From: Terriglobia bacterium
Lineage (GTDB): Bacteria > Acidobacteriota > Terriglobia > Terriglobales > Acidobacteriaceae
Assembly (NCBI GenBank): GCA_020073165.1
Contig: JAIQFP010000001.1
Span: forward strand, 1 to 64,000
Direction: 5' to 3'
Length of the DNA stretch: 64,000 nt
The stretch's first letter is position 1; every line of letters begins with the position of its first letter. Position numbers and translations under genes: made by a program. The notes under the pieces were generated by a model, which saw only the letters and a list, made by a program, of their open reading frames with translations, made no database searches and was not told the DNA's origin. Positions 1 to 64,000 of this stretch are shown piece by piece.

Positions 1-104
1 CTGATGTGCTTGTCGATAAGCCGTAGCAGATGGTTTTCAGGAACCTGATCTTCCAGACGGAAGTAGTAGAACAGCGCTTCGGAGCGGTCGTGTTGCCCCA
101 TCAT
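1..104 (-). CDS. transposase, N-terminal fragment (runs off left edge)
   Basis: The minus strand reads an open frame from ATG at 104 (or the adjacent ATG at 101) to the window edge, about 34 codons. The translation contains GQHDRSEALFYYFRLEDQVP followed by a NHLLRLID segment. This matches the N-terminal start of IS1182/IS5-like DDE transposases, which begin with a short basic leader, then LFYY..LE..VP..HLLR. Only the N-terminus is in the window, so completeness cannot be judged. The next gene is 165 bp away and faces the same way. Confidence 0.6.
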   Translation of the reverse strand, partial: MMGQHDRSEALFYYFRLEDQVPENHLLRLIDKHI

Positions 105-220
105 GATCAGCAGGCCTCCAACGATGAGAATCCAACAGAGCATGGACGAATGCTTTCTTCTAACACGCCTCGGCTGAATCTCATCCTGCTAATCGAAGTG
201 ACTTTTTCAACACCCACAGG
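1..220 (-). mobile_element. possible end of an insertion sequence
   Basis: The transposase fragment is preceded by about 115 bp without a gene. Around 199-215 lies the stretch GACTTTTTCAACACC, which resembles the terminal sequences often seen at the outer ends of IS1182-type elements. The partner inverted repeat and target duplication would lie outside the window, so the boundary is a guess. Confidence 0.3.
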
Positions 221-269
221 CGATTACACCAACTACCCCCACCGGCTATTCATGGGAGAGAGCGAGCCT

Positions 270-2207
270 CTATCTCTGCAGCACCTGCCCCAGCTCCTCC
301 CACTCCGCCAGGCACTTCTGCAATCCGGCTTTGTGGTCTGCCAGTTCCTGCGTGAGCCGCTGGGTCTCCTCGGCGCTGACAAATGTTTGTAGCGCGGCTT
401 CACAGTCGGCAATGGCGGCTTCCAGATCGGAGATCTCCTGCTCCACTTCGGCGAACCGCTCCGTCAGCTGTTTGCGCTTGATGGGATTCAGGCGCTTGGA
501 CCTGGATTCGGCGGAGGCTGTATCGGCCCCTGCCGGATTGCCATTCGTCGGCTGCACAGCGGCCAGCGGCGATGCGGCGACGGTCTTCTGCAGTGCCTCC
601 GCTCCGCCCTGCTTGCGCCACAGATAGTCCTCATAGTTTCCGGGATAGACTTCCACGCGGCCCTCGCCAATCTCGAAGACCCGGGTCGCCAGCTTGTCAA
701 TAAAGTAGCGGTCGTGGGAGACAAAGACCACAGTGCCGGTGTAGTCCGACAGCGCTTTCAGCAGGACATCCTTGGCCCGCATGTCGAGGTGATTGGTGGG
801 TTCGTCGAGCAGCAGGAAATTGGCGGGATGGAGCAGCATGCGCAGCAGGGCATAGCGATTGCGCTCGCCGCCCGAGAGTACGCCGATGCGCTTGAAAACG
901 TCTTCGGCAGAAAACAGGAAGCAGCCCAGCAGGCTGCGCAACTCAGTTTCGGTGGAGCGCGGCGAGAGCGTGCCAAGATCATCCAAGATGCGCGCGTCGG
1001 GATTGAGTTCCTTGTACTGGTCCTGCGCGAAATAGTCCGCCTGCACGTTGTGCCCGAGGCGGTATTCGCCCTTGGTCAGGCGTTCCTCGTTCGCCAACAG
1101 CTTGATCAGCGTAGACTTGCCCGCACCATTCACTCCCACCAGGGCAATGCGGTCTCCCCGCTCGATCATGAAGCTGACGTCGCGAAACACTTCCTTCTCG
1201 CCGTATGACTTCGCTACACCGGCAAACTCAGCCACGATGCGCCCGCTGGCTTTCGGCTGGGGAAACGAGAAGTGAATCGTCCTCTCTTCTGCCGGGATTT
1301 CGATCCGCTCCATCTTCTCCAGTTCCTTGATCCGGCTCTGCACCTGCTTGGCTTTGGTTGCGGTGTAGCGGAAGCGATTGATGAACACTTCCAGTTGCTC
1401 GATGCGCTCGCGCTGGTTGCGGTGCGCGGCTTCCAGCTGTTCCAGCCGCTGCGTCTTCTGACTCAGGTACTTGTCGTAATTGCCGCTGTACAGATGCATC
1501 CGCTTGTTCCAGATTTCGACGATCTTGTTCACGGTCACGTCAAGGAAGTAGCGGTCATGGGAGATGAGCACAAACGCGTGAGGATAGTTGCTGAGGTACT
1601 CTTCCAGCCAGTTGCGCGCCTCGAGATCAAGATGGTTCGTCGGCTCGTCGAGCAGTAACAGGTTGGGCTGCTGCAGCAGCAGCTTGGCCAGGGCGATGCG
1701 CATCTGCCAGCCACCAGAAAACTCTTCCGTGTCGCGATGCCAATCCTCCTTGTGAAAGCCGAGCCCGGTGAGCACAGTTCCCACCTTGGCTTCGATGGCA
1801 TAACCATCGTGGGTCTGAAATTCGTGCTCGATGCGGTGGTAGCGGTCTGCGACCCGGTCATATTCCGGCGAGGCATGGTCCAATTCCGACATGCTGCGGG
1901 TCAGGTCCTCCATCTCTTGTTCCAGGGCACGCAACTCAGCGAAGACGGTCATACACTCGGCAAACACGGAGCGGCCCGAGAGAGTGAGCCCATCTTGCGG
2001 CAGGTAACCGGCGCTGATGCCCTTGGCCGTGCTGAGTGAGCCATAATCGAGGCTCTCCAGCCCGCCCAGGATCTTCATCAGCGTGGACTTACCGGTGCCA
2101 TTGGCGCCCACCAGGCCCACCCGGTCACGAGGCGTAAGCAGCCAGTCGGCTCCTTCAAACAGGAGTTTGTGACCGTAGCGCTTTCCGGCTGAGGACAACT
2201 GGATCAT
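270..2207 (-). CDS. ABC-F family ATP-binding protein
   Basis: A soluble twin-cassette ATPase without membrane domains, 645 aa, of the ABC-F family (Uup/EttA/YdiF type), whose members act on the ribosome or in translation quality control. The first nucleotide-binding domain has Walker A GANGTGKS (34-41), signature FSGGW (163-167) and Walker B ending DEPTNHLD (to 194). The second has GVNGAGKS (358-365), LSGGERNRY and another LLLDEPTNHLD. A charged helical linker (about 240-310) joins them, and the last 70 residues are a Glu/Lys-rich coiled coil like the Uup C-terminal domain. The subfamily and any antibiotic-protection role cannot be fixed by eye. Confidence 0.93.
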   Translation of the reverse strand: MIQLSSAGKRYGHKLLFEGADWLLTPRDRVGLVGANGTGKSTLMKILGGLESLDYGSLSTAKGISAGYLPQDGLTLSGRSVFAECMTVFAELRALEQEMEDLTRSMSELDHASPEYDRVADRYHRIEHEFQTHDGYAIEAKVGTVLTGLGFHKEDWHRDTEEFSGGWQMRIALAKLLLQQPNLLLLDEPTNHLDLEARNWLEEYLSNYPHAFVLISHDRYFLDVTVNKIVEIWNKRMHLYSGNYDKYLSQKTQRLEQLEAAHRNQRERIEQLEVFINRFRYTATKAKQVQSRIKELEKMERIEIPAEERTIHFSFPQPKASGRIVAEFAGVAKSYGEKEVFRDVSFMIERGDRIALVGVNGAGKSTLIKLLANEERLTKGEYRLGHNVQADYFAQDQYKELNPDARILDDLGTLSPRSTETELRSLLGCFLFSAEDVFKRIGVLSGGERNRYALLRMLLHPANFLLLDEPTNHLDMRAKDVLLKALSDYTGTVVFVSHDRYFIDKLATRVFEIGEGRVEVYPGNYEDYLWRKQGGAEALQKTVAASPLAAVQPTNGNPAGADTASAESRSKRLNPIKRKQLTERFAEVEQEISDLEAAIADCEAALQTFVSAEETQRLTQELADHKAGLQKCLAEWEELGQVLQR

Positions 2208-2246
2208 GGCGTCCCTTCAATCGTCTCATGAGAGGGGCGAAAAAGC

Positions 2247-2771
2247 TTAACGCAAGGGACGCAAAGAACGTGCGGCAGAAGCGGAGTTCATCGGGGCAAG
2301 GTCGTGGCCGGGGCAGATCTGTTCCAAGGCGCGGTCAACCACCGTCTGCAGTTCGTGGGCATACTTGACTTCGCGTCCCTTGGCCAGAATCTTCTTGGCT
2401 TCCTCAGCCGCGAACCAAGTGGGATTGCGCATCGCTTCCGGGGGTCGCCCAAACTGCTCGACCTCGAGCAGAAACGCTTTCACGACGAATTCCTGCACTC
2501 CCGGCGGCTTCCAGAAGACGCCCTTGGAATGGAGGTAAAGATGGAAGTGGCGGGGCTCGATGCTGCCGCGCACGCCGGCTTCTTCCCAGGCTTCACGCTC
2601 GGCGGCTTGACTGTGCGACATGCCCGGCTCGGGATCGCCTTTGGGAAACGTCCACTTGCCGCCGCCGTTGGTGTTGACCAGCAGAAACTCGGCTGTGAGC
2701 CCCTTGCGGCGATAGCACACGGCGGCCACCTGGAACGGTAGCGAAAATCGTGGAAACCGGGGCGCTCCCAT
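2247..2771 (-). CDS. Nudix hydrolase
   Basis: A 174-aa Nudix-fold pyrophosphohydrolase. The core reads FPKGDPEPGMSHSQAAEREA followed by WEEAGV, with the catalytic REAWEEAG helix intact. This layout (PKG..EPG.) resembles the diadenosine-polyphosphate/DIPP-like branch, so dinucleoside polyphosphates or inositol pyrophosphates are candidate substrates by family only. The first Glu of the canonical box (GX5E) is Met here; the REUXEE metal-binding residues remain. The C-terminus is a short low-complexity Ala/Arg tail. It lies 39 bp upstream of the ABC-F gene on the same strand and may be co-transcribed. Confidence 0.85.
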   Translation of the reverse strand: MGAPRFPRFSLPFQVAAVCYRRKGLTAEFLLVNTNGGGKWTFPKGDPEPGMSHSQAAEREAWEEAGVRGSIEPRHFHLYLHSKGVFWKPPGVQEFVVKAFLLEVEQFGRPPEAMRNPTWFAAEEAKKILAKGREVKYAHELQTVVDRALEQICPGHDLAPMNSASAARSLRPLR

Positions 2772-2907
2772 CTCCGTAGCCTCCGCAGAGCAGTCTCAGC
2801 TCTGATGCTACTTCGAGAATATTTCAGCAGTGTTAAAGTGCAACGAAAAAGGTGCAGGCCAGCATTACCGAAGGGGGTACCCGTTTGGATGGGGCGGGAC
2901 TCCAGCG

Positions 2908-3609
2908 TCAGAGTCCTCTGCCGTAAACCGGGATGGATGCCCCAGTCACGTCTTTGCCGGCTTCTCCAGCGAGCCAAGTAATCAGAGATGCGACCGACGC
3001 AGGCTGCACCCACTTGGAGAAGTCCTCGTTGGGCATGGCCTTGCGATTGGCAGGGGTGTCCATGGTGCCGGGGAGAAGAACATTGGCGGTGATACCTACA
3101 TCCTTGTTCTCGAGCCCCACGGTGCGGAGGAGCGAAACCAGGGCTGCTTTGGAGGCGCTGTACGCACCCACGCCGGGGCCGGGATCTTCGGCGGCGCGGC
3201 TGCCAATCGCGATGATGCGGCCACCCTGCGCCCGCCGCATGTGGGGGATGACTGCGCGCAGAATGTAGAAGGCGCTGTTCACGTTGAGATCGAACATCTG
3301 CTGGAAGGTTGCGGTATCGGTCTCTGCGACCGTCTTGCCTCCGGCAAACCCGCCCACGAGATAGGCCAGGATGTCGAGCCTGCCGAAGCGTTGGATGATG
3401 ACATCCACCGCGTGTCTGGCCGCATCCGCAGTAGAAATGTCGGCTGCCAGGGCGCTGAACGAGGCATGATCAAAATCTGATTGCTGGATGCTCTTCGAGA
3501 GGCCAACCACGGTCGCGCCGGCAGCGAGCAACGCCCGCGTCACCTCGGCACCGAGGCCGCCGTTGGCCCCAGTTACCAGCGCGATCTTACCTGGAAGAGA
3601 TACGCTCAT
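2908..3609 (-). CDS. SDR family NAD(P)-dependent oxidoreductase
   Basis: A classical short-chain dehydrogenase, 233 aa from ATG at 3609. A TTG 15 bp upstream is possible, but the ATG has a GGTGG stretch at ribosome-binding distance. The N-terminal cofactor motif is TGANGGLG, the catalytic serine is probably in IIAIGS, and the YxxxK pair is in YSASKAAL. The C-terminus (TGASIPVYGRGL) matches the usual SDR end. Substrate unknown. No partner gene suggests a pathway, although it is codirectional with the Nudix gene 136 bp downstream. Confidence 0.9.
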   Translation of the reverse strand: MSVSLPGKIALVTGANGGLGAEVTRALLAAGATVVGLSKSIQQSDFDHASFSALAADISTADAARHAVDVIIQRFGRLDILAYLVGGFAGGKTVAETDTATFQQMFDLNVNSAFYILRAVIPHMRRAQGGRIIAIGSRAAEDPGPGVGAYSASKAALVSLLRTVGLENKDVGITANVLLPGTMDTPANRKAMPNEDFSKWVQPASVASLITWLAGEAGKDVTGASIPVYGRGL

Positions 3610-4039
3610 TCGATTCACCACCAATTAGATCCGAAACGGGCACCGCTTTCCAGCGCGTGCATCTTGTCGAAATGGACGACGGTGCAGGGGCGCAATGGTC
3701 CACGTTCACCTGTCAGGGCAAGGACTAACAGCCATAGTCCAGCGACTCATGTTGATTCGGCTTGTCCCAGCACCGATGCAAAGGATTAAATTCCAGCCCC
3801 CTTGCGAACTCCAGCCGGTGCAGGCAATTCCGGGACTGGCATGGAGACTAAGGACCCTAACAGAATGTGCAAAGTGTTTCATCTTGACACGGGCCACCCT
3901 GTCAGGACAGACTGATTTGCCCTCCCGTTGGGCTGTTGCTTGTAGGAAATTGAACTGGTCTTGGTCTTTCTTCCGGAAAGGTCCCTCAGGACTGGATAAC
4001 ACTGACACACTGCAGTTTTTCGCACACAGGAGATAGTCC
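3610..4039. other. divergent intergenic region
   Basis: About 430 bp between the SDR gene (minus) and the copper-radical oxidase gene (plus). Reading frames here translate to implausible protein. A TTGACA hexamer at 3884-3889 could be a -35 box, but I see no good -10 at the right distance. The downstream gene has a clear ribosome-binding site, AGGAGA, about 7 bases before its ATG. Confidence 0.5.
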
Positions 4040-5593
4040 ATGCTGAACGTTTTCCGCCGTCAGCGGAGCCCTCTCACCGCTCTGCTCTTTGTCTTCGGGT
4101 TGACAATTCTGCTGGCCCTTCCGCTCTTGGCGGAGCAAGGCAAGACAGGGCAGGCTGTGCCCCAGCAAGCCGCAACGGTTGGCAAGGTGCAGGTCGGCCC
4201 AAGACTCGATCCGGCGGTGGTCGGTTCCTGGGGCGCACCGCAGCAGTTGGGCACAATCGGCATCCATGCCGCTCTGTTGCACACCGGCAAAGTGGTCTTC
4301 TGGTGGTACCCGTTGGGTACCGGGACCAACTCGCCAGGCAAGCTGTACGACTACACGACTGGCGCGATCAAGGACGTGACCATTCCTTTTGACGGTGACT
4401 TCTTCTGCTCCGGCGCCACCATCCTGAAGGATGGCCGTTTGCTGGTGATCGGCGGCCTGTTGGGCAATCCCTTTCCAGGCGTGCCTGACAAGGGCATCTC
4501 CCTGACCGCAATTTTTGACCCTGCTACGGAGACCTGGTCGCCCGGCCCCAACATGAATTTTGCCCGCTGGTACCCCACTGCGGTTGAAATGAGCGATGGC
4601 AAGGTTCTGGCGCTCACCGGCAAGGACGCCACCGCCACCGCCATCGTGCTTCCGATGGAAACCTACGACATCTCCACCAACCTGTGGACTACTCTGCCCT
4701 CAACCGCCAACATCGGGCGCCTCAGTGATACCTACCTGAAGATGAAGCTGCTCCCCTCGGGAAAGATCTTTATGGCAGGCTCCAACGCGCAGACTATGGT
4801 GTTCAATCCTCTGAACAACCGTTGGATGAGCAGCGCCAAATTGAACTTCGGCAACCGCTATCATGGAGCGTCCACCCTGCTTCCGGGACTCACCAAGATC
4901 CTCACCGCGGGCGGTACCATGACTTTCGGTGGCGGTGGCGCGACTGCTACGGCCGAAGTGATTGACACCTCCGCTGCCACGCCGACCTGGAACTACGTGG
5001 CCCCCATGAACTTCCCGCGCTACAACGCCAACCAGGTACTGCTCGCCGACGGCACCATCCTGGAAGTAGGCGGCGCACAGGTTACCAAGTACCAGTCCCC
5101 GGTCACCACCCCGGAACTGTACGATCCGGTCGCCAATACCTGGACGGAGATGGCGGTCGAGCCCAATCCCCGCACTTATCACTCCACCGCCCTGCTGCTG
5201 CCCGATGGCACGGTGATCGCCGCCGGTTCGGATGATCCCGCCAACCGAGTGGCAGGGGATCAGTACGAAATCTTCAGCCCGCCGTACCTGTTCAAGGGCG
5301 CGCGTCCCACGATTACGTCGGCGCCCACCTCGATCACTTACAATCAGAAGTACAACATCGCTACGCCCGATGCTGCGAACATCACTCGCGTGGCGCTCAT
5401 CCGGCCTTCCGCGACCACTCACGACAACGACTTCGACCAGCGCTATGTCGACCTCACGTTTACCAAGGGTTCTGGGCAGATCAGGATCACTTCTCCTCTT
5501 AACTCAAACTACGCGCCTCCCGGCTGGTACATGCTGGTGATTGTGAATTCCAGCGGCGTGCCTTCCATCATGCCGTTCGTGCAGATCCAGTAG
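4040..5593 (+). CDS. secreted copper-radical oxidase (galactose/glyoxal oxidase-like, DUF1929)
   Basis: A 517-aa exported protein: signal peptide in the first ~31 residues (hydrophobic LTILLALPLLA), kelch-type seven-bladed propeller (about 60-410), and a C-terminal DUF1929 domain (about 415-517). The galactose-oxidase-type active site appears complete: Cys123 in FFCSG and Tyr178 in RWYPT (the Cys-Tyr cofactor pair), Tyr380-His381 in RTYHST, and His461 in ATTHDND (copper ligands). The expected reaction is oxidation of an alcohol or aldehyde with O2, releasing H2O2, outside the cytoplasm. The residue assignment is by alignment from memory to fungal enzymes. Strong ribosome-binding site; terminator just downstream. 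Confidence 0.88.
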   Translation: MLNVFRRQRSPLTALLFVFGLTILLALPLLAEQGKTGQAVPQQAATVGKVQVGPRLDPAVVGSWGAPQQLGTIGIHAALLHTGKVVFWWYPLGTGTNSPGKLYDYTTGAIKDVTIPFDGDFFCSGATILKDGRLLVIGGLLGNPFPGVPDKGISLTAIFDPATETWSPGPNMNFARWYPTAVEMSDGKVLALTGKDATATAIVLPMETYDISTNLWTTLPSTANIGRLSDTYLKMKLLPSGKIFMAGSNAQTMVFNPLNNRWMSSAKLNFGNRYHGASTLLPGLTKILTAGGTMTFGGGGATATAEVIDTSAATPTWNYVAPMNFPRYNANQVLLADGTILEVGGAQVTKYQSPVTTPELYDPVANTWTEMAVEPNPRTYHSTALLLPDGTVIAAGSDDPANRVAGDQYEIFSPPYLFKGARPTITSAPTSITYNQKYNIATPDAANITRVALIRPSATTHDNDFDQRYVDLTFTKGSGQIRITSPLNSNYAPPGWYMLVIVNSSGVPSIMPFVQIQ

Positions 5594-5623
5594 AGCGCTC
5601 GTCCTTTAAGCAACTTTCGAAGG

Positions 5624-5656
5624 AAGGGCAAGAGGTTTCAACCTCTTGCCCTTTTC
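5624..5656 (+). terminator. Rho-independent terminator
   Basis: A perfect stem AAGGGCAAGAGGTT / AACCTCTTGCCCTT with a minimal loop, followed by TTTT, 30 bp after the oxidase stop codon. It may also serve the convergent acyl-CoA dehydrogenase gene, whose stop is at 5674. Confidence 0.85.
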
Positions 5657-5673
5657 TATTGTGGATTGCGGGT

Positions 5674-7149
5674 CTAAGCCGGCTGAGAGGTTCGTACCAG
5701 CAGGGCGTCGGCGGTGAATGCCGCCAGATCTGAGAAAAGCGACTCGGCGCTGGCTTGCTTCTGGTCCGCAGGCAAGGCGAGCTGCTTTTCCACCCGCGAT
5801 TCCATGTCGCGCAGGGCGGGCGGGGGTGTGCTTCCCCCCAGATGTTGGAGCAGCAGCCGGTGAGCGCCCTTGCGTTCCATTACTTCCAGACCATCCAGAA
5901 TCTGGCGGTGCGAGGTCCCTTCCCAGATGGCGAGAATCATGGCTTCACGCAGCCAGCGCTCGGCGGAGTACTCCTGCACTGTGCCCAATCCGCCGTGTAC
6001 CTCCATCGCCCACTTTGCGGTTTGCACGGCAAACTCCGCCGTCCAGTACTTCGCCAGATGAGCCACCAGTCGGAACAGGTGATAGCGTTCCGAGTAGGGC
6101 GGTTTCTCGCGCCACACCTGGTTCAAGAGTTCGACGGCTTCCCAGGCCAGTCTCGAAGCCGCGCGCAATTGCAGCAGGCGATCTTCAAACTGCTGCCGTA
6201 GCAAAGGCTGCTCGAAGATGGGTTTCCCGAAGGCCACCCGCCGTTCCGCAAACGACAAAGCGTCCGCCATGGCTCGTTGCGCCAGGGCAACGCTGCCCAT
6301 GCTGTTGGCGACGCGCGAAAGGTTCAGTACCTCGAGGATGAGGTAGATGCCTTGCTCCACCGTGCCCAGCAGCCAGGCCTGGCTGTCGCGCAATTCGATT
6401 TCTCCGGTGGGGACCGAACGCGTCGCGATCTTGTCCTTCAGGCGACGGATGAAGTAATTGAGCTGCCCATCCTCGCGCCGCCGGGGCACGAGGTAGAGCG
6501 CCAGGCCGCGAACATTCTGCGGCGCGCCCTCCGGTCGTGCCGCCACAACCGCGAGTTCGGCTCCGGCGTTGCTGGCAAAATACTTGTCGCCGGTCAGCCG
6601 CCAATCGTTCCCGCTTGGCCGGGCCACAGTTTCCACATTCGCACCCAGGTCGGACCCGCCTTTGATCTCCGTCATCCAGGTGGCACCCTGCCAGGCGGCG
6701 CCCTGCCGCTCGAGCAACCGCGGCAGGAAGCGCGCTTGCAGTTCGCGATCGCCATACTTCAAAAGAGGTGCGATCGTGCCCAGAGACACCGTGTAAGGGC
6801 AAGAGAGCCCGGGGTCGTAGAAAGAGGTAACGTAGATGCCGAGATAGGCGGGAAGCAACGATTCCTGCTCAAACGCACGCCACAGCACGCCGCTGCCATA
6901 GCCGTGCTGCAGCATGCGCCAGTACTCGGGGGGATAGAGAATTTCGTCCACCCGCTCGCCCAGGCGATCGAACATCCGCACCCACGGGGTGCCGCCTCGG
7001 TCCACTGCATCGGAAATGCCCTGCCCGTCATGCTGCCACCACTCTTCGTACGACCGGAGCCATTCCTGGCGCGAAACGTCACCCAACACCTCACCCAGAA
7101 ATCGCAAGGGTGAGCGCAAGCTGTCGAAGCCGGACGCCATGTTTCCCAT
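5674..7149 (-). CDS. acyl-CoA dehydrogenase family protein (AidB-like)
   Basis: A flavin-dependent acyl-CoA dehydrogenase homologue, 491 aa, longer than the ~380-aa core. The FAD-binding middle domain carries WMTEIKGGSDLGANVETVA and LTGDKYFASNAGAELAVVAA. The C-terminal helical domain contains RVAFGKPIFEQP, VHGGLGTVQEYSAERWLRE and AIWEGTSHRQILDGL. The MTE.KGGSD signature and the WEGT segment point to the AidB/long branch rather than short-chain beta-oxidation enzymes. Substrate not predictable. The ATG at 7149 has AAGGAG 8-9 bases upstream. Confidence 0.9.
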   Translation of the reverse strand: MGNMASGFDSLRSPLRFLGEVLGDVSRQEWLRSYEEWWQHDGQGISDAVDRGGTPWVRMFDRLGERVDEILYPPEYWRMLQHGYGSGVLWRAFEQESLLPAYLGIYVTSFYDPGLSCPYTVSLGTIAPLLKYGDRELQARFLPRLLERQGAAWQGATWMTEIKGGSDLGANVETVARPSGNDWRLTGDKYFASNAGAELAVVAARPEGAPQNVRGLALYLVPRRREDGQLNYFIRRLKDKIATRSVPTGEIELRDSQAWLLGTVEQGIYLILEVLNLSRVANSMGSVALAQRAMADALSFAERRVAFGKPIFEQPLLRQQFEDRLLQLRAASRLAWEAVELLNQVWREKPPYSERYHLFRLVAHLAKYWTAEFAVQTAKWAMEVHGGLGTVQEYSAERWLREAMILAIWEGTSHRQILDGLEVMERKGAHRLLLQHLGGSTPPPALRDMESRVEKQLALPADQKQASAESLFSDLAAFTADALLVRTSQPA

Positions 7150-7183
7150 TGTCTCTACTCCTTGGGCATCAACGAAAGCGCGA

Positions 7184-7567
7184 TCAGGAGCTTAAGGTCA
7201 AGCTGTACAGCAGGACGGCTAGCACGATCAGCGTGAACACGACGTACATGCGATCATGCTCGGCGGCAAATCCAAAAACCGCAAAAGCCACGCGGGCAAC
7301 CGGGGTGGCAATCAGCAACAGCAGCCCTAACTGGATGATGCCGCGGCCGCGCAGTCCCACTGCATTACCGATGATCCCGGAAATACTTCGCAGGTCCGTA
7401 GGTTCGCCGCGGAACATGCGGTAGTCCGCGAGTTCGTGGCCGTGGCGGGCCAGGTAGATGACTGCGCCGCACAGCACCACGGCGGCCGATAGCAGCACGC
7501 CAGTGCGTAGCAAGTGGGCGACGATGTCCTCCACTCGCTGATCGGTCCATTTCTCCATCACCGGCAT
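7184..7567 (-). CDS. DUF1634 family membrane protein
   Basis: A 127-aa protein with three predicted membrane helices (about 20-40, 75-95 and 103-125). Sequences such as DYRMFRGEP.DLRSISGIIGNA and GRGIIQLGLLLLIATPVARV match the DUF1634 family, usually encoded beside TauE/SafE permeases, as here: its ATG is one base after the permease stop. Ribosome-binding site GGGAGG upstream. Likely an accessory subunit of the permease, inferred from gene pairing. Confidence 0.82.
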   Translation of the reverse strand: MPVMEKWTDQRVEDIVAHLLRTGVLLSAAVVLCGAVIYLARHGHELADYRMFRGEPTDLRSISGIIGNAVGLRGRGIIQLGLLLLIATPVARVAFAVFGFAAEHDRMYVVFTLIVLAVLLYSLTLSS

Positions 7568-7568
7568 C

Positions 7569-8405
7569 TCAGATCCTCCCCGCCAGTCCCTTGTAAATCA
7601 TCTGCACGCCGAGCACGACAATGACCAGGCTGAATACCAGTCGCAGCCACTTGGTCTCAACTTTCATTAGGATGTGCGTACCCATGACCGAGCCAACTAG
7701 CACCCCCAGCATCACCGGCATCGTCAGCCCGGGATCGATGTAGCCCCGGTTCAGATACACGCCCGCGCTGGCCGCGGCAGTCACGCCAATCATGAAATTG
7801 CTGGTGGTGGTAGAAACCTTGAAAGGAATTCTCATTGCCTGGTCCATCGCCAGTACCTTGACCGCCCCCGAGCCGATGCCCAGCAGCCCTGACAGCGCGC
7901 CCGCCCCGAACATCAAGCTGAACCCGGCTGGCACCCGGTCCACGTTGTAGTAACGCGTCCCTTCCGGAGTGGGAAAGCTGCCATTCATGCGCAATCGCGT
8001 GGCCAGCGGATCAGGGGGAATATTCCACTCTGACTTGGGCCGCGGCCTGCGCGAAAGGAAGGCGGAATAGAGCAAAACCGCCCCGAAGATGGTAGCCAGC
8101 GCGGCGGTTGGAACGATCGCCGCCAGAAACGCCCCCAGCAGCGCCCCCAGCGTGGTGGCGATTTCCAGGAACATGCCAATGCGTATGTTGGAGAACCCTT
8201 CTTTGACGTACGCCGCCGCTGCACCCGATGAAGTCGCGATCACGGAAACCAGTGAGGCCCCGATCGCATAACGGATATCCACTTTGAAAAACAACGTCAG
8301 CAACGGAACCAGCACCACGCCGCCGCCCAGCCCGGTCAGCGCTCCCAGCAGGCCGGCCACCAACGAACCCAGCCACACCAGCAGGGTGAACTCGAAAATG
8401 GTCAT
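7569..8405 (-). CDS. TauE/SafE family anion permease
   Basis: A 278-aa integral membrane protein of the TauE/SafE (DUF81) family, with about eight helices in two similar halves. The first has GLLGALTGLGGGVVLVPLL, the second GLLGIGSGAVKVLAMDQAM, the characteristic glycine-rich re-entrant segments. Family members export sulfite, sulfoacetate or similar organosulfur anions; the substrate here is unknown. The ATG at 8405 follows GGGAGG at short spacing and is preferred over an in-frame ATG 15 bp upstream. Operon with the DUF1634 gene. Confidence 0.88.
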   Translation of the reverse strand: MTIFEFTLLVWLGSLVAGLLGALTGLGGGVVLVPLLTLFFKVDIRYAIGASLVSVIATSSGAAAAYVKEGFSNIRIGMFLEIATTLGALLGAFLAAIVPTAALATIFGAVLLYSAFLSRRPRPKSEWNIPPDPLATRLRMNGSFPTPEGTRYYNVDRVPAGFSLMFGAGALSGLLGIGSGAVKVLAMDQAMRIPFKVSTTTSNFMIGVTAAASAGVYLNRGYIDPGLTMPVMLGVLVGSVMGTHILMKVETKWLRLVFSLVIVVLGVQMIYKGLAGRI

Positions 8406-8536
8406 CCCACCTCCCGTCATGATGTTGCCACATGACAGGCTGAGTTCTCACTCGAAAAAATCCTTTTCACCCGGACCCTCTGCAACGAGTCCAGCCCGAC
8501 CTCCGCGCGGTCGCTGGTCAGGCAGTTGCCGGCGCG

Positions 8537-9232
8537 CTATTTTTCCTCAAACAGGCTCCGGTAAACGCCTCCTCCGATGGCTCCCCCCACCAGGGGCGCC
8601 ACCCAGAAAAGCCATAACTGGGCCAAAGCCCAACCACCGACGAATACGGCGGGTCCTGTGCTACGGGCCGGATTCACCGACGTATTCGTGACTGGAATAC
8701 CGACCAGGTGAATGAGCGTCAGCCCCAGACCGATAGCGATGGGAGCAAACCCCTGGGGCGCTCGCCGGTCGGTTGCCCCCAGAATGATGAACACGAAAAA
8801 CATGGTCAGAACAACTTCGGCCACCAGGCAGGCGATCAAGGAATATCCGCCTGGGGAATGTTCTGCATACCCGTTGGAAGCAAAACCGGCGCTCAGGTCA
8901 AAGCCCGATTTCCCGCTGGCGATCACATACAACACTCCGGCGGCTGCGATGGCGCCCACCACCTGGGCAATCACATAGGCCAGCAGCTCCGAAGCCGGGA
9001 AGCGCTTGCCGACCACCAATCCTACCGAGACCGCCGGGTTCAGGTGGCAGCCCGAGATGTGGCCGATGGCGAACGCCATGGTCAACACCGTCAGGCCAAA
9101 TGCTAAAGCCACCCCAACGAAGCCGATGCCAAGGGTCGGAAATGCCGCCGCCAGGACGGCGCTCCCGCATCCGCCAAACACCAGCCAGAAAGTTCCAAAA
9201 AATTCCGCTGCTGCACGCTTGCTGAGAGGCAT
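8537..9232 (-). CDS. aqpZ: aquaporin Z
   Basis: A 231-aa major intrinsic protein with six membrane helices and two NPA half-helices: [12 protein letters not shown] and [12 protein letters not shown]. The selectivity-filter pattern (His in [19 protein letters not shown], Arg after the second NPA) is that of water-selective AqpZ rather than glycerol-facilitator GlpF. The ATG at 9232 is chosen over an upstream TTG because GGAG lies about 7 bases before it. It passes water across the inner membrane. The next gene toward higher coordinates is AsmA on the same strand. Confidence 0.94.
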
Positions 9233-9283
9233 AGGTCGCTCCAAAGCCTACTGAGATTGAGTTTCTCAACAGCCCAGGGGTCC

Positions 9284-10927
9284 CTACTTCTTTTTCTTGC
9301 CAAAGATATCGGTCAAGGTATCGATCGGCGACGCCTTGTTACCCGACTTGCCAGATAAGACACCTTTCAGTGCGCTCCCGGCCATTCCCTGGATATCGGG
9401 AACGAAGCTCGGGTTCGAGGTTGTGCCCTGGATCAGGAACGGAATACTTCCACCCTGGCCGCCGAGTCCAGCCATTTGCGCAACTCCGGTCGCCGCGCCG
9501 CCCGTCAGACTTGCGTTCATGCGGAAATTCAGCGCCCCACCCGGACTGATGGTGCCACTGCCTGTCACCGTCCCCAGCGCCGGGATGTTGAGGTTGATAT
9601 TGTCGGTCCGAATGCCTTCCGGAGCCGCCCGCAGGTTCGTGCTCAGGTTTTGAATAGAAGTGTCATTCCCGCCCGCGGTCTTGCCCGACAGGGCAGAGAT
9701 GGCTGAGAGCTTCGACCCCAGGTTAAAACCAGCCAGCCGGGTGTCGGCCAGCCGCACCGGTCCCGTGATCACCGGGTTATCCGTCGGACCGCTGATGCCC
9801 AGGTCGAGAGAAAGCGTACCTCCGCGGAGCGAAGAACCAGGAGGCAACACCACGCCCACTGCGGGCAGCATGGCCTCGAGTTCATCCACGGACATGTTCT
9901 GCCCCACCAGCTTCATGTTCAGCAAAGTGGACTCGCCCTGCGCCCGGTAACTCCCGGTCAGATGCGCCACCGCTTTGCCCATCGCGATGTCTCCCTGGGT
10001 GAGCGTTCCGGATTGGCTTTGCAGAGTGTGGTCGAGCGCGTACTTGAGTTCCACGGGCTTGCTGGCGGGCGTACCCTTTTCTGCCAGCTTCAGTTTGTCC
10101 GCCTTCAGGGTGCCACTCACGTGCGCGGCTTTGCCGTCGGAGACCAAGCTACCATCCAGGTCGGCAAGGCCCGCGATACCGGCAGAGGGATCAACGAACC
10201 CCGAAGCGGCCAGGTCAAGCCGCTTGATCGCAAGCTTGGCTTCGAGCGGGGTGAGCGAGGCATCCGTAGGATTGATCGGTCCGGCGGTACCGTCGAGTTT
10301 CAGGGTGCCTCCACCCGGCAGGTCAGCGGTCATGGTGAACGGGAACTTGGAGGTGGCCGAGAAGTCCCGGACCTCGATGTTCACCTTGTCATACACCTGG
10401 GGCTTGGCGGACGAATTCGCCTTTCCCACCGTCACCCGGCCATCGTTAACGTTCAGCTTGGCGACCGACAAACCGCCGGTGGAAGACGAGGACTCGCCGG
10501 ACTTGGGAACAACAGGAGCACTAGGCTTGCTCTCAGATTGCTCTCCCAGACTGGAGAAGTTCCACTTCCCCGAGTTCGACCGCAGCAGTGCGATTTGCGG
10601 CTGGTCCAGCGTTAGGCCAGTCACGTGGAGAGTCTTGGAAAAGATCAGCGGGAAGATTTCCACGCCCACGCGCAGCGCCTTGGCGCGCACAAAGGGCTGT
10701 TTGCTGAAGGCCGGGTCGTCGGCGATGGAAATGTCGTCCGCGCCCACACTGCCCGAGATCAGAGAAAACGACAGGTTGCCGACTTTCACCTGCCGGCCGA
10801 GGGCGGCCGTCAATTCCGACTCCAGCCGTGGACGAAAACTGTTGGCATCCACAAAGAAGGGAAGAACAATGACCACCACGACCAGGACTGCGATGATGAT
10901 TCCAACGATGCGAAGGGTGCGTTTCAT
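9284..10927 (-). CDS. AsmA family protein
   Basis: A 547-aa AsmA-like protein. The ATG at 10927 has a strong GGAGG site and starts the typical N-terminus MKRTLRIVGIIIAVLVVVVI, one inner-membrane helix, followed by FFVDANSFRPRLESELTAAL and LGRQVKVGNLSFSLISG, the hallmark AsmA N-terminal repeat. The rest is a long beta-rich periplasmic section with low-complexity Ser/Pro/Lys around 140-165. AsmA-like proteins are associated with phospholipid transport and outer-membrane assembly. The C-terminal end (TDIFGKKKK) is highly basic. Confidence 0.85.
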   Translation of the reverse strand: MKRTLRIVGIIIAVLVVVVIVLPFFVDANSFRPRLESELTAALGRQVKVGNLSFSLISGSVGADDISIADDPAFSKQPFVRAKALRVGVEIFPLIFSKTLHVTGLTLDQPQIALLRSNSGKWNFSSLGEQSESKPSAPVVPKSGESSSSTGGLSVAKLNVNDGRVTVGKANSSAKPQVYDKVNIEVRDFSATSKFPFTMTADLPGGGTLKLDGTAGPINPTDASLTPLEAKLAIKRLDLAASGFVDPSAGIAGLADLDGSLVSDGKAAHVSGTLKADKLKLAEKGTPASKPVELKYALDHTLQSQSGTLTQGDIAMGKAVAHLTGSYRAQGESTLLNMKLVGQNMSVDELEAMLPAVGVVLPPGSSLRGGTLSLDLGISGPTDNPVITGPVRLADTRLAGFNLGSKLSAISALSGKTAGGNDTSIQNLSTNLRAAPEGIRTDNINLNIPALGTVTGSGTISPGGALNFRMNASLTGGAATGVAQMAGLGGQGGSIPFLIQGTTSNPSFVPDIQGMAGSALKGVLSGKSGNKASPIDTLTDIFGKKKK

Positions 10928-11439
10928 GGCCTGCCTCCTCCATGAAGGCTGATTCTTGGATTGGCTTGCGTGCGAGCAGCGGGGCCGCGTTCGCCCGATG
11001 AGTGCGCAGGGCTGGGCGCACATCGATTGCCCCTCAAGGAAGATGATACTGGAAAGGGAGGGGAGTGGAGGCGCAATTCACAAAGTGGGTGTCAAGTTCT
11101 GGCGAGACCTTCCCATTACGGAGAGGTACCCGCCCTTCCGCAAAAAGCGCGGAAGAACGGGGCAGCCGACGTTTACTGTTGATTTGTGGTAGGTCGAAGG
11201 CCGGGCCACTCGTCCCCCCGGAGCAGTGTCGCCTGAGCGCGTCCCACGACCACCGGTGCCTACTGTCCCACCCCCGAGAGCGCTGTCTGCTGTGGGCTGT
11301 TCACCCCGCTATCGCGAACCGACAGTTTCCCGATCGCATCTCCTTTTTCGCTGGGACTGAATTGCACTTGGATCGCGCACGATCTACGGCATGGAGAACT
11401 CATCCCATCTGATTTCGCCAGTTGACGGAGGATTCCGAA
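10928..11439. other. intergenic region, no gene recognised
   Basis: About 510 bp between the AsmA start and the stop of the beta-helix protein gene. Reading frames up to ~115 codons exist on the plus strand, but their translations are Arg/Ser/Pro-rich with no recognisable domain and no ribosome-binding site. It presumably holds the AsmA promoter on the minus strand. Confidence 0.5.
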
Positions 11440-12549
11440 CTAGTCGCTCTGACGTTCATACGCTCCCATGTCGCAGTTACCAGTGTCCCCCGTACCCGGA
11501 CGCGGCTTACCGCGCTGATCAGCCTTTAGCAGATGACCGAGGCCGTCGGTACAGCCACTCGGGTTCCCTGCATCAACCGCAGGGCTACCAGAAGGCAGGG
11601 CCATGGTCTGTGTCGGCCCTCCATTGTATTGCAAAGGCCCGAGCAACGGGTCGGTGTTATTCAGGTCGCCAGGGCTGGTGAAGTTGCAGGTGGCATCGCT
11701 GCTCAGATTGTAGCCAAGTGAGTTCATTGTACCGCCGAGACAGTTCCCTGGAGTGTTCGCGACAATGCTGTTCTGTAGAGTCGCCGTCCCGAAGATGCCA
11801 CCCCCGTACCCGCCCGTATTCCCAGCGATGGTGCTATTGCTGATTGTCGCGACACCACCATTGTAAATACCACCGCCTTCGGGAAATCCGCGGAATAGGA
11901 CGTTGCCGCTCACCGTGCTGTTGCTGAGCGCCAGAGTGCCCAGGTTATAGATGCCGCCGCCTTTTGTGTAGCAAGACGGGGAGCAACCGACGAGTTCGAC
12001 CTCATTGCCAGAGACAGTGCTGCTCTTGATCGTCAAATGAGCCCCTACAGCATTGGAGATGCCACCACCGCCCAGGCTACAAGACTGGCAGAAGGTTCCG
12101 GCCACATTTCCGTTAAGCGTGCTCGCAACCAGTGTTAGCGCGCCACTGTTGAAAATACCTGCGCCGCCACCGCCACCTGACGAAATGCCATGGGTGATGG
12201 TGACCCCGGAAAGAGTGACCTGCGCGGTGGCGCTGGGAACATAGATCACCCTGCCGGCGCTTCCACCGTCAAGAATTGTCGTTTTCGCCCCGGAACCGAG
12301 AATCTTCAGACTGATGCTAATGGTCAAATTCTCTGTATACGTTGCGGCGGCTACCTTGATTGAATCGCCGGAGGCAGCAAGCGAAATGGCATGCCCGATA
12401 GTCTTGCAGGCTGTCGTGGAAGACTTGCAGTCGTTGCTGTTACTCCCGCTCACGCCGTTGACGTACCATGTCGTGCTGGCAATAGCGGTTGAGGTCAGGG
12501 TTAGCAACACTGCCGCGAACAGGAAGCTGGTGAGTAGCTTGTCTTTCAT
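11440..12549 (-). CDS. secreted right-handed beta-helix protein, choice-of-anchor Q type
   Basis: A 369-aa exported protein. ATG at 12549 follows GAGGAG and begins a signal peptide (MKDKLLTSFLFAAVLLTLTS, cleavage near AIAS). The body has beta-helix rungs built on repeated ISNSTIAGN, LTLVASTLNGN and LALSNSTVSGN motifs, preceded by a YVNGVSGSNSNDC segment. The C-terminus (GPLQYNGGPTQTMALPSGSP then AVDAGNP ... CDMGAYE) is the choice-of-anchor Q domain. Such proteins are usually extracellular adhesins or polysaccharide-binding proteins; no catalytic residues are evident. Twenty-four bases separate it from the HAF-repeat gene, so they are probably co-transcribed. Confidence 0.85.
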   Translation of the reverse strand: MKDKLLTSFLFAAVLLTLTSTAIASTTWYVNGVSGSNSNDCKSSTTACKTIGHAISLAASGDSIKVAAATYTENLTISISLKILGSGAKTTILDGGSAGRVIYVPSATAQVTLSGVTITHGISSGGGGGAGIFNSGALTLVASTLNGNVAGTFCQSCSLGGGGISNAVGAHLTIKSSTVSGNEVELVGCSPSCYTKGGGIYNLGTLALSNSTVSGNVLFRGFPEGGGIYNGGVATISNSTIAGNTGGYGGGIFGTATLQNSIVANTPGNCLGGTMNSLGYNLSSDATCNFTSPGDLNNTDPLLGPLQYNGGPTQTMALPSGSPAVDAGNPSGCTDGLGHLLKADQRGKPRPGTGDTGNCDMGAYERQSD

Positions 12550-12573
12550 GATTTTCTCCTCGTTGTCACGCAA

Positions 12574-14115
12574 TTATTTCGGAGATACCCGTCTCCCAAA
12601 GTGGCGCAGCATCCCGCTCGCCAAGTCCCTGGGGCCTGCACTCCCACGGGTCAGCGGCGACACGCTTCGATTCACTGGCGCCTGTTTACCAGGAGTCGCG
12701 GCGGTCGTGCTCTCGGCGTTATCCATGCACTCCTTAGCTTCGCCGCGGTCTCCGCAGGGGATCAGCAGGAAAGCATGCTGGTCACCATTGGAGAGCGTTC
12801 CGAGGCCACTGATTTCTCCGCTGTCGTTGATGAAGAATGCTTCATTCAGGGTCAAGTCGTTGCCCGGCGGCACAAATTTGTTCAGGTCCAGAATCTTGCC
12901 GTTCTCCCACAGAACGGCGTGTTCAACTGGATCATTGCAATCGGCGAAGAAGTCAGCATCGTAATTGCCCGACCCGCCCACAATCTGGCCCTGGGAATTG
13001 ATCGCATCCGCGGCGCTGCACCCATTGCCTGGCAAAGTACCGAGGTTCGAAATCACCCCATGTTTCCAAAGGAATGCGATTAGAGCCTGATCGCCTTGGG
13101 GCGTGGCGCTACCGACAACTGCTCCAGAATCGTTGAGCCAGGTCGCGAACCCGTACGTTCCTCCGAGCGTGCCCAGGTCCGTCATTCTTTTTCGCTCCCA
13201 AATGTAGGGATGAGATGCTTCGTCCCCAGACAGAGTCGACTGACCCACAACCTGACCCCGGTTGTTGAGGGCATACGTGAAGGTGCAACTGCCTCCCAGG
13301 GTTCCGAGATCCACCATTTTTCCGTTGTCCCAAAGGAATCCGTGCAGAGTCAAGGGAAAGTCACCGCAGTTAAGGTTCGGAGGCGGAACCGAGTCGGCTG
13401 TGTACGACAGTCCAACGATCTGATCGCGCTCGTTGACTAGCAGCGCCGCCGCATCGGTGCCTCCGGGCAGGGTGCCCACATCTTGCATTACTCCGTTCTG
13501 CCATCGGAAAGCCCGCGTCTGGGTTGGGAACCTCAAGATGGAATAGTCATCGGGGACAGTGTTCGTCGCAAACCCGACCACGTGGCCGCGAGCATTCACC
13601 GCAATGGCATTGCTCTCGTATCCACCCCCCACGGTTCCGAGATCGGTGATCTTGCCGTGCTTCCAAAGCACAGCGCGAAGTTCCGGGAATCCCGGGACCA
13701 AGGGATCGATTTCACCGTTTTCTGAGAGTCCAGCAATCAGCCCGTTGGTACTTATCCATGTGGCTTGCGAACTCAAGTCTCCCGGACCGGGAAGGGCACC
13801 AAGGTCGGTGAGGGTGCCGGTCCTCCATTGGACGGCGTGGCCAACCAGACAATCATCGTTGAAACAGATGGGGTCGTACGGATCGGGAATGGCGGTTTCC
13901 GCTAGTCCCGCGAACGTCCCCGCCGCGCTCAGAGATTGTGCTTCAAAGGCGGGGTAGCTATTGGGACCACCCAGTGTGCCGAGGTCCACCAGTTGGTACT
14001 GATGGTGTTTCTTGTTGTCTGGTTGCGCGAGCTCTTGCGCGGCCAATGGGAGCATTGTCGCCAGGATGGCAAACAACGTTGCTGCGATTGCTGGCAGAGA
14101 AGTTCTTGACTTCAT
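12574..14115 (-). CDS. secreted HAF-repeat protein
   Basis: A 513-aa exported protein with a signal peptide (LPAIAATLFAILATMLPLAA) and about seven copies of the HAF repeat: xxDLGTLGG(x)n..A..IN..GQVVG...., seen as YQLVDLGTLGGPNSYPAFEA, MTDLGTLGGTYGFATWLNDS and MVDLGTLGGSCTFTYALNNR. Each repeat is followed by HA(F/V)(L/R)W, giving the family its name; the final copy reads DQHAFLLIPCG. The fold is probably a beta-propeller. Function unknown; the family is extracellular and abundant in acidobacteria. AGGAGG lies ahead of the ATG at 14115. Confidence 0.85.
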   Translation of the reverse strand: MKSRTSLPAIAATLFAILATMLPLAAQELAQPDNKKHHQYQLVDLGTLGGPNSYPAFEAQSLSAAGTFAGLAETAIPDPYDPICFNDDCLVGHAVQWRTGTLTDLGALPGPGDLSSQATWISTNGLIAGLSENGEIDPLVPGFPELRAVLWKHGKITDLGTVGGGYESNAIAVNARGHVVGFATNTVPDDYSILRFPTQTRAFRWQNGVMQDVGTLPGGTDAAALLVNERDQIVGLSYTADSVPPPNLNCGDFPLTLHGFLWDNGKMVDLGTLGGSCTFTYALNNRGQVVGQSTLSGDEASHPYIWERKRMTDLGTLGGTYGFATWLNDSGAVVGSATPQGDQALIAFLWKHGVISNLGTLPGNGCSAADAINSQGQIVGGSGNYDADFFADCNDPVEHAVLWENGKILDLNKFVPPGNDLTLNEAFFINDSGEISGLGTLSNGDQHAFLLIPCGDRGEAKECMDNAESTTAATPGKQAPVNRSVSPLTRGSAGPRDLASGMLRHFGRRVSPK

Positions 14116-14191
14116 AGTTCCTCCTGTTGCTTAGCTCGAGTAGCGAAACAAAGTGCAGACAGACCACTTCCGCGATGGACTACTCACGCTG

Positions 14192-14896
14192 TCATTCGAC
14201 CGGTCGGAGCAGAGCATTCCACGTGAGCGATTCGGCCAACGGATAGTCTGAAACGGGTGCAACGGGCGAGCCGGAGCCAAAGTCGATTGGCGGGATTGAT
14301 TCGGGAACACTTCCGGCATTGTCAACGTTAGCCGATGTCTGGCCGGTTTCGATGGCCTGGCCGGGGACCGTCTCATAGGCATAGTCGATCACCTCGGTGG
14401 TCATCGACCCCCCGGTGTGAACAAAAATTGCCTGGATGTTCACCTGTGCCCAGCCATAGTGGGTCTCGCCATTGATCTGGAACTTAAGTCCGAGATAGCC
14501 GGCGACCGTCTTCGTCCCGGAGTTGCAAATGATGAACTGCGTGACTATGGACCTGTTTTGACGAAAATTCGAGCTGGCGTCAACGGAAACGCCGGCATCC
14601 AGCACTGCCGCATACTGCAACCCCTCGATGGCGACCACACCGTCGCCAGCCATGGGTGTGAGCAAGGCGAGGCCCAAAAGGTCGTCGACGAGGCCGCAGG
14701 AGCCGATCCGAGAATCAGCATGGAGAACGAAGTCAGCCTTCCGGTCATGATCCAGGTCGAGGCGGATCGAACCCGTGCCTGTGATGGTCACGTTAGCCTG
14801 GGTGTAGACAACCTCTGCTGCCGCGACGGACGAAAAGGTGAGCAGGGTCATCAGCATCGCCATTTTGGCTGTTGTGCTTCCCCAGTTGATCTTCAT
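14192..14896 (-). CDS. secreted protein of unknown function
   Basis: A 234-aa protein with a signal peptide (MAMLMTLLTFSSVAAAEVVY). The centre contains VTITGTGSIRLDLDHDRKAD, a calcium-site-like DxDxDxxxD pattern, and later GYLGLKFQINGETHYGWAQV ending NIQ then IDYAYETVPGQAIETGQ. The latter two resemble the end of PEP-CTERM/VPDSG-type acidobacterial and planctomycete secreted proteins, but no sorting signal is present; the C-terminus is LTWNALLRPVE. I do not recognise the family with certainty. The ribosome-binding site (GGAGGAG) is continuous with a 27-nt element shared with the kelch gene. Confidence 0.72.
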   Translation of the reverse strand: MKINWGSTTAKMAMLMTLLTFSSVAAAEVVYTQANVTITGTGSIRLDLDHDRKADFVLHADSRIGSCGLVDDLLGLALLTPMAGDGVVAIEGLQYAAVLDAGVSVDASSNFRQNRSIVTQFIICNSGTKTVAGYLGLKFQINGETHYGWAQVNIQAIFVHTGGSMTTEVIDYAYETVPGQAIETGQTSANVDNAGSVPESIPPIDFGSGSPVAPVSDYPLAESLTWNALLRPVE

Positions 14897-14902
14897 TTCT
14901 CC

Positions 14903-14929
14903 TCCTCCGCAGCCGCGCCCCTTGCGGCC
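14903..14929 (-). promoter_or_regulatory. upstream shared element, copy 1
   Basis: On the transcribed (minus) strand this reads GGCCGCAAGGGGCGCGGCTG then CGGAGGA, running into the Shine-Dalgarno of the gene starting at 14896. It matches 16586-16612 with about two differences. Two mutually exclusive short stems can be drawn (GCCGC/GCGGC and CCGCA/TGCGG), the second ending at the ribosome-binding site. The role is inferred. Confidence 0.4.
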
Positions 14930-15079
14930 CTATCGCTGACGGACTTCATCGTCCGGCGAGGGCTCAAAGCACCAGATCATTCATCACGTGCAATCCTGAA
15001 CAAAGGCATCGCGCAGCTGAAAATAATTTCCTAGGCACAAGACGCATCTCAAGTTCCCAGGCTGAGCTTCGCGAAAACG

Positions 15080-16354
15080 CTAGGGCTCGAATTGCCACAG
15101 ATCGTTAAGAAACGCAAACGCTCCCGTAGAGTCATAACCGCCACCGCCGAACAGCCAGAGGTTTCCTTTTTTGTCGCTCCAAGACACGAAACCCAAGCGC
15201 CCTCCGGGGATGTTGGACTGGGAAGGCGTTCCCTGGGTGCCGTACACGCCAGACTGACGGCGGGCATCTGATCCACTGACCCATGTCCAGTCGCTTCCGT
15301 CGAATTTCCAGAGATCGTTGAGCGCACCATACTGTCCCATCGAGTCAAAGCCAGCGCCTCCGAAGAGCCAGAGGTTTCCGCTGCCGTCGGTCCACGAAAC
15401 CGGGTAAACGCGCGCACCGGGCACATTGGACGGAGAGGCTGCACCTTTGGTGCCGTACACGCCAGCCTCGCTGCCTACATTTGATCCGCTCACCCAAGTC
15501 CAGTTCGTGCCGTCGAACTTCCAGAGATCGTTCAACTCGACGTTGGTTGGCGTCGAGTCGGCGCCGTATCCGCCGAAGACCCAGAGGTTTCCGCTCTTGT
15601 CGGTCCACGAAATCGCTGACGCCCGTGCTCCGGGGACATTTGACGGGGAGGGCGTACCTTTTGTGCCGTAGACGCCTGTCTGGTAGACGACATCGGACCC
15701 GCTCACCCAAGTCCAGTTCATGCCGTCGAACTTCCAGAGGTCATTGAGGTACCCACTGGTTCCCGTAGAGTCCAAGCCGAATCCGCCAAGGAGCCACAGG
15801 TTTCCGCTGCTGTCGATCCACGAAACCGAATCATTCCGGCTTCCGGGCACATTGGAAGGGGAGGCGGTTCCTTTGGTGCCATACACGCCGGCCTGGTTTT
15901 TGACATCTGATCCGCTGATCCACGTCCAATTGGTGCCGTCAAATTTCCATAGGTCGTTCAACTCACCGAAAGTTGTCGTAGAGTCATATCCAAATCCACC
16001 GAAGAGCCAGAGATTGCCGCTGTTGTCGATCCACGTGACTGAACCGGGGCGTCCTCCCGGCACGTTGGAAGGCGAGGCGGTACCCTTGGTGCCGTACACG
16101 CCAGACTGATTGCCGATGTCGGATCCGCTCACCCACGTCCAGTTGCTGCCATCGAATTTCCAGAGGTCGTTGAGATAGCAGCACGGACCTGTAGAGTCCA
16201 GGCCATTACCGCCGAAGAGCCAGAGGTTTCCGCTCTTGTCACTCCACGAGGCAGGGAATTGGCGTGCTCCGGGCACATTGGAAGCAGAGGCGGAACCCTT
16301 GGTGCCATATACTCCAGGCTGATCCCTCAGGTTTGACCCGCTCACCCAGGTCCA
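15080..16354 (-). repeat. six in-frame tandem repeats of 213 bp
   Basis: The coding sequence repeats every 213 bp (71 codons). Copies start with WTWVSGS followed by NLRDQ, DIGNQ, DVKNQ, DVVYQ, NVGSE and DARRQ. Within each, YGTKG, SNVPG, GNLWLFGG and LNDLWKFDG are nearly invariant at both protein and DNA level, implying recent duplication or ongoing gene conversion. The last copy is slightly shorter and ends LNDLWQFEP. Confidence 0.9.
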
Positions 16355-16471
16355 CATGCTGATGTGGTTTGGCGGGGGCTGCTGGACTTGTGATGATCCA
16401 CCGCAACCGGAAAGCACGCCTGCGGCCGCGATCATCAGGGTTCCGAAAATCCATGCGACATTTTTCTTCAT
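15080..16471 (-). CDS. kelch-like repeat lipoprotein
   Basis: A 463-aa exported protein from the ATG at 16471, which has GGAGG upstream. The N-terminus is a lipoprotein signal (GTLMIAAAGVLSGC, lipobox cysteine followed by GGSS). The mature part is six consecutive 71-aa units, each WTWVSGS....GVYGTKG then .SPSNVPG.R, SW.D.SGNLWLFGG and LNDLWKFDG. The LWLFGG and NDLW..D motifs are kelch blade signatures, so the protein probably folds as a six-bladed beta-propeller on the cell surface or in the periplasm. No catalytic residues or ligand are evident. Last of four secreted-protein genes on this strand. Confidence 0.87.
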   Translation of the reverse strand: MKKNVAWIFGTLMIAAAGVLSGCGGSSQVQQPPPNHISMWTWVSGSNLRDQPGVYGTKGSASASNVPGARQFPASWSDKSGNLWLFGGNGLDSTGPCCYLNDLWKFDGSNWTWVSGSDIGNQSGVYGTKGTASPSNVPGGRPGSVTWIDNSGNLWLFGGFGYDSTTTFGELNDLWKFDGTNWTWISGSDVKNQAGVYGTKGTASPSNVPGSRNDSVSWIDSSGNLWLLGGFGLDSTGTSGYLNDLWKFDGMNWTWVSGSDVVYQTGVYGTKGTPSPSNVPGARASAISWTDKSGNLWVFGGYGADSTPTNVELNDLWKFDGTNWTWVSGSNVGSEAGVYGTKGAASPSNVPGARVYPVSWTDGSGNLWLFGGAGFDSMGQYGALNDLWKFDGSDWTWVSGSDARRQSGVYGTQGTPSQSNIPGGRLGFVSWSDKKGNLWLFGGGGYDSTGAFAFLNDLWQFEP

Positions 16472-16889
16472 CGTCGAATCCTCCGTGGACGGTCCCACAG
16501 CGAAGTCTGATCTTCCTCTGTGCGTCGAGGCGGGATTGCGAGGCGAAAACTGCGTATATGCGACCAGTCTCCTTTTGATTTTTCCGCCTCCGCAGCCGCG
16601 CCCGTTGCGGCCACGTGGATGCGACTTTGCCGCGAAGTCAGCCGTGACTCAATGGTATGGACGTGACATCGGAGTGATTTCGAGGTGACAGGCCAAGGCG
16701 GTCAGGACGCGAATCCCTGAAACCGGGGCCGGGCAAGGCCCCATATCTTCCACATAACGAAGCCGTTGTCGGCGCTCAGCAAGTCTCCAACTGGAGGCGA
16801 ATCAGTGTTAGACTTACCCGGCGTTGGGGCTGGCAAACAGCTACTCGTCCCTTCCAAAGTAGTGGATTCCAGGCGGCAGGTGTGTATCC
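16472..16889. other. divergent intergenic region
   Basis: About 418 bp between the kelch lipoprotein (minus) and the kinase regulator (plus). It contains the second shared element at 16586-16612. No convincing gene is visible. Both promoters presumably lie here, so the neighbouring winged-helix regulator could act at this site, but that is inference. Confidence 0.5.
16586..16612 (-). promoter_or_regulatory. upstream shared element, copy 2
   Basis: Minus-strand sequence GGCCGCAACGGGCGCGGCTG then CGGAGGC, nearly identical to 14903-14929. Here it lies about 115 nt upstream of the kelch start codon, not at the ribosome-binding site, so a common role in initiation at the start codon is unlikely. 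It may be a transcribed hairpin or a DNA-binding site. Confidence 0.4.
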
Positions 16890-19800
16890 GTGAAGGCAGA
16901 CGCACAGTCACCTCACCTTATTCGCTTTGAGTCGTTCGAGGTAAACCTCCGCTCTGGAGAGTTACGCCGGGACGGAGAAAGACTCAGGCTGCCCGAGCAA
17001 TCGTTCCTGATTCTGACAATGTTGCTGGAGCGCCCCGGCGAAGTGGTCATGCGGGAGGAAATCCAGAAGAGACTCTGGCCGAATGATACGGTCGTCGAGT
17101 TCGAAAACAGCATCAACGCCGCGGTCAAGCGGCTGCGGTTGGCCCTGGAGGACTCCGCCGACCAGCCCCGCTACATCGAGACCCTGGCGCGCCGCGGATA
17201 CCGCTGGATGGTTCGGGTCGAGCGCAGCGCGGATCCCGCCCCGCCGCTGGGTGAAGCTACATCCCCGCGCGCCCAGGCACAGCCGCCCACCTCGAACCTG
17301 ATTGGCAGACTGGTGTCGCACTATCGAGTGTTGGAAATTCTAGGCGGCGGAGGCATGGGCATCGTCTATCGGGCGGAAGATGTCAAGCTGGGCCGGTCGG
17401 TGGCGTTGAAGTTCCTCCCCGAAGAAATGGCTGACGACCTTAATGCCATGCGGCGCTTCGAGCGCGAGGCTCGGACCGCTTCCGCGTTGAACCATCCCGG
17501 GATCTGCACCATCTACGAGATTGAAGAGGACAACGGGCAACCCTTCATCGTGATGGAACTGCTGAAAGGGCAGACGTTGCGGGAATTGATTGAAGCAGCC
17601 GGCTCTGATCCTCTGCCCGTGCCCAAGGTTCTGGACTTGGCGAAACAAATCGTTGCGGCGTTGGACGCAGCTCACAGCCATGGCATCATTCATCGCGACA
17701 TCAAGCCAGCGAACATCCACGTGACCGCGCCGGGACAGGCGAAGATTCTGGACTTTGGCCTGGCCAAGTTGCAGGGTGCCGAGACTTCGGACGTCCATTC
17801 TTCTCCACCAACCGGGCCGCAGCCCCAGGACCTGTCCCTGAGTCGCTCGGGTGAGGCGATGGGCACCGCGGGCTACATGTCACCGGAACAGGTGCGTGGT
17901 GAGAAACTGGACGCGCGCGCCGACATCTACTCCTTTGGATTGGTTCTGTACGAGATGGCCACAGGCCGGCGTGCGTTCATGGGCGACAGCATCTCGAAAT
18001 TGCATGCTGCCATCCTCGAACAGGAACCGGTGCCCACGCGCAAGCTGAATCCGCGAATCCCGGCAGCCCTGGACACGGTCATCACCACGGCCATGCAGAA
18101 GGATCGGGAAGCACGCTATCCCTCGGCCGCCCGGATGCTGGAAGCGCTTAAAGCTGTGGAAGTGGGAGGCGCCCCGATTGCCGTACTCGCTCCGCAGGCC
18201 GTCATCTCCGAAGAGAAGAAGCGGCAGCCCAGGAAGATCTGGAAGGCTCTGGTGGTGGCCGCGGTCGCTTTGGCTGTGGTGGTTGGGGCGTACTATGTGC
18301 GCCAGCGGCAAGCAACGCGACTCACCGCCCAGGACACCATCGTGCTGGCCGACTTTGCCAATTCCACCGGGGACCCGGTGTTTGACGACACGCTCAAGCA
18401 AGCTACCCGTGTCGCGCTGCGGCAATCGCCGTTTCTGAACATTCTGTCCGACCGGGACGTGCATTCGACACTTAAGCTGATGACCCGGCCACCCAACACC
18501 GCCCTGACTCCTGATATTGCTCGCGAGCTATGTCAACGCGCGGGCAGCAAAGCCTATGTCGCCGGGGCGATCGGTACTCTAGGCAGCGAGTATGTGCTGG
18601 GTCTGAAGGCGGTGAACTGCCTCAGCGGAAGCATACTGTCTGAACAACGCGTCACCGCTGCCGATAAGGACAAAGTGCTGGATGCGCTCGGCGACGCGGT
18701 CTCGCGCCTGCGGAGCGCATTGGGCGAATCGCTGGTGACCGTCCAGACCTTCGACGTGCCCCTGCCGCACGCAACTACCGTGTCTCTGGAAGCTCTTAAG
18801 GCGTACACGCTGGGAAACAGGACCGGACGCGATAAAGGGCCGAACGCCGCTCTTCCTTATTACTTGCGCGCGGTCCAGTTGGATCCCAACTTCGCTATGG
18901 TCTATTTGAACATGGGCAGCGCGTACACGATGTTGGGTCAGAGTGAGAGAGCGAGCGAGTACTTTACCCGGGCCTATCAGTTGCGCGATCACGCCACGGA
19001 GCGCGAGAGCCTCATTATTTCCGGAATTTACCAGTTTGGCGTGAATGGCGATCTGGAGAGCGCCATTGAAGCCTACAAGAAGACGATTCAAAACTACCCG
19101 AACGAATTGCCCACCGCTGTAGAATTGGCGACAGCATACGCGCGCCTGGGCAAATACGACAAAGCCATCGACATCATGACACGCCGCCAGCTCGACGACG
19201 TCAATTACTATGAAGGTCTCGGCCGATGGTATGTGTCCGTGCAGCGATTTGCCGACGCAAAGAATGCGGTGCAGCAAGCGCAGTCACGGAAACTGGATAG
19301 CGGCCCCTTACGCCTGTTGTTGTATGCCATGGCCTTTCTGGAAGGGGACGCGCACGAAATGCAGGAGGAGATGTCCTGGCTGAAAGCACTGCCCGGCGCC
19401 ACCGACCAAGTATCGTCGATCCAGGCCGACACCGAGTCCGTGGCCGGCCATCTCTCGAAGGCCGACACACTTATCAATCAAGCGGTCGAATTCGCGCTCA
19501 AGACTAATGATGACAGGGAGGGCGCCGGCCTTCTCTTGGGGAACTCTGCGCTGCGCGAAGCTGAGTTCGGAGACTTGGTCCATGCGCGTCAGGACTCAGT
19601 GCGGGCGCTGAAGGTTGCCCCCGGAAGCCGGGTCAGTGAAGTCGAGGCGGCTCTCGCGTTGGCGATGGCTGGTGACGCAGAGTCCGCGAGGTCGGTGCAG
19701 CAGGACCTCAAGGAGCGGTTCCCGTCCGACACTCAAGTGCAGTCCCTTTGGTTGCCGACCATCGCTGCTCAAGTGGCGCTCGGGCAGCCCAGGCCGGCTG

Positions 19801-20183
19801 CGGCTATCGATCTCCTTCAGAACGCCACCCAGTTCGAGCTAGGTTATCTCCCTAACGGGCAAGCCACCTCCTGTCTGCACACGGTCTACGTCCGTGGCCA
19901 AGCCTATCTTGTGCAAGGGGACGGTCGTGCGGCCGCTGGCGAGTTCCAGAAAATCTTGGATCATAACGGAATCGTGTGGAACTGTCCGACGGGAGCGCTG
20001 GCACATCTGGGGCTGGCGCGGGCCAATGCTTTGCAGGCACGAACCGAGCAAGGAGCCGCCGCCGACGCCGCCCGCACTCGCGCCCTCGCTGCTTACCAGG
20101 ACTTCTTCACTCTTTGGAAAGACGCCGATCCTGACATCCCCATCCTTAAGCAAGCTAAGGTTGAGTTCGCCAAGCTGCAGTAG
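16890..20183 (+). CDS. winged-helix / Ser-Thr kinase / TPR regulator
   Basis: A 1097-aa multidomain protein starting at GTG 16890. Residues 10-110 form an OmpR/CadC-type winged-helix DNA-binding domain (FESFEVNLRSGELRRDG ... RYIETLARRGYRW). Residues 145-420 are a PknB-like kinase: glycine loop LGGGGMGIVY (151-160), Lys174 in VALKF, HRD 268-270 with KPAN, DFG 288-290 and [10 protein letters not shown]. One membrane helix lies at about 450-470. The rest has TPR-like repeats (AMVYLNMGSAYTMLGQSERA). DNA-binding, kinase and membrane segments on one chain imply a membrane-anchored transcription regulator, as in CadC. Targets unknown; the adjacent divergent secreted-protein genes are candidates. Confidence 0.9.
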   Translation: MKADAQSPHLIRFESFEVNLRSGELRRDGERLRLPEQSFLILTMLLERPGEVVMREEIQKRLWPNDTVVEFENSINAAVKRLRLALEDSADQPRYIETLARRGYRWMVRVERSADPAPPLGEATSPRAQAQPPTSNLIGRLVSHYRVLEILGGGGMGIVYRAEDVKLGRSVALKFLPEEMADDLNAMRRFEREARTASALNHPGICTIYEIEEDNGQPFIVMELLKGQTLRELIEAAGSDPLPVPKVLDLAKQIVAALDAAHSHGIIHRDIKPANIHVTAPGQAKILDFGLAKLQGAETSDVHSSPPTGPQPQDLSLSRSGEAMGTAGYMSPEQVRGEKLDARADIYSFGLVLYEMATGRRAFMGDSISKLHAAILEQEPVPTRKLNPRIPAALDTVITTAMQKDREARYPSAARMLEALKAVEVGGAPIAVLAPQAVISEEKKRQPRKIWKALVVAAVALAVVVGAYYVRQRQATRLTAQDTIVLADFANSTGDPVFDDTLKQATRVALRQSPFLNILSDRDVHSTLKLMTRPPNTALTPDIARELCQRAGSKAYVAGAIGTLGSEYVLGLKAVNCLSGSILSEQRVTAADKDKVLDALGDAVSRLRSALGESLVTVQTFDVPLPHATTVSLEALKAYTLGNRTGRDKGPNAALPYYLRAVQLDPNFAMVYLNMGSAYTMLGQSERASEYFTRAYQLRDHATERESLIISGIYQFGVNGDLESAIEAYKKTIQNYPNELPTAVELATAYARLGKYDKAIDIMTRRQLDDVNYYEGLGRWYVSVQRFADAKNAVQQAQSRKLDSGPLRLLLYAMAFLEGDAHEMQEEMSWLKALPGATDQVSSIQADTESVAGHLSKADTLINQAVEFALKTNDDREGAGLLLGNSALREAEFGDLVHARQDSVRALKVAPGSRVSEVEAALALAMAGDAESARSVQQDLKERFPSDTQVQSLWLPTIAAQVALGQPRPAAAIDLLQNATQFELGYLPNGQATSCLHTVYVRGQAYLVQGDGRAAAGEFQKILDHNGIVWNCPTGALAHLGLARANALQARTEQGAAADAARTRALAAYQDFFTLWKDADPDIPILKQAKVEFAKLQ

Positions 20184-20243
20184 CCCGCTGGTTGCTTTGG
20201 CTGACCGCTAATGACTGAGGGCTGACGACGGGCCGCTGATTTT

Positions 20244-20320
20244 TGGTCGGGGCGCGCGGATTTGAACCGCGGACCCCCTGCGCCCAAGGCAGGTGCGCTA
20301 CCAGGCTGCGCTACGCCCCG
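20244..20320 (-). tRNA. tRNA-Pro (UGG)
   Basis: Full cloverleaf on the minus strand: acceptor CGGGGCG pairs CGCCCCG, anticodon stem CCTGC/GCAGG with loop CTTGGGC (anticodon TGG), T arm with GGTTCAAATCC, and an encoded 3' CCA at 20246-20244. 77 nt including CCA. Confidence 0.95.
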
Positions 20321-20342
20321 ACTCTGTGGAGGGCTCGTTTTG

Positions 20343-20348
20343 ATTATA
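20343..20348 (-). promoter_or_regulatory. -10 box for tRNA-Pro
   Basis: Perfect TATAAT on the minus strand, 23 bp before the tRNA 5' end. The -35 region is GC-rich and poorly matched. Confidence 0.5.
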
Positions 20349-20407
20349 GCCGACCATGGGGTTGGCGGTTGCGCACCGGCGGCAACAACTCTTCCGCTCG
20401 GGCAAGG

Positions 20408-20413
20408 TATAAT
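20408..20413 (+). promoter_or_regulatory. -10 box for the 2H-phosphoesterase gene, probably leaderless
   Basis: TATAAT ends 11 bp before the ATG at 20425. Initiation about 7 nt downstream would give a leader of about 5 nt, and there is no Shine-Dalgarno before the ATG. Both fit a leaderless transcript. Confidence 0.45.
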
Positions 20414-20424
20414 CGCAAGCGACC

Positions 20425-20979
20425 ATGCAACATCCCCGCTACGCCCTGGTGACCTATGTGAGGAATCCGGTCGGGGAATTCGTCCAGCGCCTGCGCCAGG
20501 AACTGCATCCTGCGCTGCCCCATTTAGCAGCCCACCTGACCATCCTGCCCCCACGTCTGCTGCGGGGTAGCGAGTTTTCGGCCCTGGAGCTGTTGGAAGA
20601 CGTCTGCGCTCAGGTGAGTCCCTTCGAGATCACTTTGGGCGACGTGGAGACCTTTGTGCCTGCGACCCCCACCGTGTTCATCCGTGTGGCTCAGGACGCC
20701 GATCGCCTGCACGCATTGCATGACCGGCTGGGCACCAAGGTGCTGGCTTCCGCCGAGGAGTGGCCCTACATGCCGCACCTCACCATTGTGAAGATGAGCA
20801 CCGAGGCCCAGGCGGAGGAGGCCTACATCGTCGCCCGCGATCGCTGGGCCCAATTCGAGGGCAGCCGGCGGGTACAGATTAAGCAACTCACCTTCGTTCG
20901 CGAACAAGAAGAAAACCGATGGGTGGATTTGGCCGGGGTTCCGCTGGGCCGCACCTTGGTCTCTCCGCTCAACCGTTAA
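20425..20979 (+). CDS. 2H phosphoesterase (2'-5' RNA ligase family) protein
   Basis: A 184-aa protein with the two HxT motifs of the 2H superfamily, HLTILPPR near residue 33 and HLTIVKM near residue 117, about 80 residues apart as expected. The two histidines normally act as acid and base on 2',3'-cyclic or 2'-5' phosphodiesters; ThpR/LigT relatives process RNA ends. The natural substrate is unknown. The start lacks a ribosome-binding site and lies 11 bp after a TATAAT, suggesting leaderless translation. Lone gene between tRNA-Pro and the dehydrogenase homologue. Confidence 0.82.
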   Translation: MQHPRYALVTYVRNPVGEFVQRLRQELHPALPHLAAHLTILPPRLLRGSEFSALELLEDVCAQVSPFEITLGDVETFVPATPTVFIRVAQDADRLHALHDRLGTKVLASAEEWPYMPHLTIVKMSTEAQAEEAYIVARDRWAQFEGSRRVQIKQLTFVREQEENRWVDLAGVPLGRTLVSPLNR

Positions 20980-21186
20980 CCCGCGTTTCCCGACCTCTCC
21001 CATGTCTTTCATCCCGACCGTTTTGCGCGTTTGCACGATAGTCCCTGGCCGGAAGTACATGCGCCTAAGGTGCGTTGCCAAGGTTGGCAGCCGGGCGTAA
21101 ACAAAGAAGTGGGGGTTCGGGCGATGCGGCCAGACGCCCCTTCCCCAGCGGGTTTCCGGGGTCTGTAGGCGGGTCGGGGGGCCTTT

Positions 21187-22455
21187 ATGCAGATCGGGGT
21201 GTACGGGTCAGGGTACCTGGGCACAGTGATTTCAGCTTGTCTCGCGGACTTTGGCACCCCCGTCATTTGCTGTCACCCCGACAGCTCCCGCATGGTGGAA
21301 ATGGCCCAGGGCAATGTCCCCTTTTTCGAGAAGAACTTGACCGAAGTCATCAAGCGCAACGTGCGCTCCGGCCGGCTGGCATACTCCACCGACATGGAGT
21401 CATTTGCCCGTAAAGCGCGGGTGATTTTCCTGGCCGAGGATACGCCCCAGCATCTCGCTGACCTCGCCCTGCGCATCGCGCGCCTGGCGGTGAAGCCTCC
21501 AGTTCTTTCCGTGGTCACTCCGGTTTCGGTGGGTACGGCCTGCGGCATTGAGAAGCAATTGCGGGACGCCGGTCTGCACGCCATCCTGGTTTCGCAACCC
21601 ATGTTCTTCACCCCGGGCTGTGCGGTCGAAGACTTCAACTGGCCGGATCGCATCATTCTGGGGACGGCCTCCAATGATGCAGTGCTGGCCATCAAGCAGA
21701 TCTTTCATCCCCTGGTGATGCGCGGGGTGCCGGTGATCGTCACCAACCACGAGACCGCCGAACTGATTCGGGAAGCAGCCACCGCCTTCGTAGCCACGAA
21801 AATTTCCTTCATCAATGAAGTGGCCAGCCTGTGTGAACGGGTGAACGCCGATGCGGTCAACCTCTCCCTGGCCCTCGGACTGGACAAGAAAATCGCTCCC
21901 CGCTGCTTGCAGCCGGGAGCCGGCATGGGCGGGTTGTTCGCCGAGTCGGACATGGACTCGCTGGCTGAACTGGCGACGGAGAACGGGGTTTCACTCAAGG
22001 TGCTGAGCGCGGCCCGCGAAGTGAATCACAACCTGGCCGAGCGCCTGGTGGACAAGATCTCCAACGTCGTAGCTTCTGTGCAGAACAAAGATGTTGGCAT
22101 TCTGGGCCTGGCATTCAAGCCGAACACGAATTCAGTGGCCGGCTCCTCGTCGGTGCGTCTGGCGCAGAGTCTGATCGCCAAAGGCGCCCGCGTGCGTGCT
22201 TACGATCCAGTGGCCATTCCGGAAGCCCGCATGGAACTGAACGGCACCATCTGTTACTGTGAATCCGCTTACGCTGCCGCCGAGGGTGTGGACGCGCTGG
22301 TGGTGGGCACCGGCTGGCCGGAATTCCGCGCGCTCGACTTCGACCGCATCAAGCACTTGCTCAAGCGTCCCGTGATTGTCGACACCAAGAACCTGCTCGA
22401 CTCCGTCCGCCTCCGCGCCATGGGATTTGAATACGTAGGCGTGGGACGGGGCTAG
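21187..22455 (+). CDS. UDP-sugar dehydrogenase homologue lacking catalytic residues
   Basis: A 422-aa protein with full UDP-glucose/GDP-mannose dehydrogenase architecture: Rossmann motif GVYGSGYLG (4-12), central helix ATKISFINEVASLCE (203-217) and a C-terminal UDP-binding domain (GLAFKPNTNSVAG, 307-319; RVRAYDPVA). Aligned from memory to S. pyogenes UDP-glucose dehydrogenase, Glu141 and Glu145 become Met139 and Pro143 (PMFFTPG instead of PEFLREG), Lys204 becomes Arg195, Asn208 becomes Thr199, catalytic Cys260 becomes Phe251 (GMGGLFAESD instead of GFGGSCFPKD), and Thr118 is also lost. Only the Asp264 equivalent (Asp255) remains. The frame is intact, so this is a conserved pseudoenzyme or a changed reaction, not decay. 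G-rich ribosome-binding site upstream. Confidence 0.85.
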   Translation: MQIGVYGSGYLGTVISACLADFGTPVICCHPDSSRMVEMAQGNVPFFEKNLTEVIKRNVRSGRLAYSTDMESFARKARVIFLAEDTPQHLADLALRIARLAVKPPVLSVVTPVSVGTACGIEKQLRDAGLHAILVSQPMFFTPGCAVEDFNWPDRIILGTASNDAVLAIKQIFHPLVMRGVPVIVTNHETAELIREAATAFVATKISFINEVASLCERVNADAVNLSLALGLDKKIAPRCLQPGAGMGGLFAESDMDSLAELATENGVSLKVLSAAREVNHNLAERLVDKISNVVASVQNKDVGILGLAFKPNTNSVAGSSSVRLAQSLIAKGARVRAYDPVAIPEARMELNGTICYCESAYAAAEGVDALVVGTGWPEFRALDFDRIKHLLKRPVIVDTKNLLDSVRLRAMGFEYVGVGRG

Positions 22456-22525
22456 GCGTGGTTGCATCCATTGGTATTTTCAGCCTGAAGCACGAGCATT
22501 TTGACTCCTGCCTTGACGGGGGCTT

Positions 22526-22555
22526 CTGACAGGCTTCCGCGCGAGTTGTTATAAT
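22526..22555 (+). promoter_or_regulatory. promoter of tRNA-His
   Basis: CTGACA at 22526-22531, an 18-bp spacer and TATAAT at 22550-22555, ending about 11 bp before the tRNA 5' end. A good sigma-70-type promoter. Confidence 0.7.
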
Positions 22556-22566
22556 CGAGAACGTCT

Positions 22567-22643
22567 GGTGGGAGTAGCTCAACTGGCAGAGCACCGGACT
22601 GTGGCTCCGGTTGTTGCGGGTTCGATTCCCGTCTCCCACCCCA
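22567..22643 (+). tRNA. tRNA-His (GUG)
   Basis: Acceptor GTGGGAG (22568-22574) pairs CTCCCAC (22633-22639). The extra 5' G at 22567 faces C73 at 22640, the tRNA-His hallmark. Anticodon loop carries GTG within GGACTGTGGCTCC, T arm GGGTTCGATTCCC, and CCA is encoded at 22641-22643. Confidence 0.95.
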
Positions 22644-22787
22644 ACCTGTTGTCCCCTCTTCCAACGGCCATGTAAGGGTTGACGGCGCTCACGGCATGGA
22701 GCCCGCAATCGCCAGCAACCCAGTTAGCGCGCTACAGCGACCGTGCTATATTTACACCCTTCCCCCAAGCAACAGCGGAGGTGCGTC

Positions 22788-23735
22788 ATGGCTGAAGCCT
22801 TACGCCCGATGTCCACCAGCGAGCTGTTGGACCGTACATTTACCCTGTACCGCAGGAACTTTCTGTTGTTCGCTGGCATCGCTAGCATTGGTCCGGCCGC
22901 CTATCTCTTATTTCAGCTGATGCTAGTGGGTGCGGCTGGAATGCCGGCTGGCCGCACGCCTGCAAGAACCGCATGGGCGGGAGCTTCCATCGGCATCGGC
23001 TTCGTGGTGGGGGCGCTAGTGATGCTGGCGGGGATGGCTCTCTCGCAGGCCGCGACCGTCAAGGCGGTCGCGGCCGTGCATCTTGGACGCGAAACCACAA
23101 TCGGCGGGGCCTACCGCTCGCTCAAAGGGCGCATCCCCCGGATTCTGGGAATCTTCTTTACCGTCACCCTGCTGATCGTCGGAGGAGGTATCGTGTTGTT
23201 GGCGCTGGCTTCCTTGATCACCGTGCTGGCCGTTGGCGGTGGCATGAAGGCGGGTACCGGCTTTGGCATCGCCGGAGGAATCGTGGGGTTGGTGGTGATT
23301 GTCGCCGCAGCGATCGGCGCGGTCACCATCTTTGTGCGCTATTCGCTGGCCGTGCAGGCCTGCGTTGTCGAGGATCTGAAGATCAGGCCATCCCTCAAGC
23401 GCAGTGCGTTTCTCAGCAAGGGCAGCCGCAGCCGCATTCTGACTGTGTACACCGTCTTCGTTGTCCTTAGCTGGATCGTGGCCTTTGGCTTGGTGATGCT
23501 GACCAGTATGCTGGCGGCGATTACGGGGCCAGGAATTCCGGCGCTCATCGCGACCTACCTTGCCAGCTTTCTGAGTGGCGTCCTGACCGGCCCCCTGGCG
23601 ACCATTGGCATGTCGCTGGTGTACTACGATGAACGCGTCCGCAAGGAAGCCTTTGATCTTCAGCTAATCATGGCGGGCCTGGACACTCCGGCAGCAGCGC
23701 CGGCAGCAGCGCCGGCCAGCGCGGGATTACAGTAA
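22788..23735 (+). CDS. integral membrane protein, start of MoxR cluster
   Basis: A 315-aa protein from the ATG at 22788, which has GGAGG upstream (an earlier in-frame ATG lacks one). It begins LRPMSTSELLDRTFTLYRRN, the motif that opens a family of six-helix membrane proteins found beside MoxR clusters and in Gram-positive glycerophosphoryldiester phosphodiesterase membrane domains. Helices lie at about 30-50, 70-95, 120-150, 160-185, 215-240 and 250-280. The C-terminus has an Ala/Pro repeat (APAAAPASA). Function unknown; its stop is 4 bp before the DUF4129 gene. Confidence 0.75.
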   Translation: MAEALRPMSTSELLDRTFTLYRRNFLLFAGIASIGPAAYLLFQLMLVGAAGMPAGRTPARTAWAGASIGIGFVVGALVMLAGMALSQAATVKAVAAVHLGRETTIGGAYRSLKGRIPRILGIFFTVTLLIVGGGIVLLALASLITVLAVGGGMKAGTGFGIAGGIVGLVVIVAAAIGAVTIFVRYSLAVQACVVEDLKIRPSLKRSAFLSKGSRSRILTVYTVFVVLSWIVAFGLVMLTSMLAAITGPGIPALIATYLASFLSGVLTGPLATIGMSLVYYDERVRKEAFDLQLIMAGLDTPAAAPAAAPASAGLQ

Positions 23736-23739
23736 GCGA

Positions 23740-24702
23740 ATGACGGCCTCTTTGCTGCGCTTTGTCGGCTTGCTGGCGCTGCTCAGTCCTGCCGGCTGGG
23801 CCTATGCGTCGGATGCCTCTCCGCTGACCATTGCGCAATACGTCGAGCGCCTGCGCGCCTACCAGGCCGGTGTCCGCGACCTCGCAACCGCCCCGCAGCA
23901 CGCATCGGACCTGTACCAAACCATCCCCGAAGAACTCATGGTGCGCGGTGCGCACGGCGAAGTATCCGTCCCCACCGCCTTTCTGCGCGACGGAATCATC
24001 CGTTTTCAGAAGGCGGCTCCCAAGGTCAAGCCGGGAATCGTTTCGGCGCTGGGCCAGCGGCTCGACGTGATGTGCGAAGAAGCCCAGGCGTTCGACCAAC
24101 CCAGCCGGGCCGATGACAAACTGCGCGCGAAGCTGGACCAGATTCTCTCGGCGAGGGAGTTCAGCGCCGTCCATGGCCCTGCCGCCTGGGAGGTCCTGCG
24201 CGACCGGATCTATGCCTGGCTTGACCGCCAGTTCAAGAAGATGGACCCGCATCTTCCGAAGTTCTCCGATGTCGGCCAGATCACAGTGTGGATTCTGATC
24301 GCCGTAGCATGCGCGGTGCTCGGCGTCTGGCTCTTCCGCATCTCGCGGCAGCGCCTGGCCGAGAGACCGCGGGAAATCATTCCCTTTGCACCTTCGGACA
24401 AAAGCTGGAGGGTGTGGCTGGCGGAGGCCCGCCGGAAAGCCTCCGCGGGAGAGTGGCGGGAAGCTATCCACGCGGCGTATTGGGCTGCGGTTTCGCGCCT
24501 GGAGGCGGAAGGACTCTGGCGTCCTGACCGTGCGCGCACGCCGCGAGAATACTTGAACGCTATCCCGGCCACCAACCAGGCACGGACTCCGTTCGCAGCC
24601 CTGACGGGAAGATTCGAAGCAATCTGGTACGGCAACCGTCCCAGCTCAGAGGGTGACTTCTCTCAGTTCGTGACAGAGTTGGAGAAACTCGGATGCCGAT
24701 GA
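23740..24702 (+). CDS. DUF4129 domain protein
   Basis: A 320-aa protein with an N-terminal signal or anchor (LRFVGLLALLSPAGWAYA), an exported section (about 30-180), one membrane helix (about 186-202, TVWILIAVACAVLGVWLF) and a cytosolic DUF4129 tail (about 215-320). The tail has AIHAAYWAAVSRLEAEGLWR and ARTPREYLNAIPATNQARTP, the conserved core of that domain, often attached to transglutaminase-like proteins. Overlaps the next gene by 10 bp. Unknown role; conserved neighbours suggest one membrane complex. Confidence 0.83.
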   Translation: MTASLLRFVGLLALLSPAGWAYASDASPLTIAQYVERLRAYQAGVRDLATAPQHASDLYQTIPEELMVRGAHGEVSVPTAFLRDGIIRFQKAAPKVKPGIVSALGQRLDVMCEEAQAFDQPSRADDKLRAKLDQILSAREFSAVHGPAAWEVLRDRIYAWLDRQFKKMDPHLPKFSDVGQITVWILIAVACAVLGVWLFRISRQRLAERPREIIPFAPSDKSWRVWLAEARRKASAGEWREAIHAAYWAAVSRLEAEGLWRPDRARTPREYLNAIPATNQARTPFAALTGRFEAIWYGNRPSSEGDFSQFVTELEKLGCR

Positions 24703-25901
24703 ATCTCCGGCAAAATCGAGGCCTGATCGTTGCTGCGGCCGGTGTGTTCCTGGTCATCGTTTTGATGGCGGTGCTCGGTTCGCGGAAGGAAGAGGGAGAC
24801 GGCAGCCCGTCCAGCTATTCCACCCTGCGGCGCGGCGGCAAAGCAGCGTTTCAGTTGCTTGCGCAGGCCGGCTACCCGGTGGAGCGGTGGGAGGATTCTC
24901 CACAGAAGTTGCCCCAGAAAGCGAACGACACGCTCTTGATCGTCGCCGAGCCCGAGTCCTTCCCCACGTCCCAGGAGCAAGGTGCAATCGGACGCTTCAT
25001 CCTTAGAGGTGGAGGCGTTCTTCTCGTGGGTGTGCAACCCCATTGGTTCGTGCCGCGGTCGTCCGCCAGCCAATTCGTGACCCGAGTCGGGTACGAGGAA
25101 TGCAAACCGGTCGCTCCTACCCAACTGACGCGGGGCGGTGCGATTTCCCAGGACGGCAACCTCGGTTGGGACTACATCGATGAGTCGCAAGTTGTGCACT
25201 ACGCCGACGGGGATGGAAAGCCGGTGGTCGTTTCCTATCGCCTGGGCCAGGGCAACGTGATCTGGTGGGCCAGCCCGGTGCCTTTGATCAATTCCGGGAT
25301 CCGCGACAAGGGGAATTTGGATCTGCTGCTTAATTCCATCGGCGACCGCCGCCACGTGCTTTGGGACGAGTATTATCATGGCCATCGCGCCAGCGAGGTA
25401 TTGCAGGGATCGATGGCCGCGCTGAGGTGGGGCGGCCTGCAGCTTGGCGTCGTGGGCATCGTGCTGCTGCTCACCTTCTCCCGGCGGAACGGCCCGATCG
25501 TACCCCTGGTCCAGGATGCACGGCTGTCGCCCTTTGAGTTCGTCGAAACGCTGGGGAGCGTGTTTCATCGCGCTCAGGGACGGCAGGTTGCGGTCGAGAT
25601 TGCCAACGACAGGTTTCGCCAGATTGCTGCCCGCAGGCTCGGCCTTCGCGGGCATGCCGGCGGCCCGGATGTCGTGCGGGCCATGCGTCTGCACGGCTTC
25701 GAAGTCACCTCCGAAATCGAGCATGCGATCCTGTCGAGCAAGGATGCAGGCTCCGATATAGATTTGTCGGAACACGCCGCGATCGACTACGTCCGTCGCC
25801 TGAACCAGGCGTCTGCCATAGTCCGGCCGGGCGCGGGCAAGGGAAAGGAAAAACCACTGGATGCAGGCCATCACACGCCTTCTCAGCCACGGCCGCAATG
25901 A
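24693..25901 (+). CDS. DUF4350 domain protein
   Basis: A 402-aa protein. One N-terminal membrane helix (GLIVAAAGVFLVIVLMAVLG), an extracytoplasmic DUF4350 domain (SYSTLRRGGKAAFQLLAQAG ... YPVERWED ... RFILRGGGVLLVG, about 37-240) related to the GldG/ABC-auxiliary fold, a second helix near 250-265 (LQLGVVGIVLLLTFSRRNGP) and a cytosolic tail. The family accompanies MoxR-DUF58-DUF4129 clusters. Overlaps the upstream gene by 10 bp and the MoxR gene by 41 bp, a strong sign of translational coupling. Confidence 0.83.
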   Translation: MPMNLRQNRGLIVAAAGVFLVIVLMAVLGSRKEEGDGSPSSYSTLRRGGKAAFQLLAQAGYPVERWEDSPQKLPQKANDTLLIVAEPESFPTSQEQGAIGRFILRGGGVLLVGVQPHWFVPRSSASQFVTRVGYEECKPVAPTQLTRGGAISQDGNLGWDYIDESQVVHYADGDGKPVVVSYRLGQGNVIWWASPVPLINSGIRDKGNLDLLLNSIGDRRHVLWDEYYHGHRASEVLQGSMAALRWGGLQLGVVGIVLLLTFSRRNGPIVPLVQDARLSPFEFVETLGSVFHRAQGRQVAVEIANDRFRQIAARRLGLRGHAGGPDVVRAMRLHGFEVTSEIEHAILSSKDAGSDIDLSEHAAIDYVRRLNQASAIVRPGAGKGKEKPLDAGHHTPSQPRPQ

Positions 25902-26808
25902 GCTGGCCAAGGTCATCGTCGGCCAAACCGAACTCGTGGACGGTGTCATGGTCGCGTTGCTTTGCGGCGGGCACGCGCTCATTGAGGGCGTCCCCGGGTT
26001 GGCCAAGACCCTCTGCGTAAAAGTCCTCGCGCGTATCTTGAGCGTCGGCTTCCAGCGCGTGCAATGTACCTCGGACTTGATGCCCGCGGATTTGCTCGGC
26101 ACCAATGTCCTGAACCTCTCAAGCGGAACGTTTTCTCTGCATCGGGGCCCGTTATTCACCGATCTTCTGCTGGTGGATGAGATCAACCGTATGCCTCCCC
26201 GCACCCAGGCTTCGCTGCTGGAGTCGATGGAGGAGCGCCAGATCACGATTGACGGAACCAGACATCCGCTCTCGGACTTCTTTACCGTGCTGGCCACGCA
26301 AAATCCGATTGAGTTTGAGGGTACCTACCCCCTGCCTGAGGCGCAGCTCGACCGTTTTCTGCTCAAGCTGAAAGTCGGCTATCCCAGCATGGAGGAAGAG
26401 ATTCGGATCGTCGAGATGCACGAGGGCACCACCGAGGCGGTGGACCTGAATAGCCTGGCCTTGCAGGCGATCGACAGCGAAATCCTGCGCCAGGCCCGGC
26501 AGGAGCTGCGCAGCCTGCGCGTAGAGCCATCTCTTCTGCGTTACATCACCGAGATCGCCCGCCGCACCCGCAACTGGCCGGCGGTTTCCCTGGGGGCCAG
26601 TCCGCGCGCCGCCGTCAGCCTCATGCTGGTGTCCAAAGCGTTGGCGGCCACCAGTGGACGGGATTACGTCATCCCCGATGATGTGAAAGCTGCCACCCTG
26701 CCTTCGCTGCGCCACCGCGTCGTGTTACGTCCGGAGGCTGAATTAGAGGGCCTGGACACGGATCGTGTACTCACCGAAGTTCTGGCCGCAGTCGAGGTAC
26801 CCAAGTGA
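25861..26808 (+). CDS. MoxR-family AAA+ ATPase
   Basis: A 315-aa AAA+ ATPase with Walker A GVPGLAKT (43-50), Walker B LLVDEINR with MPPRTQASLLESMEERQ following, and sensor-1-like VLATQNPIEFEGTYPLPEAQ then LDRFLLK. This is the APE2220/general MoxR branch rather than RavA. MoxR ATPases act as chaperones that assemble or activate partner complexes, often paired with a VWA-like DUF58 protein, as here: the DUF58 gene starts within its stop codon. The ATG sits 40 bp inside the end of the DUF4350 gene. Confidence 0.92.
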   Translation: MQAITRLLSHGRNELAKVIVGQTELVDGVMVALLCGGHALIEGVPGLAKTLCVKVLARILSVGFQRVQCTSDLMPADLLGTNVLNLSSGTFSLHRGPLFTDLLLVDEINRMPPRTQASLLESMEERQITIDGTRHPLSDFFTVLATQNPIEFEGTYPLPEAQLDRFLLKLKVGYPSMEEEIRIVEMHEGTTEAVDLNSLALQAIDSEILRQARQELRSLRVEPSLLRYITEIARRTRNWPAVSLGASPRAAVSLMLVSKALAATSGRDYVIPDDVKAATLPSLRHRVVLRPEAELEGLDTDRVLTEVLAAVEVPK

Positions 26809-28184
26809 GTATCCCGCAACCGCTCGCCGCGCCCGCGGTCGAGGAAGTAGCGGTTAGGAGCAAGCGCATGGGCGGAGGTGCGGGCCACAGGCTCTTCGTC
26901 CTCGCGCTCGCCGGGCTGGCCTGGATCATTCCCGCGTTATGGAATCCCACCTTTCTTTATGGATTGCTCGTCTGGGATGCTCTGCTTGCCGCCGCGTACG
27001 CCATCGACTGGCTGCGGCTGCCGCGCCCACAACAGCTTCGGATTCGCCGCCAGTGGCAGACCCCGCTCTCCATCGGCGCCCCCTGCCAGCTGTCGCTTGT
27101 AGTCGAGAATGATTCGACTGTGGATCTGCGCATCGTCGCCACTGATGACCTGCCGGTGTCGCGCTGGCACACGCCCCAGCCGCTGGCGTTACTGGCCCCG
27201 GCCGGACAGTCCGCCAGCGTGTCCTGCTCTTACACTCCGAGTCAAAGAGGCGACCTCGCTGTCGGCCAGGTTTACCTCCGCTATCGCACCGCCTTTGACA
27301 TGGCCGAGAAGTGGGCCAAGGTCGATCTGCGTCAGACCGTCCGTGTCTATCCCAATTTTGAGCACGCCAGGAAGCACGCTGTCTACCTGGCGCGCAGCCG
27401 CCAGATTGAAATGCAGATGCGCATGATACGCATGCGTGGCATCGGCTCCAATTTCGAAAGCCTGCGCGACTACCTCGAGGGCGACGAACTACGGAATGTG
27501 TGCTGGACCGCCTCTGCACGGCGGGGAAAGCTGGTCACCAAGACCTACCAGGTGGAACGCAGCCAGGCAGTCTGGCTGGTGCTGGACTGCGGCCGCCTGA
27601 TGCGGGCCCGCACTGAGGGTTACAGCAAGCTCGATCGTGCGGTGGACGCGGCACTCTGCCTGACCCAATTGGCGCTCTATTCCGGCGATCGTGTCGCCCT
27701 GCTCAGCTACGGGCGCGGTATCAATCAGCGGGTCATGCCCGGACGGGGCGCGACTCAACTGCGGTACCTGGTCGAACAGCTGGCCGTCGTCCGCGAGGAA
27801 GCCCCGGAAGCGGACCACACTCGTGCAGCCGCCACCCTGATGTCGCTGCAGAAGCGGCGCGGACTGGTGATCTGGATCACGGACCTCGCCGAAAGCGCCA
27901 TGACCCCGGAGGTCATCCAGGCCGCCGGACACCTGTTGTCTCGGCACTTGCTGCTGTTCTTGGTAATGGAGCATACGGAAATCAAGCGCCGTGCGGCAGA
28001 CATCCCCGCCTCGGCGGAGGACATGTACGAGGTGGTAGCTGCGCAGGAGGTGGTCTACCGGCGAGAGCTGTTACTGGGACGGTTGCGCGAGCGCGGGGCC
28101 TTCTGCCTGGAAGTTGCCCCGGCACAGCTCTCCGCGGCAATCCTGAACCAATATCTCTCCATCAAGGAACGGAATCTGGTCTAG
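26805..28184 (+). CDS. DUF58 (VWA-like) protein
   Basis: A 459-aa membrane protein starting at GTG 26805, which overlaps the MoxR stop (GTGA). Two N-terminal helices (about 25-62, LFVLALAGLAWIIPALW) precede a beta-sandwich section and the DUF58 hallmark NFESLRDYLEGDELRNVCWT followed by ASARRGKLV. The C-terminal VWA-like fold starts VWLVLDCGRLM. In a true MIDAS site this would be DxSxS; here it is D-C-G-R-L, so metal binding is doubtful. Probable MoxR client or adaptor. Its 3' end overlaps the convergent SpoIIM gene by 23 bp. Confidence 0.87.
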   Translation: MSIPQPLAAPAVEEVAVRSKRMGGGAGHRLFVLALAGLAWIIPALWNPTFLYGLLVWDALLAAAYAIDWLRLPRPQQLRIRRQWQTPLSIGAPCQLSLVVENDSTVDLRIVATDDLPVSRWHTPQPLALLAPAGQSASVSCSYTPSQRGDLAVGQVYLRYRTAFDMAEKWAKVDLRQTVRVYPNFEHARKHAVYLARSRQIEMQMRMIRMRGIGSNFESLRDYLEGDELRNVCWTASARRGKLVTKTYQVERSQAVWLVLDCGRLMRARTEGYSKLDRAVDAALCLTQLALYSGDRVALLSYGRGINQRVMPGRGATQLRYLVEQLAVVREEAPEADHTRAAATLMSLQKRRGLVIWITDLAESAMTPEVIQAAGHLLSRHLLLFLVMEHTEIKRRAADIPASAEDMYEVVAAQEVVYRRELLLGRLRERGAFCLEVAPAQLSAAILNQYLSIKERNLV

Positions 28185-29127
28185 CCGGCGCGCCCAGGAA
28201 AGCATAAGCAACGAACAACCCGAACAACACCGCGGCGGCGGTGAACTTTAAAAACACGGGCGCGCCTGAAGGTGAAAAGAACGCCTCGAGAATGCCCGCC
28301 ACGATCAGCATAGGGATCACTCCCACCAGCAGCTTCACCGCCTCGGTTCCTCCCAGGGCGAGGGAGTCACGACGCGAACGCACGCCGGGAAAAAGCAATG
28401 CCTGCGCCAACCGCAGGCCCGCGCCTCCTGCGATGAATATGGCAGGCAACTCAAGCACACCATGCGGCGCTACAAAGCTCCAGAGCGGCACGCTCATGTC
28501 GGAGAACCAGCACGCTACCCCAATCACCCCCAGCATGATGCCGTTGAAAAACAGCATGTAAATCGTGCCGAGGCCGGCACTGATGCCGAGGGCGAAGGTA
28601 ACAAACGCCACCGACATGTTATTAGTCATAATGGCGCTGGAGGTCTGCGGTTTCACTGACAGGATGGAGTGGGTCCACATCTCGTGGCGCTCGATGGTCG
28701 TTACCATCTGCGGCCCGAGAAACGAGCGCATGAACTCAGGGTGGGAGAGGGTCATGAGCATTCCCACCAGGGCCCCGGCGGCAAACAGTGCGGTAGCCCC
28801 TGCGGTGTAGGGCAGCAGCCTGCGAAACATCTGCGGGTATTCGCGTGCGTAGAAGTGCACAATTCCGTTTATACTTTTGCGCCGGCCCCGGTAGATTGCA
28901 TTGTGGGCGTGCCCCAGCAACTGGTTGAGGTAGCGCGCCTGCTGGGGGCTGCCGGAGTCGCCGCGGACGGTGGACAGGTCCGTCGCCACCTGCCGGTAGA
29001 GCAGACCGAGTTCGCGTAACTCGCTGCGATTCAGAGAGCGCAGCCCGTCGCGCTGTACTTGCGCTAACAGCGCTTCCAGCCGTGACCAGTACACTTGCCG
29101 GGTTTTGAGCCAGGAAACGGAGAGCAT
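28162..29127 (-). CDS. SpoIIM (stage II sporulation protein M) family membrane protein
   Basis: A 321-aa protein with a soluble N-terminal helical region (WSRLEALLAQVQRDGLRSLN ... YRQVATDLSTVRGD, about 12-55) and about six membrane helices from residue 105 on (LLPYTAGATALFAAGALVGM, GVACWFSDMSVPLWSFVAPH). HGVLELPAIFIAGGAGLRLA is the most conserved SpoIIM segment. The organism need not sporulate; SpoIIM homologues are common in MoxR/RDD clusters. It is the only minus-strand member: convergent with DUF58 (23-bp overlap) and head-to-head with RDD, the two start codons 2 bp apart. Confidence 0.87.
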   Translation of the reverse strand: MLSVSWLKTRQVYWSRLEALLAQVQRDGLRSLNRSELRELGLLYRQVATDLSTVRGDSGSPQQARYLNQLLGHAHNAIYRGRRKSINGIVHFYAREYPQMFRRLLPYTAGATALFAAGALVGMLMTLSHPEFMRSFLGPQMVTTIERHEMWTHSILSVKPQTSSAIMTNNMSVAFVTFALGISAGLGTIYMLFFNGIMLGVIGVACWFSDMSVPLWSFVAPHGVLELPAIFIAGGAGLRLAQALLFPGVRSRRDSLALGGTEAVKLLVGVIPMLIVAGILEAFFSPSGAPVFLKFTAAAVLFGLFVAYAFLGAPARPDSVP

Positions 29128-29129
29128 CG

Positions 29130-29891
29130 TTGGACCCGAGTGAAAAGCTTACCATCGAAACCCCCGAGCAGATTGCCTTGGAATTCCCGCTCGCGGGATT
29201 GGGGAGCCGTGCCCTGGCCCTGCTGTACGACAGCCTGATCCAGTTCATCGCAGCCTTGGTCATCTTCATCGCCATGGCGCTCATTAAACCGGATCTTTCC
29301 GCGCACTGGGCCGCGGCCAACAATTGGGTGATCGCCCTCGAGGTATTCGGCGCCTTCTGCCTGTACTGGGGCTATTTCACACTCTTCGAGGCCTTCTGGA
29401 ATGGACAGACCCCCGGCAAGCGCCACGCCAAAATCCGCGTCATCAGCGACAGCGGCCGCCCCATTACGGTATTCGAGGCCATCGCCAGGAATTTCCTTCG
29501 CGTAGTGGATTCGTTAGGCGGATATTTCGTCGGCTGCGTTGCCATCGCCGTCGACAAGCGCAACCGCAGGCTGGGCGACATGGTGGCCGGCACGGTGGTC
29601 GTCCACGAGGTGGAGCGGCAGTCGGAGCAATATTGGTATTCCGCTGAACAGACCGGCACACCCCCATGGGGGCAGGTGGTGACCACGCTCACCATGGCCG
29701 AGTTTCAGCTCATTGAAACCTTCCTGAGCCGCCGGCTTGATCTGCCGCTGGAACGCCGTCAACAAGCCGCTCAAGAGATCGCCGCTCGCATTGGCGCCCG
29801 CTTGAACGTAGCCGCCCCGGGGCGCCCATCGGATGAAACTTTCCTTGAAGAAGTGGCTCGGCTGTTCCGTGACAACACCCGATACCGCTGA
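29130..29891 (+). CDS. RDD family membrane protein
   Basis: A 253-aa protein with an N-terminal RDD domain: EFPLAGLGSRALALLYDSLI gives the R..D motif, two helices follow (about 30-55 and 65-85), then WNGQTPGKRHAKIRVISDSG, the second RDD signature, and a third helix (DSLGGYFVGCVAIAV). The C-terminal 90 residues are soluble and helical. RDD proteins are putative ion or osmolyte channels or transporters; some Na+/H+ exchange is reported in the family. The start is TTG at 29130, with GGAGAG about 6 bases upstream on the plus strand. Confidence 0.84.
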   Translation: MDPSEKLTIETPEQIALEFPLAGLGSRALALLYDSLIQFIAALVIFIAMALIKPDLSAHWAAANNWVIALEVFGAFCLYWGYFTLFEAFWNGQTPGKRHAKIRVISDSGRPITVFEAIARNFLRVVDSLGGYFVGCVAIAVDKRNRRLGDMVAGTVVVHEVERQSEQYWYSAEQTGTPPWGQVVTTLTMAEFQLIETFLSRRLDLPLERRQQAAQEIAARIGARLNVAAPGRPSDETFLEEVARLFRDNTRYR

Positions 29892-30043
29892 AATTCTCCC
29901 TCCTGCCGGTCCCCTCACAAGGCACGGTGACATGACTCACGGCACGTTGCCGCACATACTGATAAGGTGAAAATCGGAGCGTTTCCACTAAGAACCCTGC
30001 TCAAGGTCGCTCCACTAGTGCCCATGAGGCCAGGGGGCGCGTT

Positions 30044-30793
30044 ATGTTGCTCGTCTTTTACGTCTTGATGTTGTTGGCCAGTGTCTGCCTCGTTCTTCTC
30101 ATGCCGACGCTCTGGGGCCGGGAAATCTACGTCCACTTTCGGGGAAGCCGGGCGGTGACTTGTCCCGAAACTCGCCAACAGGTGGCGGTGAACTTCGACG
30201 CCCTGCATGCGGCCGTAAGCGGGATGGGCGGAAGATCCAAATTGCGCCTCGCCGGTTGCACTCGCTGGCCCGAGCGCGCGGATTGCGGCCAGGACTGCAT
30301 CCCGGAAGCGACCCGAACCGCACAGTACACGCAAGGCGAGGCCGCTCCTCGGCGGACCAGCAAGATCTACCACCTTCCCGTACTCATTGCTGTCGCTGCA
30401 GCCTGGGTCTTCGGATTGGTCTGGCACTCGGAGTACCTGTTTCGCAGGGGATGGGAGGAAGTGCTCAGAGTCGATTCCTCGCAAATGCGCCAAGTCGTCG
30501 AGTGGCTGTCTCCCCACCTGCTGAGTGTGGGGGTCCTCCTTCTGTTTGCCTATGGCGTGGCCTGGCTCCTCACGCTAGGCGGAAGGAAAGGTGCCGGGTG
30601 GGGAGTTCTCACCGCAACCTCGCTGTGGGCCGCAGTTATTCTAGCCAGCTTGCTGGTCACGGGTGTAGCTGGAATGCCGCGGGATTTGCTGCGAATTGAG
30701 GCAGCGTACACCCTGTTGGCGAGCGTCGTCATCGGAGCCATCATCGGTGGGCTGAACGGGAAACTAGTAGAGGAAATGTTCCATGAAGCCTAA
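30044..30793 (+). CDS. membrane protein with N-terminal Cys motif, function unknown
   Basis: A 249-aa protein. A first membrane helix (VLMLLASVCLVLLMPTLW) is followed by CPETRQQVAV and, 30 residues on, GCTRWPERADCGQDC, giving four or five cysteines as C-x(n)-CxxWPExxxCxxxC. Four more helices follow (about 107-125, 165-182, 195-212, 225-242). The CPET/WPE..C pattern recurs in uncharacterised acidobacterial membrane proteins to my recollection and may bind a metal or cluster. No start-specific ribosome-binding site stands out before ATG 30044. Follows the RDD gene by 152 bp on the same strand. Confidence 0.7.
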   Translation: MLLVFYVLMLLASVCLVLLMPTLWGREIYVHFRGSRAVTCPETRQQVAVNFDALHAAVSGMGGRSKLRLAGCTRWPERADCGQDCIPEATRTAQYTQGEAAPRRTSKIYHLPVLIAVAAAWVFGLVWHSEYLFRRGWEEVLRVDSSQMRQVVEWLSPHLLSVGVLLLFAYGVAWLLTLGGRKGAGWGVLTATSLWAAVILASLLVTGVAGMPRDLLRIEAAYTLLASVVIGAIIGGLNGKLVEEMFHEA

Positions 30794-30862
30794 GGCGTTG
30801 CGCACAGGATGGAAGGACTTGCACATCCCCAAGTCGCACCTATGTCCTCAGGGGGAGGGCCT

Positions 30863-31186
30863 ATGAAAAGGAGCGTTGTTCTGCTGGTGTTGTTGGCCGC
30901 AGCGGTAGTGCTGTTGGCCCAAGAGAAGTCCCCAATCACCGTCAAGGAAAGCACGGTCATGACCGGGGTGGTGGTCGTCACCGCGGAGATGGCGGGCAGA
31001 CCGCTGGAGCTGCAATGCAACCAGTCTATGGCCGCCTGCACCGCGCTGAAGCCGGGAGAGTACTGGATGGTGCGGCTTCCCAAGAACCACGGGATGTATG
31101 ACTGCGCCAACGTTGATCTGTTTCCCAAGTCGGCGGATCCGGAAACCAGTGAAAAGATTGGCGAGTACTGTCTGACCCAGAAGTAG
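30863..31186 (+). CDS. small secreted protein, unknown function
   Basis: A 107-aa protein from ATG 30863, which has GGGGGAGGG 4-5 bases upstream; an in-frame ATG at 30809 lacks such a site. A signal peptide (MKRSVVLLVLLAAAVVLLAQ) is followed by a mainly beta domain containing LQCNQSMAACTALKPGEYWM, YDCANVDLF and EYCLTQK: four cysteines, possibly two disulfides. I do not recognise the family. It lies 70 bp after the preceding membrane protein. Confidence 0.65.
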   Translation: MKRSVVLLVLLAAAVVLLAQEKSPITVKESTVMTGVVVVTAEMAGRPLELQCNQSMAACTALKPGEYWMVRLPKNHGMYDCANVDLFPKSADPETSEKIGEYCLTQK

Positions 31187-31276
31187 GCAGTAGCAGCTTC
31201 GTGGAGGGGTGCGCAAACCGAGCGGAATCCACTTCCGGCGCGGAGAGCGTGGAACTGTGTTGAGCAACCGCGCCGG

Positions 31277-31471
31277 CTAGAGCATCCCTCCGGTTTTCAC
31301 CGTCAGAATGCTCAGGGCAACTTCCAATTTCGTAATGGCCTCGGCCAGTTCCGGATGTTGTCCGATCTTTTCCTGGAGGGTCTTCAAAAGGTGGTGCGCA
31401 CCGGCAACGTGCTCCACCGCCGGGGCCTGTTGTTCTTTACGTCCGGACTCAGGTTGGCTTGAGGACTGCAT
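31277..31471 (-). CDS. small helical protein, unknown
   Basis: A 64-aa protein from ATG 31471; an in-frame GTG sits 6 bp upstream inside the ribosome-binding site, so the ATG is preferred. AAGGAG lies 7 bases before it. After a polar N-terminus (QSSSQPESGRKEQQAP), the protein is a predicted amphipathic helix pair (AGAHHLLKTLQEKIGQHPEL, AITKLEVALSILTVKTGGML). No family recognised. Perfect ribosome-binding site, promoter and operator-like dyad upstream argue it is expressed. Confidence 0.6.
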   Translation of the reverse strand: MQSSSQPESGRKEQQAPAVEHVAGAHHLLKTLQEKIGQHPELAEAITKLEVALSILTVKTGGML

Positions 31472-31487
31472 GGTCACTCCTTCCTAC

Positions 31488-31518
31488 ATTATAGTCGGCC
31501 GACCTCGAGATCGGTCGG
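31488..31518 (-). promoter_or_regulatory. promoter with dyad (possible operator)
   Basis: TATAAT on the minus strand at 31493-31488, about 17 bp before the ATG of the small gene. Just upstream is a dyad CCGACC-TCGAGATC-GGTCGG (31499-31518) plus the perfect palindrome GTCGGCCGAC (31494-31503). The dyad overlaps where the -35 box should be and could be a repressor or activator site. Inferred from sequence only. Confidence 0.4.
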
Positions 31519-31882
31519 GAACATCACCCGTGCAGGTGACTAGGCTCACTTACAAGTGACCAGCATGCGAAAACAATGAGAGTGTCGAACTCTCCGGATG
31601 AGGCGTTTGCAAACGTCATCCCAGGGGAGAGGCGGCGCGCTGCCGCCGTTCCCAAGGGGTGATTTGAACACAGCTGACCAGTTAGCGGCATTCCTGGAGG
31701 AGGCCTGAGCGGTTCGCAAGGATTTCTTAATTCTCTGGTTGCGGCTGCAAATGTTCCTGCTCGATACCGTCTAATCCGAACACGCCTGAAGAAGGACGCC
31801 ATGCCATGGCGAGTTGATTTCCGTTTACCACCCCACTGGGGAGCCCACACGACCAATCATGATGGAGCGGGAGGACGCAACC
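31519..31882. other. intergenic region before maeB
   Basis: Holds no gene I can support. Near 31549-31560 is a short palindrome CACTTACAAGTG. A 31.6-31.7 kb stretch reads, in one frame, PPFPRGDLNTADQLAAFLEE before a stop, which could be a gene remnant, but no start or upstream frame supports it. GGGAGG at 31868-31873 serves the maeB ATG. Confidence 0.4.
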
Positions 31883-34186
31883 ATGCCCATTTCTAAACAG
31901 GAAGCCCTCGATTATCACTTTGGAGCGAGACCGGGGAAGATCGAAGTCACCCCCACTAAGCCCTGCCGTACGCAACGCGATCTGAGCCTGGCCTACACAC
32001 CGGGAGTGGCCGATCCTTGCCTGGAAATCGAAAAGAACCCGCACGACGCCTTCAAGTACACCGCCCGCGGCAACCTGGTAGCTGTCATCAGCAACGGTAC
32101 CGCCGTGCTGGGTCTGGGAGACATCGGCGCCCTGGCCGGCAAGCCGGTGATGGAAGGCAAGGGCGTGTTGTTCAAACGCTTCGCCGATGTGGATGTGTTC
32201 GACATCGAAATCAACAGCCATGACTCGGATGAAATCATCAAGGTCTGCCAGTTGTTGGAGCCCACCTTCGGCGGCATCAACCTGGAGGACATCAAGGCGC
32301 CCGAGTGCTTCTACATCGAAGAAACCTTGAAGAAGACCATGAAAATCCCCGTCTTCCACGACGACCAGCATGGCACTGCCATCATTTCCGGCGCCGCCCT
32401 GGTCAATGCCGTAGAACTCGTCGGCAAAGACATCGCCAAAATCAAGGTTGTCTTCAATGGCGCGGGCGCCTCCGGCATCGCTTGCGCGGAGCACTACGTT
32501 CGCTTGGGTGTGAAGCGCGAGAACATCTTCATGTGCGATACCAAGGGACTGATCTACAAGGGTCGTACCCAAGGCATGAATCCCTACAAGGAGCGTTTCG
32601 CCCACGAAACCAAGCTGCGCACGTTGACCGAGGTCGTCGAAGGTGCAGATGTGCTGGTCGGGCTTTCCGTGAAGGGTGCGTTCACGCCGGCGATGCTGAA
32701 GTCCATGGCATCGCGACCGGTGGTATTTGCCATGGCCAACCCAGACCCGGAGATCACCTACGAGGAAGCGCGGGCGGCGCGCAAGGACATCATCATGGCC
32801 ACCGGCCGCTCCGATTATCCCAACCAGGTCAATAATGTTCTGGGCTTCCCGTTTATCTTTCGTGGAGCGCTCGACGTGCATGCGACCGCCATTAACGAGG
32901 AGATGAAGCTGGCGGCCACGCGCGCACTGGCGGCGCTCACCAAGGAAGATGTACCCGATGCTGTCTGCCGCATATATGGCGTCGAACGTCTCGCCTTCGG
33001 TCCGGATTACATCATTCCCAAACCGTTCGATCCGCGGGTGCTGGTGTGGGAGGCGTCGGCGGTGGCGCGGGCGGCCATGGAGACCGGTGTCGCCCAGGAA
33101 CCGGTGGACATCCGGGAATATCGCGAGCAACTGGAGAAACGTTTGGGCAAGTCGCACGAGGTCATGCGCCAGATCATTCACAAGGCGCAGGTCGCGCCCA
33201 AGCGGGTGGTTTTCCCGGAGGGCGAAAACGACAAGGTACTGCGCGCTGCCCATATCCTGGTGGACGAGAAAATCTCCCGGCCCATCCTGCTGGGCAACGA
33301 GCAGAAGATCCGCAGCCGGGCGAACGAACTCGGAATTGCGCTGGACGGCATGGACATCGTCGATCCGGAAAATTCCGCCTGGCGGGACGTTTACATCCAG
33401 GAGTTCTACCGACTCCGCCAGCGTCGCGGTGTGACCCTGTCGGAAGCGCGGCAACTCGTCAACAATCACAATGTTTTTGGTTCGCTCATGGTGCACATGG
33501 GCGACGCGGACGCGCTGGTTTCCGGCATTACCCAGCATTACCCGGACACCATCCGCCCGGCGCTGCAGGTCATTAAAGTCCGCGAAGACGTGCACAAGGT
33601 CTCCGGCCTCTACGTGCTGATCACCCGCAAGGGAGACATGCTCTTCCTGGCGGACTGCTCGGTGAACGTCGAACCTACGGCGGAGGACTTGGCCGAGATC
33701 GCTCTGTGCGCAGCCGATGCGGCCCGGCGCTTCGACGTCGTACCCCACGTGGCCATGTTGTCCTTCTCCAATTTCGGCAGCACCAAGCACCCGTTGTGCG
33801 AGAAGGTGCGTCGTGCCACCGAACTGGTGAAGCAGCGCGAGCCCTCCCTCGTGGTCGACGGCGAGATGATGGCTGACACTGCCGTCACCCCTGAGATCCT
33901 GGAGCACGACTATCCGTTCTCCACCCTCAAGGGCGCTGCCAATGTGCTCATCTTCCCCGACCTGCATTCGGCCAATATCGCGTACAAGCTGCTGATGCGC
34001 GTGGGTGGCGCCGAAGCCATCGGTCCCGTCCTCATGGGTCTCAGCAAGCCTGCTTATGTATTGCCACGCGGTGCGGAAGTGGAGGACATCGTCAACATCG
34101 CGGCTATTGCCGTGGTGGATGCCCAAAGCTGCGCTCCGCCAGCCTCAGTCACGGAGGTAGGAAAGATTTTCGTCACCGCGGACTGA
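31883..34186 (+). CDS. maeB: NADP-dependent malic enzyme (malic/phosphotransacetylase fusion)
   Basis: A 767-aa MaeB: malate to pyruvate + CO2 + NADPH. The N-terminal malic enzyme domain (about 1-430) has [68 protein letters not shown] and [17 protein letters not shown] (cofactor site). The C-terminal 330 residues are a phosphotransacetylase-like domain ([40 protein letters not shown]) that lacks PTA activity in the family and senses acetyl-CoA. The ATG at 31883 has GGGAGG upstream; the ~23 upstream in-frame codons are not conserved-looking. Strong hairpin after the stop. Confidence 0.95.
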
Positions 34187-34207
34187 GCCTAGGAACGTTC
34201 AGGGCGT

Positions 34208-34246
34208 GGCGCGCATCAACCGGCCCCCTGCCGGGGAGTGCGCGCC
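34208..34246 (+). terminator. strong hairpin after maeB
   Basis: Nested inverted repeat: GGCGCGCA (34208-34215) with TGCGCGCC (34239-34246), enclosing CCGGC (34220-34224) with GCCGG (34230-34234). No U-tract follows, so it may be a Rho-assisted terminator, an RNA stabiliser, or a DNA cruciform. Confidence 0.45.
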
Positions 34247-34392
34247 ATGCCACCACGCCAACACTTGTCACCGATTGCTGCGGCGGCGCCCGTGGGAGTC
34301 ACAGCGGACTGTGCCCTGTGCACTTTCAATTCGCTGCGGTGCGCAGACAATAAAATTGGATAAGTGTAGGCACGCAATCGGAAGGGGGATTT

Positions 34393-34884
34393 ATGCGAAC
34401 TGCTACCTTCTTGTTTGCACTGTCCTTTGTCACCGTCCTGATGTTGGCCGACTCTTCCTCGGTATGGCAGCCTGCCGCGGTTCAGAGTGTTCCGGTTCAG
34501 CTCACGCAACGCGAGACGGATCTCCAGAGCGGAGACGGCGTTCGCATGTGGCGGCGTGCCGAAATCCGGGTCATGCCCGTTGACTTGGTCGCGGCCGACA
34601 AAGCTGAACTCCAGTCTCTGCGGACTCGTATTGCTGAGGCTGAGGTGGACGCAGCCCGGCTTGCACCCTCGGATCCAGCCGTCCGCGAGCAGTTTTCCCG
34701 GCAAATCCAGCTTATGAAGGCGCTGCTCACCTTCGCGGAGCGGCAAGACTCCAACCAGGGCAAGAGTCCGACCGCCCTCCAGGTGCAACAGCATCTCAAT
34801 CAGATCGAAGGTCAGGTCATGTGCGAGGCCTGCCACAACCGTATTCTGGCGCGAACGGACGGAGGCGGAAGACAGCGGAAATAA
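34393..34884 (+). CDS. secreted protein with one CxxCH haem motif
   Basis: A 163-aa protein with a signal peptide (MRTATFLFALSFVTVLMLAD) and helical body. Near residue 144 it reads MCEACHNRI, a CxxCH covalent haem c site, after a long helix (SDPAVREQFSRQIQLMKALL). With a single CxxCH it could be a c-type cytochrome of unusual architecture, or the motif could be coincidental; a Met axial ligand could be the nearby Met142. GGGGGAT lies before the ATG. Family not recognised. Confidence 0.65.
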   Translation: MRTATFLFALSFVTVLMLADSSSVWQPAAVQSVPVQLTQRETDLQSGDGVRMWRRAEIRVMPVDLVAADKAELQSLRTRIAEAEVDAARLAPSDPAVREQFSRQIQLMKALLTFAERQDSNQGKSPTALQVQQHLNQIEGQVMCEACHNRILARTDGGGRQRK

Positions 34885-35019
34885 CCAGACACTCGTGAAC
34901 GAACCGAAACAGGCCAGCCCAAGGCCGGAGATAAGGGCTACACCGGGCCTCTGGCACACTGCTGGAGGGCACACTCCAGATGCGGGCTGCCCATTTGTCG
35001 TGAAGAAGGAGAGACCCCC

Positions 35020-35505
35020 ATGGCGCTCACTCGACTCAGAGAATATCTCGACAGCCACAACGTCAAATACGTGGTCATTTCGCACTCTTTGGCGTACACC
35101 GCCCAGGGAGTGGCCGCGCTTACCCATACACCGGGAAGGGAGCTGGCCAAGACCGTGGTCGTGAAAATTGACGGCACACTGGTGTTGGCGGTGGTTCCGG
35201 CCTCATGCCAGGTTGATCTCGCTCGCTTGAGAGCCGTTGTTGGGGCAGAAACGGTGGAGCTTGCTTCGGAGCGGGAATTCAAGGACCGGTTCCCCGATTG
35301 CGAAACTGGCGCCATGCCGCCCTTCGGCAATCTTTACGGAATGGATGTCTACGCCGACGAGAGCCTGTCCCACGACAAGGAGATTGCTTTCAACGCCGGC
35401 TCCCATTGGGAATTGGTTCGCATGGCCTGGGCCGACGTGGAAAGACTGGTCGTGCCGCGCATCATCAAGCTCGCCGCTGGCAAAGTAACGGCCACCGCGG
35501 CGTAA
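35020..35505 (+). CDS. YbaK/EbsC-type aminoacyl-tRNA deacylase
   Basis: A 161-aa single-domain protein of the YbaK/EbsC/ProX fold, which hydrolyses mischarged tRNAs (usually Cys-tRNAPro or Ala-tRNAPro). Diagnostic segments are YVVISHSLAYTAQGVAALTH, GRELAKTVVVKIDGTLVLAV, GAMPPFGNLYGMDVYADESL and EIAFNAGSHWELVRMAWADV. The family lysine is probably in ELAKTVVVK. Which tRNA it edits cannot be told; a general free-standing editing role is likely. Ribosome-binding site GAAGGAGAG precedes ATG 35020. Confidence 0.86.
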   Translation: MALTRLREYLDSHNVKYVVISHSLAYTAQGVAALTHTPGRELAKTVVVKIDGTLVLAVVPASCQVDLARLRAVVGAETVELASEREFKDRFPDCETGAMPPFGNLYGMDVYADESLSHDKEIAFNAGSHWELVRMAWADVERLVVPRIIKLAAGKVTATAA

Positions 35506-35595
35506 AGCCCCATGGTGCTTCAGAACGAGGAGACTTGAGTATTTCCAACCGGGCCAGGTGTCAACCTTCGCCGCCTCAGGTGTCGGGAGGTATTT

Positions 35596-35784
35596 ATGGA
35601 AGTGACAATCACTCCTGAAGAAATGGAACTGTTGATCGAGATTCTGGAGGAACATCATCGGGAATTGTTGCGGGAGATTTCCCGCACCAGCCATCACGAA
35701 TTCAAACTTGTACTGCGGAAGAAGGAGAAGCTGCTCGAGTCGGTGCTGCTCCGGCTGAGGGCTGCGCACCTGGTGTACGCATGA
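35596..35784 (+). CDS. small helical protein
   Basis: A 62-aa protein with a clear GGGAGG ribosome-binding site 5-6 bases before the ATG. It is almost entirely Glu/Leu/Arg-rich helix: MEVTITPEEMELLIEILEEH followed by HRELLREISRTSHHEFKLVL. This looks like a small dimeric coiled coil. No function can be assigned. Followed 15 bp later by the frameshifted gene, with which it is probably co-transcribed. Confidence 0.6.
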   Translation: MEVTITPEEMELLIEILEEHHRELLREISRTSHHEFKLVLRKKEKLLESVLLRLRAAHLVYA

Positions 35785-35799
35785 AAACGGGGGTCTACT

Positions 35800-36152
35800 A
35801 TGTCCCCGGAGTACGAGAGGATTTTGCAAGTTCTGAAGCATGAGCTGGAATTCCTGGAACAAGGGGGATACCACGCGCCCGATTCGTGGAGACCTCTGCT
35901 CGTCTTTGAGGATTCGCCGACCTGCCTGAGAACCCTGGCCTCCAACTGCGCGGATCTCAATTGTGCCTTATTGAGATTCGTACTCAGGAACACCGCACCC
36001 GGCCCGGGGCCTGCCGCTACATCCCCCTCAATTCGGCAGGCGAAAGCGTGGAAAGCCTTTACCGGACGGGCACTCAGCAGGAGTTGGAGGCCGCGGTGCG
36101 GACTTGGCTCCTGGCGACGATTCAGGAGCTGGAAAAGTCCGGTGCCAGGTGA
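35800..36152 (+). pseudogene. frameshifted Cys-rich conserved protein gene
   Basis: Frame 1 (from ATG 35800) reads ERILQVLKHELEFLEQGGYH, then WRPLLVFEDSPTCL, NCADLNCALLRFV and then becomes Pro/Ser-rich nonsense. In the other frame from about 35985 it continues QEHRTRPGACRYIPLNSAGE and GTQQELEAAVRTWLLATIQE to a stop at 36152. The join reads as one acidobacterial Cys-rich protein (C-x-C-type metal site) if a single base, probably C, is restored at 35983 (FVPQEHR). Either a real frameshift or a sequencing/assembly error. GGGGG ribosome-binding-like sequence before the ATG. Confidence 0.75.
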
Positions 36153-36431
36153 CATGCCCCCATTCTGAATATCCAGCCCAACAGGCGAAGATAAAGCGTA
36201 ACCACATGTTCCCCGATTGCCCCGGTGAATGAGGGCCCCCGGTCTAAGTAGGTCCGATCACCCGGACTCTAAGTGCTTTATCCACAGGAGGTAACCAGAT
36301 CTCACCTGAGTTTCGTCCTTCGGTCACGTTCGCGGGTGACCCGAATCACGGCAGTTCCCCCAGGGGGCTCCGTACTATCAAACTTGGGATTGTGTGCCTG
36401 CACGGCACATGAGAGTTCGAGCTGTGAGCGC
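36153..36431. other. leader region of the molybdoenzyme-hydrogenase operon
   Basis: About 280 bp with no supported gene. An isolated AGGAGGT (36286-36292) is followed by ATCTCACC with no ATG at ribosome distance. A G/C-rich stem CCCCCAGGGGG is at 36358-36368. I do not see a sigma-54 promoter or a molybdenum-cofactor riboswitch that I would defend; the operon promoter is presumably here. Confidence 0.45.
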
Positions 36432-38459
36432 ATGGCACATAAGCTGACCACGTGCACCTTCTGCGGCGTAGGTTGCGGTCTCTACCTGGAGACCGCGGGC
36501 AACCAGGTGGTGGGGACCTACCCGAGCGTATCCCACCCCACCAACGCCGGCAGGATCTGCGTTCGCGGCTGGCATGTGCATGAGGTCGCCAGTTCTCCCG
36601 ACCGGCTGCAGAGCCCTTTGCTCCGTAAGAACGGGCAGTTCCACGAAGTGAGCTGGGACGAGGCGCTAGGCTACATCGCCGCCCGCATGAAGGAAATCAG
36701 GGCACAGCACGGACCTGATGCCCTCGCATTCTTGAATTCCCCTCGCTGCTCCAACGAAGAGGCCTACCTGCTGCAGAAATTCGCCCGCGCAGTAATCGGC
36801 ACCAACAACGTGCACCATGGAACCGGGGTGTACTGCAACAACTCGATCAATGTCCTGCTCGACATGATCGGCATCCCAGCCTCGACCAACTCGATCGCGG
36901 AGTTGGCACAAAGCGGTGTCATCGTTGTAGATGGTGTGGATCTAGCGCGGCGGTTGCCCACTCTGGGGGGCGCGGTCATCCGCGCCAAGCTCAACGGGGC
37001 CCGGCTCATCGTGGTGGGCACACGCCGTCATCGCGTGGCGGAAAACGCTGACCTCTTCCTGCAGATCAAGCCCAACACCGAGGCGCTGCTCTACGGGGCG
37101 ATGGCCAAGGTCATTGTGGATCGCGGGCTGATGGATCTTCCTTTCATCAAGGCCCGTTGCCGGGGCTACGAGTCCTTTCTCGCGCAAGTGAGCGCCTACG
37201 ATTTGTTGCAGGCCGCCGAGGGTTGCGGTGTGCCCGCCGACCTGATCGAAGCCGCTGCTCTGACCTACGCCCGGGCCAAGTCTGCGGCGTTGCTCTATTC
37301 CAGTAGCATGGAGGAGCGCACCCGCGACAGCATTCGTGCGGTTGTGAACCTGGCCCTGCTCACCGGCAACCTGGGCAAGCCCGGCGCTGGCATCTTCGCT
37401 CTGACCGAGCAGAACAATCTGCAAGGGGTGTGCGACATGGGGATGCTCCCCGACCGCTTTCCGGGCTACCAGCCGGTCACGAATGCCGCCGCCCGCACTG
37501 CGCTGGAACAGATCTGGGGAATGAGGATTCCCGCCGTCGCCGGCTTGGGCTCCCGTGCGCTGCTCACCGACCGGGGACAAGGCAAAGTCAAAGCCCTGTG
37601 GCTCTCCCGCCACGACCCTACGAACACCGCGTCTTTGGGAGATGTGGCTGACACCATTCGCCAATTCGACCTGGTGGTGGTGCAGCACCTTTTCATGACC
37701 GACATCTCGCGGTACGCGCACGTGGTGTTGCCGACGACGGCCTTCGGTGAGGAGCAGGTCTCCTTCACCAGCACCGAGCGGCGCATTCAGTTGGTGGAAA
37801 AGGTCATTGATCCGCCGGCGGGACTCACTCCCGCCTGGGAGCAAATCACGCAACTGGCGCGGCGCATGGGGGCGAACTGGAATTACCAGTCCGCCGCCGA
37901 GGTGATGGAGGAAATCGGCGAAGCGGTTCCGCTCTACGGCGGCGCCAGCTACGAGAATCTGGCGCGCGAGTATGGCCGCCAATGGCCCTGCACCAAAGAC
38001 CGCCCGCTGGGGACGCGCTTTCTGTTCGGCGAGAACGGTAACAGCCAGCCCTTCCGCTTCATTGCGGTGCCCAAGCCCCAGCCAACCGTGCAGACCACCA
38101 AGGATTTTCCGCTCTGCCTGGTCTTCGGGAATTCACTGTACTACTGGAACCAGAACGTGCTGGTCCGGCACAGCGAGACCCTCAAGCGCGAATACCGCAG
38201 CCTGTTCCTTGACTATCCCGAGGGCTTCGTTGAACTCAACCCCGAGGACGCCAAACGGCTCAGTGTCCGCGACGGGGAGAAGATCCGGCTGTGCGCGGAG
38301 AGCGCGACCGCCGTCGCCACTGCGCGAGTCACCCCCGAAATCATGAACGGCACCGTCTTTGTTCCGCATTTCATGCGCGACGTGGAGGGGCAACTACTCG
38401 GTTTGGGGCGGAGCGGCGACAAACTGGTCCCGGCTCGTGTGGAAAAGGAGGTTGTGTGA
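36432..38459 (+). CDS. FdhH-like molybdopterin oxidoreductase, catalytic subunit
   Basis: A 675-aa Mo/W-bis-MGD enzyme of the formate dehydrogenase H branch. The N-terminal [4Fe-4S] site is C8xxC11xxxC15 with C43, followed by Arg45 where E. coli FdhH has Lys44. Homology spans the length (VIGTNNV, LALLTGNLGKPGAGIF, EQNNLQGVCDMGMLPDRFPG, PTTAFGEE). Gapless alignment from memory places Tyr134-Cys135 (GTGVYCNNS) at FdhH Sec140-His141, so the metal ligand and the proton-accepting His are not the usual ones; the Arg333 equivalent (SIRAVV) is kept. Substrate therefore uncertain: formate is possible but not shown. ATG 36432 starts the Cys cluster; the next gene overlaps the stop by 4 bp. Confidence 0.83.
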   Translation: MAHKLTTCTFCGVGCGLYLETAGNQVVGTYPSVSHPTNAGRICVRGWHVHEVASSPDRLQSPLLRKNGQFHEVSWDEALGYIAARMKEIRAQHGPDALAFLNSPRCSNEEAYLLQKFARAVIGTNNVHHGTGVYCNNSINVLLDMIGIPASTNSIAELAQSGVIVVDGVDLARRLPTLGGAVIRAKLNGARLIVVGTRRHRVAENADLFLQIKPNTEALLYGAMAKVIVDRGLMDLPFIKARCRGYESFLAQVSAYDLLQAAEGCGVPADLIEAAALTYARAKSAALLYSSSMEERTRDSIRAVVNLALLTGNLGKPGAGIFALTEQNNLQGVCDMGMLPDRFPGYQPVTNAAARTALEQIWGMRIPAVAGLGSRALLTDRGQGKVKALWLSRHDPTNTASLGDVADTIRQFDLVVVQHLFMTDISRYAHVVLPTTAFGEEQVSFTSTERRIQLVEKVIDPPAGLTPAWEQITQLARRMGANWNYQSAAEVMEEIGEAVPLYGGASYENLAREYGRQWPCTKDRPLGTRFLFGENGNSQPFRFIAVPKPQPTVQTTKDFPLCLVFGNSLYYWNQNVLVRHSETLKREYRSLFLDYPEGFVELNPEDAKRLSVRDGEKIRLCAESATAVATARVTPEIMNGTVFVPHFMRDVEGQLLGLGRSGDKLVPARVEKEVV

Positions 38460-39544
38460 AGGCCCGCATCCTCGACCGCGCGGACGCGTTGAAGATCGTC
38501 GATCTACTTCGCCAGCAGGGCTACGAGGTTATTGCGCCCTTCCGAGGACGCGGCCGCGATACCTTCTTTGAGACCGTCACCGATCAGAACCGCGACCAGG
38601 TTCAGCTTCACCTGCCCAACCCCTACTATCCGCCGAAGCGCTACGTGTTCCCGCACATCGAACGCTTGCTCACGGTCAAGCGGGACAATGGCGACATCCG
38701 CATTCAGCCTTCCTATGAGGAACCGAAACGGGCCATCTTCGGAATCCGCTCGTGCGACGTCGCCGGCATCTACCACCTCGATCGTTTCTACCTGGGCCGC
38801 GACTTCAAGGACATCTACTACGAGAACCACCGCAAGAACCTGTTCCTGGTGAATTTCGTCTGCAGCGATCCTGCAAACGATATCGGCGACGAGTGCTTCT
38901 GCGTCTGCGCCGACACCGGGCCTGCCGCCCGCGATCACTTCGATCTGCAACTGATGGACTTGGGCGACGAATTCATGGCCGTGGCCGGCACGCGCGCCGG
39001 TGAAGCGCTGTTCACGAACCCGATCTTCAAAAAGGCCACCGAAGCCCATGTCGCCAAGCGTCACGCCATCCTCGACCAGGTGCGCAAGGCTTTCAAGACC
39101 ACGACCAGTTGGTTTTCAGCCACCGTACGGTATGTCTCGCAAGGCGAAATCCTGGACAAGACTTGGGAAGAAATCGGCAACCGCTGCCTGGAATGTGGAG
39201 GCTGCACCTACGTCTGCCCGGCGTGCACCTGCTTCACTGTGAGCGACCGCCAGGTAGGACCGAACGAGATCGAGAGGGTGCGCATGTGGGACTCGTGCGG
39301 GCTGGGTGGCTTCACCCGCATGGCGGGGGGCTTCAACCCCCGTCGCGCGGTGCACGACCGCCGCAACCGCCGCTTCTTCCGCAAGCTGGCCCACTATTTC
39401 ATCCAGCGTGAGCTTTCCATGGCCTGCGTGGGTTGCGGGCGTTGTGCTGCGGTCTGTCATGGCGATATCGGAATGCCGAGCGTGGTGGAGATGATTCGCC
39501 GCGCCACGGCGGAGGTTGAAAAGCGTGAATCCGTTAGCCACTGA
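38456..39544 (+). CDS. 4Fe-4S electron-transfer subunit, sulfhydrogenase beta (HydB/AsrA-like)
   Basis: A 362-aa iron-sulfur protein, start GTG 38456 overlapping the upstream stop (GTGTGA) with AGGAGG before it. Two C-terminal [4Fe-4S] sites: CLECGGCTYVCPACTCF and CVGCGRCAAVCHGDIG. Upstream motifs IRSCDVAGI and ECFCVCADTGPAA match HydB of group 3b sulfhydrogenases and AsrA of anaerobic sulfite reductase. It would wire the molybdoenzyme or flavin subunit to the other clusters. Direct neighbour of the gamma subunit below, exactly as in hydB-hydG and asrA-asrB pairs. Confidence 0.87.
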   Translation: MKARILDRADALKIVDLLRQQGYEVIAPFRGRGRDTFFETVTDQNRDQVQLHLPNPYYPPKRYVFPHIERLLTVKRDNGDIRIQPSYEEPKRAIFGIRSCDVAGIYHLDRFYLGRDFKDIYYENHRKNLFLVNFVCSDPANDIGDECFCVCADTGPAARDHFDLQLMDLGDEFMAVAGTRAGEALFTNPIFKKATEAHVAKRHAILDQVRKAFKTTTSWFSATVRYVSQGEILDKTWEEIGNRCLECGGCTYVCPACTCFTVSDRQVGPNEIERVRMWDSCGLGGFTRMAGGFNPRRAVHDRRNRRFFRKLAHYFIQRELSMACVGCGRCAAVCHGDIGMPSVVEMIRRATAEVEKRESVSH

Positions 39545-40415
39545 GAGCGTCCGTCCGAGGGAGACCGCTCGCCGCGAGCAGGCAGAGAACATCTATCTGC
39601 CCAGAATCGCCGTGCTCGACCGGGTGGTGCAGGAAATCCAGGACGTCAAGACGTTCTACTGGCACTTCGACGATCCGGGGGAGCAGCGGGCCTTCAAGCG
39701 TTTCCTCCCTGGACAGTTTGCGGAAGTGTCGCTTTTTGGTGTCGGCGAATTTCCAACTTCACTGCCGCCCAGCCCCACCGAAGAGGAAACTTTCTTCACT
39801 GTGCGCCACGTGGGGAGTTGCACATCAGCCCTCCACCAGCTTCGTCCCGGTGACAAGTTTGCCGTGCGCGGTCCCTACGGCAACGGCTTCCCCATGGAGG
39901 ACTACCACGGCAAGAATCTGGTGTTCGTGGCCGGTGGCATTGGACTGATTCCGTTGCGCTCCGCCATCGTGTACGCGCTCGCGAACCGCAAGCAATACGA
40001 GCGCATCCAGATTTTCCACGGCGCCAAGACCCCGAAAGAATTGATGTACGTGCCCAACCTGCGCGAATGGGAGCAGACGCCGGGTGTGGAATGCCACCTC
40101 ACCGTAGACCGTTCCGCCGACAGCTGGAGCGGCAATGTCGGCGTGGTCGGCAGCCTGTTCAAGAAGCCCGGCGTACAGGTGCCGGTAGAGAACACTGTCG
40201 CCTTCGTCTGCGGCCCACCCATCATGTTCCGCTTCGTGATCAAGGATCTGCTGGGCATGGGCTTCCAGGAGCGCAACATCGTTTCTACGCTGGAGCGCTA
40301 CATGAAGTGCGGCGTGGGCAAATGCGGTCACTGCTGCATCGGCGTGGCCTACGTCTGCGTGGACGGCCCGGTGTTCACCTACGAGCAGATCAAGAAGCTC
40401 GGGGAGGACATCTAG
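39525..40415 (+). CDS. FAD/NAD(P)H oxidoreductase subunit, sulfhydrogenase gamma (HydG/AsrB-like)
   Basis: A 296-aa ferredoxin-NADP reductase-fold protein (start GTG 39525, GGAGG upstream; a TTG 9 bp earlier is the alternative). The FAD/PNT domain (RIAVLDRVVQEIQDVKTFYW, GPYGNGFPMEDYHGKNLVFV) precedes the NAD(P) domain (VAGGIGLIPLRSAI, AFVCGPPIMFRFVIKDL) and a C-terminal [2Fe-2S] motif, CGVGKCGHCCIGVAYVC. It should exchange electrons with NAD(P)H and the 4Fe-4S subunit. The start overlaps the upstream gene by 20 bp. With the preceding gene it forms a complete diaphorase-like module. Confidence 0.88.
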   Translation: MNPLATESVRPRETARREQAENIYLPRIAVLDRVVQEIQDVKTFYWHFDDPGEQRAFKRFLPGQFAEVSLFGVGEFPTSLPPSPTEEETFFTVRHVGSCTSALHQLRPGDKFAVRGPYGNGFPMEDYHGKNLVFVAGGIGLIPLRSAIVYALANRKQYERIQIFHGAKTPKELMYVPNLREWEQTPGVECHLTVDRSADSWSGNVGVVGSLFKKPGVQVPVENTVAFVCGPPIMFRFVIKDLLGMGFQERNIVSTLERYMKCGVGKCGHCCIGVAYVCVDGPVFTYEQIKKLGEDI

Positions 40416-40441
40416 TGGGGACAGCTGATGGGGGACATCCG

Positions 40442-40963
40442 ATGAACGATCTGCGCCAACAGCTTCAGCAGTGCCTGAAGGGCCGCGTTCGCCTGATGGG
40501 CCTCGGCAACGTGAATTATGGCGATGACGGCTTCGGAGTTCGTTTGGCGGAGGAACTGGTTGCGGCCGGCGTGCCCGGCGTGATCATCGCCGGAACCACA
40601 CTGGATCGCTATCTCGGTCGCGTCGTGGATGAAGGCTTTGATCATCTTGTGTTTCTCGACGCGGTGGAATTCGGCGGCGCGCCCGGTTCAGTTGTCTTTC
40701 TGGACTCCGGGGAGATGGCCGCCCGCTTCCCGCAAGTCTCCACCCACAAGATTTCTCTGGGCGTGTGGGCCATGTGGGTCGAAGCCACCGGAAGAACCAA
40801 AGCCTGGCTGCTGGGAGTGCAGCCGGAATCACTCAAGCCCGGCCAGTCGCTTACGCCGACCATGCAAACCACGCTGGCATCGCTGCGGCAGCTATTGTGC
40901 AGCCTCGAGCCGCTGCAGACGAAGGAAGTCGCAACCGAGCTCGGTGAGGAAGTGAACGCATGA
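40442..40963 (+). CDS. hycI: hydrogenase maturation protease (HycI type)
   Basis: A 173-aa endopeptidase that trims the C-terminal extension of the [NiFe] large subunit after Ni insertion. The N-terminal GLGNVNYGDDGFGVRLAEEL matches the GxGNxxxxDDGxG family signature, with the nickel-sensing Asp in YGDD; the second motif is VFLDAVEFG and the His in THKIS is expected at the active site. ATG 40442 has GGGGGA upstream; an in-frame GTG at 40415 with GGGGAGG is equally possible. Its substrate, encoded two genes later, keeps an extension. Overlaps the next gene by ATGA. Confidence 0.85.
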   Translation: MNDLRQQLQQCLKGRVRLMGLGNVNYGDDGFGVRLAEELVAAGVPGVIIAGTTLDRYLGRVVDEGFDHLVFLDAVEFGGAPGSVVFLDSGEMAARFPQVSTHKISLGVWAMWVEATGRTKAWLLGVQPESLKPGQSLTPTMQTTLASLRQLLCSLEPLQTKEVATELGEEVNA

Positions 40964-42888
40964 TGAGTCCGGAACAAGCCGTCGTTGTTTCCATCCTCAT
41001 CTGCCTGGCTGGGGCGGTGCTGACGCTGCTGGTCTCACGCAGCAAGACAATAGCGGGCTGGCTTGCATTCTTCATCACTGCGTCCACGGCTGTCTTGATT
41101 TTCTCCGCCGTCGCTAAGGTCCTTATCACCGGGCCGTCGCCCCATCCGGCCGCCTTCTGGGCCATGCCCAAGGTTGGATTCGTGTTGCGCATCTATGTGG
41201 ACGGCCTGACGGCGATGTTCCTGCTGCTCGCCGCCCTCATCGCTGTACCGGCTTTCTTCTATTCCATTGCCTACATGCGGCACTACGAGCACTACAGTGT
41301 GGCGCGCTACTACCCGTACTTTCTGCTTTTCCTGGCCGCCATGTATGGCCTGCTCAGCACCACCGACATGATGTGGTTCTTCTTCATCTTCTGGCAGTTG
41401 ATGACGCTGCCCGGCTACGCGCTTATCCGCTTCGAGAGCCGTAAACCGGAAAACGTCCGTGCTGCCAACAAGTACCTCATCATGATGCAGATCGCCTGCG
41501 TTGCGACCATGGTCGGCGCCGAGGTGTTGGCCGTGACCGGTGCGGCGGTGCGCGGCACCGTGAACCTGATGTATGACTTCGACACGGTCAGCGCCAACCT
41601 GCCCCTGCTCTTGAGCACCCGGCCCATGGCGACGGCGTTCGCATTTGCGCTGTTTCTCGTGGGCTTCGGAATCAAGATGGGCATGTGGCCGTTTGGCCAG
41701 ATCTGGCTGCCGGATGCGCATCCCGCAGCTCCATCTCCGGTGAGCGCCATGCTCTCCGGCGTGATGATCAAGACCGGGGTGTATGGCGTGATGCGCTATT
41801 TTCTCTGGCTCGTCCCCATCAGCGCGCAAGAGGATTACCCACTGGCCAGGTGGGGGATGATCATCGCCGTGCTGGGCACCATCACCTTGTTTACCGGCAC
41901 TATGCAGGCGCTCAAACAGGAGCAGTCCAAGCGACTGTTGGCTTTCCACAGTATCGGGCAGGTCGGCTACATCCTTCTGGGCACCGGTGCGTGCATGGCC
42001 TTGCTGCCATCCGCCAGTCCAGCAGTGGCTGCGCTCGCCACCATCGCCTTCTTCGGCGCTCTCTTCCACGTGCTGAATCACGGGCTGTTCAAAGGACTGC
42101 TGTTTCTCAACGCCGGGTCGATGCTGCACGCCACCGGCACCCAGGACCTGAACAAGATGGGCGGGCTGATGAAGTTCATGCCCCTCACCGCCATAACCGC
42201 GCTGGTGGCGTCGTTCTCGATCTCCGGTGTGCCGCTGTTCAACGGCTTCGTCAGCAAGTGGAGCATCTACGTGGCCGCGATTCAGGGTGGCGCGTCGGTG
42301 AAGTACCTTCCGGTTTGCGCGGTCATCGCTATCCTGACCAGCGCGCTTACGCTGGCTTCGTTCATCAAGTTCTTCGGCGTGAGCTTTCTTTCGCGCACCA
42401 GCACGCTGGTGCGCTCGAAAGCCGAAACCGGTCGCCTGGAAGTTCCCTGGATGATGCAACTCCCGCAGGTCTTGCTGGCGTTCTTCTGCGTGCTGCTGGG
42501 AGTCGTGCCAGCCATTGGGTTTTCCCTCATGCAACGCGCCTTGGACGCTAGCCGGGGCGGACTGGGCACCACGCTTGCCAATGCGGCGCCCATGAGGACC
42601 GGGCCGCTTACGGGCATAGGCGAACTGAATTCAGCAGCGCTGTTCGCGCCCCTGGCGCTGGCGGTCGTGCTGGGTTTGACATTCGTGCTCGCTTATAGCA
42701 TTGCAAAACTAGGCAGCGCCCCGCGCCGGGCTGCCGCTCCCTGGCTTTGTGGCTATGTGCGCGAAGCCGATTGTCATCGGTACTTGGCCCACAATTTCTA
42801 CGGCGAGATTAAGCGCTACTTCCGCTGGCTGGGTGGCATGCCGCGTCCGCAGCCGGGTAAACCGCCCGCTTGGAAAGAGACGACATGA
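40960..42888 (+). CDS. hyfB: antiporter-like membrane subunit of group 4 hydrogenase (HyfB/HycC-like)
   Basis: A 642-aa NuoL/NuoM-type proton-channel subunit with about 14 helices. Conserved features: YVDGLTAMFLLLAALIAVPA, FFFIFWQLMTLPGYALI, GIKMGMWPFGQIWLPDAHPA followed by APSPVSAML, and FKGLLFLNAGSMLHATGTQD. It is the only antiporter-like subunit in this operon, as in Hyc-type formate hydrogenlyase rather than Hyf (three). Starts at ATG 40960 inside the hycI stop. It should drive or use an H+/Na+ gradient. Confidence 0.9.
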   Translation: MMSPEQAVVVSILICLAGAVLTLLVSRSKTIAGWLAFFITASTAVLIFSAVAKVLITGPSPHPAAFWAMPKVGFVLRIYVDGLTAMFLLLAALIAVPAFFYSIAYMRHYEHYSVARYYPYFLLFLAAMYGLLSTTDMMWFFFIFWQLMTLPGYALIRFESRKPENVRAANKYLIMMQIACVATMVGAEVLAVTGAAVRGTVNLMYDFDTVSANLPLLLSTRPMATAFAFALFLVGFGIKMGMWPFGQIWLPDAHPAAPSPVSAMLSGVMIKTGVYGVMRYFLWLVPISAQEDYPLARWGMIIAVLGTITLFTGTMQALKQEQSKRLLAFHSIGQVGYILLGTGACMALLPSASPAVAALATIAFFGALFHVLNHGLFKGLLFLNAGSMLHATGTQDLNKMGGLMKFMPLTAITALVASFSISGVPLFNGFVSKWSIYVAAIQGGASVKYLPVCAVIAILTSALTLASFIKFFGVSFLSRTSTLVRSKAETGRLEVPWMMQLPQVLLAFFCVLLGVVPAIGFSLMQRALDASRGGLGTTLANAAPMRTGPLTGIGELNSAALFAPLALAVVLGLTFVLAYSIAKLGSAPRRAAAPWLCGYVREADCHRYLAHNFYGEIKRYFRWLGGMPRPQPGKPPAWKETT

Positions 42889-44561
42889 TCGCTCGCGAAA
42901 TGTTCGAGGAGTTCAAAGCGAGGTTTGGCCCGCTCATCGACCGCGCCGACCTGCCCAGCGATCGCCGCTTGTACGTCTTTGTGGACCGGTCCGCCGTCAA
43001 GTACGTTTGCCAGCACATCTTCCGGGAGCTCGATGCCCGTTACGTGATCACCATCGGCGCCGACGACCGCCCGTTCTCCGGCAAGTTCCTGGTCGCCCAC
43101 AACTTTGCCTTCGACAAAGACCATCTGCTGTGCAGCGTGCTCACCCAGTTGCCGGCAGACGATCCTAAGATCGACAGCATCACCGAGATGGTGCCGGCGG
43201 CCAGTTGGGCTGAGCGCGAGATGCGCGACCTGGTTGGGATCGAGCCGGTCGGACACCGCTATCTCAAACGCTTGGTACTGCCAGACGGTTGGCCGGAGAA
43301 CAACCATCCTCTGCGCAAAGATGTTCCCTGGAATGCGGTTCCCGTGGAATTCGATCCCGACCGCGAGTTCAGTTTCGACGAGCCGCCCGAGGGCTGCACC
43401 GTGGTGCCCTTCGGTCCTTTCCATCCCACGCTCGACGAGCCGGCGCATTTCCGCCTCTACGTGGAAGGCGAGATGGTGCGGGGCTGCGAGTACCGCGGGT
43501 TCATGGTGCATCGCGGCATCGAAAAACTGGCCGAGTCGGTGATGAGCTACAACGACATTCCCATGCTGGCGGAGCGCATTTGTGGCATCTGCGGCTGCGT
43601 GCACAATGTAGCCTACGTGCAAGCAGTGGAGGAAGCTGCCGCGCTCAAGCCGCCGCCGCGCGCCGAATACATCCGCACCATCATGCTGGAGCTGGAGCGC
43701 CTGCACAGCCACCTGCTGTGGACCGGACTGGCCTGCCACATCTTGGGATTCGACACGCTGTTCATGCAGAGCTTCCGCATCCGCGAGCCCATCATGTGGA
43801 TCGCGGAGAAAATCAGCGGCAACCGCAAGACCTATGCCCTGTGCGTGATTGGCGGAGTGCGCTGGAACATTACCCCGGAAGTCAAAACCGAGCTGCGCCA
43901 GACCCTCGACAAGCTCGAAACCGAGTGGCGCGCGGTGGTCTCCGCTGTGAGCAAGGACCGCAATATCCAGAAACGCACTTGGGGCGTGGGCGTGGCCGAT
44001 AAGGACCTGGTGAAAGAAGCCGGGCTGATCGGCCCGGTCGCGCGCGCGGCAGGTGTGGACATCGATTGCCGCCGCGACCATCCCTACGCGGCCTACGATC
44101 GCGTGGAGTTCGACGTGATTACCGAACAAGGCGGCGATGTTTGGTCGCGCCTGCTGGTTCGCATGAAAGAAGTGTTTGAGTCCATCCGCATCATCCGCCA
44201 GTGCCTCGACAAGATGGAAGTGGGACCGCTGCAGCTGCAGATCAGTGACGAGCTGCCGATCGGACGCATGGGCCTGTCCTCGGTCGAAGCGCCGCGTGGC
44301 GAGAGCCATCACTTCGTCATCACCGGAGAAAACAATCGTCCGCGGCGCTGGCGAGTCCGCGCCCCGACGTATCAGAACCTGCAGGCCGTTCCCCGGATGA
44401 TCAAAGACCAGCAGATTGCCGACATGACCATTTCCCTGGGCAGCATTGATCCGTGTTTCTCCTGCACCGATCGGTTGGAGACGATTGATCTGCGCTCCGG
44501 CGTGACCAGAGTGTGGTCGCAGGAGGAGTTGTTGAAGCTTACGCGGGCGAAGAAGGTATAA
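42885..44561 (+). CDS. hycE: group 4 [NiFe] hydrogenase large subunit, fused to NuoC domain
   Basis: A 558-aa HycE/HyfG-type subunit. Residues 1-170 are the 30-kDa NuoC-like domain (SWAEREMRDLVGIEPVGH then RLVLPDGWP); the rest is the NuoD-like hydrogenase domain. Nickel ligands are intact: CGIC at 233-236 in ERICGICGCVHN, and DPCFSCTDR with Cys524 and Cys527. A C-terminal tail of about 30 residues (ETIDLRSGVTRVWSQEELLK) follows DPCxxCTDR, so the protein still needs proteolytic maturation. This argues for a catalytic hydrogenase rather than a complex I relative. Start ATG 42885 overlaps the upstream stop. Confidence 0.93.
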   Translation: MIAREMFEEFKARFGPLIDRADLPSDRRLYVFVDRSAVKYVCQHIFRELDARYVITIGADDRPFSGKFLVAHNFAFDKDHLLCSVLTQLPADDPKIDSITEMVPAASWAEREMRDLVGIEPVGHRYLKRLVLPDGWPENNHPLRKDVPWNAVPVEFDPDREFSFDEPPEGCTVVPFGPFHPTLDEPAHFRLYVEGEMVRGCEYRGFMVHRGIEKLAESVMSYNDIPMLAERICGICGCVHNVAYVQAVEEAAALKPPPRAEYIRTIMLELERLHSHLLWTGLACHILGFDTLFMQSFRIREPIMWIAEKISGNRKTYALCVIGGVRWNITPEVKTELRQTLDKLETEWRAVVSAVSKDRNIQKRTWGVGVADKDLVKEAGLIGPVARAAGVDIDCRRDHPYAAYDRVEFDVITEQGGDVWSRLLVRMKEVFESIRIIRQCLDKMEVGPLQLQISDELPIGRMGLSSVEAPRGESHHFVITGENNRPRRWRVRAPTYQNLQAVPRMIKDQQIADMTISLGSIDPCFSCTDRLETIDLRSGVTRVWSQEELLKLTRAKKV

Positions 44562-44563
44562 GC

Positions 44564-45490
44564 ATGGACCGCAGCATGATTTGGATGACCGTTGCCGGAG
44601 TGCTGAACGTGGGCCTCGTCCTGCTGGTGGCGCCGTTCTTCCAGGGTGTGCTGCGCAAGGTCACGGCGCGTATCCAGTCCCGCCAGGGCCCGCCCATCCC
44701 ACAGCCTTATTTCGATCTGCTGAAGCTGCTGGGCAAGGAAGACATTGAATCGGGCGAGAGCCCGGTCATGCAGCGCTTTGCGGTGTACCTGTCGCTGGCC
44801 ACTGTGCTTACAGTAGCGTGTCTGTTGCCCATGGGCTATGGCGCGCCCATGAATGGCGCTGGTGATGTGATCCTGCTGATTTACCTGCTCACCCTGTGCG
44901 GGATTTGCACGCTGCTGGCGGGCTTGGCAGCTGGCTCGACCTACTCGCTGGTCGGCATCAGCCGCGAAATGATGAGCATGATCACGCTGGAGCCGCTGTT
45001 CGCCATTGCCATCATCGTCGGCGCCCTGCATACCCACTCCTTCCGCTTAGACACCGTGCTGAACGGCTCGGTCTACGCCGTCGCTGGGTTCCCATTTTCC
45101 GGGCTGATCATGCTGGTCGTGATCCTGCTGTCGTTCCAGGCATTCGTGCAGCGCGTCCCGTTCGACATTTCCGAGGCGGAGACCGAACTGATGGAAGGCC
45201 CGCTCATGGAGTACTCCGGACCCAAGCTGGCATTGTTCAAGTATGCGCACATGGCGAAGCTGGTCATCTACAGCACGCTGTTCGTGGCCCTGTTTGTGCC
45301 GTGGGGCTCGGAGTTTGTTTTCCCCCTGGGCTGGCTGCTGTTCTGGGCCAAGGTGTTTGTGTTGGTGCTGCTGGTCACGCTGGTGGCGGCAACGCATGCG
45401 CGCTACCGCATAGACCAGGCCATCCGTTACTTTGCAAGCTTAGTGGCGGTGGCGCTGGTGGCATTGGTTTTGGCGAGCTATGGACATTGA
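44564..45490 (+). CDS. hycD: membrane anchor subunit of group 4 hydrogenase (HycD/NuoH-like)
   Basis: A 308-aa protein with about eight helices, homologous to NuoH and HycD/HyfC. Key segments: RIQSRQGPPIPQPYFDLLKL, KEDIESGESPVMQRF, LVGISREMMSMITLEPLFAI and QRVPFDISEAETELMEGPLM followed by EYSGPKLALFKYAHMAKLVI. These loop sequences contact the hydrogenase and ferredoxin arms and the proton path. ATG 44564 is preferred over in-frame upstream codons inside hycE. A palindromic repeat separates its stop from the ferredoxin gene, the only gap larger than 50 bp within the operon. Confidence 0.91.
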   Translation: MDRSMIWMTVAGVLNVGLVLLVAPFFQGVLRKVTARIQSRQGPPIPQPYFDLLKLLGKEDIESGESPVMQRFAVYLSLATVLTVACLLPMGYGAPMNGAGDVILLIYLLTLCGICTLLAGLAAGSTYSLVGISREMMSMITLEPLFAIAIIVGALHTHSFRLDTVLNGSVYAVAGFPFSGLIMLVVILLSFQAFVQRVPFDISEAETELMEGPLMEYSGPKLALFKYAHMAKLVIYSTLFVALFVPWGSEFVFPLGWLLFWAKVFVLVLLVTLVAATHARYRIDQAIRYFASLVAVALVALVLASYGH

Positions 45491-45497
45491 GAATAAT

Positions 45498-45586
45498 CAC
45501 GTAGGGGCGGACGCCCTCGTCCGCCCAGCCGGGCGAAAGCCCGGCAAGGTTGCCGCCGCCCAGACGAGGGCGTCTGGGCCTACGTG
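45498..45586. repeat. palindromic REP-like element inside the hydrogenase operon
   Basis: Outer arms: ACGTAGGGGCGGACGCCCTC at the left and the inverse GAGGGCGTCTGGGCCTACGT at the right, imperfect inverted repeats of about 24 bp. Inside is a perfect hairpin GCCGGGC-GAAA-GCCCGGC (45528-45545), a GNRA tetraloop stem. It lies 7 bp after the hycD stop and ends 18 bp before the ferredoxin ATG. Confidence 0.75.
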
Positions 45587-45604
45587 GATTTCGGAGATGC
45601 ACGC

Positions 45605-46129
45605 ATGTCGCTCGTGAGCAAACTCGAAGAAGTGTTGGTCTGCCTGAAGGCGGGGCGGGTCACGCTGCCGTATCCCGCGCAGGCGCAGCCCCTGCCCGAA
45701 AACTTCCGCGGGCGGCCGATCTTCGATGCCACCAAGTGCATTGGCTGCGCCGGATGCGCCAACAATTGTCCAGCACGCGAAATCCTGGTGTTCGATGTCT
45801 GCCAGGAGGTCCGCATCCTGCAGTATCTCGGGCGCCGCTGCACCTATTGCGGGCGCTGTGCCGATGTCTGCCCCGAAAAGGCCATCACCATGAGCCAGGA
45901 ATTCGAGAACGGCACTGATGCCATTGGCGATCTGGGGCAGCGCCTGGAACTGTTCATGAGCACCTGCCAGCGCTGCGGACGCTGCTTCAAAGGCCCGTCG
46001 GTGCTGGAAGATCTGAAGATGAAAGGCTATCGCTCCGACGATTTGCAGAACGAGCGCTGGATTTACCGTTCGCGGTCTTTCCTGGAAGAAGATAAGACGG
46101 TGGACGACATCCAGATCGAACTGGACTGA
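45605..46129 (+). CDS. hycF: hydrogenase iron-sulfur subunit (HycF/HyfH, NuoI-like)
   Basis: A 174-aa two-cluster ferredoxin from ATG 45605 (GGAGA upstream; GTG 45584 is an alternative). The binding sites are CIGCAGCANNCPAREI and CTYCGRCADVCPEKAI, standard 2[4Fe-4S]. An additional C-terminal CQRCGRCFKGP (C-x2-C-x2-C) is beyond the NuoI core and might bind metal; HycF-like proteins can carry such a zinc- or cluster-like third motif. It should carry electrons between the molybdoenzyme/diaphorase modules and the hydrogenase small subunit. Confidence 0.88.
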   Translation: MSLVSKLEEVLVCLKAGRVTLPYPAQAQPLPENFRGRPIFDATKCIGCAGCANNCPAREILVFDVCQEVRILQYLGRRCTYCGRCADVCPEKAITMSQEFENGTDAIGDLGQRLELFMSTCQRCGRCFKGPSVLEDLKMKGYRSDDLQNERWIYRSRSFLEEDKTVDDIQIELD

Positions 46130-46133
46130 GCTT

Positions 46134-46670
46134 ATGCTGAAGAACCTCTGCCAGAAAATGTTCGGCCGGTCGTTGTGGGTCTACCACGCCAATAGCGGAG
46201 GCTGCAACGGCTGCGACATCGAGGTGCTCAACGTGCTCACGCCCTACTACGACGTCGAGCGCTTCGGCATCAAGCTGGTAGGCTCGCCCCGCCACGCCGA
46301 CGTCATGCTCTGCCAGGGCCCCGCCATGCGCGCGACGGCCCAGGCGCTCAAGCGTGCCTACGAGGCCATGCCCGCGCCCAAGCTGGTCTTCGCCATCGGC
46401 TCGTGCGCTTGTGGCGGCGGTGTCTGGTTTGACAGTTATTCCGTGCTCGGCCCGGTGGAGAAGGTCATCCCGGTGAACTACTACATCCCCGGCTGCCCGC
46501 CGCGGCCGGAAGCCATTATCTACGGCGTGGCGGTGGCACTGGGTCTGGTGGATAAGGAGACCGCGCCAGTGGAGTTCAAGCAGTTGAAGCTGCCGATCCC
46601 GCGCTACCACCCCAGCGAACTCCACGGCGATGGCGACCTGGTAGTGTACGAGAAGTTGGAGAAGGTGTAG
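46134..46670 (+). CDS. hycG: group 4 [NiFe] hydrogenase small subunit (HycG/NuoB-like)
   Basis: A 178-aa protein with the proximal [4Fe-4S] ligands of NuoB/HycG: SGGCNGCDIEVLN (Cys-x2-Cys), then AIGSCACGGGVW and GCPPRPEAIIYG. Lacks the signal peptide and extra clusters of uptake hydrogenases, as expected for group 4. It transfers electrons directly to the NiFe site. ATG is 4 bp after the ferredoxin stop; last gene of the operon, followed by a palindrome array. Together with hycE it defines the catalytic core. Confidence 0.92.
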   Translation: MLKNLCQKMFGRSLWVYHANSGGCNGCDIEVLNVLTPYYDVERFGIKLVGSPRHADVMLCQGPAMRATAQALKRAYEAMPAPKLVFAIGSCACGGGVWFDSYSVLGPVEKVIPVNYYIPGCPPRPEAIIYGVAVALGLVDKETAPVEFKQLKLPIPRYHPSELHGDGDLVVYEKLEKV

Positions 46671-46727
46671 GCGCGGCCCCGGAACGGCGGTGAGATATAG
46701 GCGCCGGCGGAGTGGTTCGGGTTCAGG

Positions 46728-46875
46728 CGTCCCTACGGGACGGGCTCGGGCCTGGAGACGAATCCGCCAGTAAACTGGCGGGCTATTATCAGTCGTCCCT
46801 ACGGGACGCGGCATTTCGCGCATCGGCACCCGGCGTTGAAAACGCCGGGCTACGATCAGGCGTCCCTACGGGACG
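46728..46875. repeat. three copies of palindrome CGTCCCTACGGGACG with hairpin spacers
   Basis: Identical 15-nt palindromes at 46728-46742, 46794-46808 and 46861-46875, about 66 bp apart. The two spacers each contain a perfect hairpin: CCGCCAG-TAAA-CTGGCGG (46764-46781) and CCCGGCGTT-GAA-AACGCCGGG (46829-46849). The third copy overlaps the stop codon of the M48 protease gene (minus). Between convergent operon ends. Confidence 0.85.
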
Positions 46876-48242
46876 GAGTTTGGCTGGGCCAAGGAAGTCG
46901 GCTGTGCCTCCATCAGCTTCAGGTTCTCCGCCTTCCACTGCATGGCGTCGTGAATGCGCCTGTGCCCGCTGGGATGGTCGTAGAAAACCCACTCCTCCAC
47001 CGGCCCGGGACTCATCTTGCGATATTCCCCAAGGTGAATCGCCGCTTGCGCAAAGCCATCCGGCTGGCGGCTGGCATTGATCCCGAACATGTCCGCCTGG
47101 TGTTCCTGGGTCCGAATCATGGTGTTGAGAACTGGGGTCAGAACAAAGAAGTAGATTGAAGCCAGCAAGACCACAAGCGGAAGCACCGCCGTGTCCCCGA
47201 TGCCCCGAATCTGCCACTTCTCTCCCCAGCGTTGCAGCGACCAGTCCAACCCCCACTTGAGTAAGGCAAATCCCACCACGATGACGATTCCAAAGTACAT
47301 GGTTCCGCTGTAAACATGATCGAGCACATAGTGCCCCATCTCGTGGCCCATGACCGCCTGAATCTCTTCTGGCGAGCCGCGCCGCAGCAGGTTGTCATTC
47401 AAAGTGATGCGCATGGTATTGCCCATGCCGCTGACGTTGGCGCTCATGCGGGTAGTCTGCTTGGACGCATCAATCTGGTAGACATCTCTGGCCACGATTC
47501 CGTTCGCTCGCGCCATGCTCAAGATGGGCTGCGTGACCTTGGGATCATTCAGGGGCGTGATCTTGTTAAAGATCGGGAAAATGTATACGGGAGCGATGAG
47601 GCCGACGAAGGCATTAAACGCCACCGCGACGATTGCACCCCAAATCCACCAGGTGCGCGGAAGTTTGCGAACGATACCGAAGAGAATAACCGTGATAATA
47701 CCGCCCAGCACCAGGCCCACTAGCAGGCTCTTGAACTGATCGTTGAGCCATGGGCCGAACGTCTGCGTCGCCAGGCCGTACTTGTGCTCGCGCGAGTAGC
47801 CTTCGTAGACCGTCATGGGGAAAACCAGGATGGTGGTGAGCACGAGGTACTCAGCAAGATAGATGAAGGTCTGAATCGGCTTGAAGCGCGTGATGCGCTC
47901 CGCCAGATTGCGCATGGCAGCTGACCATCGTAGGTTCAGCAGCAGGAGAGAAACCACGACGCCGATCAGAAAATCCCAGAGAATCAGCCAGTATCCGCCT
48001 TCGAAGTAGGCGTCCGATTTCGCACGCTTTTCGGCCGGAATCTGGGCGAGATACGCATTGGTGGCCGCATCCACATTGAAATTCGGGCCGGCTTGGGCCT
48101 CAGGAGGAACGGTGAGCACGGACGGCATGGCCGTGTTCGGCAACGCGCCCGGACCGGGCTGTGCCTGCGCGATTATGATGCCGCGACCCACACAGAGAAC
48201 CACTGCCAGCAGGCCACAGAACTGCCAGGAGCGAAGACTCAT
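46866..48242 (-). CDS. M48 family (Ste24-like) metalloprotease
   Basis: A 458-aa membrane zinc protease. Signal-like hydrophobic N-terminus (SWQFCGLLAVVLCVGRGIII), then several helices (about 95-120, 165-200, 220-245, 320-340). Zinc site HEMGH in IQAVMGHEMGHYVLDH, with the downstream Glu in EHQADMFGINASR. The Ste24-like C-terminal sequence is MSPGPVEEWVFYDHPSGHRR. ATG 48242 is preferred over the ATG at 48275, because AAAGGA precedes it and it begins the signal peptide. Probably acts on membrane or prenylated/peptide substrates; none is known here. Confidence 0.87.
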   Translation of the reverse strand: MSLRSWQFCGLLAVVLCVGRGIIIAQAQPGPGALPNTAMPSVLTVPPEAQAGPNFNVDAATNAYLAQIPAEKRAKSDAYFEGGYWLILWDFLIGVVVSLLLLNLRWSAAMRNLAERITRFKPIQTFIYLAEYLVLTTILVFPMTVYEGYSREHKYGLATQTFGPWLNDQFKSLLVGLVLGGIITVILFGIVRKLPRTWWIWGAIVAVAFNAFVGLIAPVYIFPIFNKITPLNDPKVTQPILSMARANGIVARDVYQIDASKQTTRMSANVSGMGNTMRITLNDNLLRRGSPEEIQAVMGHEMGHYVLDHVYSGTMYFGIVIVVGFALLKWGLDWSLQRWGEKWQIRGIGDTAVLPLVVLLASIYFFVLTPVLNTMIRTQEHQADMFGINASRQPDGFAQAAIHLGEYRKMSPGPVEEWVFYDHPSGHRRIHDAMQWKAENLKLMEAQPTSLAQPNSVP

Positions 48243-48320
48243 CGAGAGTCCTTTCTTAAAGCCGAGATTTGGCATGGGAGTATATACGCGCGGCCCACCT
48301 AAAAGGTTGCAGGATGCGGC

Positions 48321-49556
48321 TTATTCGGCTTTCGCTTCGGCTTCGACCAAGCGTCGGGAAAGGAAGCGCCGTTCCGCCTCATTGCCCGCCAGCCCCAGTG
48401 CCCGGCGATACGCAGTGGTGGCCTCGCTCCATTGGCCGAGTCGCCGCAGGAAGTCGCCCCGCACGGCCGGCAATAGATAATAACCGCGGAGCTCTGTCTT
48501 GTTCTCCAGCGCATCCAGCAGACGAAGCCCCTCCGCCGGGCCCTCGGCCATGGCCACCGCCACAGCGCGATTCAGCTCTACCACCGGCGATGGCTGTACT
48601 CGAAGCAGTGTGTCGTAGAGAAGTGCAATCTGCCGCCAGTCCGTATCCTGCGCCCGTGCGGCCTGTGCGTGGACCGCTGCAATCGCTGCCTGCAGCGCGT
48701 AAGGCCCAGCATGTCCGTCCCGCAATGCCGACTCAACTAAGGCCAGCCCCTCACGAATTTGCTCTCGATGCCATCGGCCTCGATCCTGTTCCTCCAGCAG
48801 AACAATGTCTCCATTTACCCCCATGCGTGCATCGCGCCGCGAGTCATGCAGCAGCATCAGCGCCAGCAGTGCCCGCGCCTCCGTTTCCTTAGGCATGAGT
48901 TCGCACAGCATCCGGCCCAGGCGGATGGCCTCGGCACAAAGCTCGCGCCGCACCGCAAGGTCTCCGGAACTGGCGTTGTAGCCTTCGTTGAATACTAGGT
49001 ACACGACCAGCATCACCGCTTCCAGCCGCTCCGCCAGTTCTTCCTGCGGAGGAACACGGTAGGGAATGTGCGCGTCCCGGATTTTCTGCTTGGCTCGCAC
49101 CAGGCGCTGGGCCATAGTCGGCACCGGAACCAAGAAGGCGCGGGCGATTTCCTCGGTCGCAAGCCCGCCCAGCGTGCGCAGCGTGAGCGCGACTTGTGCC
49201 TCCAGCACCAGCGCCGGATGGCAACAGGTGAAAATCAGTCGCAACCGGTCATCACTCAGCATGGTGTCTTCCGGTGCAGCGGCCAGTTGCTCCTCCATCG
49301 TGGCCAGCCGCTGCAACTCTTCCCGCTTGGCCTCAAAGCGGCTTCGCCGCCGCAGCCAATCCACAGCCTTGTGCCGGGCCGTGGAAACCAGCCACGCCCG
49401 GGGGTTTTCGGGCGTGCCCTGCTTGGGCCATTGTTCCAGCGCCACTGCAAACGCCTCCTGCATCACCTCCTCGGCCAGGTCGAAACCGCCGAGAAGGCGA
49501 ATCAGGGTGGCGAGAATCCGCCCCGACTCCTCGCGATAGATCTGTTCCAAGTTCAT
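48321..49556 (-). CDS. ECF42-type RNA polymerase sigma factor
   Basis: A 411-aa sigma factor. Sigma-70 regions 2 and 4 are in the first ~170 residues (LIRLLGGFDLAEEVMQEAFA, PRAWLVSTARHKAVDWLRR, LRTLGGLATEEIARAFLVPV). A C-terminal ~220-residue extension (DUF6596, TPR-like) follows: VFNEGYNASSGDLAVRRELC and ALLLHDSR-type helices. This architecture with the DGPF partner upstream is the ECF42 family, in which the extension replaces an anti-sigma factor. The ATG at 49556 is preferred over an upstream in-frame start. Targets unknown, probably the DGPF gene itself. Confidence 0.87.
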   Translation of the reverse strand: MNLEQIYREESGRILATLIRLLGGFDLAEEVMQEAFAVALEQWPKQGTPENPRAWLVSTARHKAVDWLRRRSRFEAKREELQRLATMEEQLAAAPEDTMLSDDRLRLIFTCCHPALVLEAQVALTLRTLGGLATEEIARAFLVPVPTMAQRLVRAKQKIRDAHIPYRVPPQEELAERLEAVMLVVYLVFNEGYNASSGDLAVRRELCAEAIRLGRMLCELMPKETEARALLALMLLHDSRRDARMGVNGDIVLLEEQDRGRWHREQIREGLALVESALRDGHAGPYALQAAIAAVHAQAARAQDTDWRQIALLYDTLLRVQPSPVVELNRAVAVAMAEGPAEGLRLLDALENKTELRGYYLLPAVRGDFLRRLGQWSEATTAYRRALGLAGNEAERRFLSRRLVEAEAKAE

Positions 49557-49599
49557 GGGGCTACCCTCACAGAGGGTAGCTGGCCGGGCGCCTTCCACG

Positions 49600-49959
49600 C
49601 TAGCTGGGCATGTCATGCGGAATGATGGGCCTCACCTCAATCGCCCCCCAGCGTACCGACGGAATCCGCGCCGCGATGGCGACCGCTTCATCCAGATCCT
49701 TGGCCTCAATCAGGTAGTAGCCGCCCAGTTGCTCCTTCGTTTCCGCGAACGGGCCGTCGGTGACCATGCGCTTCTTGTCCCGCACCCGCACAGTCGTGGC
49801 CCTCGATGTGGGATGTAACTCGTTTCCTCCCCTGAGATGCCCGCTCTGCGCGATGCTCTTGGTGAAATCCATGTATTCTTGCATCACTTGCCCCTGTTCC
49901 TTCTCACTCAGTGTTCCCCAATAGGCTTCATTCCCGTAGATCAGCAGTAGATATTGCAT
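49600..49959 (-). CDS. YCII-related DGPF-domain protein
   Basis: A 119-aa protein starting MQYLLLIYGNE and containing TDGPFAETKEQLGGYYLIEA, the DGPF motif and the conserved GGYYL core of the YCII-related family. It is the usual gene partner of ECF42 sigma factors and is 43 bp upstream of the sigma gene on the same strand. The family has a ferredoxin-like fold with an unclear function. It reads divergently from the GH20 gene. Confidence 0.88.
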   Translation of the reverse strand: MQYLLLIYGNEAYWGTLSEKEQGQVMQEYMDFTKSIAQSGHLRGGNELHPTSRATTVRVRDKKRMVTDGPFAETKEQLGGYYLIEAKDLDEAVAIAARIPSVRWGAIEVRPIIPHDMPS

Positions 49960-50123
49960 GCTCTGGGCCTCCCTTGCCCATTCTGCCAGTTAGTCGAGCG
50001 AAACCACCATAATCGACAGATCGAAGGGAAATATTTTCTAAAAACCGAGGTCGCCCTGTGACAGGCGTACCGTGTTTTCATTTTTCGCAGGGTCCCGGAT
50101 TGTGTAAAACATACAGATAACAA

Positions 50124-52190
50124 ATGATGCGAGCTCTTCTTCTGAGTCTGACCATCGCCCTGACGTTCGTTCCACTGGCTGAAGCCCAGGCGCCGCCCCC
50201 GCTGAGTCTCATGCCGATGCCCGAACATGTGCAACTGGGCACCGGCCAACTCGTCATTGACCGTTCGTTCTCTGTCGCAACCACGGGCCCGCATGACCCT
50301 CGTCTGCAGCGCGCCGTCGAGACCTTTCTCGACGATCTTCGCCGCCAGACCGGAATGCTCCCCCGGGACATGGGTCAGACCCATGCGTCCACCGCCACTT
50401 TGGTCGTCCACAGTGAGCAGCCTGGCAAGAAAGTGCAGGAGCCCGGGGAGGATGAGTCCTACTCACTCGAAGTCAGCGCTACCGGTGCGAAGCTGAGTGC
50501 CCCTACTACCCCAGGAGCCATGCGGGGCCTGCAGACTTTCCTGCAACTCGTGCAAACCGGGCCAACCGGCTTTGCGGTCCCGGCTGTGACCATCCAGGAC
50601 AAGCCTCGTTTTCCCTGGCGAGGATTGATGATCGACGTCAGCCGTCACTTCATGCCGCTGGACGTGCTCAAGCGCAATCTCGACGGCATGGCCGCGGTGA
50701 AGCTGAACGTCTTCCACTGGCATCTGTCGGACGATCAGGGTTTCCGCGTGGAAAGTAAGAAATTCCCCAAGCTGCACCGCATGGGTTCCGACGGTCAGTT
50801 CTACACCCAGGGCCAGGTGCGCGAGCTGATCGCATACGCGCGCGATCGCGGCATTCGGGTGGTGCCCGAGTTCGACATGCCCGGCCACAGCACTGCGTGG
50901 TTTGTGGGATATCCCGAACTGGCCAGCGCGCCGGGCCCATATCAGATCGAACGCAAGTGGGGTGAGTTCGACCCCACCATGGATCCCACCCAGGAGCGCA
51001 CCTACAAGTTTCTCGAAAAGTTCATTGGTGAAATGGCCCAGCTTTTCCCCGACCAGTATTTCCACATCGGCGGCGACGAGGTAAATGGCAAGCAATGGGA
51101 CAAGAATCCGAAAATTCAGGCGTTCATGCGCTCTCACGGACTGAAGAAAAAACAGGACTTGCAGGCTTATTTCACCCAGCGCGTGCAGGAACTCGTGAGC
51201 AAGCACGGAAAAACCATGGTGGGCTGGGAACCCAGCCTTCGTCCGGAGTTGGCGAAGAGCACCGTCATCCAGGCGTGGCACGGGCAGGCCCAGCTGGCCG
51301 AGGCGGCGAAGCAAGGGTGTCGCGGACTGTTGTCCTACGGCTATTACGTTGATCTGATGTGGCCGGCGTCGCAGCACTACGAAGTGGATCCCATGGCCGA
51401 CGCCGCTGCCCGCCTGACCCCAGAGGAGAAACAGCGCATCCTGGGTGGCGAGGCCTGCATGTGGACCGAGTATGTTTCGCCCGAGAGCATCGACTCCCGC
51501 ATCTGGCCCCGCACTGCCGCCATCGCCGAGCGTTTGTGGTCGCCGCAGGAGGTGCAGGATGTGAATTCGATGTACCAACGCCTGGAGGAAATCAGCCGGC
51601 GTCTGGAATGGCTGGGCCTGACCCACAACTCGAGTTACGTTCCCATGCTGCGTCGCATTGCCGGAACCGACGACATTTCCCCTTTGCGTGTCCTGGCGGA
51701 TGTGGTCGAGCCGGTCAAAGACTATACCCGCGAGGAATTGGCGCCGGTGCCGGCCACCAGCGCCGATCCGGTCAATCGCCTGGTGGATGCGGTTCGCCCC
51801 GAAAGCCAAACCGCGCGCCAGTTTGCGGAAATGGTGAGCGCGGTGGTCGCCGGCAGCGCAGATGCTGCAACCAAGGAGCATATACGGATGTTGCTCAGGC
51901 AGTGGCGTGACAATCACGCCAAACTTCAGCCGCTGGCCGCTAACTCTTTTCTGTTGAAAGAGGTAATGCCACTCTCTCAGGATCTTTCGGCGCTTGCTGC
52001 CGCTGGCCTGCGTGCCATGGACTATCTCGACCGCAGCGAGCGCGCGCCTGAGGCATGGAAAACAACTCAGCTCGACCTGGTCGAACTGGCCACGAAACCG
52101 AAAGCACAGCTGCTGCTTAGGGTGGCGCCGTCCGTGCAGAAGCTGATCGAGGCCAGTGGCACCGGAACGCCGGCTTTGCCTGGCAAATAG
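50124..52190 (+). CDS. beta-N-acetylhexosaminidase, GH20
   Basis: A 688-aa exported glycosidase: signal peptide (MMRALLLSLTIALTFVPLAE), GH20b domain (about 24-160), catalytic barrel (about 163-510) and a helical C-terminal section. The catalytic pair is Asp318-Glu319 in HIGGDEVNGKQW; supporting motifs are GLMIDVSRHFMPLDVLKRNL, HWHLSDDQGFRVE and VVPEFDMPGHS. It removes terminal beta-GlcNAc/GalNAc (chitin or glycan fragments) by substrate-assisted catalysis. No ribosome-binding site is evident; possible -10 in ATACAGAT just before the ATG. The upstream region is shared with the ECF42/DGPF pair. Confidence 0.92.
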   Translation: MMRALLLSLTIALTFVPLAEAQAPPPLSLMPMPEHVQLGTGQLVIDRSFSVATTGPHDPRLQRAVETFLDDLRRQTGMLPRDMGQTHASTATLVVHSEQPGKKVQEPGEDESYSLEVSATGAKLSAPTTPGAMRGLQTFLQLVQTGPTGFAVPAVTIQDKPRFPWRGLMIDVSRHFMPLDVLKRNLDGMAAVKLNVFHWHLSDDQGFRVESKKFPKLHRMGSDGQFYTQGQVRELIAYARDRGIRVVPEFDMPGHSTAWFVGYPELASAPGPYQIERKWGEFDPTMDPTQERTYKFLEKFIGEMAQLFPDQYFHIGGDEVNGKQWDKNPKIQAFMRSHGLKKKQDLQAYFTQRVQELVSKHGKTMVGWEPSLRPELAKSTVIQAWHGQAQLAEAAKQGCRGLLSYGYYVDLMWPASQHYEVDPMADAAARLTPEEKQRILGGEACMWTEYVSPESIDSRIWPRTAAIAERLWSPQEVQDVNSMYQRLEEISRRLEWLGLTHNSSYVPMLRRIAGTDDISPLRVLADVVEPVKDYTREELAPVPATSADPVNRLVDAVRPESQTARQFAEMVSAVVAGSADAATKEHIRMLLRQWRDNHAKLQPLAANSFLLKEVMPLSQDLSALAAAGLRAMDYLDRSERAPEAWKTTQLDLVELATKPKAQLLLRVAPSVQKLIEASGTGTPALPGK

Positions 52191-52258
52191 GGGTGGGGTA
52201 ATCTAGTCACCCGCCACGCGCGGGATTTCAAAAGCTATCGCTGCACGAGGAACATCCC

Positions 52259-53176
52259 ATGAGCCAGCCTGCATTCGCCGACAATCCCGAATCCTGGCCC
52301 GCATTGCCGCTGGAGGCCTGGAGAGACACTTGCGAAACCCTCCACATGTGGACCCAGATCGTGGGCAAGGTCCGCCTCGCACTCACTCCGCGGATCAATC
52401 ACTGGTGGGAAGTGCCTCTGTACGTCAGCGCGCGCGGGCTCACGACTTCCCCGATTCCGTACGCCCGCGGAATCTTCGAAATTGAGTTCGACTTCCTGCA
52501 CCACAATCTCGTCATCCAGACCAGCGAAGACGGCAACCGGATCATTCGTCTCGCTCCGCGTTCCGTCGCCGACTTCTACAAAGAGTTCATGGCAGCCTTG
52601 CCGACGCTGGGTATCGAGGCAAAAATTTGGCCGATGCCGGTCGAAATTCCCAACCCCATTCCCTTCGATCAGGATGTGAAACATGCTTCGTATGACCGCG
52701 ATTATGTAACCCGCTTCTGGCGCATCCTGGTGTTGGCAGACACCGTCTTCAAGGAGTTCCGCTCCCACTTCATCGGCAAGAACAGTCCGGTGCATTTTTT
52801 CTGGGGAAGCTTCGACATGGCAGTGACGCGCTTTTCAGGGCGCCCAGCGCTTCCGCGTGAGGGAGCCGACTCAATAACCCGGGAGGCTTATTCGCATGAA
52901 GTGAGCAGCGCTGGTTTCTGGCCCGGGGGTGGAGACATCAAAGGAGCCGCCTTCTACGCTTATGCCGCACCGGAACCCGATGGGTATGCGAAGGCGCCGG
53001 TCCGTCCGACGAGCGCGTTTTATCATCCCCAGATGCGTGAGTTTTTCCTGATGTACGACGATGTTCGCCAAGCGGCCTCGCCCAAAGCGGCCCTGCTCGA
53101 TTTTCTGCAAAGCACCTACGAGGGCGCGGCCAGCCTGGCAAAGTGGAATCGCGCGGAGCTGGAGAGGCCGGCTTAG
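52259..53176 (+). CDS. DUF5996 family protein
   Basis: A 305-aa cytosolic protein. WPALPLEAWRDTCETLHMWT and LALTPRINHWWEVPLYVSAR start the family hallmark; later HFFWGSFDMAVTRFSGR and YSHEVSSAGFWPG are conserved. The conserved His/Trp residues (HWW, HFFWGSFD) suggest a metal or small-ligand pocket. No function is known for DUF5996. It lies 69 bp after the hexosaminidase, possibly in the same transcript. Followed by an intergenic hairpin. Confidence 0.85.
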   Translation: MSQPAFADNPESWPALPLEAWRDTCETLHMWTQIVGKVRLALTPRINHWWEVPLYVSARGLTTSPIPYARGIFEIEFDFLHHNLVIQTSEDGNRIIRLAPRSVADFYKEFMAALPTLGIEAKIWPMPVEIPNPIPFDQDVKHASYDRDYVTRFWRILVLADTVFKEFRSHFIGKNSPVHFFWGSFDMAVTRFSGRPALPREGADSITREAYSHEVSSAGFWPGGGDIKGAAFYAYAAPEPDGYAKAPVRPTSAFYHPQMREFFLMYDDVRQAASPKAALLDFLQSTYEGAASLAKWNRAELERPA

Positions 53177-53264
53177 GATCAATTACTTTCATCTCACTCT
53201 GCGGGCCTGAGCCCCGTGGCCGCTTTCCGCTGCTGATTACGAAGGAGCACTGTACCTTGGGGTG

Positions 53265-53281
53265 CCGGGGATAGTCCCCGG
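53265..53281 (+). terminator. intergenic hairpin, terminator-like
   Basis: CCGGGGA-TAG-TCCCCGG, a perfect 7-bp stem, about 90 bp after the DUF5996 stop. No U-tract follows. It could be a terminator, a leader hairpin for the next gene, or a repeat. Confidence 0.35.
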
Positions 53282-53361
53282 TCACTCCCGCCTCCGGCAC
53301 TGAACGTGCTATTTAAGAGGGGTCCCCTTAATGCCGTTTCCTCTACGCACGGAGCCACCGG

Positions 53362-55674
53362 ATGGACCTGAGGGCTGAACTCTGGATTGGGATCTTCTTT
53401 CTACTTTTTCTGCTCGTCGGGGCCAGAGCTCGCCGGCGGCAGGAGCCGTTCCCCTGGATCTACGTGTTGTTTTTCTGCTCCGGATTTCCCGCTCTCATCT
53501 ACCAGATCGTCTGGCAGCGCGCTTTGTTCGGCATTTATGGAGTCAACATCGAATCCGTCACCATCGTCGTCAGCGCGTTCATGTTCGGCTTGGGATTGGG
53601 GAGTCTGATCGGGGGCGTCCTTTCGAAAAACGCTAGACTTCCCCTGCTCGTGCTGTTTGCGTTGGCGGAACTCGGTACCGCCGCTTTCGGACTGGTCTCG
53701 CTCCGGCTCTTTCATCACGCCGCGGAATACACTGCCGGTTCCCCGACCATCGAGACGGGGCTGGTCAGCTTTGCCCTGGTGGTCGTGCCCACAGTCCTGA
53801 TGGGAGCAACCTTGCCGCTACTGGTCGAACACCTCGTGCGCACCTCCCGCAACGTGGGCTTCGTGGTGGGCGGATTGTACTTCGTAAACACCTTGGGGTC
53901 GGCGGCTGCGTGTTTCGTGGCTGGCGATGCCCTCATGCGGCTTCTCGGTCAATCGGGATCGGTGCGCTTCGCTGCTGCCATCAATGCCATCGTAGGAACC
54001 GCAGTGTTGATCTATTCGCTGGTGGGCAAGGCAAACGTGGAGACAACGCCGCCTCTTCACCCGGAAACCGGGAACCAGCTTGCCCCGGAGCACGATCGTG
54101 TGCTGCCGTTTCCGCTGGCCCTGGCTTGTGCCACTTTTGCCGGCTTCCTCGCGCTTTCCTACGAAATCATCTGGTACCGGCTCCTGGCTTTCGCTTCCGG
54201 AGGTGTAGCGCGCGTCTTTGCGCTCCTGCTGGGCAGTTACTTGCTGGGGGTCGCGCTCGGTTCCCGGATCGTCGAACGCTATTCCGAAGGCCCCGGCATG
54301 CGCAACCGCCAGGCGTCCCTGCGCCTTCTGGGTTGGGTCATGCTCGCGTCCGCACTTTTCAGTTTCGCGATTGGGCCGATTTTCGCCTTTTTGCTGAAGT
54401 TTGGAGCGGTGTACGTGATTGGGGGCGCGAACCTGCAATCGTACCTGTTGTTCTTGCCCTTGATCTGCGCCGGCGCCCTTTTCTTTGGCGCCACCTTCCC
54501 ATTGATCTCTCACGTGTCGGTCCGCGCCGATGATCGTGCCGGGGCCGCGCTCAGCTACCTGTACGCCGCTAACATCATCGGCTCGACTCTAGGCAGCTTT
54601 GTCGTTGGTTTCATCCTGATGGATCATTTCTCCTTGCTGACCATCTCCACGGTGCTGCTGGCGGTGGGCTTATTGTTTGCCCTGGGCGTCCTCACCGTGA
54701 GTGACACACCCCGATCGCGGCTGAAAGCCGCAGTTGCCTTCGGGTTGGTCACCGCATCCATCGCCGTGGTCGTAACCCGCCCTGTGTTCGACACCATCTA
54801 CGATCGTCTGCTTTTCAAGATGGTCTATCCCCGGTTTCACTTTCAGCATGTCGTGGAAACGCGCAGTGGGGTTGTTGGAGTCACTCCCGATGGAACCGTC
54901 TACGGCGGCGGCGTTTACGACGGCCATTTCAACATCGGGCTAGGCCGCGACGTGAACATGGTTACGCGCGCATACGCGATCAGCGCATTCCATCCCGCGC
55001 CGCGCCATGTGCTCATGATCGGACTGGCATCCGGATCATGGGCCCAGGTCGTGGCCAACAATCCTGAAGTCGAAGACCTGACCATCGTGGAAATCAACCC
55101 GGCCTATCTGCAACTCATCCCGCAGTACCCGGAGGTTGCGAGCCTTCTGCACAACCCCAAGGTGCGGATTGAAATCGACGACGGCCGCCGCTGGCTGCTG
55201 CGCAACCGCAACGCCACTTTCGATGTCATCGTCATGAACACGACCTTTTACTGGCGTGATCACAGCACTAATCTGCTGTCGTCCGACTTCCTGCAAATGG
55301 TGCGCGCGCACCTCAATCCGGGCGGGATGCTCTTCTACAACCCTACAGGGTCCAATGATGTGATGGCCACCGGCCTGGCCGTCTTTCCCTATGCCCTACG
55401 CTTCATGAATTGCCTGGTGGTAAGCGATGTTCCGATTGTGTTCGATCGCGAGCGGTGGAGAACGGTGCTCCTGAACTACACCATTGACGGCAAGCATGTC
55501 ATCGGTTCCCCCAATCAACCAGCGGCGACCGAACTCGATCACTTGCTCGACATCCCCGTGGATCCGACTGGCAAGCTGCTGTTCTCCATCGAAGAGAACG
55601 ACCAGTTGCGCCGCCGCCTGCAGCACCTGTTGATCTTCACTGACGACAACATGGGCTTGGAATGGCGCGGCTGA
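53362..55674 (+). CDS. membrane-fused spermidine-synthase-like protein
   Basis: A 770-aa protein: about 12-14 membrane helices (residues 1-470) of MFS-like type (LIYQIVWQRALFGIYGVNIE, FALAELGTAAFGLVSLRLFH, YEIIWYRLLAFASGGVARVF), then a cytosolic spermidine-synthase fold (about 500-770). The SAM site is HVLMIGLASGSWAQVVANNP then IVEINPAY and EIDDGRRWLL. The catalytic acid loop reads DVIVMNTTFYWRDH where true synthases have D.TDP.GP, so aminopropyl transfer is unlikely. Gene fusions like this are widespread in acidobacteria and planctomycetes. A membrane-linked methyltransferase-like role is possible. Confidence 0.8.
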   Translation: MDLRAELWIGIFFLLFLLVGARARRRQEPFPWIYVLFFCSGFPALIYQIVWQRALFGIYGVNIESVTIVVSAFMFGLGLGSLIGGVLSKNARLPLLVLFALAELGTAAFGLVSLRLFHHAAEYTAGSPTIETGLVSFALVVVPTVLMGATLPLLVEHLVRTSRNVGFVVGGLYFVNTLGSAAACFVAGDALMRLLGQSGSVRFAAAINAIVGTAVLIYSLVGKANVETTPPLHPETGNQLAPEHDRVLPFPLALACATFAGFLALSYEIIWYRLLAFASGGVARVFALLLGSYLLGVALGSRIVERYSEGPGMRNRQASLRLLGWVMLASALFSFAIGPIFAFLLKFGAVYVIGGANLQSYLLFLPLICAGALFFGATFPLISHVSVRADDRAGAALSYLYAANIIGSTLGSFVVGFILMDHFSLLTISTVLLAVGLLFALGVLTVSDTPRSRLKAAVAFGLVTASIAVVVTRPVFDTIYDRLLFKMVYPRFHFQHVVETRSGVVGVTPDGTVYGGGVYDGHFNIGLGRDVNMVTRAYAISAFHPAPRHVLMIGLASGSWAQVVANNPEVEDLTIVEINPAYLQLIPQYPEVASLLHNPKVRIEIDDGRRWLLRNRNATFDVIVMNTTFYWRDHSTNLLSSDFLQMVRAHLNPGGMLFYNPTGSNDVMATGLAVFPYALRFMNCLVVSDVPIVFDRERWRTVLLNYTIDGKHVIGSPNQPAATELDHLLDIPVDPTGKLLFSIEENDQLRRRLQHLLIFTDDNMGLEWRG

Positions 55675-55748
55675 CGATCGCGAACCGCCTGCACGTTCAA
55701 GATCAGGAGTGGACGTCACGAGCAGAGAGCAGCAAGCCTGGAATCCTC

Positions 55749-56078
55749 CTACCCTTTCCCCACAAACTGACTACAGCGCCGCAGGTTCACGTCCCAGATC
55801 GAGGGCTCCGAGGGCAGGCTTTCGACCCCGATTTCACTCTCTCTCCGCGTGCCGGGTTTGCCCACCCAGACCACCCGGAACTGGGCCTTGCTCTCGCCGA
55901 GCTGCACTTCCAGGGTTTCGCCGGGCAGAATTTGGCGGCGGATTCCCTGGATTACCGCCCCGCCACCGCTGATGTTGCGCACGCTGGCCAGTTGCATGAA
56001 GGGCAGGGCAAAGGCGTCCACGCCCCAGACACGCACGGGCAGAAGGGCGGTGACGCGCGGGTTGTGCCGGCGGTCCAT
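55749..56078 (-). CDS. PilZ domain protein
   Basis: A 109-aa single PilZ domain that would bind cyclic di-GMP. The RxxxR motif is near the start (MDRRHNPR), and the second motif NISGGGAVI matches (D/N)xSxxG. A beta-barrel core follows (ETLEVQLGESKAQFRVVWVG). The start is directly at the PilZ domain, so no partner domain is attached. Convergent with the membrane-fused gene, 75 bp apart. Confidence 0.86.
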   Translation of the reverse strand: MDRRHNPRVTALLPVRVWGVDAFALPFMQLASVRNISGGGAVIQGIRRQILPGETLEVQLGESKAQFRVVWVGKPGTRRESEIGVESLPSEPSIWDVNLRRCSQFVGKG

Positions 56079-56242
56079 GGGCCTTGTGAGGGGCCTGTCA
56101 CCGAAATGGTAGGGGAGTCGGCCGCGGAATGATACTTACCCGGGTCACAGCCCGTGGGTGTCCAAAGTTACTAGCAGTAACCCGCGGAACGAGGTAGTTG
56201 CGGGTGATTGGGGTTTGGAGTTCGCTAACCGCCAGGCGGCGG

Positions 56243-56476
56243 CTAGTCCAGATCCGGCAGCGAGCACGCGCCCGCCCCACGCGGATCGCCGCAACTGCCG
56301 CACGGGCCAGCCGCACGCGTGGGAGTCGAGGTGCCCTTCGCCGCTACGGCGAATACCGAGAGCTGCTGGGTCAACTTTTTCCCGTGGCACTTCGGACACT
56401 CCGCCTGCTCACTGCCATATACCAGGGCTTCAAACTGGTGCGCGCATTCCTTGCAGACGTATTCAAAAATCGGCAT
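56243..56476 (-). CDS. FmdB-type zinc ribbon protein
   Basis: A 77-aa protein from ATG 56476 (GGGAG upstream), matching the FmdB/CxxC-zinc-ribbon family: MPIFEYVCKECAHQFEALVY then AECPKCHGKKLTQQLS gives two CxxC pairs. The C-terminal half is Gly/Pro-rich with more cysteines (PCGSCGDPRGAGAC). Originally named regulator of formamidase/amidase expression; the general role is unclear. Faces the YheT hydrolase gene, 57 bp apart. Confidence 0.83.
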   Translation of the reverse strand: MPIFEYVCKECAHQFEALVYGSEQAECPKCHGKKLTQQLSVFAVAAKGTSTPTRAAGPCGSCGDPRGAGACSLPDLD

Positions 56477-56533
56477 GAAAAGCTCCCGCCGGCTCGGCCG
56501 GTTGCAAACCTGTGTACCATTTAAAATCAATCA

Positions 56534-57535
56534 GTGGGGAGTTCGCAAACCAAAGCTCAGAGCTTTCAGCCGCGGCGTGGCCTGCGCGGGGGACACAGGC
56601 AGACCATTGCCAGTTTCCTGCTCCCGCGGCGCATCGCTCTGCCCACCGCCGAAGAGCGCCTGATCGAGGTGGCCCCCGGAGCAAAAGTCCTCTGCCACTG
56701 CCACTGGCAGCCAAATCGCCGGGATGCATTGACAGTTGTGGTCGTGCATGGCCTGGAAGGCTCGAGCGACTCGCAATACATGCTGGGTGTCGCCGCCAAG
56801 GGCCTGGCCGCGGGCATGAACGTGGTGCGCATGAACCAGCGCAATTGCGGCGGCACCGATAGCATCTCTCCTACCTTGTATCATTCTGGACGCTCAGCGG
56901 ATGTCGCCGCGGTCGCGCATCATCTGATTGAACACGACCGCATTTCGCGCCTGGCGCTGGCGGGCTTCTCCATGGGAGGCAACCTCGTGCTGAAGACGGC
57001 GGGCGAGTGGGGTAGGGAAGGGCCAGCCGAGTTTCGCGCGGTCGCGGCCGTCTGTCCTTCGATGAACCTCGCCGCCTCCGCCGACGCCCTCCACCTGCTC
57101 TCCAACCGTCTCTACGAGTTCTATTTCATGTGGCAGCTGCGCCGCCGGTTGCGCGCGAAGGCACGCCTGTTTCCTGATGTCTTCGATCCATCGCGCCTGC
57201 GTGGAGTGCACACTCTGCGTGAATTCGACGACAAAATTACGGCCTACTACTGCGGTTTTGCAGGCGCAGACGATTACTACGACCGCTCGGCCGCGGCCAA
57301 CGTTGTGGACCGCATCGCGGTCCCCGCGTTGATCCTGCATGCCGCCAATGATCCATTCATTCGGATCATTCCCGAGACCCGGCAGAAGATCCGCTCTAAT
57401 CCCAATATCACCTTCCTCGAGACCGAAGACGGTGGCCACTGCTCCTTCCTCGCCCAACCCGATGGAGATGACGGCCGTTGGGCAGAAGACCAGGTGATCG
57501 GTTTCCTAAGGGATTCCCAGAAAGACGTTCTGTAG
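56534..57535 (+). CDS. YheT-family alpha/beta hydrolase
   Basis: A 333-aa alpha/beta hydrolase. Nucleophile elbow GFSMGGN; oxyanion and strand features VVVVHGLEGSSDSQYMLGVA and MNQRNCGGTDSISPTLYHSG, the YheT/EMB8 hallmarks; Asp in HAANDPFIR and His in GGHCSFL complete the triad. Substrate unknown; family enzymes are putative esterases/lipases. The start is GTG 56534; no clear ribosome-binding site. The stop codon is embedded in a palindromic repeat. Confidence 0.88.
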   Translation: MGSSQTKAQSFQPRRGLRGGHRQTIASFLLPRRIALPTAEERLIEVAPGAKVLCHCHWQPNRRDALTVVVVHGLEGSSDSQYMLGVAAKGLAAGMNVVRMNQRNCGGTDSISPTLYHSGRSADVAAVAHHLIEHDRISRLALAGFSMGGNLVLKTAGEWGREGPAEFRAVAAVCPSMNLAASADALHLLSNRLYEFYFMWQLRRRLRAKARLFPDVFDPSRLRGVHTLREFDDKITAYYCGFAGADDYYDRSAAANVVDRIAVPALILHAANDPFIRIIPETRQKIRSNPNITFLETEDGGHCSFLAQPDGDDGRWAEDQVIGFLRDSQKDVL

Positions 57536-57556
57536 AGACGCAGCTTGCTGCGTCTC
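57535..57556. repeat. perfect palindrome at a stop codon
   Basis: GAGACGCAGC-TT-GCTGCGTCTC, 22 bp, begins on the last base of the YheT stop (TAG) and ends 15 bp before the next ATG. A likely dispersed REP-type element or terminator stem without a U-tract. Confidence 0.75.
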
Positions 57557-57571
57557 CCCGTAAGCTGATTT

Positions 57572-58153
57572 ATGATGCCGGACGTGCAAGCTGACTTCGC
57601 GGTCGAACTCGGATCCGACGACGAAACCCTCGAAGTTCCGTGGGCCGCCCCCGACCACGGCCCGCGCTATCTCGATCTGAGGCACCAACCCGAGCTCTTG
57701 TTGGAGATCGAAGAGGCCCGGCGGGAGCGTGAACTGGGCGAGTTCCTCACGGCCATCAATGCGCCGACAGGCCTGCTCGAGACCGCCAAGTGTGACGCCT
57801 GGGCGAGCAGCGAAATCACTCCCGAGGAAGAAGTCTTCGGGGCCGCTTGCAAGTTCGGATCCTACATCGATTTGTTTCTTTCTGACAGTCGTCGCTTCTC
57901 CTTCTCCGATACCGAACTGCTGGCCAAGCGCCTGACCCACCTCCTGCAGCGAGTGCCTGAGATTCCGGCCGCGGCCGAGTTCATCATCCGCCGCTGTTAT
58001 TTCCATCAGAACCAGGAAACGCGCGACGGCTTCTACCTCACCTTTTACCTGTTTGGCTATGGGGATAAAGAACCGCAAGCGCGCCGGCAATGGACAATTG
58101 GTCTGAAGCTGGTGGAGAACGCGATTCGCCAGTTGTCAGCCGGAACCTTCTAA
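57572..58153 (+). CDS. conserved protein of unknown function
   Basis: A 193-aa soluble protein, acidic at the N-terminus, with helical segments (LEIEEARRERELGEFLTAIN, LLAKRLTHLLQRVPEIPAAA) and a C-terminal QTIG/LKLVENAIRQLS. The most recognisable section is FIIRRCYFHQNQETRDGFYL. I do not recognise the family. Immediate neighbour and same strand as YheT, with the palindrome between them. Confidence 0.68.
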   Translation: MMPDVQADFAVELGSDDETLEVPWAAPDHGPRYLDLRHQPELLLEIEEARRERELGEFLTAINAPTGLLETAKCDAWASSEITPEEEVFGAACKFGSYIDLFLSDSRRFSFSDTELLAKRLTHLLQRVPEIPAAAEFIIRRCYFHQNQETRDGFYLTFYLFGYGDKEPQARRQWTIGLKLVENAIRQLSAGTF

Positions 58154-58210
58154 CCCTGTGCCCGTGGACCCAGGAATGGAGGCGCAAGGCCGGGAGGGCG
58201 ATGCCGGGAA

Positions 58211-58258
58211 GGCACGACTTCAGTCGTGCCGCCTGCAAGCCGGATACATGACCGGCTT
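58211..58258. repeat. two inverted repeats between convergent genes
   Basis: GGCACGACT-TC-AGTCGTGCC (58211-58230) followed by AAGCCGG-ATACATGA-CCGGCTT (58237-58258). They lie 57 bp after one stop and 30 bp before the convergent one, so they may act as a bidirectional terminator or belong to a dispersed repeat family. Confidence 0.75.
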
Positions 58259-58287
58259 TAGCCGCTGAGGTAAGCCTCACATTCAAG

Positions 58288-59448
58288 TCAACCCGCCTGC
58301 GCCGGTCCCCGAAACTGCGCCCACAGCTCTGCCCCGCGGCCTTTCCACTTCGTCCGCAGCACTGACAGCACCAGCATGGAGAGAAAAATCGTCAGCAGCC
58401 CCAACGACGCCGTCCGAATGTCGTTGGCCCGCTTGTGCAGAATGGAGAAGCGCCCGTACACGAACTCAATATGCACCCAATACACCAGCAGGGAGGTCTG
58501 CCCCAGTTGGATCATTGGGCTGAAACCCCACTGCCCCGCGCCCCAGCGGCACCAGCCGTAGATTGCCGCCAGAATCACCAGCAGCAGGCCTACGCGGATC
58601 AGGAAAAAGTTGGGACTGGTGTGCCAGAAATCGTACACTGCATAGATCTGCTCAGGCCGCCGATCCAGCCACCGCGCGAGGTCGATGAGACCGATCCCGC
58701 CAGCACCCGCGAGTGCGAAGATCGTAGCTTGCCGGTTGCGAGCCCACTCGCTCAACACTACAAATCCAATCGCCAGTCCTACAAAAGCAAACGCTGTCCA
58801 GGGGAAGATCGGAAACAGCCACGGCTGAGGTGTACCCAGGTTGTGCACACCATTGACGTACGACTCCAGCGGCCAGGGCAGCCAGTGCGGTCGCCAGTTC
58901 GTCCACAGCAGCGGTGTCAGCAGGGAAATCACCAGCCCGATTCCCGCCGCCGTCGTTGCCAAAGCCAGCCGCGTCTGCGCGCCTCGTGCGAGCGACAGGA
59001 CCACCCAGCACGCTACTCCCATCAGCACCATCGAAAGGCCGATCATGTTCAGGATGTCCACGCGCAGCAGATCGCTCCACGGCGCCCAGGGAAACCCGAA
59101 CGCGTACTCTTGGACACGAAACAGAAGTCCAAGCCCGAAGATCTCCGCGCCCCGGCGAATGGTCGTGTGTGCGATCTGGTCTGCGGAGATCCCCTTCTGC
59201 CGCAACTTGTCGGTGACCAATGCAAAGGAAATCCCTGCCAGAAACAGAAACAACGGCGCCGGCAAGGTCCCGCCCAACTGCGACCACATGAAGAAGGTGC
59301 TTTTCCGAGCCTCGCCACCCAGCCACGAGTCATAGCAATGCGTCTGAAACATCAGCACGCACGCCAGCCCGCGCATCCAGTCAATGTAGGCAAGGCGGGA
59401 TGGGTTGGAAGGCACCGTGGAAGTATACGGGAAGGCAGAAATTAGCAA
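58288..59448 (-). CDS. DUF1624/HGSNAT-like membrane acyltransferase homologue
   Basis: A 386-aa protein with about ten helices. The N-terminal signature YIDWMRGLACVLMFQTHCYD and APLFLFLAGISFALVTDKLR matches the DUF1624 / heparan-alpha-glucosaminide N-acetyltransferase family, as does LRVDILNMIGLSMVLMG. It may transfer an acyl group across the membrane to a sugar or lipid. The start is uncertain: TTG at 59448 or a GTG about 33 bp inside. Convergent with the previous gene. Confidence 0.78.
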   Translation of the reverse strand: MLISAFPYTSTVPSNPSRLAYIDWMRGLACVLMFQTHCYDSWLGGEARKSTFFMWSQLGGTLPAPLFLFLAGISFALVTDKLRQKGISADQIAHTTIRRGAEIFGLGLLFRVQEYAFGFPWAPWSDLLRVDILNMIGLSMVLMGVACWVVLSLARGAQTRLALATTAAGIGLVISLLTPLLWTNWRPHWLPWPLESYVNGVHNLGTPQPWLFPIFPWTAFAFVGLAIGFVVLSEWARNRQATIFALAGAGGIGLIDLARWLDRRPEQIYAVYDFWHTSPNFFLIRVGLLLVILAAIYGWCRWGAGQWGFSPMIQLGQTSLLVYWVHIEFVYGRFSILHKRANDIRTASLGLLTIFLSMLVLSVLRTKWKGRGAELWAQFRGPAQAG

Positions 59449-59522
59449 TTAGCGCACGGGGCTGTCAGAGTGCACATTCGGCCGGTGCGCCAACTATCAA
59501 TTGCTAGCTACCAATTGCTGCT

Positions 59523-60800
59523 TTACTGCACCGTCACCGTCACCGTCGCCGAGGTCCGCCCATATTGGTTGGTCGCATAAAGCGTGTAGGTCGTGGTCTG
59601 TCCGGGATTCACGGTGACGCTGGTGCCCCGCACTGCTCCCAGCTGTGGTGTGACGATTACATACGACGCGCCGCTGACGTTCCACGCAAGTGTCGCGCCA
59701 GTGCCGGCAGACACTGTGGATGGCGTCGCCGTGAAGCTGCTGATGGTCGGCGCAGCTCCCGAGGGAACATTGGATGCGGTGTACAGCGGGTTGATCTCCA
59801 CCACCTCGAAATCCGAGGTCGTCACCTGTCCCAACTGGTGCAAGTCATCATTGTCCCAGCGGCTGTCCGGCGTACCACTGATGTACATGGAACTGCCGTT
59901 GTCCGCCATGATTAAGCCGTACTTCTTCATCGCCGTCAGCAGCACCTGGTTGGTTGCGGAGAACCCTGAGATGTCAAAATTGTTCTTCAACCGCAGCCGC
60001 ATGCCCATCGGCGCGGCCAGCGAGTTTGTGGAGTTCGATGCCCAGTGCGAAGCTGGCGGAGTCATCGCTGCCTTGCTTTGCGCCAGGGTGAAACGCAGAG
60101 CGTGCTGGATTTTTCCCGAAGCTATTTCGTCATAGCGCGCCAGGCCGGGAAAAATCGGCAGCCCGGCGGCGTCCGCCGAAGTCCACTCCCACGGACGCTG
60201 CTCGTCCGACAACAAGTCCCACACCGCGGCCGAGCCGGCGTTCCAGGCTCCGTTGCCGTTTGGATAGGCGCTGTACAACTCGTACAGGAAGCAGTTGCCA
60301 TTGTCGAGAACGAGCACATGCCGGTCGCCATTACCCGGATTGGGGTCGCCCTCAATCGGCGCATTGGCTGGAACCGGCATGGGCCCGGGATCGCTCTCGT
60401 CTCCATAGGCGGTAAAGTTGATCGGCACTACGCTCTGGTTCCCATCCACAACCACATACGGAATACCGATGTTCGAGCCTTGATATTGCCCGGACCCAAA
60501 GTCCGCATGCAGCCCAATGCTTGGGCCTATGAAGTTGATGATCGCACTGGAGTTGGGATCAACCGCTGCCCCGGAAACGTCCTGGTTCCAGAGATTGCTG
60601 CTGCTAAACGGTCGGAACCCGTCCAGGCTGCCGCCCTGGCCTGTGCTCATCGTATTGCAGGCCAGGTTCTGGGTGCCGGTGCCACCCGACCCTCCGCCCG
60701 GCTGCATCTGGCTGGAGTTTCCACCACCACAGCCGGCTAAGACCAGCAGAAGAACAATTGCGCTCAACAGTGTGAATGATTTCTTCATGGAAAGGTCCAT
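59523..60800 (-). CDS. secreted lipoprotein with Ig-like C-terminal domain
   Basis: A 425-aa protein from ATG 60800. Lipoprotein signal: FTLLSAIVLLLVLAGC then a Gly/Ser-rich linker (GGGNSSQMQPGGGSGGTG). Central domain (about 60-330) has RPFSSSNLWNQDVSGAAVDP, VLVLDNGNCFLYELYSAYPN and DEQRPWEWTSADAAGLPIFP, shared with an unnamed family of secreted proteins. The last ~80 residues are an Ig-like domain (SSFTATPSTVSAGTGATLAW). No enzyme activity assigned. The weak ribosome-binding site (GAGAAAA) leaves ATG 60788 as an alternative. Confidence 0.75.
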   Translation of the reverse strand: MDLSMKKSFTLLSAIVLLLVLAGCGGGNSSQMQPGGGSGGTGTQNLACNTMSTGQGGSLDGFRPFSSSNLWNQDVSGAAVDPNSSAIINFIGPSIGLHADFGSGQYQGSNIGIPYVVVDGNQSVVPINFTAYGDESDPGPMPVPANAPIEGDPNPGNGDRHVLVLDNGNCFLYELYSAYPNGNGAWNAGSAAVWDLLSDEQRPWEWTSADAAGLPIFPGLARYDEIASGKIQHALRFTLAQSKAAMTPPASHWASNSTNSLAAPMGMRLRLKNNFDISGFSATNQVLLTAMKKYGLIMADNGSSMYISGTPDSRWDNDDLHQLGQVTTSDFEVVEINPLYTASNVPSGAAPTISSFTATPSTVSAGTGATLAWNVSGASYVIVTPQLGAVRGTSVTVNPGQTTTYTLYATNQYGRTSATVTVTVQ

Positions 60801-61024
60801 GCTGATATTTTCTCGGAGGATGGCAGGATTACCGCCAGGAATCGGGACAGCAGGCCGGCAGAATCGGGACATGTACTTCCGGCGGTGGATCGTGGTCTAG
60901 CGCCATCCGGAAGCGACCCCTTACTAAGACTCGCCTCAGCAATGGCTTTGAAAGGGCGTGGCTTCCAGCCGCCCCGCCCCAAGCCCGCAACCCGCGCCCG
61001 CACCTATGGTAGATTCTGGCTAAG

Positions 61025-61101
61025 GGGCCCGTAGCTCAAACGGATAGAGCATCGGATTTCTAATCCGAGGGTTGCAGGTTCGATTCCTGCCGGGCCTACC
61101 A
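61025..61101 (+). tRNA. tRNA-Arg (UCU)
   Basis: Acceptor GGGCCCG pairs CGGGCCT (closing G-U pair), D arm GCTC...GAGC, anticodon stem TCGGA/TCCGA with loop TTTCTAA (anticodon TCT), T arm GCAGGTTCGATTCCTGC, discriminator A and encoded CCA at 61099-61101. Confidence 0.94.
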
Positions 61102-61118
61102 GCTTGCGCCGCTCAAAC

Positions 61119-61526
61119 TCACGAGGGTGTCTGTCCCGGGGTGAGTGGATTCTCCGAAGCTTGCTCCGCCATCTTGCGCGGTTTGTGCTCACACGTGGCC
61201 GTATTGATGCAAGAGTCGGCCAGCCGCAACCGCTCCACCGGCCTGCCGCCGACGATATGGGACTCGATAATTTCATCTACGTCCGCTGCGGTTACCCCGC
61301 CGTACCACACCCCATCCGGATAGACCACCAGGTTCGGGCCATGTTCGCATTGGTCGAGACAACCGGATTGGTTGGCACGCACCTTGCCCTTCAAACCGCG
61401 TGCCTTCAGCTTTTCTTTGAATAACTTCTGCAGCGCAGCTTTGGCTTCAGGATCACAACACCCGCGCGGATGCCCCGGCGGCCGCTGGTTACCGCAGACA
61501 AAGATGTGTTTCTCGAACTTGGACAT
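61119..61526 (-). CDS. thioredoxin-like [2Fe-2S] ferredoxin
   Basis: A 135-aa protein of the thioredoxin-fold [2Fe-2S] ferredoxin family (Shethna/Aquifex type). The cluster cysteines appear in HIFVCGNQRPPGHPRGCCDP and SGCLDQCEHGPNLVVYP. YPDGVWYGGVTAADVDEIIE is typical of the family. A C-terminal extension (SCINTATCEHKPRK and a Pro/Ser tail) is added. ATG 61526 is preferred over a TTG one codon earlier. Role: electron transfer, partner unknown. Follows tRNA-Arg by 18 bp on the opposite strand. Confidence 0.86.
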   Translation of the reverse strand: MSKFEKHIFVCGNQRPPGHPRGCCDPEAKAALQKLFKEKLKARGLKGKVRANQSGCLDQCEHGPNLVVYPDGVWYGGVTAADVDEIIESHIVGGRPVERLRLADSCINTATCEHKPRKMAEQASENPLTPGQTPS

Positions 61527-61577
61527 CAATAGAATTTACAGGATTAGGGGTTGCCGTGGGAACGAAAGGTGCCGCGC

Positions 61578-64000
61578 TTACTTCAAGCCTTCGACCAGAT
61601 AGAGATCAGACAGCAGCCGGCGGTAGCCGTAGACATAGGCCTTCCCATCCGGTGTGGGCAAGACAGGGCCAACGTACTCAACCCCTGCCGGATCAGGAGG
61701 CATCAACTGTTTCCAAAGCGTTCGTTTCCCGCTGCCGGTATCCAGCAGATACACCCGCGCCGGCAACTCGCTGGGCCGGTAGACATACAAGGTGTTCCCG
61801 GTGGCGTCCCACAAAATGGGGATCTCTCCCGCTTCCAGCCCCGGAATCGGGTGCGCCTCGCCCCCGCCCACCGGGTAAAGGTAACCCACGCCGTCGGGAC
61901 CCACTGCTGCCACCAACTTGCCATCGGGAGACACCGCGAAATCAGTCACATTCGTGCCTTCCGGAGTGACCGCCTCGGGCTTGCCTCCCTCCACATCCTG
62001 CATGTACAGCCGCGCGCTGCGGTTCGCTTCGTTTCCTGAGAACACGAATCGCTTTCCGTCGGGAAGCCAGACGGCGTGAGTAGAGTTGATCTGGCTAATA
62101 GCGCCATGCGCCACGGACTTGGACTCGCCTGCTTTCGTGGGCAGAAGAAAAAGCTGCGAGGGCTCGTCTGGCCGAGTGCACAACGCCCATTTGCCATCCG
62201 GAGACAACGCCATCGACGCGCCCTCTCCCAGCCGAACTGCTGGCGATTCGTCCGTGGTTCGCAAGTACACCGCATAGCTGGGCCCGCCGGCCTCACCCTC
62301 CTCGCGAAACAAGAGCGTCTTGCCATCAGGGGACAGCGTCAGCGGATAAGACCAGTCGAGCCAAGTCAAGTCACGTTCCGAGGCGTCACTTGGAGCCCGC
62401 ACCGCCACTCCTCGTCGCCAGTTGTCGCGGGTGAGTAAGACACGCCCATCGCGCCAGGCGTCCTGGAGAGTCAGGTCGGCAGGCACGCGCGCAACCAGGC
62501 GCTCCCGCCCCGACAGACTGACGGCGAACAGGGCGCGATCGATCCCTACCTTGGTGGCAGTAAACCAAACCTCATCGCCGCTTGGAGCCCAAGCCAGGCC
62601 CAGCGCGCCGCCCGTCTGGACGCTGGAAAGGGTCTTCTTCTTTCCCGCCAGATCGACTACGGCGACTGCGCCAATGCTGTCTCCCGGGAAAGGATGGTCA
62701 ATGAAAGCGATTCGATCGCCCTTGGGCGAGATGCGGGGATGGCTGATCCAACCGCCGGTGTCATAGAGCAATTTGCCGATCGGGTATTCCAAGCGGCTCC
62801 GCCCGGAAACATCCCGCACCACTGCGAGGGTGTCTCCATCCGGAGACCAGTCGGCCCATTGCACGTTCTCCAGAACCTCGCGTGGCGCCCCGCCCACCAG
62901 CGGCACGCGCGCCAGGGTTCCAATGTTCGAGTACGACTTGGCCTGATGGCTGTGCAACAAGACCGCCATCTCGCCCGTGGAAGAAACCGCCAGGATCTCG
63001 GCGCCGGGAAGGCCCAGGGAGCGCGACTCGGGGCTCTCTGGACGGGTGGTGAAAATCTCGACTGGACTGCCCTCCCAGGCGGCGCTGTAAATAACTGCCT
63101 TGCCATCGGGCGCCAGCCTCGCCAGGCGAATCGTGCCCCGGCGGTAGGTCAGCAGATGATAGAGGGGTGGCGTCGTCTTGCCCAGGTATTGAGCCAGGAA
63201 GAACGTTCCGGCTAGCAGGGCCAACAGCACCAGGACACCTGCCGCCACGTGCCACGTGGGGCGGTGCCGTTGAGTCGCAGCCGCTTCGGTCGCCTGAGCC
63301 TGGACCTGAACCGCGCTGGTCGGGCGGATCCCGCCCACGGCCCGGGCCGATTCCACTTCGCGCTTGAGCCGTTTCAGGTCTCCCCGCATCTCGGCTGCTG
63401 TCTGATAGCGGAGTTCGCGCTCCTTCTCCAGCGACTTGAGAATCACCTGCTCGAGTTTCACCGGGAGCGCTGAATTGAGGCTCTGCGGTGCGGCCGGTGT
63501 GCGATTCAGGATAGCTTCGAAGATGACCCCCTGGCTGCTGCCTGAGAACGCCAGGTTCCCGGTGGCCATCTCGTACAACACTGCGCCGAAGGCAAAAAGA
63601 TCGGTGCGCGCATCAATCTCTTCCGCGCGAACTTGCTCCGGCGACATATAGGCTACTGTCCCCAGGGTCGAGCCCGGACTGGTCAACAGATGTTCGACCG
63701 GCGCCGTCGGCATCGCGGACGACCCCGAATCCGCCGCCCCGAGGCGTCCCGAACCCAGCTTGGCCAGACCGAAATCCAGCAGTTTCGCCTGTCCCCGCTT
63801 GGTGATGAAGATATTCGCGGGTTTGATATCGCGATGGATAATTCCCTTGCCGTGAGCGGCATCCAGGGCGTCGGCAATCTCGATGCCCAGGCTAAGCAAG
63901 GTCTCCGTGTCCATGGGGCGGCCGGCGATGCGATGCTTTAGCGTTTGCCCTTCCAGATACTCCATGACGATGAAGGCCTGGCCGCCCTGCTCGTCAATCT
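61578..64000 (-). CDS. Ser/Thr protein kinase with TolB/WD40-like propeller (truncated by window edge)
   Basis: The reading frame is open to the right edge, so the N-terminus is outside; at least 807 aa. Visible kinase parts: [47 protein letters not shown] and [21 protein letters not shown] membrane helix ([20 protein letters not shown]) follows, then an extracytoplasmic beta-propeller with repeated SPDG motifs ([53 protein letters not shown]). PknB-like kinase with a sensor propeller. The glycine loop lies beyond the edge. Overall layout resembles the 16890 kinase but with a propeller instead of TPRs and, as far as seen, no winged helix. Confidence 0.9.

Follow-up and report, generated by a model that had tools for sequence, protein, structure and literature searches.

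Results

Genes and features of the locus

The window analysed here, the whole stretch of 64 000 nt, contains an ORF that starts with ATG, has no internal stops and encodes a protein of 422 aa resembling UDP-glucose 6-dehydrogenase (UGDH). The DNA is acidobacterial, its nearest named relatives being metagenome-assembled genomes of Terriglobia, Acidobacteriaceae and Sulfotelmatobacter. The UGDH-like gene and its usual upstream neighbour, a gene for a LigT-like 2H phosphoesterase, are flanked by genes for tRNA-Pro and tRNA-His in most relatives (Table 1). The Pfam families PF03721, PF00984 and PF03720 all scored above their gathering cut-offs and together cover the full length of the protein, which thus has the N-terminal NAD-binding, central and C-terminal UDP-binding domains of the nucleotide-sugar dehydrogenase superfamily, and solved UGDHs matched it from end to end (best match 4a7p, E 9e-87). 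This bears out the earlier claim, made from the sequence alone, that two Rossmann domains and the linker helix are conserved. The protein passed the cut-off of the NCBIfam subfamily ‘nucleotide sugar dehydrogenase’ (TIGR03026; 280 bits vs 189.8) and failed the equivalog cut-off for UDP-glucose 6-dehydrogenase TuaD (NF047673; 322 bits vs 700). By homology it is therefore a member of the superfamily; judged by the residues compared below, it fails as an active dehydrogenase.

Table 1. Genes, promoter region and altered motifs at the UGDH-like locus (positions in the window)
Feature	Position	Strand	Evidence
tRNA-Pro(TGG), conserved micro-locus edge	20244..20320	-	
LigT-like 2H phosphoesterase (PF13563), usual upstream neighbour, separable	20425..20979	+	Same strand 118/118, median gap 211 nt
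Promoter region of UGDH-like gene: GTACATG-type element, TTGC (-35-like), TAAACA (-10-like)	21055..21103	+	80/97 upstream regions score at least 17/25
UGDH-like protein of 422 aa lacking the dehydrogenase catalytic set	21187..22455	+	ORF, translation; Pfam PF03721/PF00984/PF03720; 94 distinct orthologous proteins
E84-D85-T86-P87 replacing V-G-T-P, then 9-residue deletion (NAD+ side)	21436..21447	+	E84 87/94, D85 94/94; canonical V, G 44/44
T111-P112 replacing Ser117-Thr118	21517..21522	+	P112 94/94 orthologues; Thr 44/44 canonical
QPMFFTPGC motif (137-145): Glu141 to M139, Glu145 to P143, new invariant Cys145	21595..21621	+	C145 94/94; canonical E139 44/44
R195...T199 replacing Lys204...Asn208, linker helix	21769..21783	+	R195 93/94, T199 94/94; canonical K, N 44/44
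R239-C240-L-Q242, new invariants in substrate loop	21901..21912	+	R239 94/94, C240 93/94, Q242 94/94; canonical F at 240 44/44
GGLFAESD replacing GGSCFPKD: Cys260 to F251, Lys to S254, Asp264 = D255	21928..21951	+	F251 94/94, E253 86/94, D255 91/94; canonical C 44/44, P 43/44, K 44/44
K311 (Lys320) kept; N315-S316-V-A318 replacing D-D-x-R, Arg327 lost	22117..22140	+	K311 94/94 and 44/44; A318 90/94 vs R 44/44
tRNA-His(GTG), conserved micro-locus edge	22568..22643	+	

Replacement of catalytic and cofactor residues

Residues are numbered as in Streptococcus pyogenes UGDH, following a published analysis that assigned roles to 18 residues invariant across 229 nucleotide-sugar dehydrogenases, among them Thr118, Glu141, Lys204 and Asn208 (PMC4794789). 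In that analysis Cys260 is the nucleophile, Asp264 the general base, Thr118 a water helper, Lys204 and Asn208 are oxyanion residues and Glu141 holds a loop; Asp29 and Arg327 contact NAD+, the latter at its pyrophosphate, Lys320 contacts the substrate diphosphate and Gly257 the ribose, and Glu145 is conserved less strictly than the 18 invariants (PMC4794789). The numbering was transferred through anchor positions (P140 = P138, E201 = E192, N219 = N210, G257/G258 = G248/G249 and K320 = K311), with no gaps inside any motif. From these followed S117-T118 = T111-P112, P140-E141 = P138-M139 and E145 = P143; E201-K204-N208-N219 = E192-R195-T199-N210; and G257-G258-C260-D264 = G248-G249-F251-D255 and K320-R327-S329 = K311-A318-S320. 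Misalignment or a shifted motif was ruled out, as the spacing inside each motif equals the published numbering exactly.

The sequence-only reading had listed six residues as replaced, and on this spacing all six losses hold: Thr118 is P112, Glu141 is M139, Glu145 is P143, Lys204 is R195, Asn208 is T199 and Cys260 is F251. The list was nevertheless incomplete, as both NAD+ contacts are replaced as well (Asp29 by H30, Arg327 by A318), Arg244 is K235, Ser117 is Thr, and VGTP has become EDTP, after which nine residues are deleted. The accompanying statement that only Asp264 remains was correct in that Asp264 is retained as D255, but too narrow, as Tyr10, Glu201, Asn219, Gly257/258, Asn287 and Lys320 are kept too, along with Gly7/9/12 and Pro140. 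Thr83 is present in the window protein and varies among orthologues. Of the residues that mark an active NDP-sugar 6-dehydrogenase, Asp264, Lys320 and Gly257 are present, whereas Cys260, the group Thr118/Glu141/Lys204/Asn208 and the pair Asp29/Arg327 are absent.

When 94 distinct orthologous proteins were compared with 44 canonical relatives, 60 positions were fixed alike and 23 fixed differently, many of the latter at active-site motifs. The altered motifs are thus conserved among homologues, which had been proposed as a check, and since the replacements are shared by the 94 proteins and are mostly invariant, the residue pattern is not due to chance. Position 139, Glu in the canonical proteins, is M, V, L, I or T in the orthologues. 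The shortening falls between residues 85 and 112, where 93 of the 94 orthologues have nine residues fewer than 42 of the 44 canonical proteins. At the Asp29 site the window protein and 79/94 orthologues have His (H30) and 11/94 have Asp, and G248 (Gly257) is kept in 92/94. The substrate loop no longer has the canonical aromatics (F at 240, F/Y at 247), and new near-invariant residues have appeared in the orthologues at D85, P112, C145, N151-W152, M178-R179-G180, R195, T199, K234, R239, C240, Q242, F251 and E253.

Distribution and selection

Within the same family, 108 of 300 genomes and 44 of 79 genera carry orthologues at 59–96% identity, none of them interrupted by stops, which rules out an oddity of one genome. 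Matches outside the family, among those listed for 396 genomes across the phylum, had at most 43% identity; canonical relatives likewise reach at most 43%, leaving a gap between 59% and 43%. In a maximum-likelihood tree a branch 1.53 changes per site long (SH-aLRT 100) separates the orthologues, as one group, from the remaining sequences, and the median dN/dS over 31 close orthologue pairs was approximately 0.04. Read from these sequences, the long stem and later conservation are those of a burst of change followed by constraint. The impression that the open frame is under selection was therefore sound, resting now on purifying selection in a single clade with altered motifs fixed in 94 sequences; random decay into a pseudogene is ruled out by the open frames in all relatives, the dN/dS of 0.04 and the fixed motifs. 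On balance, and as one part of the joint explanation given below, we favour a neofunctionalised paralogue of the nucleotide-sugar dehydrogenases that would have arisen once, within one Terriglobia family.

A promoter element of the UGDH-like gene

Upstream of the UGDH-like gene a layout is conserved in which GTACATGTCC is followed, after about 10 bases, by TTGC and, after about 20 more, by TANATA. A palindromic core, ACATGT, lies within GTACATGTAC/GTACATGTCC, about 17 bases upstream of the -35-like TTGC, and this promoter-proximal palindrome looks like a candidate binding site for a regulator. The element is present where the UGDH-like gene stands alone and absent at loci with LigT only, so that the UGDH-like gene probably has independent transcription; the element also precedes the gene in L193, L194, L195 and L196. 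Among the matches listed for 14 genomes, those with no mismatch lay only upstream of the UGDH-like gene, and a regulon sharing the element was rejected on that ground. A search for RNA elements upstream of the gene gave no Rfam match except two tRNAs.

Predicted structure and nearest known systems

The AlphaFold2 model of the UGDH-like protein had a pLDDT of 90.5 and a pTM of 0.82, with the lowest pLDDT (61–64) at hinge-loop residues 231–250. UGDHs ranked first in a Foldseek search with this model; on realignment the best structural match was 1mfz, the GDP-mannose 6-dehydrogenase of Pseudomonas aeruginosa (Z 35.0, rmsd 2.5 Å, 406 residues), whose domains are arranged as predicted in the monomer model, at only 24% identity to the protein. 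UGDHs fitted the model only with domains displaced (rmsd approx. 20 Å), whereas a model of the canonical paralogue of the same genome (L031:8180-9526), made as a control, fitted 4a7p at Z 50.5 and rmsd 1.3 Å. In these monomer models the UGDH-like protein has its C-terminal domain placed as in 1mfz, and the canonical paralogue adopts the closed form of UgdG. This suggests that the C-terminal domain may be swapped or loosened in the UGDH-like protein, although a monomer model whose hinge is weakly predicted falls short of proof.

The best full-length sequence match, UgdG, the UDP-glucose 6-dehydrogenase of Sphingomonas elodea (4a7p), shares the three-domain plan but keeps the KST, NPEFLREG, K...N, GGSCFPKD and DDxR motifs, all of which are replaced in the UGDH-like protein, and differs from it in where the C-terminal domain is predicted to lie (rmsd approx. 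21 Å). According to the published alignment, the GDP-mannose 6-dehydrogenase family also retains the Cys, Lys, Asn, Thr set (PMC4794789). BceC (2y0c-e) and human UGDH have in common with the UGDH-like protein the fold, the nucleotide side formed by Lys320 and Gly257 and the Tyr10 equivalent; unlike them, the UGDH-like clade has no equivalents of the nucleophilic Cys, Arg327 and Thr118.

Discussion

The UGDH-like clade has very probably taken on a job different from sugar oxidation. With Cys260 gone, neither a thiohemiacetal nor a thioester could form at that place; with Thr118, Lys204 and Asn208 gone, the first oxidation would be unsupported; and with Arg327 and Asp29 gone and an invariant Asp in the VGTP loop, weak binding of NAD+ would be expected. 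The side of the site serving the nucleotide-sugar diphosphate (Lys320 and Gly257, with Arg244 changed to Lys) persists, together with the two Rossmann domains and the linker helix. Most likely, the protein would bind a nucleotide or nucleotide sugar and carry out no oxidation, with Arg195 possibly facing the sugar or uronate end; uridine binding is uncertain as well, since the substrate-loop aromatics are replaced. That the rebuilt pocket is so strictly conserved points to a ligand of some kind, and would suit one that is converted as well as one that is simply bound.

Our preferred reading, in which we place moderate confidence, is that this is a neofunctionalised member of the superfamily, of single origin, which would no longer be an NAD+-dependent nucleotide-sugar (four-electron) dehydrogenase and which would act as a sensor or regulatory binding protein, likely a non-redox one whose ligand is a nucleotide or nucleotide sugar. 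The regulatory or sensor pseudoenzyme put forward as one candidate by the sequence-only reading fits the residue pattern well. Oxidation would be covered elsewhere in most carriers, as 99 of the 108 carrier genomes, G000 included, have a canonical UGDH motif. There is, however, no conserved partner gene that points to a regulated target, and the rebuilt pocket shows the strict conservation of an active site, which would fit a new catalytic function too.

Such a function is the content of the foremost alternative, which we regard as possible but hold only tentatively. The old catalytic and cofactor apparatus would have been exchanged for a new invariant set (Cys145, Cys240, Arg195, Thr199, Arg239, Gln242, Phe251 and Glu253, plus the retained Asp255) that would carry out a reaction, probably non-redox and new to the superfamily, on a nucleotide or nucleotide sugar. 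Many old and new positions in the pocket motifs are near-invariant in the 94 orthologues, more strictly than would be expected of a plain scaffold, and the equivalents of Asp264 and Lys320 persist; against this, neither a known reaction nor any neighbouring gene hints at a substrate.

Continued dehydrogenase activity with altered residues or another cofactor, be it through a shifted cysteine, NADP+ or another nucleotide-sugar substrate, is unlikely. It would account for the retention of GxGxxG and Tyr10, the invariance of Cys145 and Cys240 and the TIGR03026 score, but Arg327, Thr118 and Asp29 (the last in 84% of orthologues) are replaced, D85 is invariant where canonical proteins have Gly, and the adjoining loop carries a deletion. 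The second candidate of the earlier reading, a dehydrogenase using other residues, is for these reasons disfavoured as an NAD+ enzyme.

Pseudoenzymes that form hetero-oligomers are familiar from other families, and the UGDH-like protein might be a dead subunit, joining the cell's canonical UGDH in a complex and regulating it. The co-occurrence of the two in most carriers would agree with this, and the canonical GGxC(F/L)PKD motif is present in 277 of the 300 family genomes. However, the motif is missing in nine of the 108 carriers, including G022, G076, G107 and G135, which are 98–100% complete, so that an obligate complex is unlikely; the only other relative in G022 is a distant match of 25%, and it is the pocket, not surfaces alone, that is conserved. 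We judge a dead subunit very improbable.

Returning to the preferred reading of a binding protein derived from a dehydrogenase, we found in the open-licence literature no characterised subfamily with the same changes, and no relevant paper on a UGDH-family pseudoenzyme, a missing catalytic cysteine, an inactive homologue or the clade itself. Neither a known dehydrogenase activity with this motif nor a characterised subfamily of this type, the two findings named beforehand as contradicting the sequence-only reading, was encountered in the literature searched. As far as that literature shows, this would be the first well-supported clade of nucleotide-sugar dehydrogenases in which the dehydrogenase residues are lost and the rebuilt pocket is strictly conserved, and roughly one in three of the genomes sampled from a large family of soil acidobacteria carries it. 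It offers a clean natural experiment on the conversion of a four-electron dehydrogenase site. Since the protein passes the TIGR03026 cut-off, pathway reconstructions can count a false enzyme; genomes such as G022 and G076, which have no canonical motif, could through it be miscalled as makers of UDP-glucuronate.

The LigT-like gene is the only conserved neighbour of the UGDH-like gene, no third one being found within approximately 5 kb. The two genes are adjacent wherever both occur (118/118 loci), and they co-occur strongly, both being present in 92 of 300 genomes (92 of the 108 carriers), one without the other in 16 and 15 and neither in 177, an odds ratio of 68 that is uncorrected for phylogeny. 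That they form a functional pair is nonetheless scarcely credible, as genera g58 and g62 have the UGDH-like gene without LigT and at another place, g63 and g71 have LigT alone near tRNA-Pro and/or tRNA-His, the UGDH-like gene's own promoter element travels with it, and shared ancestry of the locus, from which the linkage was probably inherited, accounts for the association. The UGDH-like protein is not an obligate partner of the canonical UGDH or of the LigT-like gene.

The tRNA-Pro/LigT/tRNA-His micro-locus (20244–22643 in the window; L188, L192) persists across genera even without the UGDH-like gene. In G007 (L037:5552-10675) approximately 4.6 kb separate LigT from the UGDH-like gene and include a gene homologous to that for the large kinase/TPR regulator in the window (16890–20183). 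Just past tRNA-His, the window carries a DUF4129/DUF4350/MoxR/DUF58/SpoIIM/RDD gene cluster (22743–29891). In G001, a genome of the same genus (91% complete), the genes at 30044–31186 come directly after tRNA-His and a DUF58 homologue was not found, an arrangement which suggests that the DUF4129-to-RDD cluster was gained or lost at this tRNA gene.
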